Below are positions 1-64,000 of a DNA stretch of 64,000 nucleotides, one piece after another (position 1 is the stretch's first letter; each line of letters starts with the position of its first letter). Below the pieces are notes generated by a model. That model saw only the letters and a list, made by a program, of their open reading frames with translations. It had not been told where the DNA came from and did not search any database. The stretch covers positions 124,001 through 188,000 of the forward strand of contig JAJECX010000044.1 in the NCBI GenBank assembly GCA_022821805.1. Reading direction: 5' to 3'. A program made the position numbers and the translations under genes. Source of the stretch: Anaerolineae bacterium (GTDB lineage: Bacteria > Chloroflexota > Anaerolineae > Aggregatilineales > Phototrophicaceae).

Positions 1-1
1 C

Positions 2-424
2 ACACCGAGCGAAGCCTACCACACCGGCGCCGACCTGAATTTCGGCCGACCCTATGAAGACAAAGGCATGGCTTGTTATGCCTGCGCCAGCGGCGTGGTT
101 ACCTTCGCCGCGCGGATGGGCGCCTGGGGCAACCTGGTAGTCATTCGACACGACCCCCTGTATCAGCCTTCAGGGCAGGTGATTTACAGCCGTTACGCCC
201 ATGTGCAGAATATGCGGGTTGACGTTGGCGATCGGGTCGCGCGCGGGCAGCGAATCTGTGAAATCAGCGACGCCTTCGGGCGCTACGTGCCCCATCTGCA
301 CTTCGACCTTAGCGCGACGACGCTCTTGGAAACCCGCCCGGGGAACTGGCCAAAGCTGAATTACAATTTGCTGGTGAAGAATTACATCGACCCGCGAGAT
401 TGGATCAGCAGGCATCGCCCTTAG
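2..424 (+). CDS. M23-family metallopeptidase, C-terminal part (5' end outside window)
   Basis: The reading frame is open from the window edge, so the N-terminus is missing. The visible part is the LytM/M23 catalytic domain. It has the HxxxD zinc-binding motif (YHTGADLN, near residues 7-11 of the visible part) and the HxH motif near the end (VPHLHFDLS). A glycine-rich strand (GAWGNLVVIRH) between them is typical of the family. M23 enzymes cut peptide cross-links in peptidoglycan, or occasionally other peptides, outside the cytoplasmic membrane. A second M23 protein with LysM domains lies at 36270-37787. The signal peptide and any cell-wall-binding domains would be upstream and cannot be judged. 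The gene converges on the SufT-like gene at 448 with a 23-bp gap. Confidence 0.85.
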   Translation, partial: TPSEAYHTGADLNFGRPYEDKGMACYACASGVVTFAARMGAWGNLVVIRHDPLYQPSGQVIYSRYAHVQNMRVDVGDRVARGQRICEISDAFGRYVPHLHFDLSATTLLETRPGNWPKLNYNLLVKNYIDPRDWISRHRP

Positions 425-447
425 CAGTGCGGCAGGCGTCGCAGCTG

Positions 448-744
448 CTAGAACAACCCCCAATCGCTAGCGGCGCCCTCTTCCATCATGCTGGGGTCCC
501 ACATTTCCATACCCATCTCGATGGTGGTCGGCACGCCAAGGAAGTCTTGCGCGGTGCGTCGTGTCTGCTCCAGAAGCTGCGGCGCGTAGGGGCAAAACGG
601 CGTCGTCATAATCATATTGACATGGGCGCTGTCCTCGCCGATTTCCGCGCCGCGCACCAGACCCAGCTCGATGATGTTCATGCCGATTTCGGGATCAATG
701 ACCGCCCGCAGCGCTTCATACAAGCCGGCTTGTTTCTCATCCAT
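448..744 (-). CDS. MIP18/DUF59-family Fe-S assembly protein (SufT-like)
   Basis: 98 residues, the usual length for the MIP18/PaaD/SufT domain. The family hallmark is present: a DPEIGMNIIELGLV segment (residues 17-30), a conserved Cys in MTTPFCPYAP (C51), and the C-terminal W-P-x-M...LGLF pattern. Bacterial members take part in maturation of Fe-S proteins, probably as carriers or targeting factors in the cytosol. The gene is divergent from sufC across a 363-bp region holding promoters for both directions, which supports a role with SUF. Within the family it could instead be a PaaD-type protein, but no phenylacetate genes are nearby. Confidence 0.85.
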   Translation of the reverse strand: MDEKQAGLYEALRAVIDPEIGMNIIELGLVRGAEIGEDSAHVNMIMTTPFCPYAPQLLEQTRRTAQDFLGVPTTIEMGMEMWDPSMMEEGAASDWGLF

Positions 745-858
745 GTCCCAATCCTTTGGAGTGCAATTCGTTTGACCTATCCTTCGCGCGGCTCAGCCTC
801 GCGCGCCTGTTGATTCCATCGTCTTCCGTTGCCATGCGCGAATCAGGGCAATAGCTTA

Positions 859-887
859 AGCATAGTACAGCGATCATCCTCTGTCAA
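859..887 (-). promoter_or_regulatory. Predicted sigma-70 promoter of the SufT-like gene
   Basis: On the minus strand a consensus -35 TTGACA (882-887) is followed after 17 nt by TATGCT (859-864). It points toward the start codon at 744, leaving a leader of roughly 105 nt. Confidence 0.6.
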
Positions 888-1005
888 TTTGCTTGCTCTC
901 AGCGAATTCTGACGGGTTTCTATGCTTTCGATGCTATGCTTTTCTTGAGGAATACGGCATAATGCGTGATTCGGTCACGGAGAGTCTGATTGTCCGCCGC
1001 GCCTG

Positions 1006-1034
1006 TTGACACGCTTTTGGCGTACTGCTATACT
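1006..1034 (+). promoter_or_regulatory. Predicted sigma-70 promoter of the suf operon
   Basis: TTGACA (1006-1011), a 17-nt spacer, then TATACT (1029-1034): a near-perfect housekeeping promoter. The start codon of sufC is 74 nt further on, so the transcript would carry a short leader containing the inverted repeat at 1049-1075. Confidence 0.8.
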
Positions 1035-1048
1035 GCGAATGAATTCGA

Positions 1049-1075
1049 GTCGGTTACAAAGTAAAATTAACCGAC
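1049..1075. promoter_or_regulatory. Perfect 8-bp inverted repeat in the suf leader (candidate operator)
   Basis: GTCGGTTA (1049-1056) and TAACCGAC (1068-1075) are exact reverse complements separated by 11 nt that are mostly A and T. The repeat starts about 15 bp after the -10 box, where a dimeric repressor could block transcription. It could also form a leader hairpin ahead of the sufC ribosome site (GAGGAG, around 1091-1096). SUF operons are commonly controlled by Fe-S-sensing regulators (SufR, IscR), but I cannot assign this site to a known consensus. Confidence 0.5.
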
Positions 1076-1107
1076 ATTAAATCGAGGTGAGAGGAGATTA
1101 GCCGCGA

Positions 1108-1899
1108 ATGGTCACAACACTGGAGATTCGAAATCTGCGCGCAAGTGTGGATGGCGACGATGATATGATTCTGCGCGGTGTCAACTTGACAGTGAAACAG
1201 GGCGAGATTCACGCGCTGATGGGACCGAACGCATCCGGAAAGAGCACGCTGGCGAATGTCCTTATGGGCAATCCCGCCTACGAAGTCCATGAAGGCGAAG
1301 TGCTGCTTGACGGCGAGAATGTGCTGGAGCTGGAACCGGATGAGCGCAGCCGCGCCGGCTTGTTCTTGGCATTTCAGTATCCAGTTGCGATACCCGGCGT
1401 CACACTCGGCAACTTTCTGCGCCACGCCATAAATGCCCGCATGAAGGCGGAAGACCCGGATAGCAAGGGCATTCCGATTCCAAGATTCGCCCGACTAATG
1501 CGGGAGAAAATGACGCAACTCCATATCGATCACTCGTTTGCCGGTCGTTATCTAAATGAAGGCTTCAGCGGTGGTGAGAAGAAACGAGCCGAAGTCCTGC
1601 AAATGGCGGTGCTGGAGCCGGAAATCGCCGTGCTGGACGAGACCGATTCGGGCTTGGATATCGACGCCCTGCGTATCGTCGCGGACGGCGTCAATGCTTT
1701 GAACGGTCCCGATATGGGCGCGCTCGTGATTACTCACTACCAGCGAATGCTGAATTACATCAAACCGGACTTTGTCCACGTGCTTTACGGCGGGCGGATT
1801 GTCGAAAGCGGCGGACCTGAGTTGGCGCATGAACTTGAGGATAAGGGCTACGAGTGGATTCGCGAACGGCACGAGGCGCTCGCGCAAGCTCAAGTTTGA
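1108..1899 (+). CDS. sufC: Fe-S cluster assembly ATPase SufC
   Basis: 263-residue ABC-type ATPase, normal SufC length. Walker A is GPNASGKST, with Ala where most SufC proteins have Gly. The ABC signature is FSGGEKKRAEVLQM. Walker B with its SufC-type extension is VLDETDSGLDIDAL, and the H-loop is ITHYQRML. SufC binds SufB and SufD and uses ATP hydrolysis to drive the conformational change for cluster assembly on the scaffold in the cytosol. A GAGGAG ribosome site precedes the ATG. First gene of the suf operon, followed after 23 nt by a small membrane protein and then sufB. Confidence 0.97.
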   Translation: MVTTLEIRNLRASVDGDDDMILRGVNLTVKQGEIHALMGPNASGKSTLANVLMGNPAYEVHEGEVLLDGENVLELEPDERSRAGLFLAFQYPVAIPGVTLGNFLRHAINARMKAEDPDSKGIPIPRFARLMREKMTQLHIDHSFAGRYLNEGFSGGEKKRAEVLQMAVLEPEIAVLDETDSGLDIDALRIVADGVNALNGPDMGALVITHYQRMLNYIKPDFVHVLYGGRIVESGGPELAHELEDKGYEWIRERHEALAQAQV

Positions 1900-1922
1900 T
1901 GGGAGCGGACAAGGACAGGGGC

Positions 1923-2144
1923 ATGGCAAGCGAGGCAAATATTGACAACCAGGTTGCTATCGCGCTCGAAAAGCGTGTTACGACCATTGAAACCGAGCGT
2001 AAGCGCCATGCGACCAAAGAAGACGTATCTCAGTTGGAAACTCGTCTGATCAAGTGGCTGATCGCGACTCAACTTGCGGTGATCGGTTTCCTGCTCAGCA
2101 CGCAACTGGCTCTGGGCGCTTTGGTTGTCCATATAATGCAGTAA
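1923..2144 (+). CDS. Small coiled-coil protein with C-terminal membrane segment, inside the suf operon
   Basis: 73 residues from the ATG at 1923, which has AAGGA 7 nt upstream. A longer form from the ATG at 1899, overlapping the sufC stop as TGATG, would add 8 residues. The first ~45 residues are charged and look helical (heptad-like spacing around VTTIETERKRHATKEDVSQLE). They are followed by about 25 hydrophobic residues (WLIATQLAVIGFLLSTQLAL...). This resembles the widespread small coiled-coil plus one-TM proteins of unknown function. Position between sufC and sufB, with short spacers on both sides, implies co-transcription; whether it acts in Fe-S assembly is unknown. Confidence 0.65.
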   Translation: MASEANIDNQVAIALEKRVTTIETERKRHATKEDVSQLETRLIKWLIATQLAVIGFLLSTQLALGALVVHIMQ

Positions 2145-2168
2145 CTAACTGATACAGGGGACGCAATC

Positions 2169-3617
2169 ATGGCTGAAATGATACAGAGCGAAAAGCAGCT
2201 CACAAACGCAGAAGCGGCGCTGAAGGATGTCGGCTTGAGCTATGCCGAGAAGTATGGCTTTCATGATGACGACGTGGATTACACCTTCAAGAGCCAGAAG
2301 GGCGTCAACGAAGAAATCGTGCGCCAGATCAGCGCGATGAAGGACGAGCCGCAGTGGATGACCGATCGTCGCGTCGATGCCTATCATATCTTCATGGACA
2401 AGCCAACGCCGCAGTGGGGCGGTGACCTCAACCGCATCGACTATGATGACATCTACTACTACGTGCGCGCGACCGACAAAACGGAAGATGACTGGGAGGA
2501 GGTGCCGCAGGAAATCAAAGAAACCTTCGACAAGTTGGGAATCCCGGAAGCGGAGCAGAAATTCCTCCACGGCGTGTCGGCGCAGTACGACAGCGAGTCG
2601 GTCTATCACAAAATTCAGGAGAACCTGGAAGAGCAGGGCGTTATCTTCCTCGATATGGATTCGGGCTTGCGCGAGCATCCCGAAATCATCGAGGAGTACT
2701 TTGGTACAGTGATTCCATCAAACGACAACAAGTTCGCCGCTCTGAACACCGCTGTCTGGTCCGGTGGCAGCTTCATATATGTGCCGCCCGGTGTACATGT
2801 CGAAATGCCGCTGCAAGCCTATTTCCGCATTAACACGCAGAACATGGGACAGTTCGAGCGCACCTTGATCATCGTCGATGAAGGCGCCTATGTGCACTAT
2901 GTCGAAGGCTGCACCGCGCCGATCTACAGTTCGGACAGCCTGCACAGCGCGGTGGTCGAGATCATCGTCAAGAAAGGCGGTCGCTGCCGCTATACGACGA
3001 TTCAGAATTGGTCCAACAACGTGTACAACCTGGTCACGAAACGCGCCGTTGCCGAAAAAGGCGCTACTATGGAATGGGTCGATGGCAACCTGGGCAGCCG
3101 GCTGACGATGAAGTATCCGGCAGTTATTCTGCGCGGCGAAGGCGCCCATGGCGAAGTGCTTTCGATCGCATTCGCCGGCGACGGCCAGCATCAGGACGCC
3201 GGCGCGAAAATAACCCATTTGGCGCCCAATACAACCAGCCAGATCATCAGCAAGTCGATCAGCAAAGATGGCGGCCGCGCAAGTTATCGCGGTCTGCTGA
3301 AGATCGACAAAGCCGCCCATAACAGCAAGAGCAATGTCGTCTGCGACGCGCTGCTGCTGGATGATGACAGCCGCTCCGATACCTATCCCACCATCGAAAT
3401 AGACGCCAAAGACGTTACGATGGGGCACGAGGCATCGGTCAGCAAAGTCGGGGAAGATCAACTCTTCTATCTGATGAGTCGCGGCATCAATGAAGATGAA
3501 GCCAACGCGATGATCGTGAACGGTTTCCTCGAGCCCCTGGTGAAAGAACTGCCGATGGAATACGCGCTGGAATTGAACCGGCTGATTCAGATTCAGTTGG
3601 AAGGCTCCATCGGCTAA
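2169..3617 (+). CDS. sufB: Fe-S cluster assembly scaffold subunit SufB
   Basis: 482 residues, standard SufB length. The C-terminal beta-helix core is clear: [20 protein letters not shown], the [19 protein letters not shown] region, and [20 protein letters not shown], whose Cys matches the functional SufB cysteine. [20 protein letters not shown] completes the SufBD fold. SufB receives persulfide sulfur and, with SufC and SufD, builds Fe-S clusters. A ribosome site (AGGGGAC) precedes the ATG. Third gene of the operon, 24 nt after the small membrane protein. Confidence 0.97.
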
Positions 3618-3638
3618 TCCCGTATCAAGCAGAACGCG

Positions 3639-3663
3639 AGCGTCCCGCCAGCTGGTGGGCGCT
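3639..3663 (+). other. Hairpin between sufB and sufD
   Basis: AGCG(T)CCCGCC and GGTGGGCGCT can form about ten base pairs with one bulged T and one G-T wobble around an AGCT loop. It lies in the 76-nt spacer, with no T-run after it, so it is unlikely to be an intrinsic terminator. A role in mRNA stability or in balancing SufB and SufD output is possible. Confidence 0.4.
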
Positions 3664-3693
3664 TCGCATGCCTAATCTCAGGAGAAGACTAAC

Positions 3694-5028
3694 GTGGCCG
3701 TAGTACGCAGACGATCCGCGCTTCCGCAAGCGCCGAGCTATAGCCTGGCTGACCTGCGCTCAATTTGCGACGTTCATGACGAACCGGAATGGCTGCGCGC
3801 AAGACGGTTGGAGGCCTGGGATCTGTATCAAAACACGCCGATGCCCTATCAGGAAGAAGAGTGGCGGCGGACCGATTATCGCCATCTCCGCTGGGAAGAG
3901 GCGGAAACGCTCATTCAGGCGAACGGCGCGAATGCGGCTGCTGTGCCGGACAAGAATCTTGAACCGTTGACCGGCGATGAGCAGGGCGGTCTTCTCGTCA
4001 TTGTTGATGGCAAAGTTATCCGAACGGAACTTGCGGATGCGCTTGCGCGGCAAGGTGTGATCTTCACCGACTTGCGAACGGCTCTGCGCGACTGCGAAGC
4101 GCTGGTTGAAAAGCATCTGATGACAAAAGCGGTGAAAGCAACTGACGGCAAATTTGCCGCCCTGCACGCCGCGCTCTGGGATTACGGTGTATTTGTGTAT
4201 GTGCCGCGCAACACCGTCGCCCGCTTGCCGCTTCATGTGGTCTGCTATAACACCACGGCCGGGACCGCCATCGGTCATGTTCTGGTAGTGCTCGAAGACA
4301 ACGCTCAAGCGACCATGCAGGTGGAGTACGCATCGGCCGAAACGCGCGAACAGTCGACCTATATCGGGGCGACGGAGCTAATCGTCGGCGACGCCGGCAA
4401 CTTGCGTTATGTCTCGCTGCAAGATTGGAATCGCGAGACCTTTGAGTTTAGTCACCAGCGCGGCGTCGTTGGTCGCGACGCGCAGTTGGACTGGGTTAAT
4501 GGCGTGATGGGCAGCCGGCTCACCAAAGCCTTTATCGAAGTGGACGCTGTCGGACCCGGCGCCAACGCGCGCGTAAGCGGATTCTTTTTTGCGGATCGCG
4601 ATCAGTTCTTCGATCTGGATACGCAGCAGAATCACAATGCGCCGCTTACCAACACCGATCTCTTGTTCAAGGGCGCCGCCCGCGATACCGCCCGCACCCT
4701 CTGGCAAGGCATGATCAAGTCGCTGCCGCAGATGCAAAGGATCGATGGCTATCAGGTCTGCCGCAATCTCCTCCTGAGCAACGATGCGCGCATGGATGGC
4801 ATTCCCGGGCTCGAGATCGAAGCGGACGATGTCGCTTGCTCGCACGCGGCTACCTTTGGCACGCTCGAAGAAGAGCCAATCTACTATCTGATGAGTCGCG
4901 GCATCGCGCGGCCGCAAGCCCAACTGATGATCATCGAAGGATTCTTTGATGAATTGCTGCAGCGCATCCCTTTCGAGCGCGTCCGCCAACGTCTGATGGA
5001 CGAAATCGAAGCGAAAATCATCGCTTAG
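3694..5028 (+). CDS. sufD: Fe-S cluster assembly protein SufD
   Basis: 444 residues starting at a GTG, with AGGAG 9 nt upstream. It is a paralogue of SufB sharing the C-terminal beta-helix (FVYVPRNTVARLPLHVVC; VNGVMGSRLTKAFIEVD). The SufD-type ending is ADDVACSHAATFGTLEEEPI, where the His corresponds to the conserved iron-related SufD His. The N-terminal part has the EEWRRTDYRHL motif common in SufD. It forms the SufBC2D scaffold with the upstream gene products. Last gene of the operon; no clear intrinsic terminator follows. Confidence 0.95.
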   Translation: MAVVRRRSALPQAPSYSLADLRSICDVHDEPEWLRARRLEAWDLYQNTPMPYQEEEWRRTDYRHLRWEEAETLIQANGANAAAVPDKNLEPLTGDEQGGLLVIVDGKVIRTELADALARQGVIFTDLRTALRDCEALVEKHLMTKAVKATDGKFAALHAALWDYGVFVYVPRNTVARLPLHVVCYNTTAGTAIGHVLVVLEDNAQATMQVEYASAETREQSTYIGATELIVGDAGNLRYVSLQDWNRETFEFSHQRGVVGRDAQLDWVNGVMGSRLTKAFIEVDAVGPGANARVSGFFFADRDQFFDLDTQQNHNAPLTNTDLLFKGAARDTARTLWQGMIKSLPQMQRIDGYQVCRNLLLSNDARMDGIPGLEIEADDVACSHAATFGTLEEEPIYYLMSRGIARPQAQLMIIEGFFDELLQRIPFERVRQRLMDEIEAKIIA

Positions 5029-5331
5029 ACATGATCAGCCTTGGTCGCCTCCGCTAGCATCTTGATTTCAAAGTCTGACCGGCGCTGCCATAAGCTTGGC
5101 TTGCAGTAGCCATGGCGTGAACCGCCCGGCTCTTTGGCGCCCCGAATGCCTGTCCCCGCCCGTAGCCGATGTTGGTCCCGCTGTAAGCCAACTGCGCGAT
5201 GATTCATTCACCCTTTCTTCACCAATCTATGCGACAACTGGCAGACGCTGGACAACGACGCGTTTCCACCGCGCCCTGAATTTGGAACGGGATGCGTAAA
5301 TCAACGCCTATTGGCAAAAAATCATTGACAG

Positions 5332-5424
5332 TGCCGCAAACGCGCCATAAAAACCCCGACTTCGCCACAAAGAGCGCCATTCATGCCGCAAACGCCGGAA
5401 TCTCTGCCGCAAACGCGCCACAAA
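5332..5424. repeat. Short interspersed direct repeats (TGCCGCAAACGC core)
   Basis: Two 20-bp copies (5332-5351 and 5405-5424) differ at one base. A shorter copy of the 13-bp core lies at 5384-5396, and a fragment of the second half (CGCCACAAA) at 5363-5371. Start-to-start distances are 52 and 21 bp, so this is not a CRISPR array. Confidence 0.6.
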
Positions 5425-5580
5425 TGGAGACGAATTGCAACAAACCTGCCATTTCGACAAGGCCCCGTAGTCTCCCCGTTGAGCGTGAAGACCGATTGCA
5501 TGATAGCAACAAGGGTATCAGCGCCTTCGTTCCAGCAACCGGTCGATCGGAGCGCCATACAAATGTCAACATAGATATCA

Positions 5581-5608
5581 TAGACGCGCCTGTCAAAAGC
5601 GATATAAT
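5581..5608 (+). promoter_or_regulatory. Predicted promoter of sufU
   Basis: A consensus TATAAT (5603-5608) is preceded at 16 nt by TAGACG (5581-5586, four of six matches to TTGACA). It sits about 50 bp before the sufU start. Confidence 0.6.
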
Positions 5609-5658
5609 GCAAAGCGCATCGCATTGCCGCCCTTGTAACGATGTGAGGTTGGCTCGTC

Positions 5659-6063
5659 ATGGAAGATATGTATCGAGAGCTAATCCTGGACCATGCGCGC
5701 AACCAGCGCAACTGGGGATTGCTCGAGCCCAATGACTTCGACCACGAAGAGTGCAATCCACTTTGTGGCGATTTCCTGCGCCTCACGCTGCGCTTGAACG
5801 AGCAAGGCGTCATCACAGAAGTCGGCTGGGATGGCGAAGGCTGCGCCATCAGCCAGGCTTCAGCCTCTATGTTCGGCGAGGAGCTAATCGGCATGACGCT
5901 CGCTGAGGCCCGTAAAATCGATAAGCAAGTGCTTCTCGAGAATATCGGCCTGCGCTTGAGCATCAATCGGGTAAAATGCGCCCTGCTGCCATTGAAGGTG
6001 CTTGTGGTCGGCGCGTATGGGACCACCGGCGCCGAACATTGGCTGGAAATCGAGGCTATCTGA
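5659..6063 (+). CDS. sufU: Fe-S assembly sulfur-transfer protein SufU
   Basis: 134 residues of the IscU/SufU fold. The three conserved cysteine sites are present: NPLCGD (C36), GEGCAISQASASM (C62) and RVKCALLPL (C107); C32 is extra. The insertion before the third Cys is typical of SufU rather than IscU. SufU in Gram-positive bacteria takes sulfur from SufS, using a Zn-bound site, and passes it to SufB. No SufS is encoded nearby. Its stop overlaps the next start as TGATG, so the Rieske protein is translationally coupled. Confidence 0.93.
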   Translation: MEDMYRELILDHARNQRNWGLLEPNDFDHEECNPLCGDFLRLTLRLNEQGVITEVGWDGEGCAISQASASMFGEELIGMTLAEARKIDKQVLLENIGLRLSINRVKCALLPLKVLVVGAYGTTGAEHWLEIEAI

Positions 6064-6389
6064 TGGCTGAGTGGGTGACCTTGTGTTCAGCGAGCGAGCT
6101 GCCGCCGGGGCAGCGGGAAGTTTTCGGTGTGAGGGGCCGCTGGATTGCCGTGTTCAATGTCAGTGGCAAGGTCTATGCAATCGAAGATCTTTGCACCCAT
6201 GACGGCAACGTGCTGGCTTTTGATTTGCAAGATCGGCCCAGCAAGCTAATCGACCATGAGATCGAATGTCCACGCCATGGCGGCCGCTTTGATCTCCGCA
6301 CCGGCAAGGCGACGCGCAGCCCGGCGGAAATCAATGTGCCCTGGTTTCAGGCGCGAATCCAGGGTGATGATTTGCAGATCTTCGTTTAG
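6063..6389 (+). CDS. Rieske-type [2Fe-2S] ferredoxin
   Basis: 108 residues, a stand-alone Rieske domain. The cluster ligands are C44 and H46 in CTHDGN, and C69 and H72 in CPRHGGRFD. There is no transmembrane segment or oxygenase domain, so this is a soluble ferredoxin like those serving dioxygenases or nitrite reductase (NirD-like). Start chosen by the TGATG overlap with sufU. The pairing with a cluster donor suggests either a preferred client or an electron carrier for cluster assembly; which one cannot be told from sequence. Confidence 0.92.
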   Translation: MAEWVTLCSASELPPGQREVFGVRGRWIAVFNVSGKVYAIEDLCTHDGNVLAFDLQDRPSKLIDHEIECPRHGGRFDLRTGKATRSPAEINVPWFQARIQGDDLQIFV

Positions 6390-6412
6390 TCTGGAATCCT
6401 CCAGTTTCCGCA

Positions 6413-7177
6413 ATGTCCTACGAAACCCTGCGAGATGCTCTGAACTCAAGAGAAACGCTGATTTTCGGCCACCGGGGCGCTATGGCGCGCGCGCCCATGA
6501 ATTCAATGGCCGCGTTCGAACTCGCCGGCGAGCAGGGCGCGGATGGCATCGAACTTGATGTTCATCTCTCGCGCGATAGTCAACTGGTCGTCATTCATGA
6601 CGATACCGTTGACGCTACGACTGACGGACAAGGCAAAGTCGCCGATATGACCCTGGATCAATTGAAGCGTCTTGACGCGGGCGCCTGGTATTCGGACGAG
6701 TTCGCTGGTCAGGGGATTCCCACTCTTGACGAAGTCATCGACGCAATTGGCGAAAGCTTGTTCATCAATGTCGAAATCAAATCGCCGCGCGAGTCTGTGG
6801 ACCGGCTTGAGAATCGGCTTGCCAGTTGTGTGCGGCGCCACAACATGCGTGAACGGATCATTGTCTCCTGTTTCGATCCGGTAATCCTGCGACGTGTCAA
6901 GCAGATGATGCCCATGGTGTTGATGGGCTTCCTTTATCAGCCGGACATGCCGGCCGCGCATTATCTTCCCTTGAAGGAATTGTGGCACGAAGCGCGACAT
7001 CCGCGACATGACATGGTCGACGAGGGCTACATGAGATGGGCGCGAGCACAGGGATACTTCGTCAATGTCTGGACTGTCAATGACCCAAGGCGCGCGCTTC
7101 AACTGAAGCGGCTTGGCGTCAACTCGATTATGACCGATGATCCGGCTACGATCATTTCCGCGCTGCGCCAATGCTGA
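6413..7177 (+). CDS. Glycerophosphodiester phosphodiesterase
   Basis: 254 residues of the GDPD TIM-barrel family. Motifs in order: FGHRGA (H20-R21), IELDVHLSRD (E47, D49, metal ligands), and VVIHDD (H62). The C-terminal strand VNVWTVNDPRRALQLKRLG is also typical. No signal peptide, so it is cytoplasmic, like UgpQ. It hydrolyses glycerophosphodiesters to glycerol 3-phosphate and an alcohol. It lies 23 nt after the Rieske gene and overlaps the methyltransferase by 7 nt, so it is probably part of the same transcript. Confidence 0.93.
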   Translation: MSYETLRDALNSRETLIFGHRGAMARAPMNSMAAFELAGEQGADGIELDVHLSRDSQLVVIHDDTVDATTDGQGKVADMTLDQLKRLDAGAWYSDEFAGQGIPTLDEVIDAIGESLFINVEIKSPRESVDRLENRLASCVRRHNMRERIIVSCFDPVILRRVKQMMPMVLMGFLYQPDMPAAHYLPLKELWHEARHPRHDMVDEGYMRWARAQGYFVNVWTVNDPRRALQLKRLGVNSIMTDDPATIISALRQC

Positions 7178-7839
7178 ACAGAGCCCGGCGCTTTGGATTT
7201 CGCCTCCTCTACAACGAATGCGCATTTGCCTACGACGCGGTCAGCCGCGCGGTTTCGCTCGGGCGCTGGGGGAGTTGGCAGCGATGCGTTATGCAATTCT
7301 TGCCCGAGCCCAAAGCCGGAGTGGTTCTTGAGCTGGCGCATGGTACCGGCGACCTGCAGGTCGATCTCTGGAAGTCTGGCTACCGCGCTGTAGGACTTGA
7401 CCTTTCACGCAGCATGGGACGATTAGCTCAGCGAAAGCTGACTATGCAGGGTAATGGCGCTGCGCTTATTCAGGGAGAAGCTGCTAGTCTGCCGGTCTCG
7501 TCAAATTCGATCTCGGCGCTGGTTTCCACTTTTCCCGCCTCGTTCATTTTTGACCCTAAGACCCAATCCGAGATCAAGCGGGTGTTGAAGCCAGATGGGC
7601 AAGCTGTCATTGTGTTGTCGGCGCTGATGACGCGAAGCGGCATACTCGCGGCTCTTATAAGCAGCTTGTACCGGCTGACTGGTCAAACTTACAGCAGAAT
7701 CCCCGACAGTGAAATCCGCCGTCGGTTTCACATGCCCGGATTGACTGCGGAGGCGCAAACCATACATTTGGGCGATAGCCTGGCGCAACTGGTCGTTCTG
7801 CGGAAGGCGCCCAGCGCAAGTCAATGTGTCATGACATGA
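7171..7839 (+). CDS. Class I SAM-dependent methyltransferase (UbiE-like)
   Basis: 222 residues. Motif I is LELAHGTGDL (53-62), followed by an acidic strand end (AVGLDLSRSM, 74-83) that binds the SAM ribose, and a motif near residue 126 (FDPKTQSEIKRVLKPDG) of the UbiE/Methyltransf_11 type. The substrate is unknown. The start overlaps the phosphodiesterase by 7 nt, so the two are co-translated; a lipid-related substrate would fit but is only inference. Confidence 0.85.
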   Translation: MLNRARRFGFRLLYNECAFAYDAVSRAVSLGRWGSWQRCVMQFLPEPKAGVVLELAHGTGDLQVDLWKSGYRAVGLDLSRSMGRLAQRKLTMQGNGAALIQGEAASLPVSSNSISALVSTFPASFIFDPKTQSEIKRVLKPDGQAVIVLSALMTRSGILAALISSLYRLTGQTYSRIPDSEIRRRFHMPGLTAEAQTIHLGDSLAQLVVLRKAPSASQCVMT

Positions 7840-7884
7840 GCCTAGATTTGGCGCGCGAGGCGTGATATATTGCATGGCAACTGT

Positions 7885-7957
7885 GGTGGATGTAGCTCAA
7901 TGGCAGAGCACCTGATTGTGGTTCAGGCGGTTGAGGGTTCGAGCCCCTTCATCCACC
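7885..7957 (+). tRNA. tRNA-His (anticodon GTG)
   Basis: The cloverleaf is complete: acceptor GTGGATG (7886-7892) pairs with CATCCAC (7950-7956), the anticodon stem is CCTGA/TCAGG, and the loop TTGTGGT carries GTG at 7918-7920. The TTCGA T-loop is standard. A G at 7885 can pair with C at 7957, the extra G-1:C73 pair specific to tRNA-His. CCA is not encoded directly after C73. A TATATT at 7866-7871 may be the -10 box. Confidence 0.95.
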
Positions 7958-7983
7958 CACCAAACGAGGAAAGCGTCGTCTGC

Positions 7984-8017
7984 CGAGCGCGGGCGTTTTG
8001 CCGTTGCCGCGCGCTCG
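7984..8017. terminator. Strong hairpin after tRNA-His (possible terminator without T-run)
   Basis: CGAGCGCG (7984-7991) pairs exactly with CGCGCTCG (8010-8017), extended by GGC/GCC with one bulged G around an 11-nt loop. It lies 27 nt past the tRNA and before the 3' end of the opposite-strand gene at 8056. No T-tract follows on either strand, so termination is only a guess. Confidence 0.4.
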
Positions 8018-8055
8018 ATTAACGTATCAATGGTCGCGCGCCGCCAAGCTGGATT

Positions 8056-9240
8056 TTAGGTATGCGATCTGAGCAGCGTTTTCTTTCGGCGGGCGTTGCG
8101 TCGCCAGCCGGAAATCGTTTGCTGGCCCGCATCGTGAACTACATTGGCCGCCATTTGGCCGCTGGACGCCGATCCATCTTCCAAACCGCTTATCACGGCT
8201 TCCTTGGGCGGGGAAGGCGATGGGTCTATCACCTCGCTCAACCTTGGACGATCGCCAGTCTTATCGCCTGTGGCTTCCGCATTCGCATTCGCTTCACTGG
8301 GCTTCTGCAAGCCAAAGATCTCGAATACGCTCAGTCGAGACGAATCGTCGTCTTTCGGGCGAAGTGTTTCCACTGGCAAGGGTTCCGGTTCGTCGATGAC
8401 ATCGCTCGCTGTTTGCTCGTCAGTGGCTGGCTCTGGCTCGATCTCAGGCATGTCAAGCGTGGGTGGCGGAACCTCGGCCAGCAAGGCTTCGACTTCCACT
8501 GGCCGCGTATCATCCAAAGCGGCTTCGGGCTCGGCATCAGCAGTCAGTTTGTCGGCTGCGCTCAAAACGACCGGATTGGGTTTTGTATCCGTCTCGATCA
8601 CAGTCGGTAGCGGTTCAGCATCCAATTCCAAGTCGTAAGGCAGCGGAAAATGTTCCGAGAGAGTCGTGTCTTCATTGCTTGCGGCCTCATCCGCTCCAGC
8701 TTCTTGAAAGGCGGGTGGATGGCGCGGCTCATAACTCGAACGCTCGTACACATCGGGGGCGTCCCGCATGCTCGCTTTTGCTTCATGGGTGGAGATGCCG
8801 CCTGACTCTTCTGCGATCAACCGATGCAGGTTTCTGAGGCTGTCTTGAATCTGATTGGTCGTGTTTCGTTTGAGACGCATCGCGTTGCGTATGCCGCCGA
8901 GAACACCGCCCAAGGCATATTGGTATGTCCAGCGAACCAGGGTTCCGTCCGAGACTTCTTGCAGGCGTATCCGACCCTGATTTTCGCTGAAGGTAGTCCC
9001 GTCAACCACGCGGTACTCGTAACCCAGCGTATCGTACCAGGCGTTGATTTCTACGATGACATCGTTCCCCTTGACGGTAGAATGGCGCCAGCGCGTGCCA
9101 CGCCCCTCGCGCTGCGTCGATAGAAACGATACTGATACGACATCTTCATACCAGCGGGGAATCGCCGACAAGTCTCCCATAAAACGCCAAATGAATTCCG
9201 GTGAAGCTGGAATCAGTATTTCTAGATCAATGACGTTCAT
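8056..9240 (-). CDS. SRPBCC (polyketide cyclase/START-like) protein with long acidic tail
   Basis: 394 residues. The first ~145 look like an SRPBCC ligand-binding domain: MNVIDLEILIPASPEFIWRF at the start, a central W-R strand (GTRWRHSTVKG), and a C-terminal helix that ends near LHRLIAEE. From about 150 to 375 the chain is rich in Glu, Asp, Pro, Ala and Thr, with repeated EPEP/DEPEP patches, and is probably disordered. The last ~20 residues are strongly basic (WRRNARRKKTLL). Ligand and role are unknown. The acidic stretch with a basic end could mediate self-association or binding to a charged partner. Confidence 0.8.
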   Translation of the reverse strand: MNVIDLEILIPASPEFIWRFMGDLSAIPRWYEDVVSVSFLSTQREGRGTRWRHSTVKGNDVIVEINAWYDTLGYEYRVVDGTTFSENQGRIRLQEVSDGTLVRWTYQYALGGVLGGIRNAMRLKRNTTNQIQDSLRNLHRLIAEESGGISTHEAKASMRDAPDVYERSSYEPRHPPAFQEAGADEAASNEDTTLSEHFPLPYDLELDAEPLPTVIETDTKPNPVVLSAADKLTADAEPEAALDDTRPVEVEALLAEVPPPTLDMPEIEPEPATDEQTASDVIDEPEPLPVETLRPKDDDSSRLSVFEIFGLQKPSEANANAEATGDKTGDRPRLSEVIDPSPSPPKEAVISGLEDGSASSGQMAANVVHDAGQQTISGWRRNARRKKTLLRSHT

Positions 9241-9295
9241 GAGCCGCGCCGCGGAGATGTGACTGGACGTGCGTTTTATGATACACTAACATAAG

Positions 9296-9323
9296 ATTTT
9301 ACCACTGGATAATTGAATCGCAA
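9296..9323 (-). promoter_or_regulatory. Predicted promoter of the SRPBCC gene
   Basis: On the minus strand TTGCGA (9318-9323), 16-nt spacer, TAAAAT (9296-9301); about 55 nt of leader to the ATG at 9240. Confidence 0.45.
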
Positions 9324-9328
9324 CTACC

Positions 9329-9607
9329 ATGCCGAATCCCGTATTTGTCTTCGCCTTCATAATCGCTACGATGTATGGCTTGGGTTTCCACGTTGTCTTG
9401 GGCGGCAACGCGCGACGCATGGTGCTGTTCATCGTCACGAGTTGGGTTGGGTTTCTGCTGGGTCAGTATATTGGCGGCAACCTTGATATCTCGTTGTTGC
9501 GAATTGGCGTCATTCATTTGTTGCCCGCATCAGTTACAGCGGTCGGACTGCTTATATTCGCGCATGCGCTGACGGCGGATCCAACAACTCCCGTGTCGCG
9601 GCGCTGA
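9329..9607 (+). CDS. Small integral membrane protein, three predicted helices
   Basis: 92 residues, almost all hydrophobic. Three helices are likely: around 3-24, 31-51 (VLFIVTSWVGFLLGQYIGG) and 58-80 (GVIHLLPASVTAVGLLIFAH). No family recognised. The next gene starts 2 nt after its stop, so it begins a three-gene group of small membrane proteins (9329-10327). There is no obvious ribosome site before the ATG. Confidence 0.7.
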   Translation: MPNPVFVFAFIIATMYGLGFHVVLGGNARRMVLFIVTSWVGFLLGQYIGGNLDISLLRIGVIHLLPASVTAVGLLIFAHALTADPTTPVSRR

Positions 9608-9609
9608 CG

Positions 9610-10122
9610 ATGGCGGAGAATGAGGTCAGTCCGCGCGGACCGGCTTCGGGCGCCACGGATGCCTCATCCGGTCCGAAGTTTGCACGATTCATAAAAGCGG
9701 CCGCGGCGCTGGGAATCCTGATCATGTTGATTCTGCTTGGCGCTGCGCTGACCGCCGCGCTGACAGCGGCTGAAACCTGGGCGCCGCTGATTCAGATTCT
9801 CCGCGATGTCCTGCTGATGATCCTGATCATGGAGTCAATCCTGGTGATCGCCGCGTTTGCGATTCTGATGCTGCAAGCGGCGGGCTTCCTGATCATGCTA
9901 AAGACAGAAGTGAAGCCCATTCTGGATAATGCGCGGGAAACAACACGCCTAAGCAAAGCGACGGCGCAATTCATCAACAGCAACGCCGTTGATCCCCTGA
10001 TTCAGATCAAGAGTTTTCTTTCCGGCTTGCTCGCTTTCTTGCGCGAGCTGATTCGTATACGCAATCTCGTGGCGTCGGAAGAGCCGCGCGCGGACCAGTA
10101 TGATGAGCCGAAAACGCCTTGA
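9610..10122 (+). CDS. Membrane protein with two N-terminal helices and a long amphipathic tail
   Basis: 170 residues. A polar N-terminus (1-25) precedes two strongly hydrophobic stretches, about 27-53 (ALGILIMLILLGAALTAALT) and 62-97 (rich in Ile, Leu and Met). The rest is helical and moderately charged (EVKPILDNARETTRLSKATA...), resembling the YtxH/DUF948 style of envelope-associated coiled helices. Function unknown. It starts 2 nt after the previous gene and overlaps the next by 23 nt, indicating coupled translation. Confidence 0.7.
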   Translation: MAENEVSPRGPASGATDASSGPKFARFIKAAAALGILIMLILLGAALTAALTAAETWAPLIQILRDVLLMILIMESILVIAAFAILMLQAAGFLIMLKTEVKPILDNARETTRLSKATAQFINSNAVDPLIQIKSFLSGLLAFLRELIRIRNLVASEEPRADQYDEPKTP

Positions 10123-10327
10123 CCTGGACGATGGCGCCACCTTCGCTGGAATCGTCCTCGGCATGATGATTGGCGCGCTATACGCGCTCTTCCACATCAA
10201 GCGGAAGGGTTCAGTCCGGCGCAAGGATTTGACGCAATTTGGCGCTGGCTCGGCCGAAATTGAAATGGAAGCGAACCTGCTTGAGGCGAAGAGGTTGGCG
10301 AAATCGCGTATGGACAAGCAAGGTTAA
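10100..10327 (+). CDS. Small YtxH-like single-pass membrane protein
   Basis: 75 residues with tandem ATGs at 10100 and 10103. One glycine-rich helix (FAGIVLGMMIGALYALFHIK, about 15-34) is followed by a basic then amphipathic tail. The GxxxGxxxG-like helix near the N-terminus and charged C-terminal helix recall YtxH-type proteins. It overlaps the preceding gene by 23 nt and the stop of the convergent nnr gene by 4 nt. Role unknown. Confidence 0.6.
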   Translation: MMSRKRLDLDDGATFAGIVLGMMIGALYALFHIKRKGSVRRKDLTQFGAGSAEIEMEANLLEAKRLAKSRMDKQG

Positions 10328-11946
10328 GGTGATTCCAAGGCGGCGAATGCGCTGCCCACAGCCGTCAGTACATCGCCAGCGACGACGCTTCGGCCGCTAC
10401 CGACAGTGGCAGCCGCAATGATCCCCGCCGAAGCGTGCGCATAGGCGCCCAGACGCGCGCCATCATAGGCGGTGAGTCCTTGAGCGCGCAATCCAGCGAT
10501 TAGCCCGGCCAGCACATCGCCTGTGCCCGCCTTGCTCAAGGCGTCGGTTCTGAATGGTATGACGCTGATTCGACCATCTGGCGCCGCAATGAGCGTATGC
10601 GCTCCTTTGAGCAGGAGCACGACGTTCCAGGCTGTGGAACAGTCGCGCGCAATATTCCAACGATTCGCGTTAATTTCTTTCGCGCTCTTTCCAGTTAGGC
10701 GCGCCATCTCGCCGGCATGAGGAGTGATGATCGAGTCTGGATGCAACTGCTTCCACCAGCGAGGCGCTCGGCTAAGGATGTTCAACGCATCCGCGTCCAG
10801 GATCAACGGCGGCAGCGATCGGCTCGCTAGCAATCGAAGTAGGAAGTCGCCTGTGCACTGGCGTAAGCCAAGACCGCAGCCAACAAGCAGCGAGTCGTAT
10901 CCCGCAACTTGCTTGACAATCGTCTCGCAAGCGCTCTCGGCGATTGCCCCGTCTGTGTGCGGGAGCGGCAACCATGTTGGTTCGCGCAGAATACCGGCGA
11001 TGATCTCGGTCAGTTTGGCGGCGGTGGCGATCGTCACCAGACCGACGCCTGCGCGATAGGCCGCTTCGCCCGCAAGGCTGATAGCGCCGATATAATGCGG
11101 CGAACCGGCAACGACCATCGCTTTGCCGTAGGTCCCTTTGTGGCCGTCTGGCGGTCGCGAAGGCAATAAGGACGCGGCCAGCTTGCTTTCCACCACTTCC
11201 GCCTCGATCCCGTCCAGCTCGGGCATATTTTCTGGGATGCCAATCTGCGATACGTCCAAATCGCCCACGAATGCGGCGGCTGGAAAGGCGAAGAGCCCGG
11301 GCTTGGCGGCGATAAAGGTAATGGTCATGTCTGCGGCGATGACATTTTCATCAGCCGCACCGGTATCGCAATCGACTCCACTTGGGCAGTCGATGGCGAA
11401 CACAAAGGGGCGCTTGGGCAACTGCGTCCGGCCATAATCATCCAGTAAATCCCGGGCGCATACCGCCGCTTCCGTTTTGCGCTGGCTCAAACACTTACGC
11501 GCTGTAGCCAGCACTTTGGCGGCAATACCGCGGAGAGGAAGACGCGCGCCGATCCCCAGAACGGCATCCACGATGATGTCAGCGGCAAGAAGCATATCTT
11601 TCAGCCGCTGGCGATCATCATCGTCAGACGCCAGCGCCACCGCCGGGCCAGCGTCAAGCACAGTCCGGTAGTTTTCATCGGCTGGACTATGCGGCTCCAA
11701 CAGGTACAGGCTGATGTCCGCTTCCGTGGAATTCGCCAGGCAATGCGCCATCACCAGTCCGTCTCCGCCATTATTGCCCTTGCCTATCAAGAAAGTGATT
11801 CTGGTCGAAGCGTCGACCGTACAGCGCTGCTGCAGCGCTTGGCTGGCTGCGGCGCCCGCGTTGAGCATCATTTGTTCATAGCTCGTGCCGGCGCGGTCTG
11901 CGGCTGCCTCAATTTCCCGCACTTCGCGAGTGGTTGCGACCTTCAT
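10324..11946 (-). CDS. nnr: Bifunctional NAD(P)H-hydrate epimerase / ADP-dependent NAD(P)H-hydrate dehydratase
   Basis: 540 residues from the ATG at 11946, which has GAGGG 7 nt upstream. A longer frame would run through the terminator hairpin at 11970-12001 and is unlikely. N-terminal YjeF_N epimerase domain (about 1-215): REVREIEAAADRAG and NNGGDGLVMA. C-terminal carbohydrate-kinase-like dehydratase (about 240-535): GTYGKAMVVAGSPHYIGAIS, ITPHAGEMARLTG, LLLKGAHTLI and AGTGDVLAGLIAG. It repairs hydrated NADH and NADPH in the cytosol. The fused arrangement is the normal bacterial Nnr form. Confidence 0.95.
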   Translation of the reverse strand: MKVATTREVREIEAAADRAGTSYEQMMLNAGAAASQALQQRCTVDASTRITFLIGKGNNGGDGLVMAHCLANSTEADISLYLLEPHSPADENYRTVLDAGPAVALASDDDDRQRLKDMLLAADIIVDAVLGIGARLPLRGIAAKVLATARKCLSQRKTEAAVCARDLLDDYGRTQLPKRPFVFAIDCPSGVDCDTGAADENVIAADMTITFIAAKPGLFAFPAAAFVGDLDVSQIGIPENMPELDGIEAEVVESKLAASLLPSRPPDGHKGTYGKAMVVAGSPHYIGAISLAGEAAYRAGVGLVTIATAAKLTEIIAGILREPTWLPLPHTDGAIAESACETIVKQVAGYDSLLVGCGLGLRQCTGDFLLRLLASRSLPPLILDADALNILSRAPRWWKQLHPDSIITPHAGEMARLTGKSAKEINANRWNIARDCSTAWNVVLLLKGAHTLIAAPDGRISVIPFRTDALSKAGTGDVLAGLIAGLRAQGLTAYDGARLGAYAHASAGIIAAATVGSGRSVVAGDVLTAVGSAFAALESP

Positions 11947-11969
11947 CAAAACCCTCAGGATACCAGGAC

Positions 11970-12001
11970 AAAAAAGGGCGCGTATCATCATGATACACGC
12001 C
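11970..12001 (-). terminator. Intrinsic terminator after the polyprenyl synthase gene
   Basis: On the minus strand GGCGTGTATC, loop ATGAT, GATACGCGCC (10 pairs with one G-T wobble) is followed by one C and six T. It lies 26 nt past the stop of the gene at 12027 and only 24 nt before the nnr start codon. Confidence 0.8.
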
Positions 12002-12026
12002 TCGAATGTTTGTAGCGAGTTCGCGA

Positions 12027-12974
12027 TCAGCTGTCTCGCTCGATGATTTGACGCGCCAGACTAATCAGTTCCAACTTGGCGGGCGAGTCGTCCAGGATTG
12101 CCAAGCTCGCGATGGAGCTGTCAATTAGAAGACTAGCCTGTTCACGCGCCAGCTCTATCGTGTCGCCTTCCATCAGCTTGCGCCGAATATCATCAAGCGG
12201 ATCCTTCGCTTGCGCTCTGCCATTGCCGTTGGCATCGTTCAGGGCGACAGCAACTCCACGACCCTGGAAAATATCCACTCCGGTCGTTTTTCCCATTTTG
12301 TTTTGGTCCGAAACCAAATCCAGGATGTCATCCACAATTTGAAATGCGATTCCGAGATTGTAACCGAATTCGGAAAGAACGCGGATGTCATCTGGATGCG
12401 AACCGGCAAGTTTGGCGCCTATCGTGCTGGCAGCGCGGAAAAGCGCGGCAGTCTTCCGCGCGATAATTTGCATATATGCTTCGCGGGTAAAAGTATTGCT
12501 CTTGACGGCGCTAGCCTGCAAGGTTTCCCCTTCCACCAGCCCGGTCGCGGCTTTCGCCAAATCAACGTTGAGATCTTGATAGGGCGCCATCAATTCATAC
12601 ACGGCGGTAAATAAAAAGTCGCCGGTAAGAAGAGCGAAAGTCCGGCCCCAGATCGCATTGACGGAGGGCCGGCCCCGGCGCAGGATTCCATGATCATTAA
12701 TGTCGTCATGCACGACGCTCGCCGTGTGCATCAGCTCAATGGCGGCGGCAGGGTTGGCGACATAATCCACATCGCGCCCGCCGAGTGCAAGATAAGTGAG
12801 CAATAGCAGCCGTGGACGAATGCGTTTGCCGCCGGCGCCTAGGATATGAAGGCTGGCTTCACGAAGGACATCGACATCGCTGTCGGTCGCTTGGATCATT
12901 GCGCGCTCAACAGCCGCCATCCCATCTTCGACCAGGGCAGCCAGCTTCGCCGCATCGATTGTTGCGCCAATCAT
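12027..12974 (-). CDS. Polyprenyl diphosphate synthase (trans-type)
   Basis: 315 residues from the ATG at 12974. The TTG twelve bases upstream belongs to its TTGGAG ribosome site. Both aspartate-rich motifs are present: DDIND (90-94) and DDILD (215-219), plus GGKRIRPRL and RRGRPSVN. It extends allylic diphosphates with isopentenyl diphosphate to make the quinone side chain or a related lipid. The segment after DDILD (GVDIFQGRGVAVALNDANG) departs from the usual GGDLxxGKxTLP. Product length cannot be read reliably. It has its own promoter and an intrinsic terminator, so it appears monocistronic. Confidence 0.92.
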   Translation of the reverse strand: MIGATIDAAKLAALVEDGMAAVERAMIQATDSDVDVLREASLHILGAGGKRIRPRLLLLTYLALGGRDVDYVANPAAAIELMHTASVVHDDINDHGILRRGRPSVNAIWGRTFALLTGDFLFTAVYELMAPYQDLNVDLAKAATGLVEGETLQASAVKSNTFTREAYMQIIARKTAALFRAASTIGAKLAGSHPDDIRVLSEFGYNLGIAFQIVDDILDLVSDQNKMGKTTGVDIFQGRGVAVALNDANGNGRAQAKDPLDDIRRKLMEGDTIELAREQASLLIDSSIASLAILDDSPAKLELISLARQIIERDS

Positions 12975-13021
12975 ATCGGACTCCAACTCAAAAATGCTGA
13001 AGTTCAGAACTATCTAAACGT

Positions 13022-13049
13022 ATTGTACAGTAAATAATTGATTCGTCAA
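13022..13049 (-). promoter_or_regulatory. Predicted promoter of the polyprenyl synthase gene
   Basis: Minus strand TTGACG (13044-13049), 16-nt spacer, TACAAT (13022-13027); each box matches five of six consensus bases. Confidence 0.7.
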
Positions 13050-13138
13050 CGCAATATGGCTATGTCTTCGATCTTTCGGTTTCATCGTAAATTGTAGTCA
13101 CGAATACCGCGTACCCTTCTGGCGCATCGCGTTGGTTG

Positions 13139-14302
13139 TCATTCGGCGCATTTGCCCAATGTCTGGCAGAGTTGCGTGATATGCAGGCGGTCATGTTGCG
13201 CCGTGAAATGCGCCATCTCCAAGAGATCTGTCAGACCGAATATGCTGTGCCGGGCCGGGCGCCCCCATTGCGCCAGCTTCAATGATGACAACAAGTCAAT
13301 GGTTTTCTCGCGCTCCTGCTGAAAGCAATACAAGACTTCGTATCCATCATTATGACAAGGAGGAATGTGGGGTCCTGGCGGTGGCGGCGCGGCGATAAAG
13401 GGATCATCGCGCAGGAGGATCGCCCGCAGTCGCGCCCGATGTACGCGCTCCTCAGAGTCCCATAAATGGCAGAGAATCTGCATGATTGACCATTCATCCG
13501 GATCTGGGCGCTGGAGCCATTGATGGGGCTTGACTTCCGCCAGAAGACCGTAAAGTGCGCCTATGTTGCCGCTAAACTGCGGCAAAAGCGCGCTCGGCCG
13601 CAGCGGCTGCGACAGAAAGTCCTGCTCCCAGCTTGGTTCGAGGACACGCTTGCGGATCGGGCGCAACCCGTCCGAAGCATTAACTTGCCAGGTGTGAATG
13701 CCGATTGCGCGCGCGGGATCAATATCGTTACGTTTGCTGTCGCCGATGAGCAAGGTCTCGTCCGGCTCGACGCCGACGCGCGCTACCGTCTCGGCGTAAT
13801 AGGCCGGGCTCGGTTTGGCAAAGTGCATATTCTCGCTGTGCGTGACGAAGGCGAACTCTGTGATGAATTCACCCAAGCCCGCCCATTCGATTCGTTCGCA
13901 GGTAGCCGCTTCCGGAAACAAGGGATTAGTGGCGATGGCAACGAGCAGATTCTGAGCCAGCAAAGTCTCCACCAATTCGGCCGCCATGGCGACAGGCGAT
14001 GTGATGGATTGTAGACAATGGTAGCTCTCCTCATAAAATCGGGAGACTGCGGTGGAAAGCTGTACTTTCGTCTGCGGCATTGCGGAGGCGAGCGATGCAA
14101 GCATGGCTTCGGCGTTTGTGAGGTATGAAGGGCGCTCGCTGTTTAGGAAGCCAATGGCGTTGCGCAGGTAGCCGGAGGCGTTTTCGATGCCATAGCGAGT
14201 ATCGAAGTGCCCGTCCCACTGTTGACGAAAGGCAGCGACCCACTCACGATCGGGATTGTGCAGCAGCGTATTGTCCAGGTCGAGCAGAACCGCCTTAATC
14301 AT
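13139..14302 (-). CDS. HAD-like hydrolase fused to a DinB-like domain
   Basis: 387 residues from the ATG at 14302, which has AAGG upstream. N-terminal HAD phosphatase domain (about 1-215): motif I LLDLDNTLL (nucleophile D8, acid D10), motif II around IATNP, Lys in FAKPSPAYY, motif IV GDSKRNDID. From about 240 to 387 it resembles the DinB/DUF664 four-helix bundle: EWSIMQILCHLWDSEERVH carries the first His, and EMAHFTAQHDRLHITQL the His pair that usually binds a metal. HAD proteins hydrolyse phosphate esters; DinB-like proteins are often metal-dependent thiol transferases. The fusion is unusual. It overlaps the upstream Cys-rich gene by 8 nt. Confidence 0.85.
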   Translation of the reverse strand: MIKAVLLDLDNTLLHNPDREWVAAFRQQWDGHFDTRYGIENASGYLRNAIGFLNSERPSYLTNAEAMLASLASAMPQTKVQLSTAVSRFYEESYHCLQSITSPVAMAAELVETLLAQNLLVAIATNPLFPEAATCERIEWAGLGEFITEFAFVTHSENMHFAKPSPAYYAETVARVGVEPDETLLIGDSKRNDIDPARAIGIHTWQVNASDGLRPIRKRVLEPSWEQDFLSQPLRPSALLPQFSGNIGALYGLLAEVKPHQWLQRPDPDEWSIMQILCHLWDSEERVHRARLRAILLRDDPFIAAPPPPGPHIPPCHNDGYEVLYCFQQEREKTIDLLSSLKLAQWGRPARHSIFGLTDLLEMAHFTAQHDRLHITQLCQTLGKCAE

Positions 14303-14642
14303 CGCCGCCTTCCAATGCCTGACGAAAGATATCAAGACCCGGATGATCATCCGGGCAGCCGACGAAGGGGTCTACCTTTTCGCCATTTTTCAGGCAGATC
14401 GCTTCCACTTCAACGCGGCGGACAAAGCCGAGAAAGCCCGCCTTGATTGTGAGGATGAGCTTGGTATCCGGGCTGGCGTTGGCCAATACAATGTCGGGAA
14501 CGGGACACTTGACGCAATCCTTTGGATGCCAGCGTTCTGAGTCGGGATTGCTATGCGCCAAGCGGCACTCTTCAATGTCACGCGTGTGGCGGTTGTGATC
14601 CGCGTAATAGTGCGGGCATTCGCGGCCCGCGGGAGTTTTCAT
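14295..14642 (-). CDS. Small Cys/His-rich protein of unknown function
   Basis: 115 residues with seven cysteines and several histidines. The pattern is C9-P-H-Y-Y-A-D-H, C26-R-L, C43-x-x-C46, C83 and C96, which suggests one or two zinc sites or a cluster. The N-terminal half (CPHYYADHNRHTRDIEECRL) looks strongly patterned, as in a conserved domain, though I do not recognise a named family. Its last codons overlap the start of the HAD-DinB gene and it begins 9 nt after the DinG gene stop, so it sits in the middle of a minus-strand operon. Confidence 0.7.
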   Translation of the reverse strand: MKTPAGRECPHYYADHNRHTRDIEECRLAHSNPDSERWHPKDCVKCPVPDIVLANASPDTKLILTIKAGFLGFVRRVEVEAICLKNGEKVDPFVGCPDDHPGLDIFRQALEGGDD

Positions 14643-14651
14643 ACGCCGCCC

Positions 14652-17420
14652 TCAGTCTCCGTAAATCCAGGCCTTAGCCACCTGCGGAAGGTTTCCCAAC
14701 GCGCCGTATCTTACAGTGCATTCGGGAAGGGATTCGAGAAAATCGCCGCCGTAGCGCTTGGTGATTACGCGGCTGTCAAAGATGGCGACGACGCCTCGAT
14801 CGCTGCGGCTGCGTATCAAACGGCCAAATCCCTGACGAAGTCGCAATATGGCTTCTGGCACCGCATACTCTTGAAAGGCATTACTGTAAGCTTCCGATCG
14901 GGCGGAGAAAACGGGATCCGATGGGACGGCAAATGGAAGCCGCGCAATTATCAGAGCGCTCAGGTCATCGCCAGGGATATCCACGCCTTCCCAAAAGCTG
15001 CGTGTGCCCATCAGCACCGCTCTGTCTGCGTTTTTGAAGCTTTCGAGAAGCGCGTCTCGGCTGCCGCCAAAGCTTTGATCGTATACGTCGATTTTCCCGA
15101 GACTCAGGCGCGGCGTCACAGCGCGCGATGTCTCGCGCAATTGAGCGTAGCTAGTAAACAGTACCATCAGCCGGCCTTCCAACTCGGCCGCCAATTCGAT
15201 GATGCCGCGCTCCAGCATTCGCTGGTAATCGCGGCGCTGGCTCGGCTCCGGCATGTCTGAGGGCAGATAAAGCAAGGTGGATTCTTCATAGTTGAATGGC
15301 GATTCAAGATCTACTGTACGGTAATCGTCGGCGAAGAGTCGCTTGGATATATGTTCGAAGTTGCCTTGCGTCGTTAACGTCGCGCTTGTGAGGATGATGC
15401 TTTCCATTCTCTGATGCAGATACTCATCCATCATAGGACCCACATGCAGCGGCGATAGCTGAATCTGCAAACGTTCCGGACTATCACCTGCGGTGACCCC
15501 GTAAATGGCATTGGCGTCCGGATCATTCGTGAAGCGCTCTAGCTGCTCGTGCATATCGCGCAGGAAGCGAAAATGCGCGCGGATTTCGCTGCTATGGTCG
15601 TCAAATTCGGGCAGCTCATATCGCGCGTAACGGGGTAGAGCCTGGCAAAGATGATCCATCGCATCGGTCACGTCTAGAAAGTACTGAGCCAGCCGAAGCC
15701 AGGCTGACCGCACACTGGCAAAGCTGCCGGAATCTCTTTGCGAATCAACCAGCCTTTTGGCATAGCGCCTGTCGCCGCCGCTATTCTTGGCGAATTCATG
15801 CAGTGCCCGAAAGTAACGACGGATTTCCCCTTTCATCTCGCCGAGCGCGGCGCCAATATTTGCGAAGAAGGTCTCGAGCCGGTCAGCGTCTTCACGAGGG
15901 ATTCTTTCGCGCGCCGCAGAAAGAAAAGCGCCAAATACGCCACGATTGGCATTTCCTAGCTCACGTATTCGCGTCAGGATTTGCTGCTGATCTATGCGGC
16001 GGCTCATACCGTTGGTGATGGCCTCTTCCAGGTGATGCGCTTCGTCGACGATAAGATGATGGTAGTCCGGCAGCACTCGGTTATCGATCCTGGCGTCGGC
16101 GATCAAAAGCGCGTGATTCGTGATCACGATATGCGCCGCCTCCGCCTTCATGCGCGCCTTGTAATAGGGGCAGGCGCCCGCCATCTGATTGGCGCAGATG
16201 AAGGTTGTGCAGTCTTCATCTTCGGCGCTCATTCGCTTCCACACCGACCATTCACCTTTGCGCAAGTTTATTTCGCCTCGGTCGCCCGAGGAACTGTATT
16301 CGAGCCAGACAAGGATCTTGGCCAAGGTCCGAAGTTCTTCAACAGTTGCTGGTTTCCGCCGCCGCATGGCTGCCAGCCGCCGCGGACAAAGATAGTTGCC
16401 GCGCCCTTTCATCAGGGTTGCTCGTAATTCGTCACCGGCGATCGCGCGGACCAAAGGAATGTCGTTCTTCAACAACTGGTCCTGAAGGTTGATCGTTTGC
16501 GTCGAGACGGTCACGCGCTGTCCATTCAAAAGCGCCCAGAGCGCGGCCGGCGCCAGATAGGCGATGGATTTGCCGGTTCCTGTGCCCGCCTCGATCATGA
16601 GATGCTCGCCCTGATTGAATGACCGCGTGACCTCGCGCGCCATTTGAAGCTGCTGGTCACGTTTTTCGAAGGCGCCATGACAATCCGCCAATTTGCCGCG
16701 CTGACTGAAAACGCGGTCGATAGCCGACCGCTCCAAGGGTCTGTGTCCCGCATGCGCGATGTCGAGCGGTTTGGCGTCGATCGGCTCCGGAACGAAGGGA
16801 TCGCGCGTCCGCGTCACTCCGTCGCTGCTCAATGCTTCTTTAAGCGCCGCTTGAAAAACTTCGATCAGCGCCCAGCTATGGCCTCCGCTGGCCTGAATGA
16901 TTTCACGCAACAGGTTCGTCGGCAGTTGGCAGGCGTCTTGCCACAGTTGCCAATAGAGAAAGCCCGTCGCAAGCGCGTCGTCGAAGGCGCGATGAGCGCG
17001 CTCCAGATTGATGCCCATCGCAGTCGCCAGGGTGGACAGGTTGTAGCGTGGTGAGGACGGCAAGAGGATCGAGGCGAGTTCAACGGTATCTATCGCTAGA
17101 TTCCCGTCAAGCGAATGATGCTTGGACAGAAATGACACATCAAATTGGACATTGTGAGCGACAATGGGCAAGTCGCCGATAAAGTTGGCGATATCGGCTA
17201 CGAGTTCTTGAATGGGCGGCTGGTCCTCGACGTCTTCAGAATCAATGCCCGTCAATTGAGTGATTTCAGGGGGAATGGGTATCGACGGTTTGACCAGCGA
17301 CTGATACTGATCGACCAGTTCGCCCTCAACGAAGCGGGCGATTCCGATCTCAATAATCTCATCTGAGGCCGCATCCAAACCGGTTGTTTCGAGGTCAAAG
17401 GCGATGTATCCGCCGCGCAT
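14652..17420 (-). CDS. dinG: DinG-family helicase with N-terminal DEDDh exonuclease
   Basis: 922 residues from the ATG at 17420; the TTG before it is part of a TTGGAG ribosome site. The N-terminal exonuclease (about 1-165) has ExoI FDLETTGLD, ExoII AHNVQFDVSFL and ExoIII HRAFDDALA. The helicase (about 250-915) has Walker A EAGTGTGKS and the DEAH box VDEAHHLEE, with motif VI GFGRLIRSRSDRG near the end. Four cysteines between Walker A and DEAH (YLCPRR, DCTTFIC, GACPYY) fit an Fe-S cluster site, as in E. coli DinG and XPD. It probably unwinds and trims DNA during repair. This domain order is typical of Gram-positive DinG. Confidence 0.93.
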   Translation of the reverse strand: MRGGYIAFDLETTGLDAASDEIIEIGIARFVEGELVDQYQSLVKPSIPIPPEITQLTGIDSEDVEDQPPIQELVADIANFIGDLPIVAHNVQFDVSFLSKHHSLDGNLAIDTVELASILLPSSPRYNLSTLATAMGINLERAHRAFDDALATGFLYWQLWQDACQLPTNLLREIIQASGGHSWALIEVFQAALKEALSSDGVTRTRDPFVPEPIDAKPLDIAHAGHRPLERSAIDRVFSQRGKLADCHGAFEKRDQQLQMAREVTRSFNQGEHLMIEAGTGTGKSIAYLAPAALWALLNGQRVTVSTQTINLQDQLLKNDIPLVRAIAGDELRATLMKGRGNYLCPRRLAAMRRRKPATVEELRTLAKILVWLEYSSSGDRGEINLRKGEWSVWKRMSAEDEDCTTFICANQMAGACPYYKARMKAEAAHIVITNHALLIADARIDNRVLPDYHHLIVDEAHHLEEAITNGMSRRIDQQQILTRIRELGNANRGVFGAFLSAARERIPREDADRLETFFANIGAALGEMKGEIRRYFRALHEFAKNSGGDRRYAKRLVDSQRDSGSFASVRSAWLRLAQYFLDVTDAMDHLCQALPRYARYELPEFDDHSSEIRAHFRFLRDMHEQLERFTNDPDANAIYGVTAGDSPERLQIQLSPLHVGPMMDEYLHQRMESIILTSATLTTQGNFEHISKRLFADDYRTVDLESPFNYEESTLLYLPSDMPEPSQRRDYQRMLERGIIELAAELEGRLMVLFTSYAQLRETSRAVTPRLSLGKIDVYDQSFGGSRDALLESFKNADRAVLMGTRSFWEGVDIPGDDLSALIIARLPFAVPSDPVFSARSEAYSNAFQEYAVPEAILRLRQGFGRLIRSRSDRGVVAIFDSRVITKRYGGDFLESLPECTVRYGALGNLPQVAKAWIYGD

Positions 17421-17552
17421 CGGAGTCTCCAATCTGGACGTGGCGCGAATGGCACGAAGTATAACATAGCTTGGAATCGGAGGGCTCGACAGTATACGCG
17501 CCCAAATTGAATCACATGGTTGCGGACACGCGGGCTATCGCCTGCCGATCAA

Positions 17553-19454
17553 TCAGCCCGAGCCAGCATCGGTCGGTTCTTCTTCCAGCGTATCGCGATC
17601 GTCTTCGGCAGCGTCGGCTTCGTCTTCGGCGAGGTACCTGGCTTCCGCCGCGGCGAAAGCGCGCAGCAATTCCCGCCGGACCCCCGGCAATTCAAGATTT
17701 GAGAAGCCGACAAAGCCCTCCTGCATTACGTTTTCCCAGTTGTCCTCGGCAAAGAGGGTCCAGAGAAAGGACTGCGTGTTGACGCCGCTCAAGGACTGCT
17801 GACGAATCAGCAGGATGGAGGGTCGCGACAGTGCGTAACTGCCATCCTCAATCGTAGCCGGCGATGGCAGGACACAGCCGGCGCCGGCGTCAACCGCGAC
17901 CAAGTGGATGTTCGCCTGCTCGTTGTCGACTACTCGTTGATAATCGTGCCAATTCATATAGGTTAAAGCCCCCGGTACATTGCCAACCGCCGCCGCTCTG
18001 TACAAGGGATTGAAGTCCTTCTCGGTGTCGCGGCGAATCGGCGGGATCGGAGATCCGGCGGTTTTCAGCAATATATCGCTCGCTTGATCGAGCAGACTCA
18101 GGCCGAAAAGGGTCATGTCAACGTCCGGAAAGGACGGATCGACGCTTAACCAGCTTGTCACCGTCTCGGACGATTCAGCGCGCCAAACGCGATTAATCTG
18201 GTCAGTTGTCAAGCAGTGCGTGTAGTCGTCGGCGGCATTTCCGAGCAGAATGGTGGCTTGCGCGCCCAGGCTTGTGGAAGTGGTAGCGATATCGCTTTCT
18301 GCGCATATTTCCAAATCCGCTTCTGACAGGTCCGCGTCAAGCACGGCGATATCGGCCTCTCCCGCGCAAAGCGACTCCATGCCCTTTGCTCGTCCCATAG
18401 GCTTAAGGTCTATCTCGAACGCGGTGTTGTCTTGGGTGAGCATGCCAGCGACACGATCAAGAGCATCAAATGCATTGGCCGCGCCGACAATCTTCAAGCT
18501 GCCGGAAAGATTCGCTGGCACTTGAAAATCAGCGCCAGCGCTACTCGCCGCGTCTTCATCAAGTAACACTTGTTCATTCAAATCATAAGTGGCTTCGCTT
18601 GGCGGCGTTACGCCGGACGAAGCGATTGCTGAGGCATTGGTATCGTCAACGATGAAGCGCATGAATTCCGCCAATGTATCGTTCTGCTTTAGACGCGCCC
18701 GATTTACAATGAGATACATTGACAGCGCAGCCTTGTAGTCGCCGCCTTCGACATTTTCGACCGAGGGACTGAAGCAGGCGCCGTTGTCCTCGGAGGCGAC
18801 ATCAAGCAGGGTGATTGATGAGTCGCTGGATAAATCTTGGAACCAAGCCAAAACGCCAAGCGAGCCCGCCATCGCGCTAACCTCGGCGATCGCCATTTCG
18901 TATTCTTCATATTTGGTGACATCCGCGCGCAAGCCATCGCCAGCGATCAGCGTGTCGAAGATCAGGTAATCAATGCGATCATCTTGTGGGATTACAAGTG
19001 TCAGGGGCAGGTCGGCGGATTCCGGGTCGAAAAATGACCAATCGCGCGCGATGTTGCTCGCAGATGGCTTGAGAACGGCTTCCAGCTGCGTATGGCTCAG
19101 ACATTCCCCAGGCGCTTCCGGATGCGCGGCTAGGGCGACAATATGATGGCCGACGAGAAATTCGCTATGCGCGACCTCATTCGCGCTGCAAATTGCTTTT
19201 TCCGCCGATGTCAACGGCCGAACGGCTGTCGCTATATCGATATCACCATTGCAGAATCTGTCGATACCGGTCGCTGTGCCAACTGTATTGACGCTTAATA
19301 GTTCATGCGCGGGGAAATCGACAAGGGCGTCGACCAGCCGATTTACAATTCCTGAGCCGATGACGCTTATAGACTCGGAACTTTGGGCGAAAACGGGATG
19401 TGTGGTACATAAAAGCAGCGAAAGAAAAGCCGCCCATCTCAGGGTGTATCGCAT
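17553..19454 (-). CDS. Secreted protein with two tandem PstS-like substrate-binding domains
   Basis: 633 residues with a signal peptide (about 1-23, ending PVFA). Two similar periplasmic-binding-protein type II halves follow, about 25-285 and 305-600. Each starts with a short strand and a helix (ISVIGSGIVNRLVDAL; LKIVGAANAFDALDRV) and then an FCNGDIDIA / LCAGEADIA segment typical of phosphate-binding PstS relatives. Each half also has paired cysteines. The C-terminal tail (about 600-633) is very acidic. No permease or ATPase genes lie nearby, so it may be a sensor, a scavenger or partner of a distant transporter. The duplication in one chain is unusual. Confidence 0.8.
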   Translation of the reverse strand: MRYTLRWAAFLSLLLCTTHPVFAQSSESISVIGSGIVNRLVDALVDFPAHELLSVNTVGTATGIDRFCNGDIDIATAVRPLTSAEKAICSANEVAHSEFLVGHHIVALAAHPEAPGECLSHTQLEAVLKPSASNIARDWSFFDPESADLPLTLVIPQDDRIDYLIFDTLIAGDGLRADVTKYEEYEMAIAEVSAMAGSLGVLAWFQDLSSDSSITLLDVASEDNGACFSPSVENVEGGDYKAALSMYLIVNRARLKQNDTLAEFMRFIVDDTNASAIASSGVTPPSEATYDLNEQVLLDEDAASSAGADFQVPANLSGSLKIVGAANAFDALDRVAGMLTQDNTAFEIDLKPMGRAKGMESLCAGEADIAVLDADLSEADLEICAESDIATTSTSLGAQATILLGNAADDYTHCLTTDQINRVWRAESSETVTSWLSVDPSFPDVDMTLFGLSLLDQASDILLKTAGSPIPPIRRDTEKDFNPLYRAAAVGNVPGALTYMNWHDYQRVVDNEQANIHLVAVDAGAGCVLPSPATIEDGSYALSRPSILLIRQQSLSGVNTQSFLWTLFAEDNWENVMQEGFVGFSNLELPGVRRELLRAFAAAEARYLAEDEADAAEDDRDTLEEEPTDAGSG

Positions 19455-19495
19455 ATTCAGCGGTTTCCTAGCTAGTCGGTTGAGTTAACGCATGG

Positions 19496-19523
19496 ATTGT
19501 ACAGTCGGCGCAACGAATGTAAA
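19496..19523 (-). promoter_or_regulatory. Predicted promoter of the tandem PstS-like gene
   Basis: Minus strand TTTACA (19518-19523), 16-nt spacer, TACAAT (19496-19501), about 40 bp before the ATG at 19454. Confidence 0.65.
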
Positions 19524-19628
19524 GTCAGACTTTCTCGCTATGACTGCGACCCGACAGGGGATAAAATCTAGCATGGTACTTAATTGTCCGGCGGTTCATT
19601 TGTCGTACAGCGCGCGAAAGCGGGTCGG

Positions 19629-20030
19629 ATGGATTTTAAGCCACAGACTGTATACGAACTGATAGGCGGGGAAGAGCCGCTGCGCTTGCTGGTGGATTCC
19701 TTCTACGACAAGGTCGATACGGATCCGATCCTTCGCCCGATGTATCCGCCCGAACTGGCGGAGTCAAAGCGCCGCCTGTTTCTTTTTCTGGTTCAGTTTT
19801 TCGGCGGGCCATCTCACTACAGTGAAGAGCGCGGGCATCCCCGTTTGCGGATGCGGCATTTTCCCTTCGCCATCAACCTTCAGGCGCGTGACCATTGGCT
19901 CGAGCACATGTGGAACGCCATAGACGAGACTGGCATCGCTGAACCGGCGCGTTCCATGATGCGGGATTACTTCGAGCGATCTTCCGCCTTTCTCATCAAT
20001 CGACCGGATGAGGTCGAAGTAAGCGACTGA
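19629..20030 (+). CDS. Group II truncated hemoglobin (trHbO-like)
   Basis: 133 residues from the ATG at 19629, matching the usual truncated globin length. The signature HYSEERGHPRLRMRHFPF contains the proximal heme His (H77). A Trp at the G8 position (DHWLEHMW, W90) and the FY pair in helix B (SFYDKV) fit the group II type. These proteins bind O2 or NO, or handle peroxide. The gene is alone between divergent and convergent neighbours, and the ribosome site is weak. It ends 9 nt from the thyX stop on the other strand. Confidence 0.93.
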   Translation: MDFKPQTVYELIGGEEPLRLLVDSFYDKVDTDPILRPMYPPELAESKRRLFLFLVQFFGGPSHYSEERGHPRLRMRHFPFAINLQARDHWLEHMWNAIDETGIAEPARSMMRDYFERSSAFLINRPDEVEVSD

Positions 20031-20039
20031 TACTCGCCT

Positions 20040-20762
20040 TCAGTTTTCAATCTGAAGAATGTATTTGCGAAATGCTTCGGCTGTCCAGGGAAGCGCCGGT
20101 TTGAAGAAGTGCTCGTAAATGGCGCTGGCGTATACGCGAATTTCATATTGAGCGTCGCTTGCCATCCGCAGCCGAAGGAAGTGCATCAAGTTATGAGCGT
20201 CAACCTTCGTTACCCAGGTGTAGTAGACGCTGAACCCAGGCAGGAAGAGGCGCGCCATTTCCTTCGAAACTCCTTTATGCAGCGCCTCCGAGTACAGCCG
20301 GAATCCCTCGTCATAGTGCGACAGCAGCTTGCGCGTCAGTTCGTCGCTTACGACCGTCTCCAGCGCGCCTTGGCTTGCTTGCTTGTTGTCGGGGCTTTGC
20401 TTGCGCCAGGGATCGGGTACATAAAAGTCATTTTCATGGAACGGCGTGTAGCGACCTGACTGAGCGTTCATGTTCCAGGTGCGGTGCCGAACCCATTGCC
20501 ACCAGGTCACCAGTGGCGCGCGAACGCGAAACTTGAATTCCACCATCTCAAAGGGTGAGGTATGGCGGTGGCGAAGCAGGTAGAAAAGCAATTTTTTGTC
20601 GCGCTCAGGTCCTTTGCTCTCGCCTAGGAAGCTGACGCGCGCCGCGTTGACGATAGCCAGGTCGCCTTCGATATCCGAATCCGGATGCGGCATCAGATCA
20701 ACTAGCTCAATCCAGCCTTTGTCGAGAATCTCTACGCGCTTGCCGATCAGAGTCTCCGCCAT
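20040..20762 (-). CDS. thyX: Flavin-dependent thymidylate synthase ThyX
   Basis: 240 residues from the ATG at 20762 (GGGAG upstream). The ThyX signature RHRx7S is present as RHRTWNMNAQSGRY. Other family segments are RHRHTSPFEMVEFKFR (FAD and dUMP contacts) and MHFLRLRMASDAQYEIR near the end. It methylates dUMP to dTMP using methylene-tetrahydrofolate and NADPH via FAD. No thyA is visible, while a thymidine kinase gene lies at 42369. It may share a transcript with ruvA, ruvC and yebC upstream. Confidence 0.97.
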   Translation of the reverse strand: MAETLIGKRVEILDKGWIELVDLMPHPDSDIEGDLAIVNAARVSFLGESKGPERDKKLLFYLLRHRHTSPFEMVEFKFRVRAPLVTWWQWVRHRTWNMNAQSGRYTPFHENDFYVPDPWRKQSPDNKQASQGALETVVSDELTRKLLSHYDEGFRLYSEALHKGVSKEMARLFLPGFSVYYTWVTKVDAHNLMHFLRLRMASDAQYEIRVYASAIYEHFFKPALPWTAEAFRKYILQIEN

Positions 20763-20823
20763 GTGTTCTCCCAATGCAAATGCGATTCCGCTCGGCGCAG
20801 ATCGTCGCTCAATGAAGTTTGCC

Positions 20824-21399
20824 TCAGCCGCCGAGACTCTGAAGGGCGATCAAGACCCGCTCTTCGGCGCTTTCCGGCGCATCAAGCGGGATCGACTGGA
20901 TCGCCACTTGCGCTTCTACAACGCTGTATCCGAGCGCCGTTAACGCGTCCATCACGTCCGCGCTCGTATCGCCATCGGCGCCGAGCGGAACCGTTTCCAG
21001 CGCTGAGGGGATCTTGTCTTGCAATTCCAGTATGATCTTCTGCGCGGTCTTCTTTCCAATGCCGGGAACTCGACTAATGATCTCGGCACGATCATTTTGG
21101 ACGGCGCTGCGAATGTTTTCCACGCTGAGCGTACTCAGAATTGTGACCGCCAGTTTGGGACCGATCCCGCTAATCTTGAGCAAGGCGTCGAACAGGTCGC
21201 GCTCGCCGGTGGTCGCAAAGCCGTACAGCGTCAGCGAATCTTCGCGCACGACTAGCCGTGTATGCAAAAAGACGCGCTCGGATTCCAGCTTGTCAATCGT
21301 GCTGAATGGCGCGCTAACTTCAATGCCCAAGCCGCCAATGGAAACGATCACATGGTCAGCCGCCTTACTGGCGAGATAACCCTCAAGCGTGGCAATCAT
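20824..21399 (-). CDS. ruvA: Holliday junction branch migration protein RuvA
   Basis: 191 residues. Domain I begins MIATLEGYLASKAADHVIV. The helix-hairpin-helix pair is clear (LLKISGIGPKLAVTILS and VPGIGKKTAQKIILEL), and the C-terminal RuvB-binding helix domain is ALTALGYSVVEAQVAI. RuvA holds the four-way junction while RuvB hexamers pump DNA. The gene follows ruvC by 15 nt in the same direction. RuvB is elsewhere (45463-46494). Confidence 0.96.
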   Translation of the reverse strand: MIATLEGYLASKAADHVIVSIGGLGIEVSAPFSTIDKLESERVFLHTRLVVREDSLTLYGFATTGERDLFDALLKISGIGPKLAVTILSTLSVENIRSAVQNDRAEIISRVPGIGKKTAQKIILELQDKIPSALETVPLGADGDTSADVMDALTALGYSVVEAQVAIQSIPLDAPESAEERVLIALQSLGG

Positions 21400-21414
21400 A
21401 GTCCGCGGCTTTCT

Positions 21415-21909
21415 TTACATGCTGTAATAACTGGCAAGGCGATAGCTATGAAGATCGGCGATTGCGACTGCCAGCGCGTCCGCGGCATCATCTGGGCGAG
21501 GCTTCTGCTCAAGCGACAACAGGATCCGCACCATCTCCTGCATTTGTGCTTTGTCAGCGCCGCCGTAGCCGGTGATGGAAAGTTTGATTGCATTGGGCTT
21601 GTACTCCGCGATCGGCAAATCGGCGTTTTGCAGCGCAAGCAAGACCACGCCCCGCGCCTGCGCAACCGTCATCGCCGTCGTTACATTGCGCGCGAAGAAC
21701 AACTCCTCCACCGCGGCTCTGTCTGGCTGATAGCGCTTTAGCAAGCTGTTCAACTCGTGATAAATCTGTTGAAGACGTTTCGGCATCGGCGTGCTTGGCT
21801 TCGTGCGGATCACATCATGAGCTATGCACTCCAAAGAACCGTCATCATGCTCACGGACGAATCCATAACCGAGCGAAGCCGTGCCCGGATCAATGCCAAG
21901 CGTGAGCAT
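21415..21909 (-). CDS. ruvC: Crossover junction endodeoxyribonuclease RuvC
   Basis: 164 residues, standard length. The four acidic catalytic residues are visible: D7 in LGIDPGTAS, a Glu in AAVEELFFARN, and the Asp pair in RPDDAADALAVAI. ITGYGGADKAQM is the DNA-contact loop. It cuts Holliday junctions symmetrically after RuvAB migration. It starts 1 bp after the yebC stop, giving the common yebC-ruvC-ruvA order. Confidence 0.96.
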   Translation of the reverse strand: MLTLGIDPGTASLGYGFVREHDDGSLECIAHDVIRTKPSTPMPKRLQQIYHELNSLLKRYQPDRAAVEELFFARNVTTAMTVAQARGVVLLALQNADLPIAEYKPNAIKLSITGYGGADKAQMQEMVRILLSLEQKPRPDDAADALAVAIADLHSYRLASYYSM

Positions 21910-21910
21910 A

Positions 21911-22657
21911 TCAAGCCCCGAAGGCGGCCAATACTTCGTCGGTAATATTGAGATTCGAGGATACGGTCTGTACGTCGTCCGCTTCTTCCAGCTGTTCCAT
22001 CAGACGCATATTCTGGAGTGCTTTGCCGGTGGGCACTTCCACCTCGTTCTGCGGGAACCAGCGAAGTTCACAATCCTCGAGCTCATACCCGGCTTCGGTC
22101 AAAGCCTGCTCGACAGCGCCGAAATCGTCGCGCGCTGTGTATACGGCAATCACGCCATCTTCATCCACGACATCTTCGGCGCCGGCTTCCGCCGCTTCCA
22201 TAAATACATCGTCGAAATCGGCGGCGCCCTTGACTGTGAGGTAACCCTTCTGATCGAATTGCCACATCACGGCACCGTTGGTGGCCAAGCTGCCGGCGTG
22301 CTTGCTGAATGCGTGCTTGATTTCGGCGAGGGCGCGATTCTTGTTGTCGGTCATGATCTCGACAATATAAGCGACGCCTTCCGGACCATAGCCTTCGTAG
22401 AGCATTTCGACCACTTCTCCGCCAGCGATTTCACCGGTACCCTTTTTTATTGCGCGCTCAATATTGTCCTTTGGCATATTGGCAGCGCGCGCCTTGACGA
22501 TTGCTAATTTCAGCCGGGGATTTGCGCTTTCGTCACCGCCGCCTTCGCGCGCGGCCACCATGATATCTCGCCCCAGGCGCGTGAAGATTTTCGCGCGTTT
22601 CGCGTCTTCGGCGCCTTTCTTGCGCTTGATCGTCGACCATTTGCTATGACCGGACAT
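21911..22657 (-). CDS. YebC/PmpR-family protein
   Basis: 248 residues beginning with the family hallmark MSGHSKWSTIKRKKGAEDAK, followed by RLGRDIMVAAREGG and the MPKDNIERAIKKG segment. A GGAGG ribosome site lies 9-10 nt upstream of the ATG. Members have been described as transcription regulators, and recently as ribosome-associated factors easing translation at proline stretches. Adjacent to ruvC and ruvA as in many bacteria. A TATAAT on the minus strand (22701-22706) lacks a good -35. Confidence 0.95.
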   Translation of the reverse strand: MSGHSKWSTIKRKKGAEDAKRAKIFTRLGRDIMVAAREGGGDESANPRLKLAIVKARAANMPKDNIERAIKKGTGEIAGGEVVEMLYEGYGPEGVAYIVEIMTDNKNRALAEIKHAFSKHAGSLATNGAVMWQFDQKGYLTVKGAADFDDVFMEAAEAGAEDVVDEDGVIAVYTARDDFGAVEQALTEAGYELEDCELRWFPQNEVEVPTGKALQNMRLMEQLEEADDVQTVSSNLNITDEVLAAFGA

Positions 22658-22719
22658 ATTCGCGCATCCTCCGATCTACCGCCACCCGTCAATATGACTG
22701 ATTATAGCGCATTATCGCG

Positions 22720-22748
22720 GCGACAAGACACTACGTGAATGCTATACT
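22720..22748 (+). promoter_or_regulatory. Predicted promoter of the gene at 22794
   Basis: GCGACA (22720-22725), 17-nt spacer, TATACT (22743-22748), 45 bp before the ATG. Confidence 0.5.
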
Positions 22749-22793
22749 GGATAAGCGGCAAATTAGGAAGTAGTCGTTTCGGATCTTAGAACA

Positions 22794-24218
22794 ATGGACA
22801 TTACACAGCAGGCTGAGCGGATCATTGAAGCCGCGGCCAGTGATGATTCGGCTTATGACTTTGGCGACGCCTATACGCCTGAGCGAACTGCGTGGATTGT
22901 TCTCTTGGGGGCGTTCGCTTTATTCTGCGCCTTGACACTGGGCTCCGCATTTGGTGTCTATCAATACCTTTTTCGTTCGTCCGTGCCGATGCCCGCAGTG
23001 CTGCAAGTTTCGAAGGGAACGATTGGCATCACCGGGGCTGACTTGCGCGAGACGGTTGAGCGCAGCAGCGAAGACCTGACCAATACGGTGACCAGCATCA
23101 GTACGGATTCGCTTTCGCAAGCGACGATTCAGTTTCGCGATGATACCGGGTCAGAAATTGAGTCGGCCCCGCTGCTGGCTGCCGTCACGCTGCAGGGAAA
23201 TACTTTCGTGACTTTTAATCATGCGAGTCGACCCCGCTTTGATTTTAGCCGGGAACCACAGCGTGTGCAGTTTTCGCGACTTAAGGGTCAGCTTGATGTT
23301 ATCGTAACCGGTGTCGGCGCTGATCCATTCCTGATGGATATCTACACCGATGATCTCAACACCGATAAGGGTGTGCATTTTCAGTCTGTTACCAACGGCC
23401 GCTATCGCCTTAGCGTGTCGGAAGACGAAGTCCGCCTATTAAATCTGGAAGGCGAAGTAAGCGCATTTTTTGGCGATGATCCGGACCTGCGCAACGCCGT
23501 TACACCGGGCGAGGAGTTGGTGGCTAGAATCGGCAACCGCAGCATTCGTACGAATGAAAATACGGCGGATATTTTGAAAGACGGCGACTTCAGTTTGCAG
23601 AGCCCAAGCATAGGCCAGCTTTATTTGCCCGCCGAGCCTTTGAATTGGAATTGCGGCGGACTGCCGGAACAAGATCCTCCGGGTTCATACTCCTTGCTTG
23701 AGTTTGACGGCCGCGTCGGAGTGAGTCTGCAACGGTACAACAATGCTACTACGCACGGTGAGATTTCCTGCATTCACGAATTCGAGGACGAAGGGCTGGA
23801 CGTTAGAAGCTATGAATCATTGAGCGTCCTGGCTACGTTCAAACTCAATTATCAGTCCTTGAGTTTGTGTGGCAAAGAAGGCAGCGAATGTCCGCTGATG
23901 TTGCATATAACATATACGATGCGCGATTCGCCTCCTGATACACGTGGCAATTGGTTTCGCGGTTTCTATTACGAGGGCCAAGCTACCGGTACACACAAAA
24001 AAATATGCTCCAGCTGCCTGCAAGAGCACGTCGATACAAATCCGTCGGTTTGGTATACCTTTGACTCCGGCAACCTCCTCAACTTGATCGCGGAGGACCG
24101 TCAGCCCGCGTTTATCAATGCGATTCGGTTTTATGCATCGGGGCATCAGTTCGACACGGTCGTGAGTGAATTGATGCTTCTTGCGGTCGACTCGTCTCAG
24201 GCGGGCGCGGGCGGCTAG
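22794..24218 (+). CDS. Single-pass membrane protein with large extracytoplasmic region
   Basis: 474 residues. A short acidic cytoplasmic part (1-30) precedes one membrane helix (about 32-57, WIVLLGAFALFCALTLGSAF). The remainder is outside and beta-rich. Part of it (about 210-265: VRLLNLEGEVSAFFGDDPD, ...AVTPGEELVARIGN) resembles the FecR-like fold in which a scalar setting is read as a barrel. The last ~200 residues have paired cysteines (CGKEGSEC, CSSC) and look like a jelly-roll carbohydrate-binding module, with no catalytic motif seen. It probably acts at the cell surface with the zinc-ribbon protein 46 nt downstream. Confidence 0.7.
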   Translation: MDITQQAERIIEAAASDDSAYDFGDAYTPERTAWIVLLGAFALFCALTLGSAFGVYQYLFRSSVPMPAVLQVSKGTIGITGADLRETVERSSEDLTNTVTSISTDSLSQATIQFRDDTGSEIESAPLLAAVTLQGNTFVTFNHASRPRFDFSREPQRVQFSRLKGQLDVIVTGVGADPFLMDIYTDDLNTDKGVHFQSVTNGRYRLSVSEDEVRLLNLEGEVSAFFGDDPDLRNAVTPGEELVARIGNRSIRTNENTADILKDGDFSLQSPSIGQLYLPAEPLNWNCGGLPEQDPPGSYSLLEFDGRVGVSLQRYNNATTHGEISCIHEFEDEGLDVRSYESLSVLATFKLNYQSLSLCGKEGSECPLMLHITYTMRDSPPDTRGNWFRGFYYEGQATGTHKKICSSCLQEHVDTNPSVWYTFDSGNLLNLIAEDRQPAFINAIRFYASGHQFDTVVSELMLLAVDSSQAGAGG

Positions 24219-24263
24219 CGCGGTGTGACCGAGGCTCAAGCGACGGTCATGGGAGATTGACAG

Positions 24264-24794
24264 ATGCCAGAGGGCTTCGACAGTTTTTTGTTGCTTATAA
24301 CGATATTTGTCGTGGTAACGCTCGCTGCTTTCTGGCTGGCAATCGTCATTTGGGCTTACCGAGATATGCGCTCGCGATCACGCGATCCTCTAGCGCACTG
24401 GCTAGTCGCCATCATCGTGTTTCTGCTCAGTGTGCCCGGCCTATTCATTTACATTTTGCTTCGACCGCGGGAGACGCTTGCAGAGTCTTACGAGCGCTCA
24501 TTGGAAGAGGAAGCGCTGCTGCAAGAGATCGAAGAACGGCCGACCTGTCCCGGGTGCAGTCAGCGCGTACAGCATGATTGGCAGGCTTGCCCGCACTGCC
24601 ATCATCGGTTGAAGAAAGCCTGTGTCAACTGCGACTATCTGCTCGAACTGCCCTGGAATATTTGCCCGCGCTGTACAACCAGCCAGGTGAACTACACATC
24701 AGATGGCACAATCGCAACGAACTCGCGCCACGTCAAACCGTCCGAGCCGGCGCCGATCGACGCCAAGTGGGTTGCCTCGCAGCAGGTCGAATAA
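24264..24794 (+). CDS. Membrane protein with two C-terminal zinc ribbons
   Basis: 176 residues. Two membrane helices (about 8-30 and 45-66) are followed by a charged helix and two CxxC pairs repeated twice: C95/C98 with C109/C112, then C120/C123 with C134/C137. These form two double zinc ribbons on the cytoplasmic side. The final ~35 residues are probably disordered. Zinc-ribbon membrane proteins of this shape are common in Chloroflexota and their roles are unknown. It follows the previous gene in the same direction and converges on pyk. Confidence 0.75.
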   Translation: MPEGFDSFLLLITIFVVVTLAAFWLAIVIWAYRDMRSRSRDPLAHWLVAIIVFLLSVPGLFIYILLRPRETLAESYERSLEEEALLQEIEERPTCPGCSQRVQHDWQACPHCHHRLKKACVNCDYLLELPWNICPRCTTSQVNYTSDGTIATNSRHVKPSEPAPIDAKWVASQQVE

Positions 24795-24855
24795 ATACCG
24801 CTTGACAAGCCTTTAGATTCGTTTTGCGCGGCGGGATCCGCAGGCAAGGCGATCC

Positions 24856-26313
24856 TTAGATTTCGCCTTCCTCGCCTACAGTGTGGATCTTGACCAGATT
24901 CGTCTGGCCGTCGATGCCAAAGGGAACACCGGCGATGATGACAAGTCGGTCGCCACGCTCGACCAGGCGCTTTTCATGCGCTGTCCGCACGATGAGGCTG
25001 ATCATTTCGTCGATTGTGGTGAATTCTTGAACTTGCAGGGAAGTGACCCCCCATACAAGCGCCATGCGTCTCTGTGTCGTCGCATTTGGCGTCATGCAGA
25101 GGATTGGCGTGTTAGGGCGCTCTTTCGCTACGCGCCGCGTGGTATAGCCGGACATGCTCGTGGTCACAATCGCGCGCGGTTTGATGGCTTGCGAAATCTC
25201 TGTCGTCGTCCGGCAAATCGCGTCCGATATGTCTTCTCCCGCCTCACCGCCCGCTCTTTCGTCAAATGAAGTCGCCCGCTGGTAGCCGAGATTCTGCTCG
25301 GCGATTGAGGCGATCTCGCTCATCACTTCGACCGCGCGAACTGGATAGTTTCCGCTAGCGCTTTCCGCGCTCAGCATGATCGCGTCAGTACCATCGAGGA
25401 TCGCGTTGTATACATCGCTGGCTTCGGCGCGGGTCGGCCGGGGATTCTCCGTCATGGACTCGAGCATTTGAGTAGCGGTGATAACAGGCTTTGCCGCCAA
25501 ATTGCAGAGCTTGATGATGCGCTTCTGATGGAAAGGCACTTCTTCAGCCGGCGTTTCGATGCCGAGGTCGCCGCGCGCCACCATGATGCCATCGCAGACA
25601 GCGATGATCTCTTCAATGTTTTCCAGCGCTTCACCCATTTCAATCTTGGCGATGACTGCGGCGTGCCGGCCCAGCTGCCGCATCACTCCCTTCAATTCGC
25701 GGATGTCCGCGGCCGAGCGGACGAATGACATCGCCATGTAGTCGCAGTCTTTCGCCAGGGCGAATCTGATATCTTCGCGGTCTTTGTCAGTAATGGCGGA
25801 CAGGGTCAAGCGGGCGTTGGGAGCGGAAACTCCCTTTCTCGATTTCAAAGGACCGCCCACCAGGACTTCGCACAAGAGAATGCGGCCGTCTGCTTCGAGC
25901 ACAGTAAACTGCAAATTGCCATCATCGAGCAGTAGTGTCGTTCCCGCCTCGATATCGCGCAGGAACTCCGGATGAGGGAGCGACACGATTCCGTTGCCGC
26001 CAATTACATCTTCGAGCGTAAGCGTGATATTGTCGCCAATCCCGAGCATCATCGGATCCTGCTGCAAATCACCGATGCGAATCTTGGGACCCTGGATGTC
26101 GCAAAGGATCGCGACAACCGTGTCCTCTTCGGCAGCGAGCCGGCGGATATTGTCGATCGTCTCGCCGTGCGCGCGGTGATCGCCATGCGAAAAGTTGATG
26201 CGGGCGACGTTCATTCCGCCGCGGATCATGGCGCGCAGGGTCTCTGGATTTCGTGAAGCCGGGCCGATTGTGGCTACAATTTTGGTGTGCTTGTTGTCCA
26301 ATCTGAGTCGCAC
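24856..26313 (-). CDS. pyk: Pyruvate kinase
   Basis: 485 residues from a GTG at 26313 with AGAGGG just upstream, giving the normal N-terminus ending in KIVATIGPASRNPETLR. An ATG at 26358 would add 15 residues and has no ribosome site. Family motifs: NFSHG, the substrate motif AKIEMGEALENIEEI, GDLGIETPAEEVPFHQKR and TATQMLESM. The C-terminal regulatory domain follows from about 350. It converts PEP and ADP to pyruvate and ATP, the last glycolytic step. It follows eno by 67 nt on the same strand. Confidence 0.95.
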   Translation of the reverse strand: MRLRLDNKHTKIVATIGPASRNPETLRAMIRGGMNVARINFSHGDHRAHGETIDNIRRLAAEEDTVVAILCDIQGPKIRIGDLQQDPMMLGIGDNITLTLEDVIGGNGIVSLPHPEFLRDIEAGTTLLLDDGNLQFTVLEADGRILLCEVLVGGPLKSRKGVSAPNARLTLSAITDKDREDIRFALAKDCDYMAMSFVRSAADIRELKGVMRQLGRHAAVIAKIEMGEALENIEEIIAVCDGIMVARGDLGIETPAEEVPFHQKRIIKLCNLAAKPVITATQMLESMTENPRPTRAEASDVYNAILDGTDAIMLSAESASGNYPVRAVEVMSEIASIAEQNLGYQRATSFDERAGGEAGEDISDAICRTTTEISQAIKPRAIVTTSMSGYTTRRVAKERPNTPILCMTPNATTQRRMALVWGVTSLQVQEFTTIDEMISLIVRTAHEKRLVERGDRLVIIAGVPFGIDGQTNLVKIHTVGEEGEI

Positions 26314-26380
26314 GCGTTCCCTCTCGAACGTGACTCTGCCGCGCGCCCGTATGATCATCACGAGGCGGCGGCACCGCACA

Positions 26381-27932
<1,552 letters not shown>

Positions 27933-27968
27933 TCAGATTATGGATCCCGGATTGAGCGGACACTGGAG

Positions 27969-29147
27969 ATGAATAGCAAGCGAGACGTGTACCTTGACTA
28001 CTCGGCATCGACGCCGGTTGATCCACGCGTGCTTGATGCGATGATGCCGTATTTCAGCGAGATCTACGGCAATTCAACATCAAGCCACCGTCAGGGGCGG
28101 CTGGGCGAAAGCGCGATTGAAGATGCCCGTGGGCGCGTGGCGCGGATCCTGAACTGCAAGCCTTCGGAAGTTGTCTTCACCAGCTGCGGCTCGGAAAGCG
28201 ACAATCTAGCGATTCGTGGCGCCGCCTGGCGGGCGCGCCAGCGAGGCAAGCAGGTACGTTTGATAACCACGCCCGTTGAACATAGCGCTGTCATCAATAC
28301 CGTCATTCAGTTGGGCGAACTGATGGACGTTGAGACGGTCATCGTTCCGGTGGATCGATACGGCGCAGTCATGCTCAATGAATTTGCTGAAGCCTGCAAG
28401 GGAGGCGCGGCCATCGCCAGCATTATTTACGCCAACAACGAAGTGGGCAGCATCAATGAACTGGCGGAATTGGCGGCGATCGCGCGCGAAAATGGCGTGA
28501 TTTTTCACACGGACGCCGTACAGGCGGGCGGTCAATTGACGCTCGATGTGGAGCAGCTCGGCGTCGATCTCTTGAGCTTGTCAGCGCATAAGTTTTATGG
28601 TCCAAAGGGCGTCGGCCTGTTGTACATCAAGGATGGCATGGACTTGCCAAGCGTGATGACCGGCGGCGGGCATGAAGGCGACCGCCGCGCTGGCACGCAC
28701 AATACCGCCTTCATCGTGGGCTTGGCGACGGCTTTGGAACTGGCTTATACCGAATCGGAAGAGCGACTGACACATTTTCATCAATTGCGCGATAGGCTGA
28801 TCGCTGGAATCTTAACGCGTGTCGAGGGCGCCATATTGAGCGGACACCCGGCGGAGCGCCTGCCATCGCATGCCAGTTTCGTGCTGCCCGGTATAGACGC
28901 CAACGCGCTCTTGATGCACCTCGACATGAATGGCATTGCCGCCAGCAGCGGATCCGCCTGCAAGACCGGCAATCCGGAGCCGTCAACGGCGCTATTGGCG
29001 CTGGGCTACACGCCGGATGAGGCGAGGTGCGGTCTTCGTCTGTCGGTCGGCACACGCACGACCGAAGCGGATGTCGACTTCGCCTTGGAAGTCTTGGTCA
29101 ATGCGGTCGGCAAACTGCGTACTATGGAACGGGATTTCGTCACTTGA
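27969..29147 (+). CDS. Cysteine desulfurase (NifS/IscS family)
   Basis: 392 residues from the ATG at 27969. PLP lysine K208 sits in LSLSAHKFYGPKG, with His105 in TTPVEHSAV. The active Cys is C331 in SSGSACKTGNPEPSTAL, of the long-loop class I type seen in IscS and NifS rather than SufS. It removes sulfur from cysteine to leave a persulfide. It directly precedes mnmA (TTG start overlapping the stop), so its main partner is probably tRNA thiolation. It may also feed SufU, since no other desulfurase is visible. Confidence 0.95.
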   Translation: MNSKRDVYLDYSASTPVDPRVLDAMMPYFSEIYGNSTSSHRQGRLGESAIEDARGRVARILNCKPSEVVFTSCGSESDNLAIRGAAWRARQRGKQVRLITTPVEHSAVINTVIQLGELMDVETVIVPVDRYGAVMLNEFAEACKGGAAIASIIYANNEVGSINELAELAAIARENGVIFHTDAVQAGGQLTLDVEQLGVDLLSLSAHKFYGPKGVGLLYIKDGMDLPSVMTGGGHEGDRRAGTHNTAFIVGLATALELAYTESEERLTHFHQLRDRLIAGILTRVEGAILSGHPAERLPSHASFVLPGIDANALLMHLDMNGIAASSGSACKTGNPEPSTALLALGYTPDEARCGLRLSVGTRTTEADVDFALEVLVNAVGKLRTMERDFVT

Positions 29148-30286
29148 ACAAGCATACCATCCGCGTGGTCGTCGCCATGAGCGGCGGTGTCGATAGCTCT
29201 GTTGCGGCGGCGCTTTTAGTCCAAGAGGGCTACGATGTCGTCGGCATGATGATGCGCTTGTGGTCGGATGAGGCGGCCGGCGGCGCCGAACATAATCGCT
29301 GCTGCACGCCCGGTCAAATGCAAAGCGCGCGGCGCATCGCGAATCGGCTAGGTATACCCTTTTACGTATTGGATACGAAGGACGTGTTTCGCGAAAGCGT
29401 CGTCCAGTATTTCATCGACCAGCACCGCGAAGGTTTTACGCCCAATCCCTGTCTTGAATGCAATCGACGCATTCGCTTTGACTGGCTGCTGCGTCATGCG
29501 ATTGCCCTGGATGCGGATTACCTGGCTACCGGACATTACGCCCGTATCACGAAGAATGCGGCCGGTGGCTGGCTGCTTAAGAAGGGGCTGGACTCGGGCA
29601 AGGACCAGAGCTACGTATTGAGCGTAATGGGGCAGGAGCAGCTATCCAAGACGCTCTTCCCGGTCGGTGATTATCCTAAAGCGAACGTGCGTCGCATCGC
29701 AGGCGAACTGGGCTTGGATGTCGCCAACAAGAAAGACAGTCAAGATCTATGCTTCCTAGGGAACAACGACTACCGCGATTTCCTACGGATCTACGCGCCT
29801 GAGGTGATGGTTACGGGTCCGATCATGACGAGCACCGGTGAGATCCTGGGTAAACATCGGGGATTGTCCAACTATACGATTGGACAGCGCAAGGGTTTGG
29901 GCATCTCGTACAGCGAGCCACTGTATGTATTGGCGATGAATCCATACAAGAATGCGCTGGTCGTCGGTACGCGCGCTGAGCTCGGGCGCGACCAACTGGA
30001 AGCGGCGAACTTTAACTGGGTGTGTGGCGTCGCCCCGGCGGACGCGGCCTTCCGCGCTGAGGTCAAGATTCGCTACCGGTCCCGGCCTCAAAGCGCGCTG
30101 GTACGCATGCTAGGGAGCGAGCGCGTTCGTATTGTCTTTGACGAACCGCAGCGTGACATCACGCCGGGTCAGGCGGCAGTCGTTTATCAAGATGATATCT
30201 GCCTTGGCGGCGGAGTGATCGTCAAGTTTGAAGACGAGCAGAGCGGATTACAAGCCTGCGATAAAGCCGTTGACATCGCCTGGTAG
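29144..30286 (+). CDS. mnmA: tRNA-specific 2-thiouridylase MnmA
   Basis: 380 residues from a TTG at 29144 that overlaps the desulfurase stop (TTGA). This gives MNKHTIRVVVAMSGGVDSS, the normal distance to the PP-loop. Other motifs: TPNPCLECNRRIRF with the catalytic Cys (C106), NKKDSQDLCFLGNNDYR with the second Cys, and GQRKGLGISY. It adenylates and thiolates U34 of Glu, Gln and Lys tRNAs. Its 3' end overlaps the convergent prepilin peptidase gene by 39 nt. Confidence 0.95.
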   Translation: MNKHTIRVVVAMSGGVDSSVAAALLVQEGYDVVGMMMRLWSDEAAGGAEHNRCCTPGQMQSARRIANRLGIPFYVLDTKDVFRESVVQYFIDQHREGFTPNPCLECNRRIRFDWLLRHAIALDADYLATGHYARITKNAAGGWLLKKGLDSGKDQSYVLSVMGQEQLSKTLFPVGDYPKANVRRIAGELGLDVANKKDSQDLCFLGNNDYRDFLRIYAPEVMVTGPIMTSTGEILGKHRGLSNYTIGQRKGLGISYSEPLYVLAMNPYKNALVVGTRAELGRDQLEAANFNWVCGVAPADAAFRAEVKIRYRSRPQSALVRMLGSERVRIVFDEPQRDITPGQAAVVYQDDICLGGGVIVKFEDEQSGLQACDKAVDIAW

Positions 30287-31093
30287 CAGCATCACAACAT
30301 AGATTGAAGCAATGATGTACGGACCGTAGGGCAAGGCGGTAAATGGCTGGTAGCCTCCGGACGCGCGCTTAACGGCGAGGTAAAACAGCGCGACTATACC
30401 ACCTAGCAGAATAGCCAGCGCCATCGCATTCAGGACATCGGGAAACCCTACGATGAGGCCTCCCACGGTCATCAAATAGACATCGCCCTTCCCGAAGGCA
30501 GTGACATCTTTGGGCAATAACCATCGTTTCGATGCTAGCCGCGCAAAGAGTCGCCCGCCCAGATACACAAGTGAAAAAGCGAGCCCGGCGCAAAGAGCGC
30601 CAACCAGTATTGCGGCTGTCGTCGGAGGCGAAAGGGGAAAGGCGAAAGCGCGGACAATGGCGAGCGCGCCGATCGCCAGCAAGGACGGAGCGTGTATCCG
30701 TTTTTGCTCGAGATCAATGACGGCAATCAGAATAAAGAAGAAGACCTGCGTCAGCCAGATCAGGGTCTCTGCGGAAGACAACTCATATCTATCAATCGCG
30801 ATTACATGCGTAAGCGTGATTAGCAAGGATGAGGCAATCGCCACCAGGGCATAGCGCCAGGAGACCGCCCTTCGCTCGGCGCGACCAGCGCTCGAATGTT
30901 TGCCCCCCCTGTGCGGCTCGTGGCGCAATCCGAATGCGCGAGTCATCACATGCAGCCATGCCGACGGTCTGCGCCAGCGCCCGTTGGGATAGTTGGGCAA
31001 ACCAGGCGGTCGTCCAAGGGACGGATCGTCTGCCAATAGGTTGACGACTCCGCCCATCAAAAGACCGATTAGCGCCACCGGCAGCCATTCCAT
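30248..31093 (-). CDS. Prepilin peptidase-like A24 aspartyl protease, lacking the Cys-rich methylase part
   Basis: 281 residues from the ATG at 31093. About seven membrane helices. The two catalytic aspartates of the A24 family are visible in IAVIDLEQKRI and in the GxGD motif FGKGDVYLM. The N-terminal loop lacks the CxxC pairs of classical PilD methyltransferase regions and is instead short and basic (HRGGKHSSAGRAERR). It probably cleaves type IV pilin-like leader peptides at the membrane. It is the last gene of a five-gene minus-strand block and overlaps mnmA by 39 nt. Confidence 0.88.
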   Translation of the reverse strand: MEWLPVALIGLLMGGVVNLLADDPSLGRPPGLPNYPNGRWRRPSAWLHVMTRAFGLRHEPHRGGKHSSAGRAERRAVSWRYALVAIASSLLITLTHVIAIDRYELSSAETLIWLTQVFFFILIAVIDLEQKRIHAPSLLAIGALAIVRAFAFPLSPPTTAAILVGALCAGLAFSLVYLGGRLFARLASKRWLLPKDVTAFGKGDVYLMTVGGLIVGFPDVLNAMALAILLGGIVALFYLAVKRASGGYQPFTALPYGPYIIASIYVVMLLPGDVNGFIAGL

Positions 31094-31105
31094 CAGCGCC
31101 AATCC

Positions 31106-31660
31106 CTAGCGTGGGGCTGGCGCGATTTCGGGGGGCGGAGGCAGCAGCGAAAACGATATGATCAGCAGTATGAGCACAGCAGCAAGGATGACAACGAGCA
31201 GGGCAGCTTGCTTGGAGCGCGTCAGAGCGGGCTCATGCGCGGGCTCTTTAGCCGTATCATAAATCATATCTACCGGGCTTAGGGAAGTTTCGCTCAAACG
31301 CCACAGCTTCAGCTGCGGCTTGCTGCGCTCGAGCGACACGATAAGCTGCAGAATGCCGCTGTCTGCCCATTCGTTCACGTCAGCAGTTGACGGTATCGGC
31401 GCGCTCCTCGGATGCGAATGGTAAACGCCGATAAATTCGAGCTGCGCATCGTCGATCGCTTTCAGCGCCTGCAGCTGCTCATTCGGATCCAGCTTGTATC
31501 GTTTTTCCGCAGCCTGAGCCCCATTCTGCATAGGAAACGCGGCGGCAATGTGATCGCCTGTTCCAGCGAGCAAACCGCAAGCTTCCAACGGTCTCTCATC
31601 AAGCGCATGGTCAGCGATCTGGCGCGCGACCGAATATGGAATAGTAAATGCCATGGTCAT
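31106..31660 (-). CDS. JAMM/MPN metallopeptidase with C-terminal membrane anchor
   Basis: 184 residues. The JAMM site is complete: Glu26 in RPLEACGLL, then H81-x-H83-P and S91-x-x-D94 in GVYHSHPRSAPIPSTAD. A hydrophobic helix (about 151-173, ALLVVILAAVLILLIISFSL) close to the C-terminus makes it tail-anchored, with the peptidase in the cytoplasm. Bacterial JAMM proteins remove C-terminal extensions from sulfur carriers or ubiquitin-like proteins, or cut other substrates. No ubiquitin-like, E1 or CysO-like gene is seen. Its ATG overlaps the upstream stop by 4 nt (ATGA). Confidence 0.88.
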   Translation of the reverse strand: MTMAFTIPYSVARQIADHALDERPLEACGLLAGTGDHIAAAFPMQNGAQAAEKRYKLDPNEQLQALKAIDDAQLEFIGVYHSHPRSAPIPSTADVNEWADSGILQLIVSLERSKPQLKLWRLSETSLSPVDMIYDTAKEPAHEPALTRSKQAALLVVILAAVLILLIISFSLLPPPPEIAPAPR

Positions 31661-32019
31661 CGGTCGTCGGCTGGAATCGCGAATTCAATCTGACACGCAT
31701 CCTGCGCGGGATTGCGCGTCTCATAGTAGAGTTCAGCGGTCAGCCTGTAGTCGCCGGCGGGATTATCGACGCCGCGGATATGCATGGTGAATTCATTGTC
31801 ATAGTGCATTGTGGCGATGACATCCAGGTCGCTCACTTGAAGACCATCGGAACGATGCGCTGTTATCACCAAATTGGGGCGCTCCAGAAAGGGCGTCAGC
31901 TTGAGATTGACTTTGACACGAAATCGATCGGGGTAGGGGGTCACGCGGAAATCTTCGATTTTGACCTTGTGTTTCGGTTGCGGCACGAGGCCCGAGTCGT
32001 TGAACAGGTTGATTTCCAC
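31657..32019 (-). CDS. Beta-rich protein of unknown function, coupled to the JAMM peptidase
   Basis: 120 residues, rich in alternating hydrophobic strands (FRVKVNLKLTPF, NLVITAHRSD, EFTMHIRGV, YRLTAELYYE), suggesting an immunoglobulin-like beta-sandwich. No signal peptide or metal motif; it ends without a Gly-Gly tail. Its stop overlaps the JAMM start by 4 nt, so the two are made together, and the ACT-like gene ends 2 nt upstream. It could be a regulator or substrate of the peptidase. No family recognised. Confidence 0.7.
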   Translation of the reverse strand: MEINLFNDSGLVPQPKHKVKIEDFRVTPYPDRFRVKVNLKLTPFLERPNLVITAHRSDGLQVSDLDVIATMHYDNEFTMHIRGVDNPAGDYRLTAELYYETRNPAQDACQIEFAIPADDR

Positions 32020-32021
32020 GA

Positions 32022-32459
32022 CTATGCGCTCTCCTTTTGCAAGTCGCTCAGTGTGCGCATTGCCTTGTCGAAATCTTCCGCCAGGACAAGCAAATGATCA
32101 CGCGAATAAGCAGCGAAAGCTAAGATGGGGATTTCAACTGCCGCCAGCGCCGCCGCCAGCCGCGCAATCAAACCGACAAGGTCTGGCGCCAGCGCCACGT
32201 CGAGGGTGATTAGACGATAGGCTTGTTCGCTTGCCTCCGCTTGCCGCAGACGCGCGCGAAAGTCGGCTCGCGCCTCGTCCGGCATCAGCAGGGTAACTTC
32301 GTCTTTATCGACAATCAGAGCGCAATACGGTCTTTCGATATCGGCAACGATGCCTGCGGCCAGCGTGATAGCGCTGGGCGGCAGTTTCAGAAGGCGATAA
32401 AGGCGACCGTCGCTATACAGGTTGACGCTGCGCAATACGTCGTCGACAGTCTGAATCAT
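32022..32459 (-). CDS. ACT-like domain protein (CASTOR/aspartokinase-type fold suspected)
   Basis: 145 residues without a catalytic motif. The sequence looks like two beta-alpha-beta ACT-like halves: about 5-65 (GRLYRLLKLPPSA, ...YCALIVDKDEVTLLMP) and 80-140 (YRLITLDVALAPDLVGLIAR, ...IPILAFAAYSRDHLLVL). The LVGLIARLAAALAAVEIPIL segment and the DHLLV strand are typical of amino-acid-sensing ACT domains. Ligand unknown. Neighbours lie 2 nt and 6 nt away, so it belongs to the same operon as the SerK/SbnI-like gene, which would fit serine or another amino acid as a signal (inference). Confidence 0.7.
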   Translation of the reverse strand: MIQTVDDVLRSVNLYSDGRLYRLLKLPPSAITLAAGIVADIERPYCALIVDKDEVTLLMPDEARADFRARLRQAEASEQAYRLITLDVALAPDLVGLIARLAAALAAVEIPILAFAAYSRDHLLVLAEDFDKAMRTLSDLQKESA

Positions 32460-32465
32460 TGAGAA

Positions 32466-33284
32466 TCACTCATCGAATTGATAAGTCGCCTCGGCGTAAT
32501 AGCGGACGCTGCGCTGGGCGTATTGCTTGCGCAGCCACTCTTCAAACTGTTGATTCTTAGTCTTAAGGCGCAAAGTCGAGCGCAAGTCGGCCATGGGATA
32601 ATTGAGATTGAGCGCGCGTCCATGAATGATGTGGCGGCTCACGCCAGGCGGCAAATAAGCCTGCTGGACAGCGGCGTCGATGATATCCTGCGGCTGATAA
32701 TGGGGAAACATTACCAAGGCAACCCCGCTGGGGAACAAGGACCAAATCAGACCCGGGTCGGTCAGGGGCGTGCGATAGAGCGTCGCGTTGACATGATATG
32801 ACTCGACCACCTGCCGAAGAGTGGCGTTGCGTTCCGCCAGGCTGTCGACGACTGCGCTGATGCTGTAGACCGGTCCATCGCGCAGCAAGACCTGTGCCAC
32901 CGCTTTTGAGTCCCAGCCATCATTCACATCAATGTGATCGATGTCTTCCAACATTCGCAGGAATCGCTGCGCATCCCAATCGGCTACGATGTGCTGCCAA
33001 ACGCCGAGATCAACCCATTCCGTTTCGTAGTCGGCGATCTGTACCAATATATGCCGGTAGCCCAAGTTCTGTAAAGAGACGTGGCGGTTCGAGCCGTCCA
33101 TTAACACATACATTTCATCGGTGAACTCGGCAACCACTGGCGGATTGGTGAAGAATTCAGCCCGCTTCAGCCGTTCCATCAAGGGCTGCGATCGCTGGAT
33201 ATCGCCCTTTTCGTGCGGCAATATGTTCTCAACCGGGACGATGCGCAGCTTCGGCGGCGGCACGCTAACCGGATTCGAAATCAT
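32466..33284 (-). CDS. ParB/Srx-fold protein similar to SbnI / free serine kinase SerK
   Basis: 272 residues from the ATG at 33284; an upstream in-frame ATG at 33320 overlaps a TACAAT box and is less likely. The N-terminal ~100 residues match the SbnI/SerK type of ParB-like domain: ILPHEKGDIQRSQPLMERLK, NPPVVAEFTDEMYVLMDGSN, RH and the VQIADYETEWVDL strand. In that group the domain binds nucleotide and phosphorylates free serine (SbnI, SerK), whereas true ParB proteins bind CTP and DNA. The C-terminal ~150 residues are unassigned. First gene of the five-gene block. Confidence 0.75.
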   Translation of the reverse strand: MISNPVSVPPPKLRIVPVENILPHEKGDIQRSQPLMERLKRAEFFTNPPVVAEFTDEMYVLMDGSNRHVSLQNLGYRHILVQIADYETEWVDLGVWQHIVADWDAQRFLRMLEDIDHIDVNDGWDSKAVAQVLLRDGPVYSISAVVDSLAERNATLRQVVESYHVNATLYRTPLTDPGLIWSLFPSGVALVMFPHYQPQDIIDAAVQQAYLPPGVSRHIIHGRALNLNYPMADLRSTLRLKTKNQQFEEWLRKQYAQRSVRYYAEATYQFDE

Positions 33285-33387
33285 CGCAATACCTAGTAGA
33301 ATGGCTCGATATTGTAGCATAGCCTAGCATGAACGGGGCGACAGGGCAATTGCGCTGAAAACGGCACAGTTGATAAGGAGCGAAATA

Positions 33388-33912
33388 ATGGGAGCTGAGC
33401 AGCAGGGCGCGGATGCAACAAAGGGTCGTTGGCTGACAATGCCGCGTACGCTGTCCTTCGTGATGAACGGCGACGCGGTGCTGCTGCTAAAACGCGCCGC
33501 GCATAAACGCGTTTTCCCCAATCAGTATAATGGTTTGGGCGGGCACGTTGAGCGTGACGAAGACCTATACAGCAGCGCCTTGCGCGAGATTGAAGAAGAG
33601 AGCGGCTTAAGGACGCATTCGCTGAAACTGCGCAGCATCCACAACATTGACGCTGGCCGCGTCACTGGAATCTTGCTATTTGTCTTTACTGCCATCAGCG
33701 AGACAAGAGCGCTCCGCCGAGATTGTCCCGAAGGCAGGCTGGAATGGATACCCAAGGATCGCGTATTTGAATTGGACCTAGTTGAGGATCTGCCGGATCT
33801 GCTCGCCCGCATCTTCGCGATGGACGATGAGCAGCCGCCAGCCTATGCCCATGTACATTACGATGAGAGCGACCGGATCACTCTGCGCTTTCGAGCCGAT
33901 GACGATGGATGA
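33388..33912 (+). CDS. Nudix hydrolase (MutT-like)
   Basis: 174 residues from the ATG at 33388 (AAGGAG upstream). The Nudix box GHVERDEDLYSSALREIEEE continues into SGL and fits GX5EX7REUXEEXGU (residues 52-74). TMPRTLSFVMNGDAVLLLKR upstream matches MTH1/8-oxo-dGTP diphosphatase-type proteins that sanitise oxidised nucleotides. The exact substrate is unproven. Its stop overlaps the next small frame as ATGA. Confidence 0.92.
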   Translation: MGAEQQGADATKGRWLTMPRTLSFVMNGDAVLLLKRAAHKRVFPNQYNGLGGHVERDEDLYSSALREIEEESGLRTHSLKLRSIHNIDAGRVTGILLFVFTAISETRALRRDCPEGRLEWIPKDRVFELDLVEDLPDLLARIFAMDDEQPPAYAHVHYDESDRITLRFRADDDG

Positions 33913-34130
33913 CAGATTTCGCCCGCGGCAGCTTCGATTGGCGGCCGACGCCGACTCGAATCCGCTGTTCGTTTCTGACAAGCAACGGAATTTGCATGTG
34001 CGAACAGATCTTGCCGCTAGCAACTTTGTCGGCGCTGGCGGCGTACAGATTGACAGGCGAGCATAAGCGCATACCTGGGCATGCTGTGGACTACCTGAAC
34101 GATGAGAATGATCGCGCTTTCGTTTCTTAA
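33909..34130 (+). CDS. Possible small protein coupled to the Nudix gene
   Basis: 73 residues, ATG overlapping the Nudix stop by 4 nt. No family, no membrane helix of full length, and composition is ordinary. The ATGA overlap is the only support; competing frames on the other strand are equally open. Treat as doubtful. Confidence 0.3.
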   Translation: MTDFARGSFDWRPTPTRIRCSFLTSNGICMCEQILPLATLSALAAYRLTGEHKRIPGHAVDYLNDENDRAFVS

Positions 34131-34179
34131 GAATTGAACGAACGTTACGTCAGGTATCGAAGAGTTAACTGGATTATGA

Positions 34180-34638
34180 ATGTCTGAGGATCAAACTAAA
34201 CGCGAAGCGGCGGATGCGGAATCCCAACTGACTGGCGATAAGGAGTCGCCGCCTCAACGCAGCAAGGCGCGCCGGCTGGGTTGCGCTATAGCTCTGTTAA
34301 TTTGGTTCACGCTTTTGTTGACGCCCTGCGCCCTGTTCTATCTGGCGGCGGAGGGCGAAATCCGCTTCGACCATCGAGACATTCCGCAGCCCTATGCGCA
34401 TCCACTTTTGCTGGTCTCGCTGGTTAGCGAGGCCGAAGATCGCGGCTTGCGCTTCGAGACATCGAGAATCGTTGAAGCTCGATCAAGTGAAGAGATGCTC
34501 TGCGTCGAAACAACAGTGCGATTCCTCCTTTGGGAGTACAGTGGTGGAAATCAGGATGTCAGTTATTGCGATTGCTATCAGCGTGAAGGATCAGAAGCTG
34601 ACTGGGAACTGGCTGGGACTTCGTCCGGCGCATGCTGA
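34180..34638 (+). CDS. Single-pass membrane protein of unknown function
   Basis: 152 residues. A polar N-terminus of about 30 residues precedes one helix (about 32-56, LGCAIALLIWFTLLLTPCALFYLAA). The outer part (57-152) has several cysteines (CVETT, YCDCYQ, final SGAC), suggesting disulfides in a small extracytoplasmic domain. No motif recognised. A second small membrane gene starts 42 nt downstream, so the two may be partners. Confidence 0.65.
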   Translation: MSEDQTKREAADAESQLTGDKESPPQRSKARRLGCAIALLIWFTLLLTPCALFYLAAEGEIRFDHRDIPQPYAHPLLLVSLVSEAEDRGLRFETSRIVEARSSEEMLCVETTVRFLLWEYSGGNQDVSYCDCYQREGSEADWELAGTSSGAC

Positions 34639-34680
34639 GCGCTTGAGTTGGGCGAGCGACTCAAGCGGCGGGAAGACTTG

Positions 34681-34992
34681 ATGGATTTGCTGCAAAACAT
34701 TGATGCCAATCACCTGCCGCTTGTCGCGGTTGGCTGCGCCTTGCTCTGCGTCGCGTTTGTCATCGTTGGATTTCTGCTGCAAGCAATTAGCAGCATATTC
34801 GAAGTGATTACGGGCTTAATTGAAGTTGTCGTTGAAATCATGCAGGGCGGTCCGGTTGCCTGGTGCGGCTGCGCGCTGCTCATTATTGGACTGATTGCCT
34901 GTGCCGGGTTCACCTATTTGTATTTGCAGGCGCCCGAAACCTGCGCGGCGCATCCGACGCATTTCTGTCAGTGGTTCGGTTTTCTTCCGTAA
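34681..34992 (+). CDS. Small two-helix membrane protein
   Basis: 103 residues from the ATG at 34681. Two long helices are evident (about 13-40, VGCALLCVAFVIVGFLLQAI, and 62-86, CGCALLIIGLIACAGFTYLY), with a hydrophobic linker between. The short C-terminal tail carries two cysteines. No family recognised. Same direction as the previous gene and likely co-transcribed. Confidence 0.6.
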   Translation: MDLLQNIDANHLPLVAVGCALLCVAFVIVGFLLQAISSIFEVITGLIEVVVEIMQGGPVAWCGCALLIIGLIACAGFTYLYLQAPETCAAHPTHFCQWFGFLP

Positions 34993-35030
34993 CGTCGCTA
35001 GAAGCTGTACGGTCGTTCAAAAGATTTACT

Positions 35031-35059
35031 TTGTGTTGCTAAATAAATTCCAGTATAAT
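35031..35059 (+). promoter_or_regulatory. Predicted promoter of the polytopic membrane gene
   Basis: TTGTGT (35031-35036), 17-nt spacer, consensus TATAAT (35054-35059), 32 bp before the ATG at 35091. Confidence 0.6.
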
Positions 35060-35090
35060 TGCGACTAGCAAACCTCGTTGGAGAATCTTG

Positions 35091-36242
35091 ATGGCAACAA
35101 CCGCAGTCTCGCTTTCAAACGCCGATCTGTACGCCGCCGAAATTGACAAGCGAAACTACTGGCTGCGCAACAGGCGCTGGGATTTATTCTTCATCACGCT
35201 TAGCGTTGTGGTTGTGCCTTTGCCTTATCTCATGTATCTGCTCGGAGTCCATTTGGGGCTCGCGGATGATATCAGCCGCAATCTGGTGAATACCTTCGTG
35301 GCGGTTGCTATCGGCGGTCCGCACATGATGTCCACATTTCTGCGCACGGGCTTGGATGAGCGCTTTAAGGAGCGTTATCCAACTTTGGTCCGCTCGTCGA
35401 TTATCATTCCAGTCCTCGTAATTTCTCTCGCGTTTCTAAACTTGAGCTTAATGCTCACATTCTTTTTCTTCTGGGCGTCACTGCACGTATTGCATCAAGT
35501 GACTTACATTATTGAGCTTTACAATCATAAGGAAGCGAAGTTTGTACGTCGGAGTACGCTGAGCCCTTTATCGCGGATGATCGATTACGCGATCGTGCTG
35601 ACAAGCCTCTTTCCCATCGCAATGTGGAAGATAAGCCAGGGCGCCTTTGAAATCGGGCAGAACGATTTGGGCGAAGCGATACCCGATTTGTTTCAACAGC
35701 CGGATAATCCCTGGTTCTTCATATTGGTTGCCGCCGTGTTTGGGCTCGCGCTACTGTCATACATCGCCAAAAGCATTTTCGAGCTCTATCACGGTGTACT
35801 CAATATGCCGAAATTCGTCTTCATATCTTTGACTGTATTGGTGGCGTTTTTCACGCCGCTCTTGCCGAACCTCGATACCGCCTTCCAGGGGCTGAACACC
35901 TGGCACTCTTTTCAGTACCTGGCCATCACCTTTTACATCATCAAGATTCGGCAGATAGCGGGCGAGCTGGATGCGAACGCGCCGCTGGTCGCTCGTTTCA
36001 GCCGCCGGACAAAAGACGCCCGCGCCCTCTACGGTTTCAGCGCCGCTCTGTTGGTGGGTTCCGCAGTGATCTTTGTGCTGGTTTACCTTCTGGCTGCGGT
36101 CGTGCGCCCCGGCATTGACGGCAACAGCCACTTCGACATCGCCTATTACACTGCGATTCTGTCATTCTTGTGGATACACTATTATCACGATCATTTTCTA
36201 TTCACTGATTTCGAAGCGCTCGATGGCGCCTACGCCAATTAG
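35091..36242 (+). CDS. Polytopic membrane protein with conserved-looking histidine pattern
   Basis: 383 residues from the ATG at 35091 (GGAG 7 nt upstream; the TTG just before it is not the start). About eight membrane helices. Histidines lie in or beside helices: H78 (GGPHMMSTF), H132 and H135 (LHVLHQV), H146 (LYNHK), H272 (NTWHSFQYL), and H363/H366/H368 (IHYYHDHFLF). This arrangement recalls membrane non-heme iron enzymes such as the Brp/Blh carotene-cleaving group and desaturase-like proteins, but I cannot place it in one. It has its own promoter. Confidence 0.75.
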   Translation: MATTAVSLSNADLYAAEIDKRNYWLRNRRWDLFFITLSVVVVPLPYLMYLLGVHLGLADDISRNLVNTFVAVAIGGPHMMSTFLRTGLDERFKERYPTLVRSSIIIPVLVISLAFLNLSLMLTFFFFWASLHVLHQVTYIIELYNHKEAKFVRRSTLSPLSRMIDYAIVLTSLFPIAMWKISQGAFEIGQNDLGEAIPDLFQQPDNPWFFILVAAVFGLALLSYIAKSIFELYHGVLNMPKFVFISLTVLVAFFTPLLPNLDTAFQGLNTWHSFQYLAITFYIIKIRQIAGELDANAPLVARFSRRTKDARALYGFSAALLVGSAVIFVLVYLLAAVVRPGIDGNSHFDIAYYTAILSFLWIHYYHDHFLFTDFEALDGAYAN

Positions 36243-36269
36243 CCAGCATTGAATGAGCAAGTGTGGCGG

Positions 36270-37787
36270 CTAAGGAAAGACCTCCCGCACCCATTGCATA
36301 GGGTCGATATTCACGCCGTTCAGCCAGACCTCCCAATGCAAATGCGGACCGGTACTGCGGCCAGTTGAACCCACTGTGCCGATCACCTGACCCGTTGCGA
36401 CGACCTCTCCCAATTGAACCAGCGTTTCATCTTGGTGGGCGTAGAGGGAGTACAAGCCCCATCCATGGTCGATCAAAGTCGTGTTGCCGCGGATATGAAG
36501 GCGGTCCACCATGACCACTATGCCGTCAGCAGCGGCCAGGATCGATGTGCCGGGGGCGCCAGCGAAATCGACGCCGCCATGATAGCGATCAAAGGGACTG
36601 CCGTTGTACGAGCGCAAGATACCGAATACGGCATTGATCGGCGCGGCCGCCGGCAAGCTCAATGAATTGATCCACGATCGCTCAGGCGTGAAACGGTCTG
36701 TCAATAGCGCAAGTAACGCGGTTTCTTCCGCTTCCACCTCCGGCGCCAAGAGTTCGCTGTCGCTGATCCGAATGGTCTGTCGTCCATAACCACCGGCGAT
36801 TACTTGCACGTTTGCGCCGATCGGAGTCGATTGACCGAACTCATTCCGCAATTCGAGCGTCATCGGATAGACATTCAACTCGGTGAACATCGGGATGCCA
36901 ATGAGGATATTATGCCGCTTGCCGGCTTCGCGCGCGATAACGCGCAATTCACGGCCCAAAAACCTTCCGCTGATGGTTACCGGCTCGGTGGTCAGCAATT
37001 CAATTCGGCCGCTGCGCCCGGCGGAAAATACCAGTGGATCGATTGTGAACGCAATAACGGATTCCGGAAGCTCGCGCGTCAATTGTGGCAGCCGAATGCC
37101 CGGCACAACCAGCCTTTGGCCGACGCTGAGCAAACCCGGATCGGCCAAATTGTTGGCGCGCGCAAGGGCGTCAATCGTCTGGTTGTAACGCAGCCCGATC
37201 TCGGACAATGTCTCGCCGGATTGCACGGTGTGGACAAAGACTTGAGACAGGTCGCCGGTTCGCGAAAAGGAGTGGCGGATACCAGCGTCGGGCGCAATTG
37301 CGGGAACGGGAGTTGCCTTGCCAGCATTGGACGCGCTGGGCTGGCTTGAGCCAGTTGTCTCAACGCGAGCGATTGGGTCTCCGTCTGCGATGGTCAATTC
37401 CTGCCCGACATAGATCAGGTCCGCCGCTGCCAAACGGTTCAATTCCATCAACTGGGAAACGGATTTGTCATACGCAGTTGCGATGTTTGCCAGCGTTTCG
37501 CCGGCCGAAACCACATGCGTAATCTGCTCCTGAGGCGCGCCCGCGGGCAGGGGGATGATAAGGCGCTGACCGACCGCAATCGAATCGCTATCGGTGATGC
37601 CGTTGGCATCGGCGATTTCTTCAGCGAATTTATTGTACTTCAACGCGATGCGAAAGAGGTTTTCGCCACGCTGCACCACGTGGACGGTAAACCTCGCATT
37701 GCTGGTCTCCTGCGCCTGAATCGGCGTACCGGCCAGAAAAAGCGCGGCTGCGAGCAAGGTCAGCGATTTAATCAAATGCTTGGTCAA
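36270..37787 (-). CDS. Secreted M23 metallopeptidase with three LysM domains
   Basis: 505 residues with a signal peptide (about 1-25). LysM domains at about 34-79 (VVQRGENLFRIALKYNK), 90-133 and 185-229 (HTVQSGETLSEIGLRYNQ) bind N-acetylglucosamine polymers. A beta-rich middle region (240-375) precedes the M23 domain (380-505) with H403xxxD407 (YHGGVDFAG) and H482xH484 (GPHLHWE). It is probably an endopeptidase trimming peptidoglycan cross-links outside the membrane. It lies upstream of a decayed LysM gene and another LysM gene, all on the minus strand. Confidence 0.93.
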   Translation of the reverse strand: MTKHLIKSLTLLAAALFLAGTPIQAQETSNARFTVHVVQRGENLFRIALKYNKFAEEIADANGITDSDSIAVGQRLIIPLPAGAPQEQITHVVSAGETLANIATAYDKSVSQLMELNRLAAADLIYVGQELTIADGDPIARVETTGSSQPSASNAGKATPVPAIAPDAGIRHSFSRTGDLSQVFVHTVQSGETLSEIGLRYNQTIDALARANNLADPGLLSVGQRLVVPGIRLPQLTRELPESVIAFTIDPLVFSAGRSGRIELLTTEPVTISGRFLGRELRVIAREAGKRHNILIGIPMFTELNVYPMTLELRNEFGQSTPIGANVQVIAGGYGRQTIRISDSELLAPEVEAEETALLALLTDRFTPERSWINSLSLPAAAPINAVFGILRSYNGSPFDRYHGGVDFAGAPGTSILAAADGIVVMVDRLHIRGNTTLIDHGWGLYSLYAHQDETLVQLGEVVATGQVIGTVGSTGRSTGPHLHWEVWLNGVNIDPMQWVREVFP

Positions 37788-37857
37788 ATGACAACCTCAT
37801 TTGTGTTGTATGGGTCGCCAATCATGGCTGGAATCATCACATCAGATCGTGCCAATC

Positions 37858-38070
37858 TTACAGCGTCGCTGTCGAATGTTCATGGGCGAAACGACCAATT
37901 TCGCGCAAATCTGGATGAGCGCCGGTACAGCGCTTTGATGCCATGGAATAGCCGGCGCCGCGTCTAACAACATAATGTAACACTGCCCTTGAATCGGCCC
38001 GGACACCTGCAACCCGAATGCTCAGGATGATTGCAGCCGACGTGATGACCGCTGTAAGTAAGATCCGCAC
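37858..38070 (-). pseudogene. Decayed single-LysM secreted protein gene
   Basis: An open frame from a GTG at 38070 gives a signal-peptide-like start (RILLTAVITSAAIILSIRVA, cleavage near VRA) and then the opening of a LysM domain (HYVVRRGAGYSMASK). The usual DTL is lost. After that point the frame is meaningless, but another frame continues with a LysM-like second half (VPALIQICAKLVVSPMNIRQ). One frameshift plus a small deletion would explain this. Both neighbours encode intact LysM proteins, so it looks like a relic of the same family. The upstream part of the 347-bp gap holds nothing else that I can see. Confidence 0.5.
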
Positions 38071-38134
38071 AGCGATAGTCTCGAACTTACGCTGCTTAGT
38101 CGACTCGGTAACTACCAGTCATTTGTGCGCCGGT

Positions 38135-39871
38135 TTAACCGGGTATGGTCAACACTTGGCCGACGTTCAAGGCGTCGTCATTGGTAATGCCGTTGAGCTG
38201 CGCCAATTCGACGATGCTTACGCCATAGAGCGCAGCGATGGTGGAAAGCGTATCGCCAGGCTGGACTGTATAGGTCACAGGAATTGATGTTGGCAGTGGT
38301 GTCGGCGTCGGCTGGGATTCGCTAGCTGTCGTCTCGGGAGACTGACCCAACGAGGTTCCAATCGCCGAAGGAATCTGCAATTCTTGGCCGGGTACAATCC
38401 GGCTCGGGTTAGCAAGTGCGTTCAGATCCGCGATCGTTTGTATGGTCGTGCCATGATCGCGCGCGATCTCGTCGAGCGTATCGCCAATTTGCACGATGTA
38501 GACGATGTACGCGCTAGGAGCCACTTCGGTGGCAAGCGGCGATGTTTCCGTTGGTGTTGGACTGGGCGGAACTGGCGTTGGAATCACAAGAATCTGACCG
38601 ACATCAATTAGATGGACGTTGGCGATGCCGTTCTGTTGAGCGAGCAAATCAACGGTGGCGCCATACCGTCTCGCGATGTTTACCAGCGTGTCGCCTGGAA
38701 GAACCTGGTGCGTAACATGGGTTGCGGTGGGCGTGGGCGTGCTTGTGTACGTGGGCGTGGGTGTCGATGTTGCCGTGGGCGTCTCGGTAGGGGTTGAAGA
38801 AGGCGTTGGGGAGGGAGTAGCGGAGGGCGCCTGTTGCGCCGATATCGCTGCCAAGGCGCTAGCCCCGCCAACATCATTGACGTTGATCGGAATGATGAGG
38901 ATCTGCCCGACAAAGATCGCGCTGGCCGCATTCAAACTGTTGGATTCTCTTATCGCTTGAACGGTCGTGCCATACTCCTCCGCGAGCCCGCCGACAGTCT
39001 CCCCCGCTTCGACTGTATGCATAACTTCGTCCGGAATCGCGGTCGGTGAGGGCGTGGCCGTGCTTCCCCCCGATTCTGGCGTACCGATATCATCATCACC
39101 GTCGCTCTCGGCGGTTGTCGGCATGGGCGATTCGTCTTGCGGCGTTTCTGTGGTTGCGCCGTCCTCCAGGTTTGCGCCCGTCTCCTGCGTAGGCGTATTG
39201 TCAACAACCACGACAGTCTCGCTCGCCAGTTCCAACACCGCATCATCGAGATAAATATAGCTATTCGCCCGCGGCTCGCCGACAGTGGATTCGACGAAGA
39301 CGGTAATGCTTGAACTCTCCGCTGTCGCAATCACCGCGTACTGGCGATAGGCATCGTAGAAGAAGGTCGCTGCAGTCGACCAGATGATTTCGTCGCTGGC
39401 GCCATCGATTCCGCCGTTCGGGTCTATTCCAACGCGCAGGACAACATCGCCCGGATCCTCGCTGAATTCCGTATCCTCAAAACTGGACGACCACACGTAG
39501 GCATAAACGCTGAAACGATAGGTCGAGCCACTGGTCAGCGAATCTACCTCCTGGTAAATGCCACCCTGATGCGTGGCGAAAAGCGTGAAGTATTTCTGCG
39601 CTTTGCCCGCTTCATCCAAGCGAACTCTGTCCCTCTCTTCGTCGTAGTTCGGACTGTGATTGGCGAAGGACGGACTGGTGTCATCGGCCGGAATATGCCA
39701 TGGCGTCCAAGACGCCGCAACCTTTCGCGGTTCCGTGCCATCCAGTTCTACAAATTCTCCTTCAAAGTCGCCGTTTTCAAGTAAATTGGCGACCGTATTC
39801 TCTTGTCCGAATGACAGCGTAATCAATAACAGCAGTAACGTGTTGACGAAGATCGCCAGTCGTTTCCTCAT
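38135..39871 (-). CDS. Secreted protein with carbohydrate-binding-like domain and four LysM domains
   Basis: 578 residues from the ATG at 39871 (GGGAGAAG upstream). Signal peptide about 1-22. The N-terminal ~200 residues form a jelly-roll-like module opening NLLENGDFEGEF and closing YLDDAVLELA, typical of galactose-binding or CBM-like folds. Then come Thr/Pro-rich linkers and four LysM domains (MHTVEAGETVGGLAEEYG; HQVLPGDTLVNIARRYG; YIVQIGDTLDEIARDHG; YTVQPGDTLSTIAALYG). There is no catalytic domain. It probably binds cell-wall or other polysaccharide at the surface. Confidence 0.9.
   Translation of the reverse strand: MRKRLAIFVNTLLLLLITLSFGQENTVANLLENGDFEGEFVELDGTEPRKVAASWTPWHIPADDTSPSFANHSPNYDEERDRVRLDEAGKAQKYFTLFATHQGGIYQEVDSLTSGSTYRFSVYAYVWSSSFEDTEFSEDPGDVVLRVGIDPNGGIDGASDEIIWSTAATFFYDAYRQYAVIATAESSSITVFVESTVGEPRANSYIYLDDAVLELASETVVVVDNTPTQETGANLEDGATTETPQDESPMPTTAESDGDDDIGTPESGGSTATPSPTAIPDEVMHTVEAGETVGGLAEEYGTTVQAIRESNSLNAASAIFVGQILIIPINVNDVGGASALAAISAQQAPSATPSPTPSSTPTETPTATSTPTPTYTSTPTPTATHVTHQVLPGDTLVNIARRYGATVDLLAQQNGIANVHLIDVGQILVIPTPVPPSPTPTETSPLATEVAPSAYIVYIVQIGDTLDEIARDHGTTIQTIADLNALANPSRIVPGQELQIPSAIGTSLGQSPETTASESQPTPTPLPTSIPVTYTVQPGDTLSTIAALYGVSIVELAQLNGITNDDALNVGQVLTIPG
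38720..38832 (-). repeat. Low-complexity Thr/Pro linker-coding stretch
   Basis: Part of the LysM gene: repeated codons for Thr, Pro and Ser (TPTPTYTSTPTPTATH and similar) between LysM 1 and LysM 2, seen on the plus strand as GTGGGCGT repeats. Such linkers space surface domains and are common in Chloroflexota secreted proteins. Confidence 0.7.
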
Positions 39872-40281
39872 CGTCTTCTCCCGTATTTGTGAGGCATGGC
39901 TCAAAAGTCTAGGCGCTTCAATATAGTCTACTCAGTTCTGACATAGCGCACAAAGCAATATGACGGTATTGCCCGCCATAGGATTCTCACTTGTGAATGC
40001 TTAAAGGATACCGTAACCTAGCCTAGATTTTGCAAGCGCCGATAAGAGGACTCATTTTGCGCTTGGATGACATGGCAAGCCAGCGTTACATCGCAATTGC
40101 GCGCCGTTCCTATTGCGCATGGACAAGTGTCCAAATGCTTCTGACAGTTCCTGTACCTCTGATTGTATTGGATAAGCCGGAATCAAGTTGAATCGTTCAG
40201 TCTGCCGCGTTGTTTTGGTCGCTGGCGCCAGGCGCGTATCATCAGGAACTCCTGTGTTTGAGTTGATGGAGGTCAACACTC
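39872..40281. other. 410-bp divergent intergenic region between the LysM gene and sucC
   Basis: No gene. It holds the sucC promoter (40141-40169), a GGAGG ribosome site before the sucC TTG, and a CAAGCGC / GCGCTTG inverted repeat (40033-40039 and 40059-40065) with a 19-nt loop of unclear role. Confidence 0.5.
40141..40169 (+). promoter_or_regulatory. Predicted promoter of sucCD
   Basis: CTGACA (40141-40146), 17-nt spacer, TGTATT (40164-40169); leader of about 105 nt to the sucC start. Confidence 0.5.
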
Positions 40282-41442
40282 TTGAAGCTTCATGAGTACC
40301 AGTCGAAATTCTTGTTCCGGGATTTTGGCATTCCCATACCGCAAGGCAAAGTTGCCACAAGCCCAAATGAAGCCTACGACATAGCGCAAGAGCTGGGCGG
40401 AGTTGTAGTGGTTAAGGCGCAGGTGCACGTCGGCGGGCGGGGCAAAGCCGGCGGCGTCAAGGTGGCGCAAAACGCCGAAGAGGCGAAACGTCATGCCGCC
40501 AGCATCCTCGGGATGGATATCAAGGGACTTGCGGTTGAGCGTGTGCTTATCGACCCCGGCGCCGATATTCAGCAAGAAGTCTATTTGGCCATCACCAATG
40601 ATCGGGGCGCTGGCAAGCCACTCATCATGACGTCGATGGAAGGCGGCATGGATATCGAGGAGCTGAATCGCCAACGCCCGGATGCCATCGTTCGCGAGCA
40701 CGTTGATCCCATCATGGGTCTTCACGACTATCAGAAGACCTACATAGCCAGCGCTATGGGCATGCCGCGCGCGCAATGGCGCAGCTTTGGCAGAATCCTG
40801 AGCGGACTATACAAGTGCTATAGCGCGAGCGATGCCGAGCTGGCCGAAATCAATCCCCTTGTTATCACCGGGGATGGCGATTTGCTTGCGGTAGATGGCA
40901 AGGTGATCATTGATGACAATGCGCTCTTTCGGCAGCCTGCATTGACGGAGCGGCGCGATACCAGTGGCGAGCCCGATTCTGAACGGCAAGCGCGCGAAGC
41001 TGGCATCACCTATATCAAGCTGGATGGCCAGATCGGCTGCATGGTGAACGGCGCGGGCTTGGCGATGACCACAATGGACATGACCAAACTCTATGGCGAC
41101 GAAGACGGAATCGGACCGGCAAATTTCCTGGATATCGGCGGTGGCGCATCGCCAGAGCAGGTAGCGGCAGCCTTGCGCATCATTCTGTCGGACGAGAATG
41201 TCAAATGTGTGCTCTTCAACATCTTTGGCGGCATCACTCGCTGCGACGAAGTCGCGAACGGCATATTGACCGCTTACAACGAAGTCAATCCCGATGTGCC
41301 AATGGTTATTCGACTGCAAGGAACCAATGCGGCCGCGGGAAACAGAATCATCAGCGAAGCGCAGATTCCTCATATCATTAGCGCCGAAACGCTGACCGAG
41401 GCGGCTCAGCGGGCGGTGGCCGCGGTGAAGGAGCGGAGCTGA
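40282..41442 (+). CDS. sucC: Succinyl-CoA ligase (ADP/GDP-forming) beta subunit
   Basis: 386 residues starting at a TTG (GGAGG 10 nt upstream). The start is fixed by the family N-terminus [22 protein letters not shown]-grasp features include [20 protein letters not shown], and [20 protein letters not shown] carries metal-binding residues. [16 protein letters not shown] is the CoA-side segment. It couples succinyl-CoA to nucleoside triphosphate synthesis in the TCA cycle. It ends 1 bp before sucD. Confidence 0.97.
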
Positions 41443-41443
41443 A

Positions 41444-42301
41444 ATGTCAATCCTTATCGACCGGACGGCGCGTGTCTTGGTTCAGGGCATTACCGGACGG
41501 CAAGGCGGTTTCCACGCCAAACTTATGATGGAATATGGCACTGATGTGGTGGGGGGCGTAACGCCTGGCAAAGGCGGTGAGTGGTTTGAAGGCAAGCCAG
41601 TCTTCGATACCATGCGCATGGCGGTCGCGACCACAAATGCCGATGTCAGCCTCGTTACCGTTCCGGCGCGCTTCGCCGCCGACGCCATCATGGAAGCGGC
41701 TGATGCCGGCATCAAGCTGGTAATTTGCTTGACTGAGCATATTCCGGTCTCGGACATGATGAAAGTGGTCGCCTTTTGCCAGCGGCGCGGCACGCGTCTG
41801 ATCGGGCCGAATTGCCCAGGCGTTATGACGCCGGGACAAGCGAAGATCGGCATTATTCCGGCGATGGTCGCGACGCCGGGCAATGTCGGCGTCGTTTCCA
41901 AGAGCGGCACCTTGACTTATGAAGTGGGATTCGCTATGAAAAATCATGGCATCGGGATATCAACAATTGTTGGCATCGGCGGAGATCCGGTCATCGGCAC
42001 CACTTTTGTCGATGTGCTGGAAATGTTTGAAAATGACCCCGAGACGGAAAAAGTCGCTCTGCTCGGAGAGATCGGCGGCAGCGCGGAAATCGTCGCCGCC
42101 GATTACATCAAGAACGCGATGACCAAGCCGGTCGCCGCGTTTATCGCCGGGCGCAGCGCGCCACCGGGCAAGCGAATGGGGCATGCCGGCGCAATTGTTG
42201 ATGGTGGCGAGGGCTCGGCGGAAGAGAAGATTATGGCGCTTGAGGCGGCGGGGGCGCGCGTCGCGGCAAATCCAGAAGAAATTCCCGGTTTGTTAGCCTG
42301 A
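41444..42301 (+). CDS. sucD: Succinyl-CoA ligase alpha subunit
   Basis: 285 residues. The CoA-binding Rossmann domain starts [39 protein letters not shown] is the family signature. The phosphorylated active-site His is in the [13 protein letters not shown] segment. It forms the heteromeric ligase with SucC, and the 1-bp spacing implies translational coupling. No terminator is evident in the 67 bp before the convergent tdk gene. Confidence 0.97.
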
Positions 42302-42368
42302 AGCCAGCGAAAGCCTGTCAAATGAATTCGGATTTTGGATGAGGTTGTGAGACTCCGAGCGCGGGCGT

Positions 42369-42950
42369 TTATTCGCTTGCGGGCAATACTTCGTGATGCT
42401 GGCGACAGCGCGCCTCGTAAGATTCTTGCGCGCCCACCAGAATGATCGGATCATCCCTCGCAGCCGGTCTGCCATTAACTAGGCGTTGCGTTCGGCTGGC
42501 GGATTCACCGCAAACGACACATATCGCTTGCAGCTTGATTACTTCTTCGGCAATGCTCAAAAGGTGCGGCATGGCGCCAAAGGGCTCGCCGCGGAAATCG
42601 GTATCCAGCCCGGCGATGATCACGCGAATATTGAATTCGTCCGCCAGACATTGCGCTACGCGGACGATGCCATCGTCGAAGAACTGCGCTTCGTCTATGG
42701 CGACTACGGTTGTTTCGCCGTTCGCTAACTCAAGGATTTCGCCGGCAGCCTTCACCGGAATGGCTTCTACCGATTGTCCAGTGTGGCTGGTAATGCGCTG
42801 TATACCGTAGCGGTCATCGATTTCGGGCTTGAAGACCTCGACCTTTTGCCGGGCGATGATGGCGCGGCGCACACGGCGGATGAGTTCTTCAGTCTTGCCG
42901 CAAAACATGCTGCCGCAAATAACTTCAATGCGACCGAAGTGGTGCTTCAT
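42369..42950 (-). CDS. tdk: Thymidine kinase
   Basis: 193 residues of the type II (TK1-like) family. The P-loop is [11 protein letters not shown] (13-23), the Walker B region is [12 protein letters not shown], and the lasso region zinc site has [10 protein letters not shown] plus a further Cys near the end ([12 protein letters not shown]). It phosphorylates thymidine for salvage. It is the last gene of a minus-strand run after L31, separated by 125 bp. Confidence 0.96.
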
Positions 42951-43075
42951 GGATTCAAGGACCCAAATGAAATCAGAAGATTGCGCATTGAAGCCTGCGC
43001 ATGTTGGATCGCAAGTGTGAAAACAGAACCGCCGGCGAAGACACCTGACTATTCAATAGCGATGCGGCTGCTGTT

Positions 43076-43534
43076 TCAGTTGCTGAGTTGATAGCCGCGC
43101 GCGCGCAAGTTTTTCTTCATGTCGCTGACGACTTTGCGTCCGATTCCCTGGATCGACAGAATACTATTCTCGTCGTCCTCATCGCCCAGGCGATCAAGCA
43201 CATCGGAGACGATCATGATGCCATTTTCTTCCAGGATGTTGCTATAACGAGCTCCAATATCGAGTTCCGTGATCGGCAAATCGAGGGGTGTACGCTCGGC
43301 TGCAGCGTCTTCTAGCGCAGTGCGAATCTCGTCGCGCTGCTGCAAGCGCTTCATGAACTTGTCGACGCGCCCCTCGGTATCGACGATGCGCTGCTCACCC
43401 GTGTAGAACGGATGACAGTTCGAGCAGATCTCAACCGTCAGTGATTCGACAGTGGAGCCGGTCGTCCAGGTTGTGCCACAAGACATGCAGCGCACGGGCG
43501 TCTCATGCCAAAAAGGGTGGATGCCTTCTTTCAT
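43076..43534 (-). CDS. rpmE: Ribosomal protein L31 fused to an RNA polymerase alpha-CTD-like domain
   Basis: 152 residues from the ATG at 43534, preceded by a strong GGAGG. Residues 1-68 are a zinc-type L31: [16 protein letters not shown], with C16/C19 and C37/C40 as ligands and the [20 protein letters not shown] signature. Normal L31 stops near residue 70. Here a charged linker leads to about 86-148, which closely follows the helix-hairpin-helix fold of the RNA polymerase alpha C-terminal domain: [32 protein letters not shown], and [20 protein letters not shown]. The tail would project from the ribosome central protuberance. It is co-linear with L27 and L21. Confidence 0.92.
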
Positions 43535-43592
43535 CTTGTCCTCCGCGCATTTGCGGCTCAAACGAGTAGCGCAAATGACTTATGCCGCTAAT

Positions 43593-43880
43593 TCAGTTGA
43601 GAGACTGCCCGGTCTTTTCATGCGAATCGTGTACCGATATCCGTTTCTGACCGCGGCGACCGCGCATCTTTTCGAAAGTCACAAATCCGGCGCGGGTGGC
43701 GAAGATCGTGTAGTCTTTGCCCATTCCAACGCCTTCGCCCGGATGAAACTTGCTACCGCGCTGTCGCACGATGATATTCCCAGGGATGACATACTCGCCA
43801 CCGTAATTCTTTACGCCGAGCCGTTTCGAATTGCTGTCGCGTCCGTTGCTGGACGATCCGCCGCCCTTTTTGTGTGCCAT
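43593..43880 (-). CDS. rpmA: 50S ribosomal protein L27
   Basis: 95 residues starting [20 protein letters not shown], with the glycine-rich N-terminus that reaches the peptidyl transferase centre. [20 protein letters not shown] and [17 protein letters not shown] are invariant L27 blocks. The first residues show no cleavable extension of the type found in some Firmicutes. It lies 25 nt after rplU and 58 nt before the L31 start, the usual L21-L27 pair. Confidence 0.97.
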
Positions 43881-43905
43881 TTCGAATTGCCTCCTGAAGC
43901 CGAGA

Positions 43906-44217
43906 TTAGAGCTTGATATCTTCTATGCGGAGCCGTGTGTAATACTGCCGATGGCCCTGCTTGCGGCGATAATTCGTGCGCTGGCGATATTTGTAGACGA
44001 TGATCTTCTTGCCGCGAAACTGCTCGACTACGGTCGCCGTTACAGTAGCGCCTTCTACCCTCGGCTGACCGATGCGGGTATCGTCGCCGTCGGCGACGAG
44101 TAGTACGTCCGAGATCTCTAGGGTTTCGCCGACTTCCTTCGGCAGACGGTCTACATCGACCGTTGCGCCGACCTCCGCTCGATACTGCTTGCCGCCACTT
44201 CGGATGATCGCATACAT
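43906..44217 (-). CDS. rplU: 50S ribosomal protein L21
   Basis: 103 residues: [20 protein letters not shown] at the start and the C-terminal [20 protein letters not shown] signature that contacts 23S rRNA. Normal length. A promoter at 44338-44365 lies about 120 nt upstream, leaving a leader that could carry an autoregulatory structure of the L21 type, though I cannot draw a confident fold. Confidence 0.97.
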
Positions 44218-44337
44218 GATTCGCTACCCCAACCTTCACTTCGGTTCTCCGCAGCAGATGCCGGCAACGGCTCCGTCAACGGGGAAAATTGGCTCTACAC
44301 TAAAATGCCCCACATAATCCCGCAGGGCGGCAGCAAT

Positions 44338-44365
44338 TGTATAGCATTTGTCTGTGTTCAGTCAA
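44338..44365 (-). promoter_or_regulatory. Predicted promoter of the L21-L27-L31 genes
   Basis: Minus strand TTGACT (44360-44365), 16-nt spacer, TATACA (44338-44343). Confidence 0.65.
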
Positions 44366-44398
44366 GCGGGAGTTTAGGCTTCATCGCCAGCGCCGAAA

Positions 44399-45466
44399 TC
44401 AGGTGATGAACATCGCGTCGCCGAATGAGTAGAAACGGTAATTCATGTGTTTTGCCGTTTCATAAGCATCAAGCAGGCGCTTGCGTCCGACAAAGGAGCT
44501 GAGCATCATCAGCAGCGTTGAACGCGGCAGATGAAAATTGGTGATCATCGCGTCGACAGCGCGCCATTTATAGCCAGGATAGATAAACAGGCTTGTATTG
44601 GTTTCAAATGCCGCCACCTTTTGACCTCGGCCGGTTTCCTCATGAGCGCGGGGTTGGCTTGGGTCGCCGCCGGCATTCAATATAGCGGCGGTTTCCAAAG
44701 CGCGCGCGGAGGTCGTGCCCACCGCGACGATGCGTCCACCGGCCTGCTTGGCGGCATTGACAATCCCGGCATTGCGTAGATCGAGAAGCGCATATTCACT
44801 ATGGATTCTGTGATCACAAACCCGCTCGACGGTGACCGGCTGAAAGGTATCCAAGCCTATATGCAAAACGCAGGCTGCCAGCCTGACGCCTTTGCGCCGC
44901 AGTCTGCCGAGCAGCTCCGGCGTAAAATGCAGCCCCGCGGTTGGCGCCGCAGCCGATCCGTCGATTTCGCTGTAGACGGTCTGGTACCGTTCGCTGTCGG
45001 ATAAAGCCTGATTGATATAAGGTGGAAGCGGCATTTCGCCACCTTTGTTAAGGAATTCGCGCATGGGCTGACCAAACTCGACGACTCGCCGCGACAATTC
45101 CATTTGCTCGACAACTGCACAGTTTATATCTGTGCCAGGAATCGTCAGGCGCATGCCAACTCGCACATTTCTGCCGCCTACCAATGCCTCCCAGCGCCGC
45201 TCGGTGAGCTGCTTCAGCAGGAGGATTTCCACCTTGCCGCCGGTATCCGCCTTTACTGCGCGCAGACGAGCCGGTATCACGCGGGTTTTGTTGATCACGA
45301 GTACATCGTCGGCCGCAAGCAAGTCGACGATGTCGGAGAAAATATGGTGCGCGATGACGCCAGAGTCACGATCGAGCCTAAGCAGTTTGGCCGAGTCTCG
45401 TGGTTCGACTGGCGTCTGGGCAATATAGCGCGCCGGCAAATCGTAATCGAAGTCGGCGACATTCAT
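44399..45466 (-). CDS. queA: S-adenosylmethionine:tRNA ribosyltransferase-isomerase QueA
   Basis: 355 residues. Motifs: [20 protein letters not shown] at the N-terminus, [31 protein letters not shown], and the C-terminal [20 protein letters not shown]. It builds epoxyqueuosine on tRNA from preQ1 and SAM. Its ATG overlaps the ruvB stop by 4 nt (ATGA), the common ruvB-queA coupling. No other queuosine genes are in the window. Confidence 0.97.
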
Positions 45467-46494
45467 ATCAGGCGCTGCTGGCCCGCGGTTGGTTCTTCGG
45501 GGAAGTCAATGCCAAGGTGATGGTATGCGTGTTCGGTGCAGGCGCGTCCGCGCGGCGTTCGGTCGATAAAGCCTAGTTGAATCAGGTAGGGCTCGTAGAC
45601 GTCCATTATCGTGGCGCTATCTTCGCTGATGGCGGCGCCGATTGTGTCAAGCCCGACGGGTCCGCCGCCGAACTTCTCGATAATCGTCGAGAGGATGCGC
45701 CGGTCCACATCATCGAGGCCAAGATGATCGATCTCCATCAATTCGAGCGCTTGCTGTGTGACCGGCGCCGTAATCACGCCATCCGCGCGCGCTTCGGCGA
45801 AATCTCGCACGCGGCGCAAAAGACGCAAGCCAACGCGGGGCGTGCCACGCGCCCGTCGGGCAATCTCTGCCGCCGCTTCCGATCTGATCTCGACATTGAG
45901 CATCAGCGCCGCCCGCGTGACGATGCGCTCTATGGCGGCAGGGTCATAGAAATCGAGCCGAAATCGAGCCCCGAAGCGATCGCGCAAGGGCGAGGCCAGT
46001 AGCGCCAGACGGGTGGTCGCGCCTATCACGGTGAAACGGGGCAAGTTGAGCCGAAGAGTCTTCGCCGCCGGTCCCTTGCCGATGACGATATCGAGCACAA
46101 AGTCTTCCATCGCCGGGTAGAGGATCTCTTCGACCGCTTTTCCCAGTCGATGGACTTCATCAATGAATAAGATATCGCCTTTTTTCAGGTGAGTGAGGAT
46201 GGCGGCGAGGTCGCCGGCGCGTTCAATCGCCGGTCCAGCGGTAACGCGGATATTGGCTTTGACTTCATTGGCGATCACATAGGCGAGCGACGTCTTCCCC
46301 AAGCCCGGCGGTCCATAGAAAAGGACGTGATCGATGGGTTCGTTGCGGGCGGCGGCCGCTTCAATGATGATGCTCAGATTCTCGCGCACCCGGTCTTGAC
46401 CAAACATGTCGGCCAAGCGCTCTGGACGCAGCGCAATATTGTCTCGATCGGATTTCCTGGGTCGGCCGCTGACGAAACGCCCGTCTTCGCTCAT
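45463..46494 (-). CDS. ruvB: Holliday junction DNA helicase RuvB
   Basis: 343 residues from the ATG at 46494; a longer in-frame extension would cross the predicted promoter. Motifs: [15 protein letters not shown], Walker [10 protein letters not shown] (61-69), Walker [11 protein letters not shown], sensor 1 [18 protein letters not shown], and the C-terminal winged helix containing [16 protein letters not shown]. It drives branch migration with RuvA. It heads the ruvB-queA unit and is divergent from upp. Confidence 0.97.
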
Positions 46495-46529
46495 TGAACG
46501 CGCTGTCGATTCCGCTACGATTGCAGGTG

Positions 46530-46557
46530 AGTATAGACGAGCGGATTGCGGTTTCAA
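46530..46557 (-). promoter_or_regulatory. Predicted promoter of ruvB-queA
   Basis: Minus strand TTGAAA (46552-46557), 16-nt spacer, TATACT (46530-46535); each box matches five of six consensus bases. Confidence 0.7.
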
Positions 46558-46625
46558 TGCTTGCTTTATAGAATCAGGGGCACAATATGCCGCATCCAAG
46601 GTTGCGCCAATCAGACAGGACGCTC

Positions 46626-47246
46626 ATGCGATTACATGTTTCATCCCACCCGCTTGTAAAGCATAAATTAACTTTGCTGAGGGACACAGCCACCGACCAT
46701 CGCAAGTTTCGCGAACTCGTGCGCGAGCTGGCGCTTTTGCTATGTTACGAAGCGACGCAGGATCTACAGTTGAAGCCCACGATGGTCAATACGCCGATGG
46801 GCGAAGCGAATGGCTGGGAGGCGAGTGAAGTTATCGGTCTGGTGCCAATCATGCGCGCCGGACTGGGGCTTGTGGACGGCATCCAGGAATTGCTGCCGAC
46901 GGTGCAAGTCTGGCATATTGGCTTGTATCGCGATGAAGCGACCCTGCGACCCGTTGAATATTACAACAAGCTGCCAGCTGCGCCGACGGTGCAAGTCTGT
47001 CTCGTGCTTGACCCGATGCTGGCTACCGGCGGCTCCGCCATTGCGACGGTCGATATTCTGAAGCGCTGGGGCGCTCAGCGCATTAAATATCTGGGCATAT
47101 TGGCCGCGCCCGAGGGCGTGGAAGCGCTATCCGCCGCTCATCCCAATGTGCCCATACATATTGCGGAATTGGACGAACGGCTGAACGATATTGGTTTTAT
47201 TGTTCCCGGCTTGGGCGATGCCGGCGATCGTATGTTTGGCACCTGA
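46626..47246 (+). CDS. upp: Uracil phosphoribosyltransferase
   Basis: 206 residues from the ATG at 46626 (AGGA upstream). Starts [18 protein letters not shown]; the PRPP-binding loop is [12 protein letters not shown], and the uracil-binding C-terminus is [12 protein letters not shown]. It makes UMP from uracil and PRPP. The promoter is unclear: TTGCGG at 46546 is 15 nt from TATAGA at 46567. Its stop overlaps the next start as TGATG. Confidence 0.97.
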
Positions 47247-48313
47247 TGTTGCGCCTTTACGCCTTTGTCATCGTATTCAATGTCGCTTTGTCGACCGCTT
47301 TGCTGGCGGTTCCGTTAGCGCGCTATCTTAGCTTCCGCTTTGGCATAACGTCGGTGCCCGGCGGCCGCCGCCAAGAGCGCATCGCCATGCCAAAGCTCGG
47401 CGGCTTGGCGATATTCGTCGGTTTTACCGTTGCCATCATCCTGGCGCAGTTCATACCTATAGAGCGGGGCGATCCCTTTGAAATCGTTCGTTTGAGCGGG
47501 TTGATCCTCGGCGGAACGGTGATCTTCGTCCTCGGCGTAATCGACGATATTTTCGGCTTGAATTGGTTTCAGATCTTTCTTGGACAAATACTTACTTCGG
47601 CGATTGCCATCATCTTTCAAATCTTTATCGCCTTCTTCAATAATCCTATAACCGGCCTGCAAACCGGAGAATGGTCGCCTATCGTGACTGTCGCGCTGAC
47701 CATGTTCTGGTTGGTGCTGATGATGAATACGGTCAATCTAGTCGACGGTTCGGATGGGCTGGCTGGCGGCGTCGCGCTGATCGCCGCGCTTGTCCTATTT
47801 CTCAACAGCGCTTATCGGCAGGAGCCGCCGCAGACGAGCGTCAGCTTGCTGCCCTTGGCGTTAAGCGGCGCGCTTGTTGGTTTTCTTTTGCATAACTTTT
47901 ATCCGGCTCGTGTATATATGGGCGGAAGCGCCTGGTTTCTGGGCTATCTGCTCGGCACGTTGAGCATCATTGGCGGCGCGAAGATGGCGACGATCCTTTT
48001 GGTGATGGGTTTGCCGCTGATGGACTTGGGCTGGCAAATCGTCAACCGCGTTCGTCACGGGAACAATCCTTTTCGCGGAGACCGCGGTCATCTGCACTTC
48101 CGTCTGCTTGACAGCGGAATCTTCACGCCAAGGCAGATCGCGCTTGCCTACTATTCGATTTGCGCATTTTTTGGATTTCTTACGCTGGTGACCACCAGTC
48201 AGATGTTCAAGTTCATCGCCTTCGCCTTCATGCTGATATGCATCGCGATTGGCTTCATCGCTGTCGGACGAATTTCGGCGCTTCACGATGACGGCGGCGT
48301 ATCGTCGTATTGA
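47246..48313 (+). CDS. WecA/TagO-like undecaprenyl-phosphate sugar-1-phosphate transferase
   Basis: 355 residues, about ten membrane helices. The MraY/WecA catalytic residues are visible: VIDDIFGL (D100, D101), NTVNLVDGSDGLAGG (N164, D167, D170) and the HIH-like cytoplasmic loop GDRGHLHFRLLD. It transfers a sugar 1-phosphate (GlcNAc in WecA and TagO) from UDP-sugar to undecaprenyl phosphate, starting a surface polymer. The absence of a MraY-type UDP-MurNAc-pentapeptide signature favours WecA/TagO. It is translationally coupled to upp. Confidence 0.92.
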   Translation: MLRLYAFVIVFNVALSTALLAVPLARYLSFRFGITSVPGGRRQERIAMPKLGGLAIFVGFTVAIILAQFIPIERGDPFEIVRLSGLILGGTVIFVLGVIDDIFGLNWFQIFLGQILTSAIAIIFQIFIAFFNNPITGLQTGEWSPIVTVALTMFWLVLMMNTVNLVDGSDGLAGGVALIAALVLFLNSAYRQEPPQTSVSLLPLALSGALVGFLLHNFYPARVYMGGSAWFLGYLLGTLSIIGGAKMATILLVMGLPLMDLGWQIVNRVRHGNNPFRGDRGHLHFRLLDSGIFTPRQIALAYYSICAFFGFLTLVTTSQMFKFIAFAFMLICIAIGFIAVGRISALHDDGGVSSY

Positions 48314-49833
48314 TCTTCGTCGTCGGCAAAGACTTCCTCATCATCGAGCGGCTCATAGGTGAGTTCGTCGTCTCTGGACAGAGTCGATGCGCTATCATCG
48401 TTCGCGCCGCTCGCGGACGGTTTCGGCGCTGGACGTGTCCTTCTGGCCCGGACGCGCGGCTGCACGTCGCGTCCCTCGCCTTCGCTATCACTTGCCGATA
48501 CCCGGTCTGAATTTGCTGGCGAGATATCCGCCGTATCCGGTTCGCCAAAAGAGCGGGTCTTCATCGAAAAGGGGCGCGGGAAAAACTCTCCGCTTGCTCG
48601 CTTGTCGCCTTGGTCGGTCATGTCATCGTCAGCATGTCGACCGGACGAAGCCCTTGCGAATGGGCGGCTGAACGGCGCAAGCGGATCGTCCACTGGTCTG
48701 CCAGTTGCGGCGGCTGGCGGGTGAGCGGCAGACGATAGATCTTCATTCTCCGTCGTTGTCCTATCATCAATTCTGCGTTCAGCGGTATTTAGTTGAACCG
48801 GCGCCGATTGCTCAAGCGAAACGGTCGATCGCGGCGTCGAGCCCGGGGCATGCGCAAGGGATTCGGAATATGGCGACGCATCCACATCGCTGTCATTAAT
48901 GTTCAATACCGCGACGATGCTGCGGCTGACTGGTTCTCTGCCGGGTGGACCTGGAATCGGCAGCTTCAAGTCATAAACTGAGCGGATGATTTCAGCGCGC
49001 TTGCTTTCCGGCTGCTGTTGTTTACGAGCCGCCAGTCTCTTCCGCGTCTGTACACGCTTGTGTTCGTGCGCTTCCTGCCGCGACATCGTGATCATTTTGC
49101 CGTCGGCGAAGGTGGCGCTTTTGCCAGTCAAGCGCTCGATTAATGATTCCAGGGCGCCTAATCCAAGCACGACAACGACATCAATAAGAATGACCTGCAG
49201 TGCCACCAGGATGAGGCTGCCGACCAAGATCTCGACTCCGCGCGCGATGGCAACCTCAATTGCGCCGCCGACCCGCCAGGCGAACAAGAGCGATGCGGCC
49301 AGCGCCAGAATCAAGACGCTCTTGCGCCGGGCGCTCAGCCGGGTGTTCTGGCTGGGAACCATCGTGTTGGCTACGGTAAATGCCAGGTAGAACCAGAGCC
49401 AAAAGTCAGCTGTTCCAGTGAGGCGGGTGACGGCGCGCGCCAGCTCATCAATGGATCCCGCTGGCGAGAGAATGGCGGCCTCCTGCAGGCGAAAGATATG
49501 CGCGGCAATCGCCCATAGGCAGACCATACCGGCGATCAGCGGCGCAAGTCTGATCAGCGCATATCGAAGATTGCCCGCTTGCGGCGATACGCGGATGAAG
49601 TTCAGGCGCAATTCGCCAATTTCCTGCCGCTCGGGGAAGTCCACTGCGCGATCGGCGCGCACGCCGATCAGCCCGGCGATCAACCATACAGTTAATTCAT
49701 GCAGCAGTATGCCTGGCAGAAAGAGAATGTAATAGAGAATGGTGGTGGTCTGAAAGTTGTTTGTGATCAACCAGCCGACTTTGAATATATGCTGATGCAG
49801 CCAGCGCTCAATCTGGCGGAATAATGCGATCAA
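48283..49833 (-). CDS. Membrane protein with HEL motif and long disordered tail
   Basis: 516 residues. The N-terminal half (about 1-235) has five or six membrane helices, the first ending LFLPGILLHELTVWLIAGLI. The HEL(T)xW pattern resembles HELSHW seen in site-2-protease-like or chaperone-like membrane proteins but lacks the second His of HExxH. The C-terminal half (about 240-516) is polar, rich in Ser, Asp, Arg and Pro, ends very acidic (DDEEVFADDEDQYDD) and is probably disordered in the cytoplasm. Function unknown. It overlaps the 3' end of the WecA-like gene by 31 nt. Confidence 0.7.
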   Translation of the reverse strand: MIALFRQIERWLHQHIFKVGWLITNNFQTTTILYYILFLPGILLHELTVWLIAGLIGVRADRAVDFPERQEIGELRLNFIRVSPQAGNLRYALIRLAPLIAGMVCLWAIAAHIFRLQEAAILSPAGSIDELARAVTRLTGTADFWLWFYLAFTVANTMVPSQNTRLSARRKSVLILALAASLLFAWRVGGAIEVAIARGVEILVGSLILVALQVILIDVVVVLGLGALESLIERLTGKSATFADGKMITMSRQEAHEHKRVQTRKRLAARKQQQPESKRAEIIRSVYDLKLPIPGPPGREPVSRSIVAVLNINDSDVDASPYSESLAHAPGSTPRSTVSLEQSAPVQLNTAERRIDDRTTTENEDLSSAAHPPAAATGRPVDDPLAPFSRPFARASSGRHADDDMTDQGDKRASGEFFPRPFSMKTRSFGEPDTADISPANSDRVSASDSEGEGRDVQPRVRARRTRPAPKPSASGANDDSASTLSRDDELTYEPLDDEEVFADDEDQYDDTPPSS

Positions 49834-49864
49834 AAGCCCCAGAGCGCAGACTAACGCGAGAAAA

Positions 49865-50653
49865 TCAAGCGTTCGCAGATCGGCGTCCTTTCACACGCGA
49901 TGCAATTTCAATCAGTGCCGCAAAGTCATTGGCGACGAGCGAAGCCCCGCCAACCAAGGCGCCGTCGATATTTGGCTGCGCCATGAACTCTTCCATATTT
50001 TCGGGTTTTACGCTGCCGCCATACTGAATGCGAACCTCTTCCGCGGCGTCCATTCCGAAAAGCTCGGATACGGTATCTCGCACGGCCGTCTTAATGATGT
50101 CGTCCGCGATTTCTCCACTTGCGCTCCTGCCAGTGCCGATCGCCCAAATCGGCTCATAAGCGATTACCACTCTTGACATGTCGTCGGGCGCAAGACCATC
50201 CAGCGCCGCTCTAACTTGGGAGCGAACGAAGGGCACGGTTTCGCCCGCTTCGTTTTGCTCCAGGCTTTCGCCAACGGCGACGATCGGTTTCAAGCCGGCA
50301 GCCAGAATCGCCTTTGCTTTCCGGTTCACATTCTCATCAGTTTCGTTTAGAAACGCTCGACACTCCGAATGACCAATGATCGCGTAATCCACATGAGGCG
50401 CCAGCATCGAAGCTGAAACCTGCGACGTGTATGCGCCGCTCGTTTCCCAATGGGCATCCTGCGACGCCGCTTTGACAGACGACCCGCGCAGTTCCGCAGC
50501 GACCGCAGCAAGCGCGAGGAACGTAGGCGCGACAACCCGCTCAACATCGTCGAATTCGCCGATCATCGGCGTCAATTCGCGGACGAAGGCGACCGCTTCA
50601 TCCGGCGTCTTGTTCATCTTCCAGTTGCCCGCGATTACTGGCTTTCTCGCCAT
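49865..50653 (-). CDS. tpiA: Triosephosphate isomerase
   Basis: 262 residues from the ATG at 50653 (AGGAG upstream). Catalytic Lys in GNWKMNKT, His in IGHSECRAFLNETDENVN, and Glu in VIAYEPIWAIGTG; the phosphate loop is YGGSVKPEN. The segment IGHSECR replaces the usual IGHSERR. It interconverts dihydroxyacetone phosphate and glyceraldehyde 3-phosphate. Same strand as pgk and gap, with about 105 bp to pgk. Confidence 0.96.
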   Translation of the reverse strand: MARKPVIAGNWKMNKTPDEAVAFVRELTPMIGEFDDVERVVAPTFLALAAVAAELRGSSVKAASQDAHWETSGAYTSQVSASMLAPHVDYAIIGHSECRAFLNETDENVNRKAKAILAAGLKPIVAVGESLEQNEAGETVPFVRSQVRAALDGLAPDDMSRVVIAYEPIWAIGTGRSASGEIADDIIKTAVRDTVSELFGMDAAEEVRIQYGGSVKPENMEEFMAQPNIDGALVGGASLVANDFAALIEIASRVKGRRSANA

Positions 50654-50758
50654 TACTTGCTCCTCATGTGAAGTGGGACCCTGTTTCATTTCTACACCGT
50701 TTGCGCCAAATGCGCCAACAGCTTGCGGTGACCTCGCTTGGTATTCGGATTGCTGCGC

Positions 50759-51946
50759 CTAATGCTCCGCAATAGCTTCAATGCCCGGTAGCGCTTTGCC
50801 TTCAAGCAGTTCAAGGCTGGCGCCGCCGCCGGTGGATATGTGAGACATTTGCGGCGCCAGGCCAGCTTGTTCGACCGCCGCCGCCGAATCACCGCCGCCA
50901 ATGATTGTGGTTGCGCCCTGCGCCGTCGCCTCGGCGAGCGCTCGCGCCACACCAACGGTGCCCAGAGCGAAATTCGGCATTTCAAACACACCCATCGGTC
51001 CGTTCCACACAACGGTCTTTGCGCTAGCAATCTCTTGCGCAAACCTGTCAATCGTCCGCGGACCGATATCGAGCGATTGCCAGCGGGCGGGCACATCGGA
51101 AGTGGCTGGCGCTAGCTGTTGAGCGGCATCATTGCTGAATGAGTCGGCAATTCGCTGATCCAGCGGCAGGACTAGCTTGGCGCCGGCCGTATTCAGTATG
51201 CGGCGCGCGATATCCAGCGCCTCCGTTTCCACTAGCGAATCGGCCATTTCGCGGCCTTGCGCAGCGAAGAAGGTGTTCGCCATGCCACCGCCGACCAGCA
51301 GTCTATCGACCTTGCCCAAGAGCGCGTCGATGACGTCGATCTTGCCGGAGACTTTCGCGCCGCCCAAAATAGCCACGAAGGGCCGCTTCGGGTCCTCAAG
51401 GGCGGTGGCCAGATAGTTTATTTCGTTTTCCAGCAGCAGGCCCGCGACGGCGAGCAAATGCGCCGCCACACCAACGTTGGACGCATGGGCGCGATGCGCC
51501 GTTCCAAAGGCGTCATTGATAAAGATGTCGCCGTGTTGCGCCAGTTTCGCGGCGAACGTCGGATTGTTGCTGGTTTCTCCGCGATGAAACCGCGTATTCT
51601 CCAGCAAGATCACGCCGCCAGTTGGCAAGGCATTGATGGCGCTTTCGCTTTCGGTTCCAATGCAGTCCGGAGAGAAGGCGACATTGTCTCCAAGCAGCTG
51701 AGCGAGGACCGGCGCGACCGGCGCCAGCGACATGGCTGGCACATGCTCACCTTTTGGTCGCCCGAGATGCGACAGCAGGATGAGCGCTTGCGGTTTGCAA
51801 CTCAGAATATGCCTCAGCGTGGGCAAGGAGGCGCGAATGCGCGTCGTGTCCGTGATGGTATCGCCGTCCAGCGGCACATTGAAATCGACGCGAACCAGCA
51901 CGCGTTTTCCGCATAGGTCCACATCGCGAACGGTCAATTTGTCCAT
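50759..51946 (-). CDS. pgk: Phosphoglycerate kinase
   Basis: 395 residues, standard size. N-domain: KRVLVRVDFNVPL, SHLGRPKGE and LLENTRFHRGE. C-domain: FVAILGGAKVSGKIDVID, VWNGPMGVFEMPNFALGT and TIIGGGDSAAAVEQAG. It makes ATP from 1,3-bisphosphoglycerate. It lies between gap (with a terminator in the 67-bp gap) and tpiA, so it may have its own weak promoter or rely on read-through. Confidence 0.97.
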   Translation of the reverse strand: MDKLTVRDVDLCGKRVLVRVDFNVPLDGDTITDTTRIRASLPTLRHILSCKPQALILLSHLGRPKGEHVPAMSLAPVAPVLAQLLGDNVAFSPDCIGTESESAINALPTGGVILLENTRFHRGETSNNPTFAAKLAQHGDIFINDAFGTAHRAHASNVGVAAHLLAVAGLLLENEINYLATALEDPKRPFVAILGGAKVSGKIDVIDALLGKVDRLLVGGGMANTFFAAQGREMADSLVETEALDIARRILNTAGAKLVLPLDQRIADSFSNDAAQQLAPATSDVPARWQSLDIGPRTIDRFAQEIASAKTVVWNGPMGVFEMPNFALGTVGVARALAEATAQGATTIIGGGDSAAAVEQAGLAPQMSHISTGGGASLELLEGKALPGIEAIAEH

Positions 51947-51966
51947 GAGTCGGCTCCCTTTAACGC

Positions 51967-51990
51967 AAAAAGGCGAGGAGCTCCCCGCCT
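51967..51990 (-). terminator. Intrinsic terminator between gap and pgk
   Basis: On the minus strand AGGCGGGGAG and CTCCTCGCCT form a near-perfect hairpin (one mismatch) followed by a run of five T (the last A of the plus-strand A-tract starts the stem). It would end or attenuate gap transcripts before pgk. Confidence 0.7.
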
Positions 51991-52013
51991 AATGCTTGAC
52001 TCGCCGATATTGG

Positions 52014-53021
52014 CTATAGACGGTCGCCAACAAACTTCGTCAGATCGGCCGTCCGACAAGAGTAACCCCACTCGTTGTCATACCAGGTGATGACTTTCAC
52101 CAGGTTGCCTGCCACATCCGTTGCCAGGGCATCAATGACGCTGGAATGCGGATTGCCGATATAATCGGTCGAAACGAGCGGCTCGTGTGATACATTGAGG
52201 TAGCCACGCATGGGACCGGCGGAAGCTTCTTCAAACGCGTCGATCAGTTCAGATTTATCCGGTGCGCGGTCCACCGAGGCGACGAAATCCACCAGCGAGC
52301 CGGTCGGCGTCGGCACGCGAACCGCCATGCCGTCGAACTTGCCCTTCAGCTCTGGCACGACAAGGGCAACCGCTTGCGCCGCGCCTGTACTCGTTGGGAT
52401 CATGTTTACGGCCGCCGCTCGCGCTCGACGCAAGTCGCTATGCGGCAAGTCCAGGATCATTTGGTCATTGGTATAGCTGTGGATTGTGGTCATGAATCCT
52501 TGCTGAATGCCAAAAGCGTCATTGACGACTTTGGCGGCCGGCGCAAGACAATTGGTGGTGCAAGACGCGTTCGACAGCACATGATGCGAGTCGGAATCAT
52601 ACCAGTCCTGATTGACGCCGAGCACAATCGTAATGTCCTCGTTCTTGGCTGGCGCCGAGATTATGACCTTTTTAGCGCCTGCATCGATATGCTTCGAGGC
52701 GCTGGCTTTGTCGCGAAAGATGCCGGTGCTCTCAATGACGACATCCACTCCCAATTCGCCCCAGGGCAATTGCGCCGGGTCGCGCTCCGAGAGTGCTTTG
52801 ATTTCGTCACCGTCTACCACCAGAGCGCCGTCAGTCGCCTCGACGGCGCCTGGGTAGACGCCGTAATTTGAGTCATAACGGAAGAGATGCGCCATCGTAT
52901 TCAAATCGCCAAGATCGTTGAAGGCGATCACATCTATGTCGTCGGCGTAGTATTCGCGGATCGCTTTCAGTACCTGCCGGCCGATTCGTCCAAATCCGTT
53001 GATGCCGACTCGAATCGTCAT
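52014..53021 (-). CDS. gap: Glyceraldehyde-3-phosphate dehydrogenase
   Basis: 335 residues from the ATG at 53021 (GGAGAGG upstream); an upstream in-frame extension of 79 residues is ignored because it is poor protein and carries promoter-like sequence. NAD-binding start [20 protein letters not shown], catalytic C154 in [12 protein letters not shown], and the C-terminal [20 protein letters not shown] with Asn-Asp suggests NAD rather than NADP preference. It oxidises glyceraldehyde 3-phosphate, first gene of the gap-pgk-tpiA cluster. Confidence 0.97.
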
Positions 53022-53154
53022 TTCTTCCTCTCCTTCATCGCCATGCGATCGCGTCTGACAATTTTGCTGAAAGCTTAGTACAGAGCGCGCAAGAATAGAA
53101 TGCTGAATAGCGACATCGAGACACTTGCGGGAGCGCTCGCGCGCATATGCTGGC

Positions 53155-53183
53155 CGTATATTATGCTGTCGCGAAAATGTAAT
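53155..53183 (-). promoter_or_regulatory. Candidate promoter of gap
   Basis: Minus strand ATTACA (53178-53183), 17-nt spacer, TATACG (53155-53160); four of six matches in each box. Leader about 130 nt. Confidence 0.35.
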
Positions 53184-53254
53184 GCTTGGCCGGCCGCGAC
53201 GATGAGTGGCGACAGCGATAATACGATGCCCCTGTGAGCAGAGTCCGCCGTCTT

Positions 53255-54127
53255 TCAATTCGCGAAAGCCAGCAACTCAGACAGCCGGACCGGCTGCATA
53301 TTCCAGTTGCGAAGCAGGTTGAGACTAGGTTCAATCGCAAGCAGCGCCGACTTGACTGTGTGGTGGAGGATGATGGTGCCCGGACGCAGGTAGCCTCTAT
53401 AGTTCTTCAAAATTGTGTCTACGCAGACTTCGGGACATTGCTGCTCGGCGCAAACGCCATCCTTCAAATTCGGACCCCAGACGCGCGCGTACGAATCGTA
53501 ACTCGCTTGGGATTTGCATTCGCAGGTTTTGTCCTCGTTTCGCTTGGCGCAAATCGCGTCCTGCGAATCTAAGCCCCATAGAATCAGCGGCATGCTATAG
53601 CGTGCCGAGAGTTCCTTCAGCGCATCGGTGACGTGACCGTAGGGCGGACGGATGCCGATCGGCCGAAATTGGGATCCGAGCGCGCGCCGCATCACGCGCA
53701 GCGTTGGTTCCATCTCTTCGTCGATTAGCTGCTGGAGGCTCATGTCTGTGATGACGCGGTGCGTAAAGAGGTGACAGCCAAATTCATGCCCCATATCGCG
53801 CAAGCGCGGATACAAGTTTTCATAGCCCGGGTTCGGTCGCTCTAGATTGTTGAGTACTGCGCGTCCGGCGGGAAATAGCGTCAAGCGAACATTGCGCCGC
53901 TGGTATTCGCGTCCGATGCGCAGGGTATAATATTCGCTCCAAAGATCATCGTAGGTGAGGCAAACCTTGCGCTGTTCGGTGCGAACCTGGCGGATGACCA
54001 GTACGTCGCTGGCATCGGAAGAATGCGCTTTCAAGCCGAGGACAGTCGCCAGCGACGCGCCCGCTCCCCATTGCAAGAACTGGCGCCGCGTTATAGTCGA
54101 TGTTGATTCCGGTCTGGAGACTGGCAA
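53255..54127 (-). CDS. Polysaccharide deacetylase-like protein with Tat signal
   Basis: 290 residues from a TTG at 54127 with GAGG 7 nt upstream. The N-terminus [20 protein letters not shown] fits a twin-arginine signal. The NodB-type domain follows: [11 protein letters not shown] (TFDDG site altered to TYDDL), [12 protein letters not shown] (metal-binding His), IRPPYGHV and GTIILHHT. Extra cysteines around 200-240 suggest disulfides. It probably removes N-acetyl groups from a surface polymer, or is a degenerate member given the altered first motif. It lies between the gap promoter region and a hairpin-bearing gap. Confidence 0.8.
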
Positions 54128-54229
54128 GCGCTACCTCTGAGTTATGTACATTGAAGTGGCGGGTATCGGCGGTCGGGATTCAGATATGGCGCAGGTCAAA
54201 GGTGAAACGAGCGCATCAACCAGGACTTA

Positions 54230-54252
54230 CGGCAAATCATTATCCTTTGCCG
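54230..54252. other. Hairpin in the gap before the deacetylase gene
   Basis: CGGCAAA (54230-54236) and TTTGCCG (54246-54252) with a 9-nt loop; no T-run on either strand. The rest of the 236-bp gap shows nothing clear. Confidence 0.35.
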
Positions 54253-54363
54253 CTGAAACCCTGCAATTGAACGAAGGTAACACATTCGCTGTTCTTTCAC
54301 AACAATAGGCGCAACTTTGTCGCGTAAAACGCTCGATGCGCGAAGAGCGGCCAACGCAATGCT

Positions 54364-55086
54364 TCAGACTCTCGGCCGAAACCGCCTTTCGGAGATTGCC
54401 AGCAGCATGAGGATCAGCCCCGCGAGGACGAATGTGAACGCGGCGAGGGCAAAAGCGGCTTCAACAAAGAGTTGTTCCGGGTACAGGCGAATCAGGCTGT
54501 CAGAGAAAGGAAAGCGCCAAGTTCCCTCGGCAAAGAAAAGCTCGTGAAAGATTTCAAATGCCCGATCCCAGGAAGCTGCGGATAGAACCGCCAGGCAGAG
54601 CAGGGAGAACATTGTGAGCAGGCAGCCTCGTCGTAAGCCAAGGCGAATGTCGGATTGCAAACGCGCGCTGTATCTGCTGGCTAATACCAAGGCGGCGCCA
54701 ATAGCCAAAAGAACAGCCGCTAACGCAAATATGGTTTTTGTAATTTGCTTTACGTCAGCCATGTGACGCAATTCGCGATTGCTAAACAGCGCGCAATCGG
54801 CCGCGCCGGCTTCGATATTCCAGCATCTGTCGCCCGGCAGGCGCAATGCGGCCAGACTTTCAATCGGATCGCCATCAAAAAGGTAGCCGATGGCAATGGG
54901 TCCATATAGAAGGCGATCTTCCAATGTAAATCCGTAGATGTCACTGGGGAAGCTCGGCCGCTGATATGCGAGCTGCAGAAACTGCTCGCTCAATAACAGT
55001 CGAGCGCCCGCGCTGGCCAAGAGAAATGGCACAGCAAGCGCAAAATAGAAGCGTACGATGAAAAGAAGGAATCGCCGGTCAGTCAT
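54364..55086 (-). CDS. DUF1461 (TIGR01906) family integral membrane protein
   Basis: 240 residues from the ATG at 55086, overlapping the upstream gene by 8 nt. Helices at about 8-28, 125-150, 155-175 and 210-232. The family pattern is recognisable: YGFTLEDRLLYGPIAIGYL, NRELRHMADVK, then FHELFFAEGTWRFPFSD and LIRLYPEQLF. The role is unknown; it is widespread in Firmicutes and Chloroflexota. Coupled to the fused spermidine-synthase-like protein. Confidence 0.85.
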   Translation of the reverse strand: MTDRRFLLFIVRFYFALAVPFLLASAGARLLLSEQFLQLAYQRPSFPSDIYGFTLEDRLLYGPIAIGYLFDGDPIESLAALRLPGDRCWNIEAGAADCALFSNRELRHMADVKQITKTIFALAAVLLAIGAALVLASRYSARLQSDIRLGLRRGCLLTMFSLLCLAVLSAASWDRAFEIFHELFFAEGTWRFPFSDSLIRLYPEQLFVEAAFALAAFTFVLAGLILMLLAISERRFRPRV

Positions 55087-56695
55087 CGTCCAATCGAAAT
55101 TCCTCCGCCCGTCCAGCCAGCAAAAAGTCCAGCACGATGGAATCGACCAGCATTTCGACCGGCGCGCGGTCATCGGTGAAGAGGATGTGGCTCTCGCCAA
55201 GCGGCACAATATTGTCCGCCGCCATTGCCATGATTTCATATAGAACTGGATTGACGGAGTCAACCGGGTAGTTGAGGTTTGCGCGCAGGTTGTCCGCCGC
55301 TGTCGGACGAAGCGTCGCGACAAGAATCGTATTAAACGACTGTGGCACATCTATCGCGTGGACGTTGGGAAAAACAGCAAGCAGGGTATGCGAAAGCGCA
55401 TCCACCAGCCGGCGGTCGGTATCCGTCCGTCCCACATTGATGGAGACGACCCCTTCTTCGCTGAGGCGGTTTTTTACTTCGGTGAAAAACTCGACTGTGG
55501 TGAGATGCCAGGGAATGTAAGGCGGCCGGTAGGCATCGACGGCGATTACCGTATAATCACGCGCCATCTGGTTGAGAATAAATCGTCCATCGCCCAAATG
55601 CGTATTGAGCTGCGGCATGGCTTCGGCATTCATGTCGAAGTATCGCGCGCCTACCTCGACGATTTCCGGATCCAGTTCTATCCCGTCGATCCGAATATGG
55701 CTGTAGACTGACGTGTGCTGTCGAGGAATCGTGCCGGCCGCCAAGCCAATCAGCAGCATGGATTTCACTTGGTCGGCGCGATAAGGCGCATTGTTGAAGT
55801 AGGGCGCCGCCAAGAAATAATCCCAGGTCGCGCCGTAAAATATCTCGCTCTCGTGCCATTGACTGTGGACGCCTTGACCTTCGTTGAGGTAAAGATAGCG
55901 ATATCCGGCCGAATCTTCCTGCACCTGGATGTAGTTGTAGGCGCTTTCACCCTCGTATACTAAGTTGGCGTCCTGCGCCGGCTGACGCAAGGGACTTCCT
56001 GTTGCAGTTCCGACGAGTAAGCCCAACAGAATCGGCATACATACATAGGGCAAGGCTGCGCGCGCATTGCTTCTCAAGTGCGCCGCGAACGCCACTGCAT
56101 ATAGAATACCGGCGAATAACAAGAATGTGCGAGTCGTACCAATTTGTGGAATGGTAAGGAGCACAGGCAGAAAGGCGCCTAGTATGCTGCCAAGAGTACT
56201 GATTGCATACACCTGGCCCGCGACCCGGCCGCTAAAGGCGATGTCTGTTACCGCCAGTCGGATCACAAATGGCGAGACAGTTCCCAGCAGCGTCACCGGC
56301 ACGGAAAACAGGATCAGAATGACGATGAACGATCCCAAAGCCAGCGCCGCTTCCGCGCCAAATACAGCCTGAGCCGCTCGTGATATGATGGGGCGAGCGA
56401 GGAGTGGAATCAGCCCGCATAAGAAAGCCGCCCACATGATGAGCTTGAGCAGCAGATCTTCGCGCGGGAAACGGTCAGCCAGACGACCACCAAGGAAGTA
56501 ACCGGCAGTCAGATAAAGCAGCATCAGTCCGATGACATTGGCCCAGACCAGATTGCTATTGCCGAAGACACTGCCGAGCAAGCGAGAAGCCGACAGTTCG
56601 ATCGCCAGGGTTGTCATGCCACTGACGAAGGCGATCAAATACAGATATCGTTTTCTCAGCGTTGAGGAGGGGTTTGCGGCGCCTGCAATTGACAA
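55079..56695 (-). CDS. Membrane protein fused to a spermidine synthase-like domain
   Basis: 538 residues from a TTG at 56695 with GAGG upstream. N-terminal ~230 residues hold about seven helices (GMTTLAIELSASRLLGSVFG near the start). A Rossmann domain at about 255-490 resembles aminopropyltransferases: MLLIGLAAGTIPRQ, IELDPEIVEVGARYF, LGDGRFIL and the altered catalytic region VIAVDAYRPPYIP where spermidine synthase has DSTDP. Such fusions may act on lipids, and polyamine synthesis is not assured. It overlaps DUF1461 by 8 nt; the GNAT gene diverges upstream. Confidence 0.85.
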   Translation of the reverse strand: MSIAGAANPSSTLRKRYLYLIAFVSGMTTLAIELSASRLLGSVFGNSNLVWANVIGLMLLYLTAGYFLGGRLADRFPREDLLLKLIMWAAFLCGLIPLLARPIISRAAQAVFGAEAALALGSFIVILILFSVPVTLLGTVSPFVIRLAVTDIAFSGRVAGQVYAISTLGSILGAFLPVLLTIPQIGTTRTFLLFAGILYAVAFAAHLRSNARAALPYVCMPILLGLLVGTATGSPLRQPAQDANLVYEGESAYNYIQVQEDSAGYRYLYLNEGQGVHSQWHESEIFYGATWDYFLAAPYFNNAPYRADQVKSMLLIGLAAGTIPRQHTSVYSHIRIDGIELDPEIVEVGARYFDMNAEAMPQLNTHLGDGRFILNQMARDYTVIAVDAYRPPYIPWHLTTVEFFTEVKNRLSEEGVVSINVGRTDTDRRLVDALSHTLLAVFPNVHAIDVPQSFNTILVATLRPTAADNLRANLNYPVDSVNPVLYEIMAMAADNIVPLGESHILFTDDRAPVEMLVDSIVLDFLLAGRAEEFRLDDD

Positions 56696-56769
56696 ATTCA
56701 GCCTCGCGGATGCTAGATACTCCGGCCCGAATCAGCGATTCATTATGTGTCGTCGAAAGAGAAAAATCA

Positions 56770-57456
56770 ATGAAGGTAATGATTGGTCGCGCGACGCCCG
56801 AAGATGCGGGCGCAATCGCATCGCTAGCAGCGGAGGCGCTGGCGATGCAAATTGAGGCGGATTCACCGCGTGTTCGCAAGTTCTTGGACGGGGGATTAAC
56901 ATTTGTAGCGAAAACAGATGAGGCGATCGTTGGATTCGCCAGCAGTTTCTTTACGTCGGATCTGATCGGAAGCCGCCGCTTTGAGCTTGATCTCTTGGCG
57001 GTAGCTCCAGGTGCGCGGGGGCATGGCGTCGGCGGCCGCCTGGTTGAGGCAAGTCTCGGCGCCGCCAAAGAAAGCAAGCCAGCGCTCATACGCGCGCTTG
57101 TTCGCAGCAGCAACGGGTCAATGCAGCGCCTGTGCCGTCGTCATGGCTTCACGGCGCCACCGGGCACATGCCGGCTTTTCGTCACGGTTCCGCGCCCGGT
57201 CGTCTGCCAGCAGCGGAATCATGCGGCTTATCTCATACCGGTTGAGACGCTGAATTACAGCGGGATCTGGCTGGAAGGCGAGCTAAGCCAAGAAGCAATC
57301 GATGATGCGCTGTGGAAGGCGTCGCAAAGCGAAGTGTCCACGATCGGCGCGGTGATTCCAAGCGATGCTATACATGCGGTTGATTTGCTGCGCGCGAATG
57401 CATTCAGTAAAGTCGGCGATTATGGCTGGTGGACGATCAATTCAAGAAGCGACTGA
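56770..57456 (+). CDS. GNAT-family N-acetyltransferase
   Basis: 228 residues from the ATG at 56770. The GNAT domain (about 1-130) has FELDLLAVAPGARGHGVGGR, the acetyl-CoA-binding motif A, and IRALVRSSNGSMQRLCRRHG in the second half. About 90 extra C-terminal residues are unassigned, perhaps a second degenerate GNAT-like half. Substrate unknown. It overlaps the 3' end of the sarcosine-oxidase-like gene by 20 nt. Confidence 0.85.
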   Translation: MKVMIGRATPEDAGAIASLAAEALAMQIEADSPRVRKFLDGGLTFVAKTDEAIVGFASSFFTSDLIGSRRFELDLLAVAPGARGHGVGGRLVEASLGAAKESKPALIRALVRSSNGSMQRLCRRHGFTAPPGTCRLFVTVPRPVVCQQRNHAAYLIPVETLNYSGIWLEGELSQEAIDDALWKASQSEVSTIGAVIPSDAIHAVDLLRANAFSKVGDYGWWTINSRSD

Positions 57457-58582
57457 CCTTAAACAGCCGGTCGTTATGAGGCGTTTTGCCATTCAGCGCG
57501 ATGTCGGCGAGCATCTTGCCCACCATGGTGCTGAACTTAAAACCGTGCCCGCTGAATCCTGCCCCAATCACCACGTGCTTGTGTCCGGGATGGGCATCGA
57601 CGATGAAATGCTCGTCAGGCGTCTGCGTATAAAGGCAGATTCTGCTTTCGCGCGTCGGCGCTCTGGCAAGGCCTGGAATATGCGCTCGCAAGAATGGCCG
57701 CAGCGCCTCTATGTTGCTTGCGTCGGGCGAGTAGTCGATTTCGGACAGGCGTCGCCCTGCCGCTCCACCATGAAAGGCGGCTTTGAAGCCCGAGCCTTCA
57801 TGTGACGGAATGCCGTAAAGCGTTTCTGGAAAGCGATTGCTAACGTGGGCGATCCAAACCGGGCAACGTTCCGATTCGTAAAGGGTCATGTTTGCCGGCG
57901 CCATGAAATTAAGTTGACAGCGCAAGACCGTCAGTGGGAGTTCAAGACCGGTCTCGCGCAAAATAGACTTCGCCCAAGAACCGACTGTGATGATCAGATT
58001 AGCGGCGCAAAAGCGCTCGCGCTCAACTACAACTTCAACGCTGTCAGTCTGAATCTTAATGTCTGTTACAGTTGAGTTTTCCGCGATCACGGCGCCAAGC
58101 TTTCGCGCCAGCGCGAGGTGCCCGCGCACTGCTTTGGAAGCTGCGATGTAGCCGCTATCCGGCTGATAAAGGATGCGGAATACTTCCCCAAATCGAAATT
58201 GAGGAAAACGTTGAATCGCCTCGTCTTCGTCCAGGAGTTCGTGGTTGATGCTGCTGGACCGCACGGCATTTATGGTCGCTCGCAGCCTTTCGTCATCGGC
58301 CGGACCAAAATCGATGCCACCCGTTTTGAAGTAGAGCTTTTCGCCGAGTTCTTCTTCGAGCGCGAACCAAAGGGGAAAGGTATCCTTCATTAGCTCGACA
58401 TATTCAGGATGGTCATAGGAATAACGGATTATGCGCGAGTAGCCGTAGGAGCTGCCCTTGCGATGATCCAATTCAAACTGCTCCAGCAGGAGAACGCGTT
58501 GTCCTCGCCTGGACAAGTAATAGGCGGCGGCGCTGCCCATCGCTCCGGCGCCAATCACTATTGCGTCGAATAAATTTGCCAT
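57437..58582 (-). CDS. Monomeric sarcosine oxidase-like FAD amine oxidase
   Basis: 381 residues from the ATG at 58582. N-terminal FAD fold AIVIGAGAMGSAAAYYLSRR, then LLLEQFELDHRKGSSYGYSR. ICLYTQTPDEHFIVD contains the Cys to which FAD is covalently attached in monomeric sarcosine oxidase and N-methyltryptophan oxidase. GAGFSGHGFKFSTMVG closes the fold. It probably oxidises an N-methyl amino acid to formaldehyde and peroxide; substrate unproven. It lies 25 nt from the DUF58 stop and may share its transcript. Confidence 0.9.
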   Translation of the reverse strand: MANLFDAIVIGAGAMGSAAAYYLSRRGQRVLLLEQFELDHRKGSSYGYSRIIRYSYDHPEYVELMKDTFPLWFALEEELGEKLYFKTGGIDFGPADDERLRATINAVRSSSINHELLDEDEAIQRFPQFRFGEVFRILYQPDSGYIAASKAVRGHLALARKLGAVIAENSTVTDIKIQTDSVEVVVERERFCAANLIITVGSWAKSILRETGLELPLTVLRCQLNFMAPANMTLYESERCPVWIAHVSNRFPETLYGIPSHEGSGFKAAFHGGAAGRRLSEIDYSPDASNIEALRPFLRAHIPGLARAPTRESRICLYTQTPDEHFIVDAHPGHKHVVIGAGFSGHGFKFSTMVGKMLADIALNGKTPHNDRLFKVSRFLN

Positions 58583-58607
58583 CGATCTGTCTTTCCTCGC
58601 ATATCGC

Positions 58608-59861
58608 TCACACGGGCCGCTGCTCAAGCGCAGCGGATAGATCATCGTCTTTGCTTATCGTGATTGTCGGGATCTTCGCCAACTGCAACATGCCGCGTAC
58701 AGACTTTGAGTCCCGATCGGCGCTGAATGTCTGCGGATTAACGTAAACGCATATCATGCGAATACCGCGCCGCTGCAATACTTGCGCCTCGTTGATCCAG
58801 TCCTGATCGACTGATGATGTGATAATCATCAGGGTTGCGCCGCGGGTGAAGAGGTGAGTCTCCAAAGAAAGAACATCTTGCAATGTATGATTCGAGGCGC
58901 TGCGCGCCGACGCCAGCGCTTCCAGGATCCGAGTCAACTGTCGATTGCCGCGTTCCGGCTGGAACACCTGTCGATAAGGCGTATAGGCGGCGTAGCCGAC
59001 CACCCGCTCATCGTCCAGGAAGTGCTTCGCCAGTGACGCCGCTATTACGACGCCATACTCTTCTGTTGATGGCGGGATGCGCGCGCTGCCAGGGATGATA
59101 TGCCCGCCCCCATCAAGGCGGCGCAAGCCCGGATCTTCACAGAGCGACTTGGCAGAGAAATCATTAAAGAGCCATATATCCACCAGCGGATCCAACTCGA
59201 ATTCTTTTACCATTATGTTGCCAGTGCGCGCCGTCGACCGCCAGTGGATCCGATTCATGCTGTCGCCGGATACGTAATCACGGATGCTGCTGGCGTTGGT
59301 GGTGATCTGGTGCGTCAACTGTCGCTGGGCATCACCGCCCGAAAGGAAGCCGACCGGCAATATCACCCGATTTATCTCGACTGTCATCGGATACACGATC
59401 AGCCGGTCGGTAGCGCCGACCCGCCGCGGCGCATGGAATAGACCGAAGGGATCGCCGCTCACCACGGTCATTGGTCCCAACTGGAACTCACCGCGTACTG
59501 CGCATACGGTCTCCACTTCCCAGATATATTCGCGATTGCCCACCAGTGTTGGCACGACATGGCTGGCATGATGGCCCGGGAGATTCGAATGGTCGCGTAT
59601 CTCTAGCCAGAGCTTGGGCAGAATGCCGGTCTTGCGAATGCCAAAGGATTCCTGAAAAACGCGGCCGACTTGTGATCTCCGCGTTCGCGTCGTTCGGCGC
59701 AGCGCGATTCCGCGTAAGGAGATCCAAGTCCAAACCAAGGACAAGACCATGACCGCCGCGATCAGATACGCGATGTTGAAGAGATCTGCGCGCCCAGTGA
59801 ACAGAGCGATAAGCAGGCTGAATATCGCCAGGATGTAAAGCGTGTTGCGGCGGTGGGTCAT
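58608..59861 (-). CDS. DUF58 domain protein
   Basis: 417 residues. Two membrane helices at the N-terminus (about 8-24 and 28-50), a beta-rich region, then the DUF58 signature IRDYVSGDSMNRIHWRSTAR followed by GNIMVKEFE. The C-terminal part is von Willebrand factor A-like (VDIWLFNDFS...). Members work with MoxR ATPases in chaperone or maturation roles. It begins 6 nt after the moxR gene, the common pairing, but no transglutaminase-like partner follows. Confidence 0.9.
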   Translation of the reverse strand: MTHRRNTLYILAIFSLLIALFTGRADLFNIAYLIAAVMVLSLVWTWISLRGIALRRTTRTRRSQVGRVFQESFGIRKTGILPKLWLEIRDHSNLPGHHASHVVPTLVGNREYIWEVETVCAVRGEFQLGPMTVVSGDPFGLFHAPRRVGATDRLIVYPMTVEINRVILPVGFLSGGDAQRQLTHQITTNASSIRDYVSGDSMNRIHWRSTARTGNIMVKEFELDPLVDIWLFNDFSAKSLCEDPGLRRLDGGGHIIPGSARIPPSTEEYGVVIAASLAKHFLDDERVVGYAAYTPYRQVFQPERGNRQLTRILEALASARSASNHTLQDVLSLETHLFTRGATLMIITSSVDQDWINEAQVLQRRGIRMICVYVNPQTFSADRDSKSVRGMLQLAKIPTITISKDDDLSAALEQRPV

Positions 59862-59867
59862 GGGTCC

Positions 59868-60866
59868 TTATCGCACGGATGAGCCGGGAACCGGCGTCGA
59901 CTGCAGGATATCCTGCACGATTGCGCGTGAAGTAATGTTCTTTAGTCGCGCCGCCGGACCCACAATGATGCGATGCGCCAGCGTAACTTCCGCGAGCGCT
60001 TTGACATCGTCGGGGATGACAAAATCGCGGCCGCTCATCGCCGCGCGCGCCTGTGCCGTGCGGAAAAGCGCCAGCGACCCGCGCGGGCTGCTGCCGAGGT
60101 AGACATCGCCGTGGCGCCTCGATGCGGTGATGAGATTTATGATGTATTGCTGCACTTCTTTGGCGACATAGACATCTTTGATGAGCTGCTGTACGGCGAG
60201 CAACTCTTTCAAGGTGACGACTTGCTGTTGATTCTGTAACGGATGCTGATACTGCTGCGAGACGAGAATATTGAGTTCGTCCTGCGGCTGCGGGTATCCC
60301 ATCTGGATGCGAATCAGAAAGCGATCCAATTGAGCTTCCGGCAGTGGAAAAGTGCCTTCATATTCGATCGGGTTTTGCGTCGCCATGATCAGAAAAGGAT
60401 TGCTAAGGCGATAGGTGACGCCATCAACCGTCATTTGCCCTTCTTCCATCGCTTCCAGCAAAGCCGACTGGGTCTTGGGCGTCGCGCGGTTAATTTCGTC
60501 GGCGAGCACGGTCTGCGCCATGATAGGACCAGGTCGAAACTCGAATTCGCGTGTTTTGGGATTGAATATCGACACGCCAGTGATATCTGATGGCAGCATA
60601 TCTGGCGTGAACTGGATGCGATTAAATGTGCAGCCGACAGCGCGCGCCAGCGATTTGGCCATCATGGTTTTGCCGACGCCTGGAATATCTTCCAGCAGGA
60701 TATGTCCGCGGCAGAGCATTCCCAGGATCGCCAGGCGGACTTCGTTGTCCTTGCCCAAGATGATCTGCCCGACGCTGTTTGCGATCCGCTCGGATACTTC
60801 TTTGACAGGCGCGGCAGGCTGCCGAACCTGGTTGGCTTGGCTTGTCGTTCTTATTTGCTCGCTCAT
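59868..60866 (-). CDS. MoxR-family AAA ATPase
   Basis: 332 residues. Walker A is [17 protein letters not shown] (59-75), Walker [21 protein letters not shown], and sensor 1 [20 protein letters not shown]. The C-terminal lid carries [16 protein letters not shown]. It is a chaperone-like ATPase that remodels protein complexes, often with DUF58 or VWA partners. A TATACT lies on the minus strand at 60903-60908 without a good -35. Confidence 0.95.
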
Positions 60867-60971
60867 CCACTGGATTCCAAGTAATGCGAATTCATTAATT
60901 TTAGTATAGTCTATTCACCCTTGTAAACATGGGGCGTGTTGCCCAAGTCTAGTTTTTGCCATGCCCACAGC

Positions 60972-60999
60972 TTGCCGTCGGACGCATAGCAAGTATAAT
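60972..60999 (+). promoter_or_regulatory. Predicted promoter of the roadblock gene
   Basis: TTGCCG (60972-60977), 16-nt spacer, TATAAT (60994-60999). The leader to the ATG at 61159 is about 150 nt and includes a small hairpin (GTCTG/CAGAC). Confidence 0.55.
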
Positions 61000-61158
61000 G
61001 AATGCAGTGAGTTGCTATATGGCAGCTTGGCGAATCCTTGGCTTTCGACCTGCAATCTACCGGTAATTCCGCCGCCACCAGATAGTATCATGAGTCTGTG
61101 GTCAGACAATGTTGGTATTTGCAAATGATATGTGTCGACGCCTCAGCCGCGCTTGGTC

Positions 61159-61545
61159 ATGAATACGACGAAGGCTGAGCGAATCAGGGCGCGACTAGGC
61201 GCCTTGCAATCATTGACGCCGGAGTTGGAGGCTGCTGCCGTCATCAGTGTCGAAGGATTAATGATCAGCTCCTGGCTGCCCGAATCGATTGCTGAAGAGC
61301 GAATGGCGGCGATGTCAGCCGCGATGTTGGCGCTAGGCGAACGCATCGCCAGAGATCTTGACCGGGGAGATCTGACGCAGGTGTATATCAAGGGAGAAGA
61401 TGGCTACGTCTTGCTGATGTCTGTAGATGAACGAGCGGTGCTAGCAACGCTTGCGAGCGAAGACGCAAAGCTAGGGCTCGTGCTTTTGGACATGCAGGAA
61501 GCTGTACATGATCTGAAGCAATGGCTTAAACCTGGAAACGCGTAA
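61159..61545 (+). CDS. Roadblock/LC7-domain protein
   Basis: 128 residues from the ATG at 61159; a GTG at 61132 would add nine residues and neither has a strong ribosome site. The fold is shown by LTPELEAAAVISVEGLMISS, an alternating helix-strand core, and VYIKGEDGYVLLMSVDERAV. Bacterial roadblock proteins regulate small GTPases of the MglA type, or sit in signalling complexes. No GTPase gene is nearby. It lies 65 bp before pyrG. Confidence 0.85.
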   Translation: MNTTKAERIRARLGALQSLTPELEAAAVISVEGLMISSWLPESIAEERMAAMSAAMLALGERIARDLDRGDLTQVYIKGEDGYVLLMSVDERAVLATLASEDAKLGLVLLDMQEAVHDLKQWLKPGNA

Positions 61546-61610
61546 GCCTTGTTGGCGCCGTTGGAAGGCTTCTGAGTAGGGGCCGAAGGCGATGGAGATA
61601 GGTTGAACAC

Positions 61611-63269
61611 GTGAATTCTAAACCCAAATATATCTTTTGCACCGGCGGTGTTGTCAGTTCGGTGGGCAAGGGGCTGACGGTGGCGGCGATCGGGCGAATA
61701 CTGAAGGCGCGCGGGCTCAAGGTTGCCATTCAGAAGCTCGACCCATATCTAAACGTCGACCCAGGTACGATGAGCCCGTATCAACATGGCGAGGTTTTTG
61801 TAACTTCGGATGGCGCCGAAACCGACCTGGATTTGGGCCACTACGAGCGCTTCGTCGACGAAAACGTGAGCCGCCTTTCCAATGTTACTGCGGGCCAAGT
61901 ATACCTGACGGTGATTGAGAAAGAAAGAAAAGGCGATTATCTCGGCGGCACCATTCAGGTAGTCCCGCATATCACCAATGAGATCAAACGCCGCATCAAA
62001 ATCGTTGGCAAACAGACCGGCGCCGACGTGGTCATTGTCGAAGTAGGCGGAACCGCCGGCGATATCGAAAGCTTGCCATTCCTGGAAGCGCTTCGACAAT
62101 TGCGCACCGAGCTGAAACGTCACGATTCCTTGTACGTTCACGTTACGTTCTTGCCGCATATCGGCGCCACTGATGAGCTAAAAACCAAGCCGACGCAACA
62201 CAGCGTCCGTGAATTGCGCGGCATCGGCATTCAGCCGAATGTCATAATCGCGCGCGCCGATCACGCGGTGAATGAAGACATCATCAGCAAAATCGCTCTA
62301 TTCTGCGATGTTGACGAAGATGCGGTTATCCCGCTGGAAACAGCCGACAACATCTATGCCGTTCCGCTCATGATTGAAGAAACTGGTCTGGGAGAGTTTA
62401 TTTTGGATCGTCTCAAGCTGAAGGCGGACCCGCCAGATCTCACCGAGTGGCGGCAGATCGTCAGCAAGTGCCGTTCTGCCAATGACAGACTCCGAATTGC
62501 TATCGTTGGCAAATATGTTGAATTGCACGATGCCTATATGTCAGTGAAGGAGGCGATCGTACACGCTGGCATTCAGCATAATCAGGACGTGGAAATACGC
62601 TGGATTCATTCAGGCGAGCTTGAGAAAGGCAAGCGAATCGACGAGCTCGAAGAGCTTGACGGGATGATTGTTGGAAGCGGATTCGGCTATCGCGGCATTG
62701 AAGGCAAAATTATCGCCGCCAAGTACGCGCGCGAGAACAAAGTGCCCTATCTTGGACTCTGCCTGGGAATGCAAGTGATGTGCATCGAATATGCGCGTAA
62801 CGCGCTGGGACTTGACGATGCCAACAGTACCGAGTTTGATGTGAGTACGCCGCATCCGGTTATTGACCTGATGCTGGAGCAGCGCGCGATAGCGGACTTG
62901 GGAGGAACCATGCGGCTCGGCGAGTATCCCTGTGTAATGGCGCCAAATTCGCTGGCTTCCCAAGCCTATGGCGCGGGCGAAGTCATGGAGCGCCATCGCC
63001 ATCGCTTTGAATTCAATAACGATTATCGTGATTTATTTGCGGCGAACGGTGTCTGTTTCAGTGGCATGAGCCCAGACGGAATCCTGGTGGAGATGATTGA
63101 GCTACAAGATCATCCATTTATGCTGGGCTGCCAGTTTCATCCCGAGTTTTTGAGCCGGCCCAATCGGCCGCACCCGCTGTTTTCTGCCTTGATTCAGGCA
63201 TCAGCTGAATACCGCGATGCGCTTGGTCGTTTGCGCGCGCAGTCGTTTCTGGATTTGGACAGAAGCTGA
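61611..63269 (+). CDS. pyrG: CTP synthase
   Basis: 552 residues starting at a GTG, giving KYIFCTGGVVSSVGKGL at the N-terminus. The synthetase half (about 1-265) has KLDPYLNVDPGTMSPYQHGE. The glutamine amidotransferase half (about 285-545) has the nucleophile C384 in GLCLGMQVM, and the catalytic His-Glu in QFHPEF. It aminates UTP to CTP with ATP and glutamine, and is a fixed part of pyrimidine synthesis with upp as salvage. Confidence 0.97.
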   Translation: MNSKPKYIFCTGGVVSSVGKGLTVAAIGRILKARGLKVAIQKLDPYLNVDPGTMSPYQHGEVFVTSDGAETDLDLGHYERFVDENVSRLSNVTAGQVYLTVIEKERKGDYLGGTIQVVPHITNEIKRRIKIVGKQTGADVVIVEVGGTAGDIESLPFLEALRQLRTELKRHDSLYVHVTFLPHIGATDELKTKPTQHSVRELRGIGIQPNVIIARADHAVNEDIISKIALFCDVDEDAVIPLETADNIYAVPLMIEETGLGEFILDRLKLKADPPDLTEWRQIVSKCRSANDRLRIAIVGKYVELHDAYMSVKEAIVHAGIQHNQDVEIRWIHSGELEKGKRIDELEELDGMIVGSGFGYRGIEGKIIAAKYARENKVPYLGLCLGMQVMCIEYARNALGLDDANSTEFDVSTPHPVIDLMLEQRAIADLGGTMRLGEYPCVMAPNSLASQAYGAGEVMERHRHRFEFNNDYRDLFAANGVCFSGMSPDGILVEMIELQDHPFMLGCQFHPEFLSRPNRPHPLFSALIQASAEYRDALGRLRAQSFLDLDRS

Positions 63270-63365
63270 GCGGGCGCATCGCCGCGGGCGCAGTCGCAAG
63301 GGCGGGCTGTCCGGCAAATCAAGTTTGATGGTTCTCCCATATCGTCGTCATAGATGGAATTAATC

Positions 63366-64000
63366 ATGACATTTCGCAACTTCATAGAAGCGCTGCCGAA
63401 AGTTGATCTTAATTTGCGCTTGACAGGCGCGCTGCGCAAGGAAAGCCTGCTGCTAATCGCGAATCAGAATGGCGTGCCGAACCAATTGGATGATTTTGGG
63501 CGCTGGGTGGAATTGCTCGACAAACCGGACCCGGCGCGAATCGATGAGATGGCTAAGGTATTCGGCAGTTGGATCATGTATCCAGAGGACGTCGCGCTTG
63601 CGGTCTACGACATCGGCGTTGCTTTATCCAAGCAGAATGTGCGCTACGCCGAAGTCGCCGTAGCGCCGTCAGCGTTTGTTGGAAGCGCCCAAATGAACTT
63701 TGACACCTTTCTTGATGCGCTCAACGACGGACGGGATCGGGCATTGCGCGCTTGGAACGTCGATATGTCATGGATCTTATGCGTGCCCCGCGACAATCCG
63801 CGGGCGAGCGATGATGTTGCTCGCTGGGCTAGTGGAAGCGCCGCCCGTACCGGCAACGTTGTTGCGTTTGGTCTCTCAGGCGCCGAAGAACTCCAGTCGG
63901 TAGGGCAGTTTCGGCGGGCCTTCGCCACCGCGCGCAAGAAGAATCTGTATACCGTAGTGGATGCCGGCGAAAGTCTCGGCGCTGGCGGGATCGGCGAAGC
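63366..64000 (+). CDS. Adenosine deaminase-like protein with lost metal ligands (3' end outside window)
   Basis: At least 211 residues, open to the window edge. The layout follows adenosine deaminase: LPKVDLNLRLTGALRKESLL, then YAEVAVAPSAF, VVAFGLSGAEE, and YTVVDAGESLGAGGIGEA. The usual HxH of the first motif (ELHxHL) is N-x-R, and the HAGE motif reads DAGE. The zinc ligands and the catalytic Glu-His arrangement are therefore broken, though the Glu of the AGE motif remains. It is 97 bp after pyrG in the same direction. It could be inactive as a deaminase, bind purine, or act as a regulator; the C-terminal active-site Asp pair lies outside the window. Confidence 0.75.
   Translation, partial: MTFRNFIEALPKVDLNLRLTGALRKESLLLIANQNGVPNQLDDFGRWVELLDKPDPARIDEMAKVFGSWIMYPEDVALAVYDIGVALSKQNVRYAEVAVAPSAFVGSAQMNFDTFLDALNDGRDRALRAWNVDMSWILCVPRDNPRASDDVARWASGSAARTGNVVAFGLSGAEELQSVGQFRRAFATARKKNLYTVVDAGESLGAGGIGE

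Follow-up and report, generated by a model that had tools for sequence, protein, structure and literature searches.

Classical membrane desaturases carry three histidine boxes with a set spacing, haem A synthase (CtaA) places histidines on alternate helices in two halves of the protein, and an HYTxD motif is typical of the PAP2/sphingomyelin synthase type. Brp/Blh proteins (PF15461) are β-carotene 15,15'-dioxygenases that make retinal; they are polytopic membrane proteins with conserved histidines in several places, one of them in a G-x-[PA]-H motif. Alanine mutants of Blh at H21, H78, H188, and H192 are reported to have less than 5% activity (PMC9227343), and a paper on giant viruses reports that ChoanoViruses carry genes for retinal (PMC6792449).

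Here, we compare these systems with a protein encoded in a 64,000-nucleotide stretch of an Anaerolineae genome (the window), which had been likened from its sequence to Brp/Blh and desaturase-like enzymes. It belongs to a well-kept, uncharacterized family of polytopic membrane proteins and has four invariant histidines on four separate helices, a likeness to Blh that is one of arrangement only.

Results

The open reading frame (35091-36242, + strand) encodes a 383-aa protein with about ten predicted membrane helices, starting with an ATG at 35091 and running without an internal stop. By sequence comparison this is a real gene, because 33 other genomes in the genus have it as an open frame at 81-96% identity (open homologues in 34/34, source included). 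A GGAG on the same strand, the likely ribosome-binding site, lies 7 bases 5' of the ATG (35080-35083). The original prediction gave the gene a good promoter of its own. A perfect TATAAT (35054-35059, + strand), a possible −10 element, bears this out in part, but the −35 is weak (ttgtgt, 35031-35036, + strand) and a promoter scan of the region accepted no + strand site (one site, on the − strand, against 1.6 expected). The source genome holds a single copy. Upstream in the window lie two short ORFs that match nothing in Pfam; the downstream genes, on one strand or the other, are those for a LysM/M23 protein, a LysM protein, a CoA-ligase (sucC-like), thymidine kinase, an L31 protein, L21, QueA, and RuvB. 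None of the tested neighbors is a pathway partner, so the claim that the gene has no linked pathway holds within the window; elsewhere, three far copies adjoin lipid genes and most do not.

Two other features of the window deserve mention. One ORF (43079-43561, − strand) joins ribosomal protein L31 (residues 10-73) to an RNA polymerase alpha C-terminal-like domain (residues 88-153), an unusual-looking fusion. Four adjacent ORFs (31106-33320, − strand) are kept together in relatives, with homologues in 38-39 of 80 loci; by eye, one has an HSHP motif like that of JAB/MPN metalloproteases and one is ParB-like.

The four-histidine protein was found in 44 of 61 genomes (the source and 60 relatives). 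All 34 genomes of the genus carry one full copy each, with a second weak match in one of them (G010; 53 residues, E = 6 × 10−4), and beyond the genus 10 of 27 genomes carry it at 49-65% identity. A scan of a species-genome collection yielded 152 stretches encoding relatives. Among the best 80 of these 152, the record titles name Anaerolineae, Anaerolineaceae, Chloroflexi, or Chloroflexota, bar four (one each Phototrophicales, Anaerolineales, Pleurocapsa, and Bacteroidetes). In 400 genomes drawn from the phylum there were 7 matches, five of them in another class of Chloroflexota, where 5 of the 29 genomes examined carry the protein. Six far copies, from five genomes, are 36-39% identical to it. 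The family was not found in viral contigs or in plasmids. Searches of Pfam, NCBIfam, PHROGs, and PDB sequences with the protein or its alignment returned nothing usable; the strongest Pfam match was DUF6097, a domain whose function is not known (9/52 members, best E = 0.00089). We found no paper on the family, which has no name to search by.

AlphaFold2, run with 52 sequences, gave a model with a mean pLDDT of 80 and a pTM of 0.77. About ten membrane spans can be read from its helices (residues 30-54, 59-85, 97-116, 118-152, 159-182, 208-233, 239-257, 261-289, 311-338, and 344-370), which agrees with the prediction of a polytopic membrane protein with conserved histidines in helices, as would be required of a metal site. 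The assigned inner loops hold 14 lysines and arginines and the outer loops 1, fitting an N-in/C-in topology. An internal repeat was also considered; profiles of the N- and C-terminal halves align at E = 0.075 only, and we do not claim one. Foldseek found no match in the PDB at E = 0.001 or better, and the best VIA-align Z score, 6.0, was level with unrelated helical rows. The PDB/VIA rows, all with Z ≤ 6.0, include sensory rhodopsin, UbiA homologues, and ABC exporters, which suggests that the model shares common helix arrangements with them. No viral structure model passed E = 0.001. The top viral match by probability was A0A5B8IGR3, an uncharacterized protein of 276 aa from ChoanoV1, with a probability of 0.99 but an E value of 0.054 (TM 0.33/0.42, rmsd 9.2).

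The original prediction listed eight histidines clustered in helices. All eight are at the positions given, inside predicted helices or at their ends, but the full count is 11 histidines (also H54, H234, and H347). To assess conservation, we used 52 sequences chosen at below 90% identity, the window protein included, and a set of 18 rows that includes the six far copies. In the 52 sequences, six of the listed histidines are invariant (H78, H132, H135, H272, H363, and H368), and H366, H146, and H347 are kept in 51, 47, and 34, respectively. Over the 18 rows, only four of the eight are invariant. These are H78 in GGPHMM (35322-35324, + strand; helix 59-85), H132 in LHVLHQ (35484-35486, + strand; helix 118-152), H272 in TWHSFQY (35904-35906, + strand; helix 261-289), and H363 in HYYHDH (36177-36194, + strand; helix 344-370), which the model places on helices 2, 4, 8, and 10. 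The core is thus four histidines on four helices and not eight. H135 (35493-35495, + strand) is kept in 17/18 rows, with Q in one far copy (L117). H366 is lost in six of six far copies (F in five, Q in one) and H368 in two (T in L117 and L118).

Also invariant in the 18 rows are T82, Q136, Q275, Y276, D367, D262, E231, and others; four of these polar residues, T82, Q136, Y276, and D367, stand four positions past a core histidine. Histidines are overrepresented among invariant columns, though by sequence counts this enrichment is modest: 6 of 11 histidines against 103 of 383 columns in the 52 sequences (p = 0.046), and 4 of 11 against 52 of 383 in the 18 rows (p = 0.048). Tryptophan (6/7) and proline (9/15) are at least as conserved in the larger set. 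Because the enrichment is modest and about a quarter of the protein (103/383) is invariant, conservation alone is no proof of a metal site.

To characterize genomic neighborhoods, we took 33 of 49 loci beyond the genus, selected for their length and diversity. Homologues of rplU, rpmE, and tdk are each found upstream, in the same orientation as the gene, in 22/33 loci, with tdk nearest, and the LysM family occurs within approximately 6 kb in 24/33. A locus of the other Chloroflexota class (L200:3210-9957) reads SDR, GTP cyclohydrolase I, RibD_C reductase, SDR, histidine kinase, the four-histidine gene, and MoxR ATPase, and parts of this row recur in three other loci (L196, L197, and L199), so that at least some of it is shared by four genomes. 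Apart from the lipid-linked neighborhoods described next, the genes around the family, including the pterin/folate genes of this other class, are unrelated. Links to lipid genes come from three neighborhoods, chosen after looking. In one genome (G253), the gene is followed by a serine-palmitoyltransferase-like (SPT-like) gene in two ORFs, a glycosyltransferase gene (MGDG_synth), and an epimerase/3beta-HSD gene. In another (G301), the second copy is flanked by a fatty-acid desaturase gene and an SDR gene, on one strand, and a lipid kinase gene is close by. In a third (G042), the next gene is SPT-like and convergent; this neighbor was found apart from a scan of 88 loci, in which an SPT-like gene was nearby in only one locus (L201) and just some of the 12 queries represented the correct ORF. 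The SPT-like gene of G253 spans two overlapping ORFs (L201:9106-10298), perhaps through a frameshift or an assembly error.

SPT-like or related genes are found in 60 of the 61 genomes at E = 1 × 10−60, carriers or not, though none of the 61 scores over the curated cut-off. The best match reaches approximately 437 bits or more in 58/61 genomes, and one carrier (G036) has the weaker homologue alone (387 bits). As SPT-like genes are near-universal in the order, SPT as such does not track the four-histidine protein. The source genome has its SPT-like gene on another contig (G000:C27:18713-19876, L217; 495 bits to NF047600, for which the cut-off is 640). The presence of such a gene in the source and nearly all relatives raises the possibility that these bacteria make sphingolipid-like lipids.

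The haem-copper oxidase subunit COX1 scored over its cut-off in 44/44 carriers and in 11/17 non-carriers. Outside the genus, the counts are 10/10 carriers against 11/17 non-carriers (p = 0.057, not corrected for ancestry). This co-occurrence is compatible with an oxygen-using enzyme without proving one, and may reflect shared ancestry. It also fits what we rank as the main rival explanation, an unlikely one on the whole: a bis-histidine haem protein after the manner of haem A synthase or cytochrome b561, in which H78/H132 and H272/H363 would be two axial pairs in two helix bundles serving electron transfer or haem processing. The placement of histidines on helices 2, 4, 8, and 10, so that each half has two, recalls the alternate helices and two halves of COX15/CtaA (PF02628), and CtaA was not found in 18/34 genomes of the genus, the source included. 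Against this, none of the 52 sequences matches the PF02628 profile at E = 1 or better, the residues beside the histidines are bulky (W, Y, and F) and not small, and the profiles of the two halves align only at the E value of 0.075 given above. CtaA was detected in 32/61 genomes, 25 of which are among the 44 carriers. We thus rejected a simple replacement of CtaA, as both proteins are present in 25/44 carriers. As a separate observation, all 34 genomes of the genus have COX1, including the 18 in which PF02628 was not found, which may reflect assembly gaps or another route to oxidase haem.

Less probable still is a metal-free or zinc-dependent lipid hydrolase or phosphotransferase, with the H-Y-x-x-D of helix 10 acting as in PAP2 or sphingomyelin synthase. 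H363-Y-Y-x-D367 does resemble the HYTxD motif, and SPT-like genes are neighbors in two genomes; however, the family has no PAP2 or ceramidase profile match, and this reading leaves the invariant H78 and H132 unexplained.

A highly diverged di-iron fatty-acid desaturase or hydroxylase of the classical three-box type is more doubtful again. In its favor are the HxxH and HxxHxH clusters and the COX1 co-occurrence. Histidine-rich helices are a feature shared with membrane desaturases and hydroxylases (PF00487 and PF04116), and one relative's copy adjoins a PF00487 gene. Yet none of the 52 members matches FA_desaturase or FA_hydroxylase at E = 1 or better, whereas the same library finds the neighboring desaturase in locus L198 with FA_desaturase (PF00487) at 4.8 × 10−20. 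The three-box spacing is absent as well: where that signature has three boxes and 8 histidines, 4 histidines are invariant over the 18 rows, and H363 is the only one of the HxxHxH cluster among them. A classical desaturase is therefore not supported.

The comparison with Brp/Blh used five Blh sequences, one whose identity PF15461 confirmed and four taken from plasmid records, of which three were annotated as Brp/Blh with an adjoining rhodopsin gene and one was unannotated. PF15461 matched none of the 52 sequences at E = 1 or better and none of the six far copies at E = 10, while real Blh controls scored 1.6 × 10−43, 1.6 × 10−44, 1.5 × 10−41, and 1.6 × 10−21. Profile-profile alignment with hhalign gave probabilities of 0.2% and 0.1% between the two families. 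As controls, splits of the Blh set scored 99.1% and 98.6%, and the four-histidine family, when split, scored 100%. The protein is also longer (383 aa against approximately 257-329 aa in the five Blh). Aligned, the five Blh share invariant H21, H78, H188, and H256; their motifs G-x-[PA]-HGA-x-D, HF, and HxxxH (the last in 4/5) are absent from the four-histidine family, which has GGPHM, HxLHQ, WHSFQY, and HYxxD in their place.

A Blh model built from a single sequence (pLDDT 55) was not good enough to compare folds, and A0A5B8IGR3 was not among the matches listed in its viral search. Three scans for Blh in viral contigs led to one locus; a motif scan of these contigs gave 68 stretches, only one of which was a Blh, on the contig of that locus. 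Searching PF15461 in 151 genomes of the phylum, 251 of the phylum of genome G460, and 2 further entries returned none, which shows little, with the 14 controls silent too.

Phytoene/squalene synthase (PF00494) and rhodopsin (PF01036) were not found in 33/34 genomes of the genus, the source included; these genomes are 83-97% complete. The absence of PF00494 is credible because the same search rang in 7/14 controls and 20/61 genomes; the PF01036 search rang in 0/14 controls but 9/61 genomes. Taken together, these absences make a role in carotene cleavage very unlikely in the genus, and the missing phytoene synthase argues for a substrate other than a carotenoid. The sole exception (G033), with phytoene synthase and two rhodopsins, is 8.5 Mb, about twice the size usual in the genus, and is perhaps a mixed bin. 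Thus, although GGPH resembles the PHGA-D of Blh, the H-x3-Y of WHSFQY resembles H188-x3-H192 (two of the four histidines reported as essential in PMC9227343), and the best viral fold match (E = 0.054) comes from a virus with reported retinal genes (PMC6792449), the missing profile match, the near-zero profile-profile probabilities, and the lack of detected carotenoid and rhodopsin genes make a true Brp/Blh dioxygenase the least credible of the explanations, and we set aside the proposed Brp/Blh pattern.

Discussion

With the carotene dioxygenase and classical desaturase readings disfavored by these tests, and with the gene, its conservation, and its predicted helices in hand, our best guess, a tentative one, is a metal-dependent oxidative enzyme, namely an oxygenase or desaturase that acts on membrane lipids with a non-haem metal. 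Such an enzyme would be a ten-helix inner-membrane protein with both termini inside, judging from the loop charges. H78, H132, H272, and H363, from helices 2, 4, 8, and 10, would meet and coordinate a single metal, probably non-haem iron, and H135, Q136, Y276, and D367, approximately one turn from core histidines, could be second-shell or alternative ligands. The reaction would use oxygen, and the substrate would be a long-chain membrane lipid, perhaps sphingolipid-like, that is desaturated, hydroxylated, or cleaved. By analogy, this working mode would be somewhat like that of Blh, with histidines from several helices around one metal, acting on another substrate.

A more specific proposal, which we hold to be rather unlikely as it stands, is that the protein represents an undescribed family of four-histidine membrane oxygenases that tailor long-chain lipids, sphingolipid-like or otherwise, in aerobic Chloroflexota and have no sequence relationship to Blh, classical desaturases, or carotenoid oxygenases. 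If the protein is a metal enzyme, this unnamed family would join the short list of polytopic membrane metalloenzymes that take their histidines from several helices, and it would offer a handle on the lipid chemistry of little-cultured Chloroflexota.
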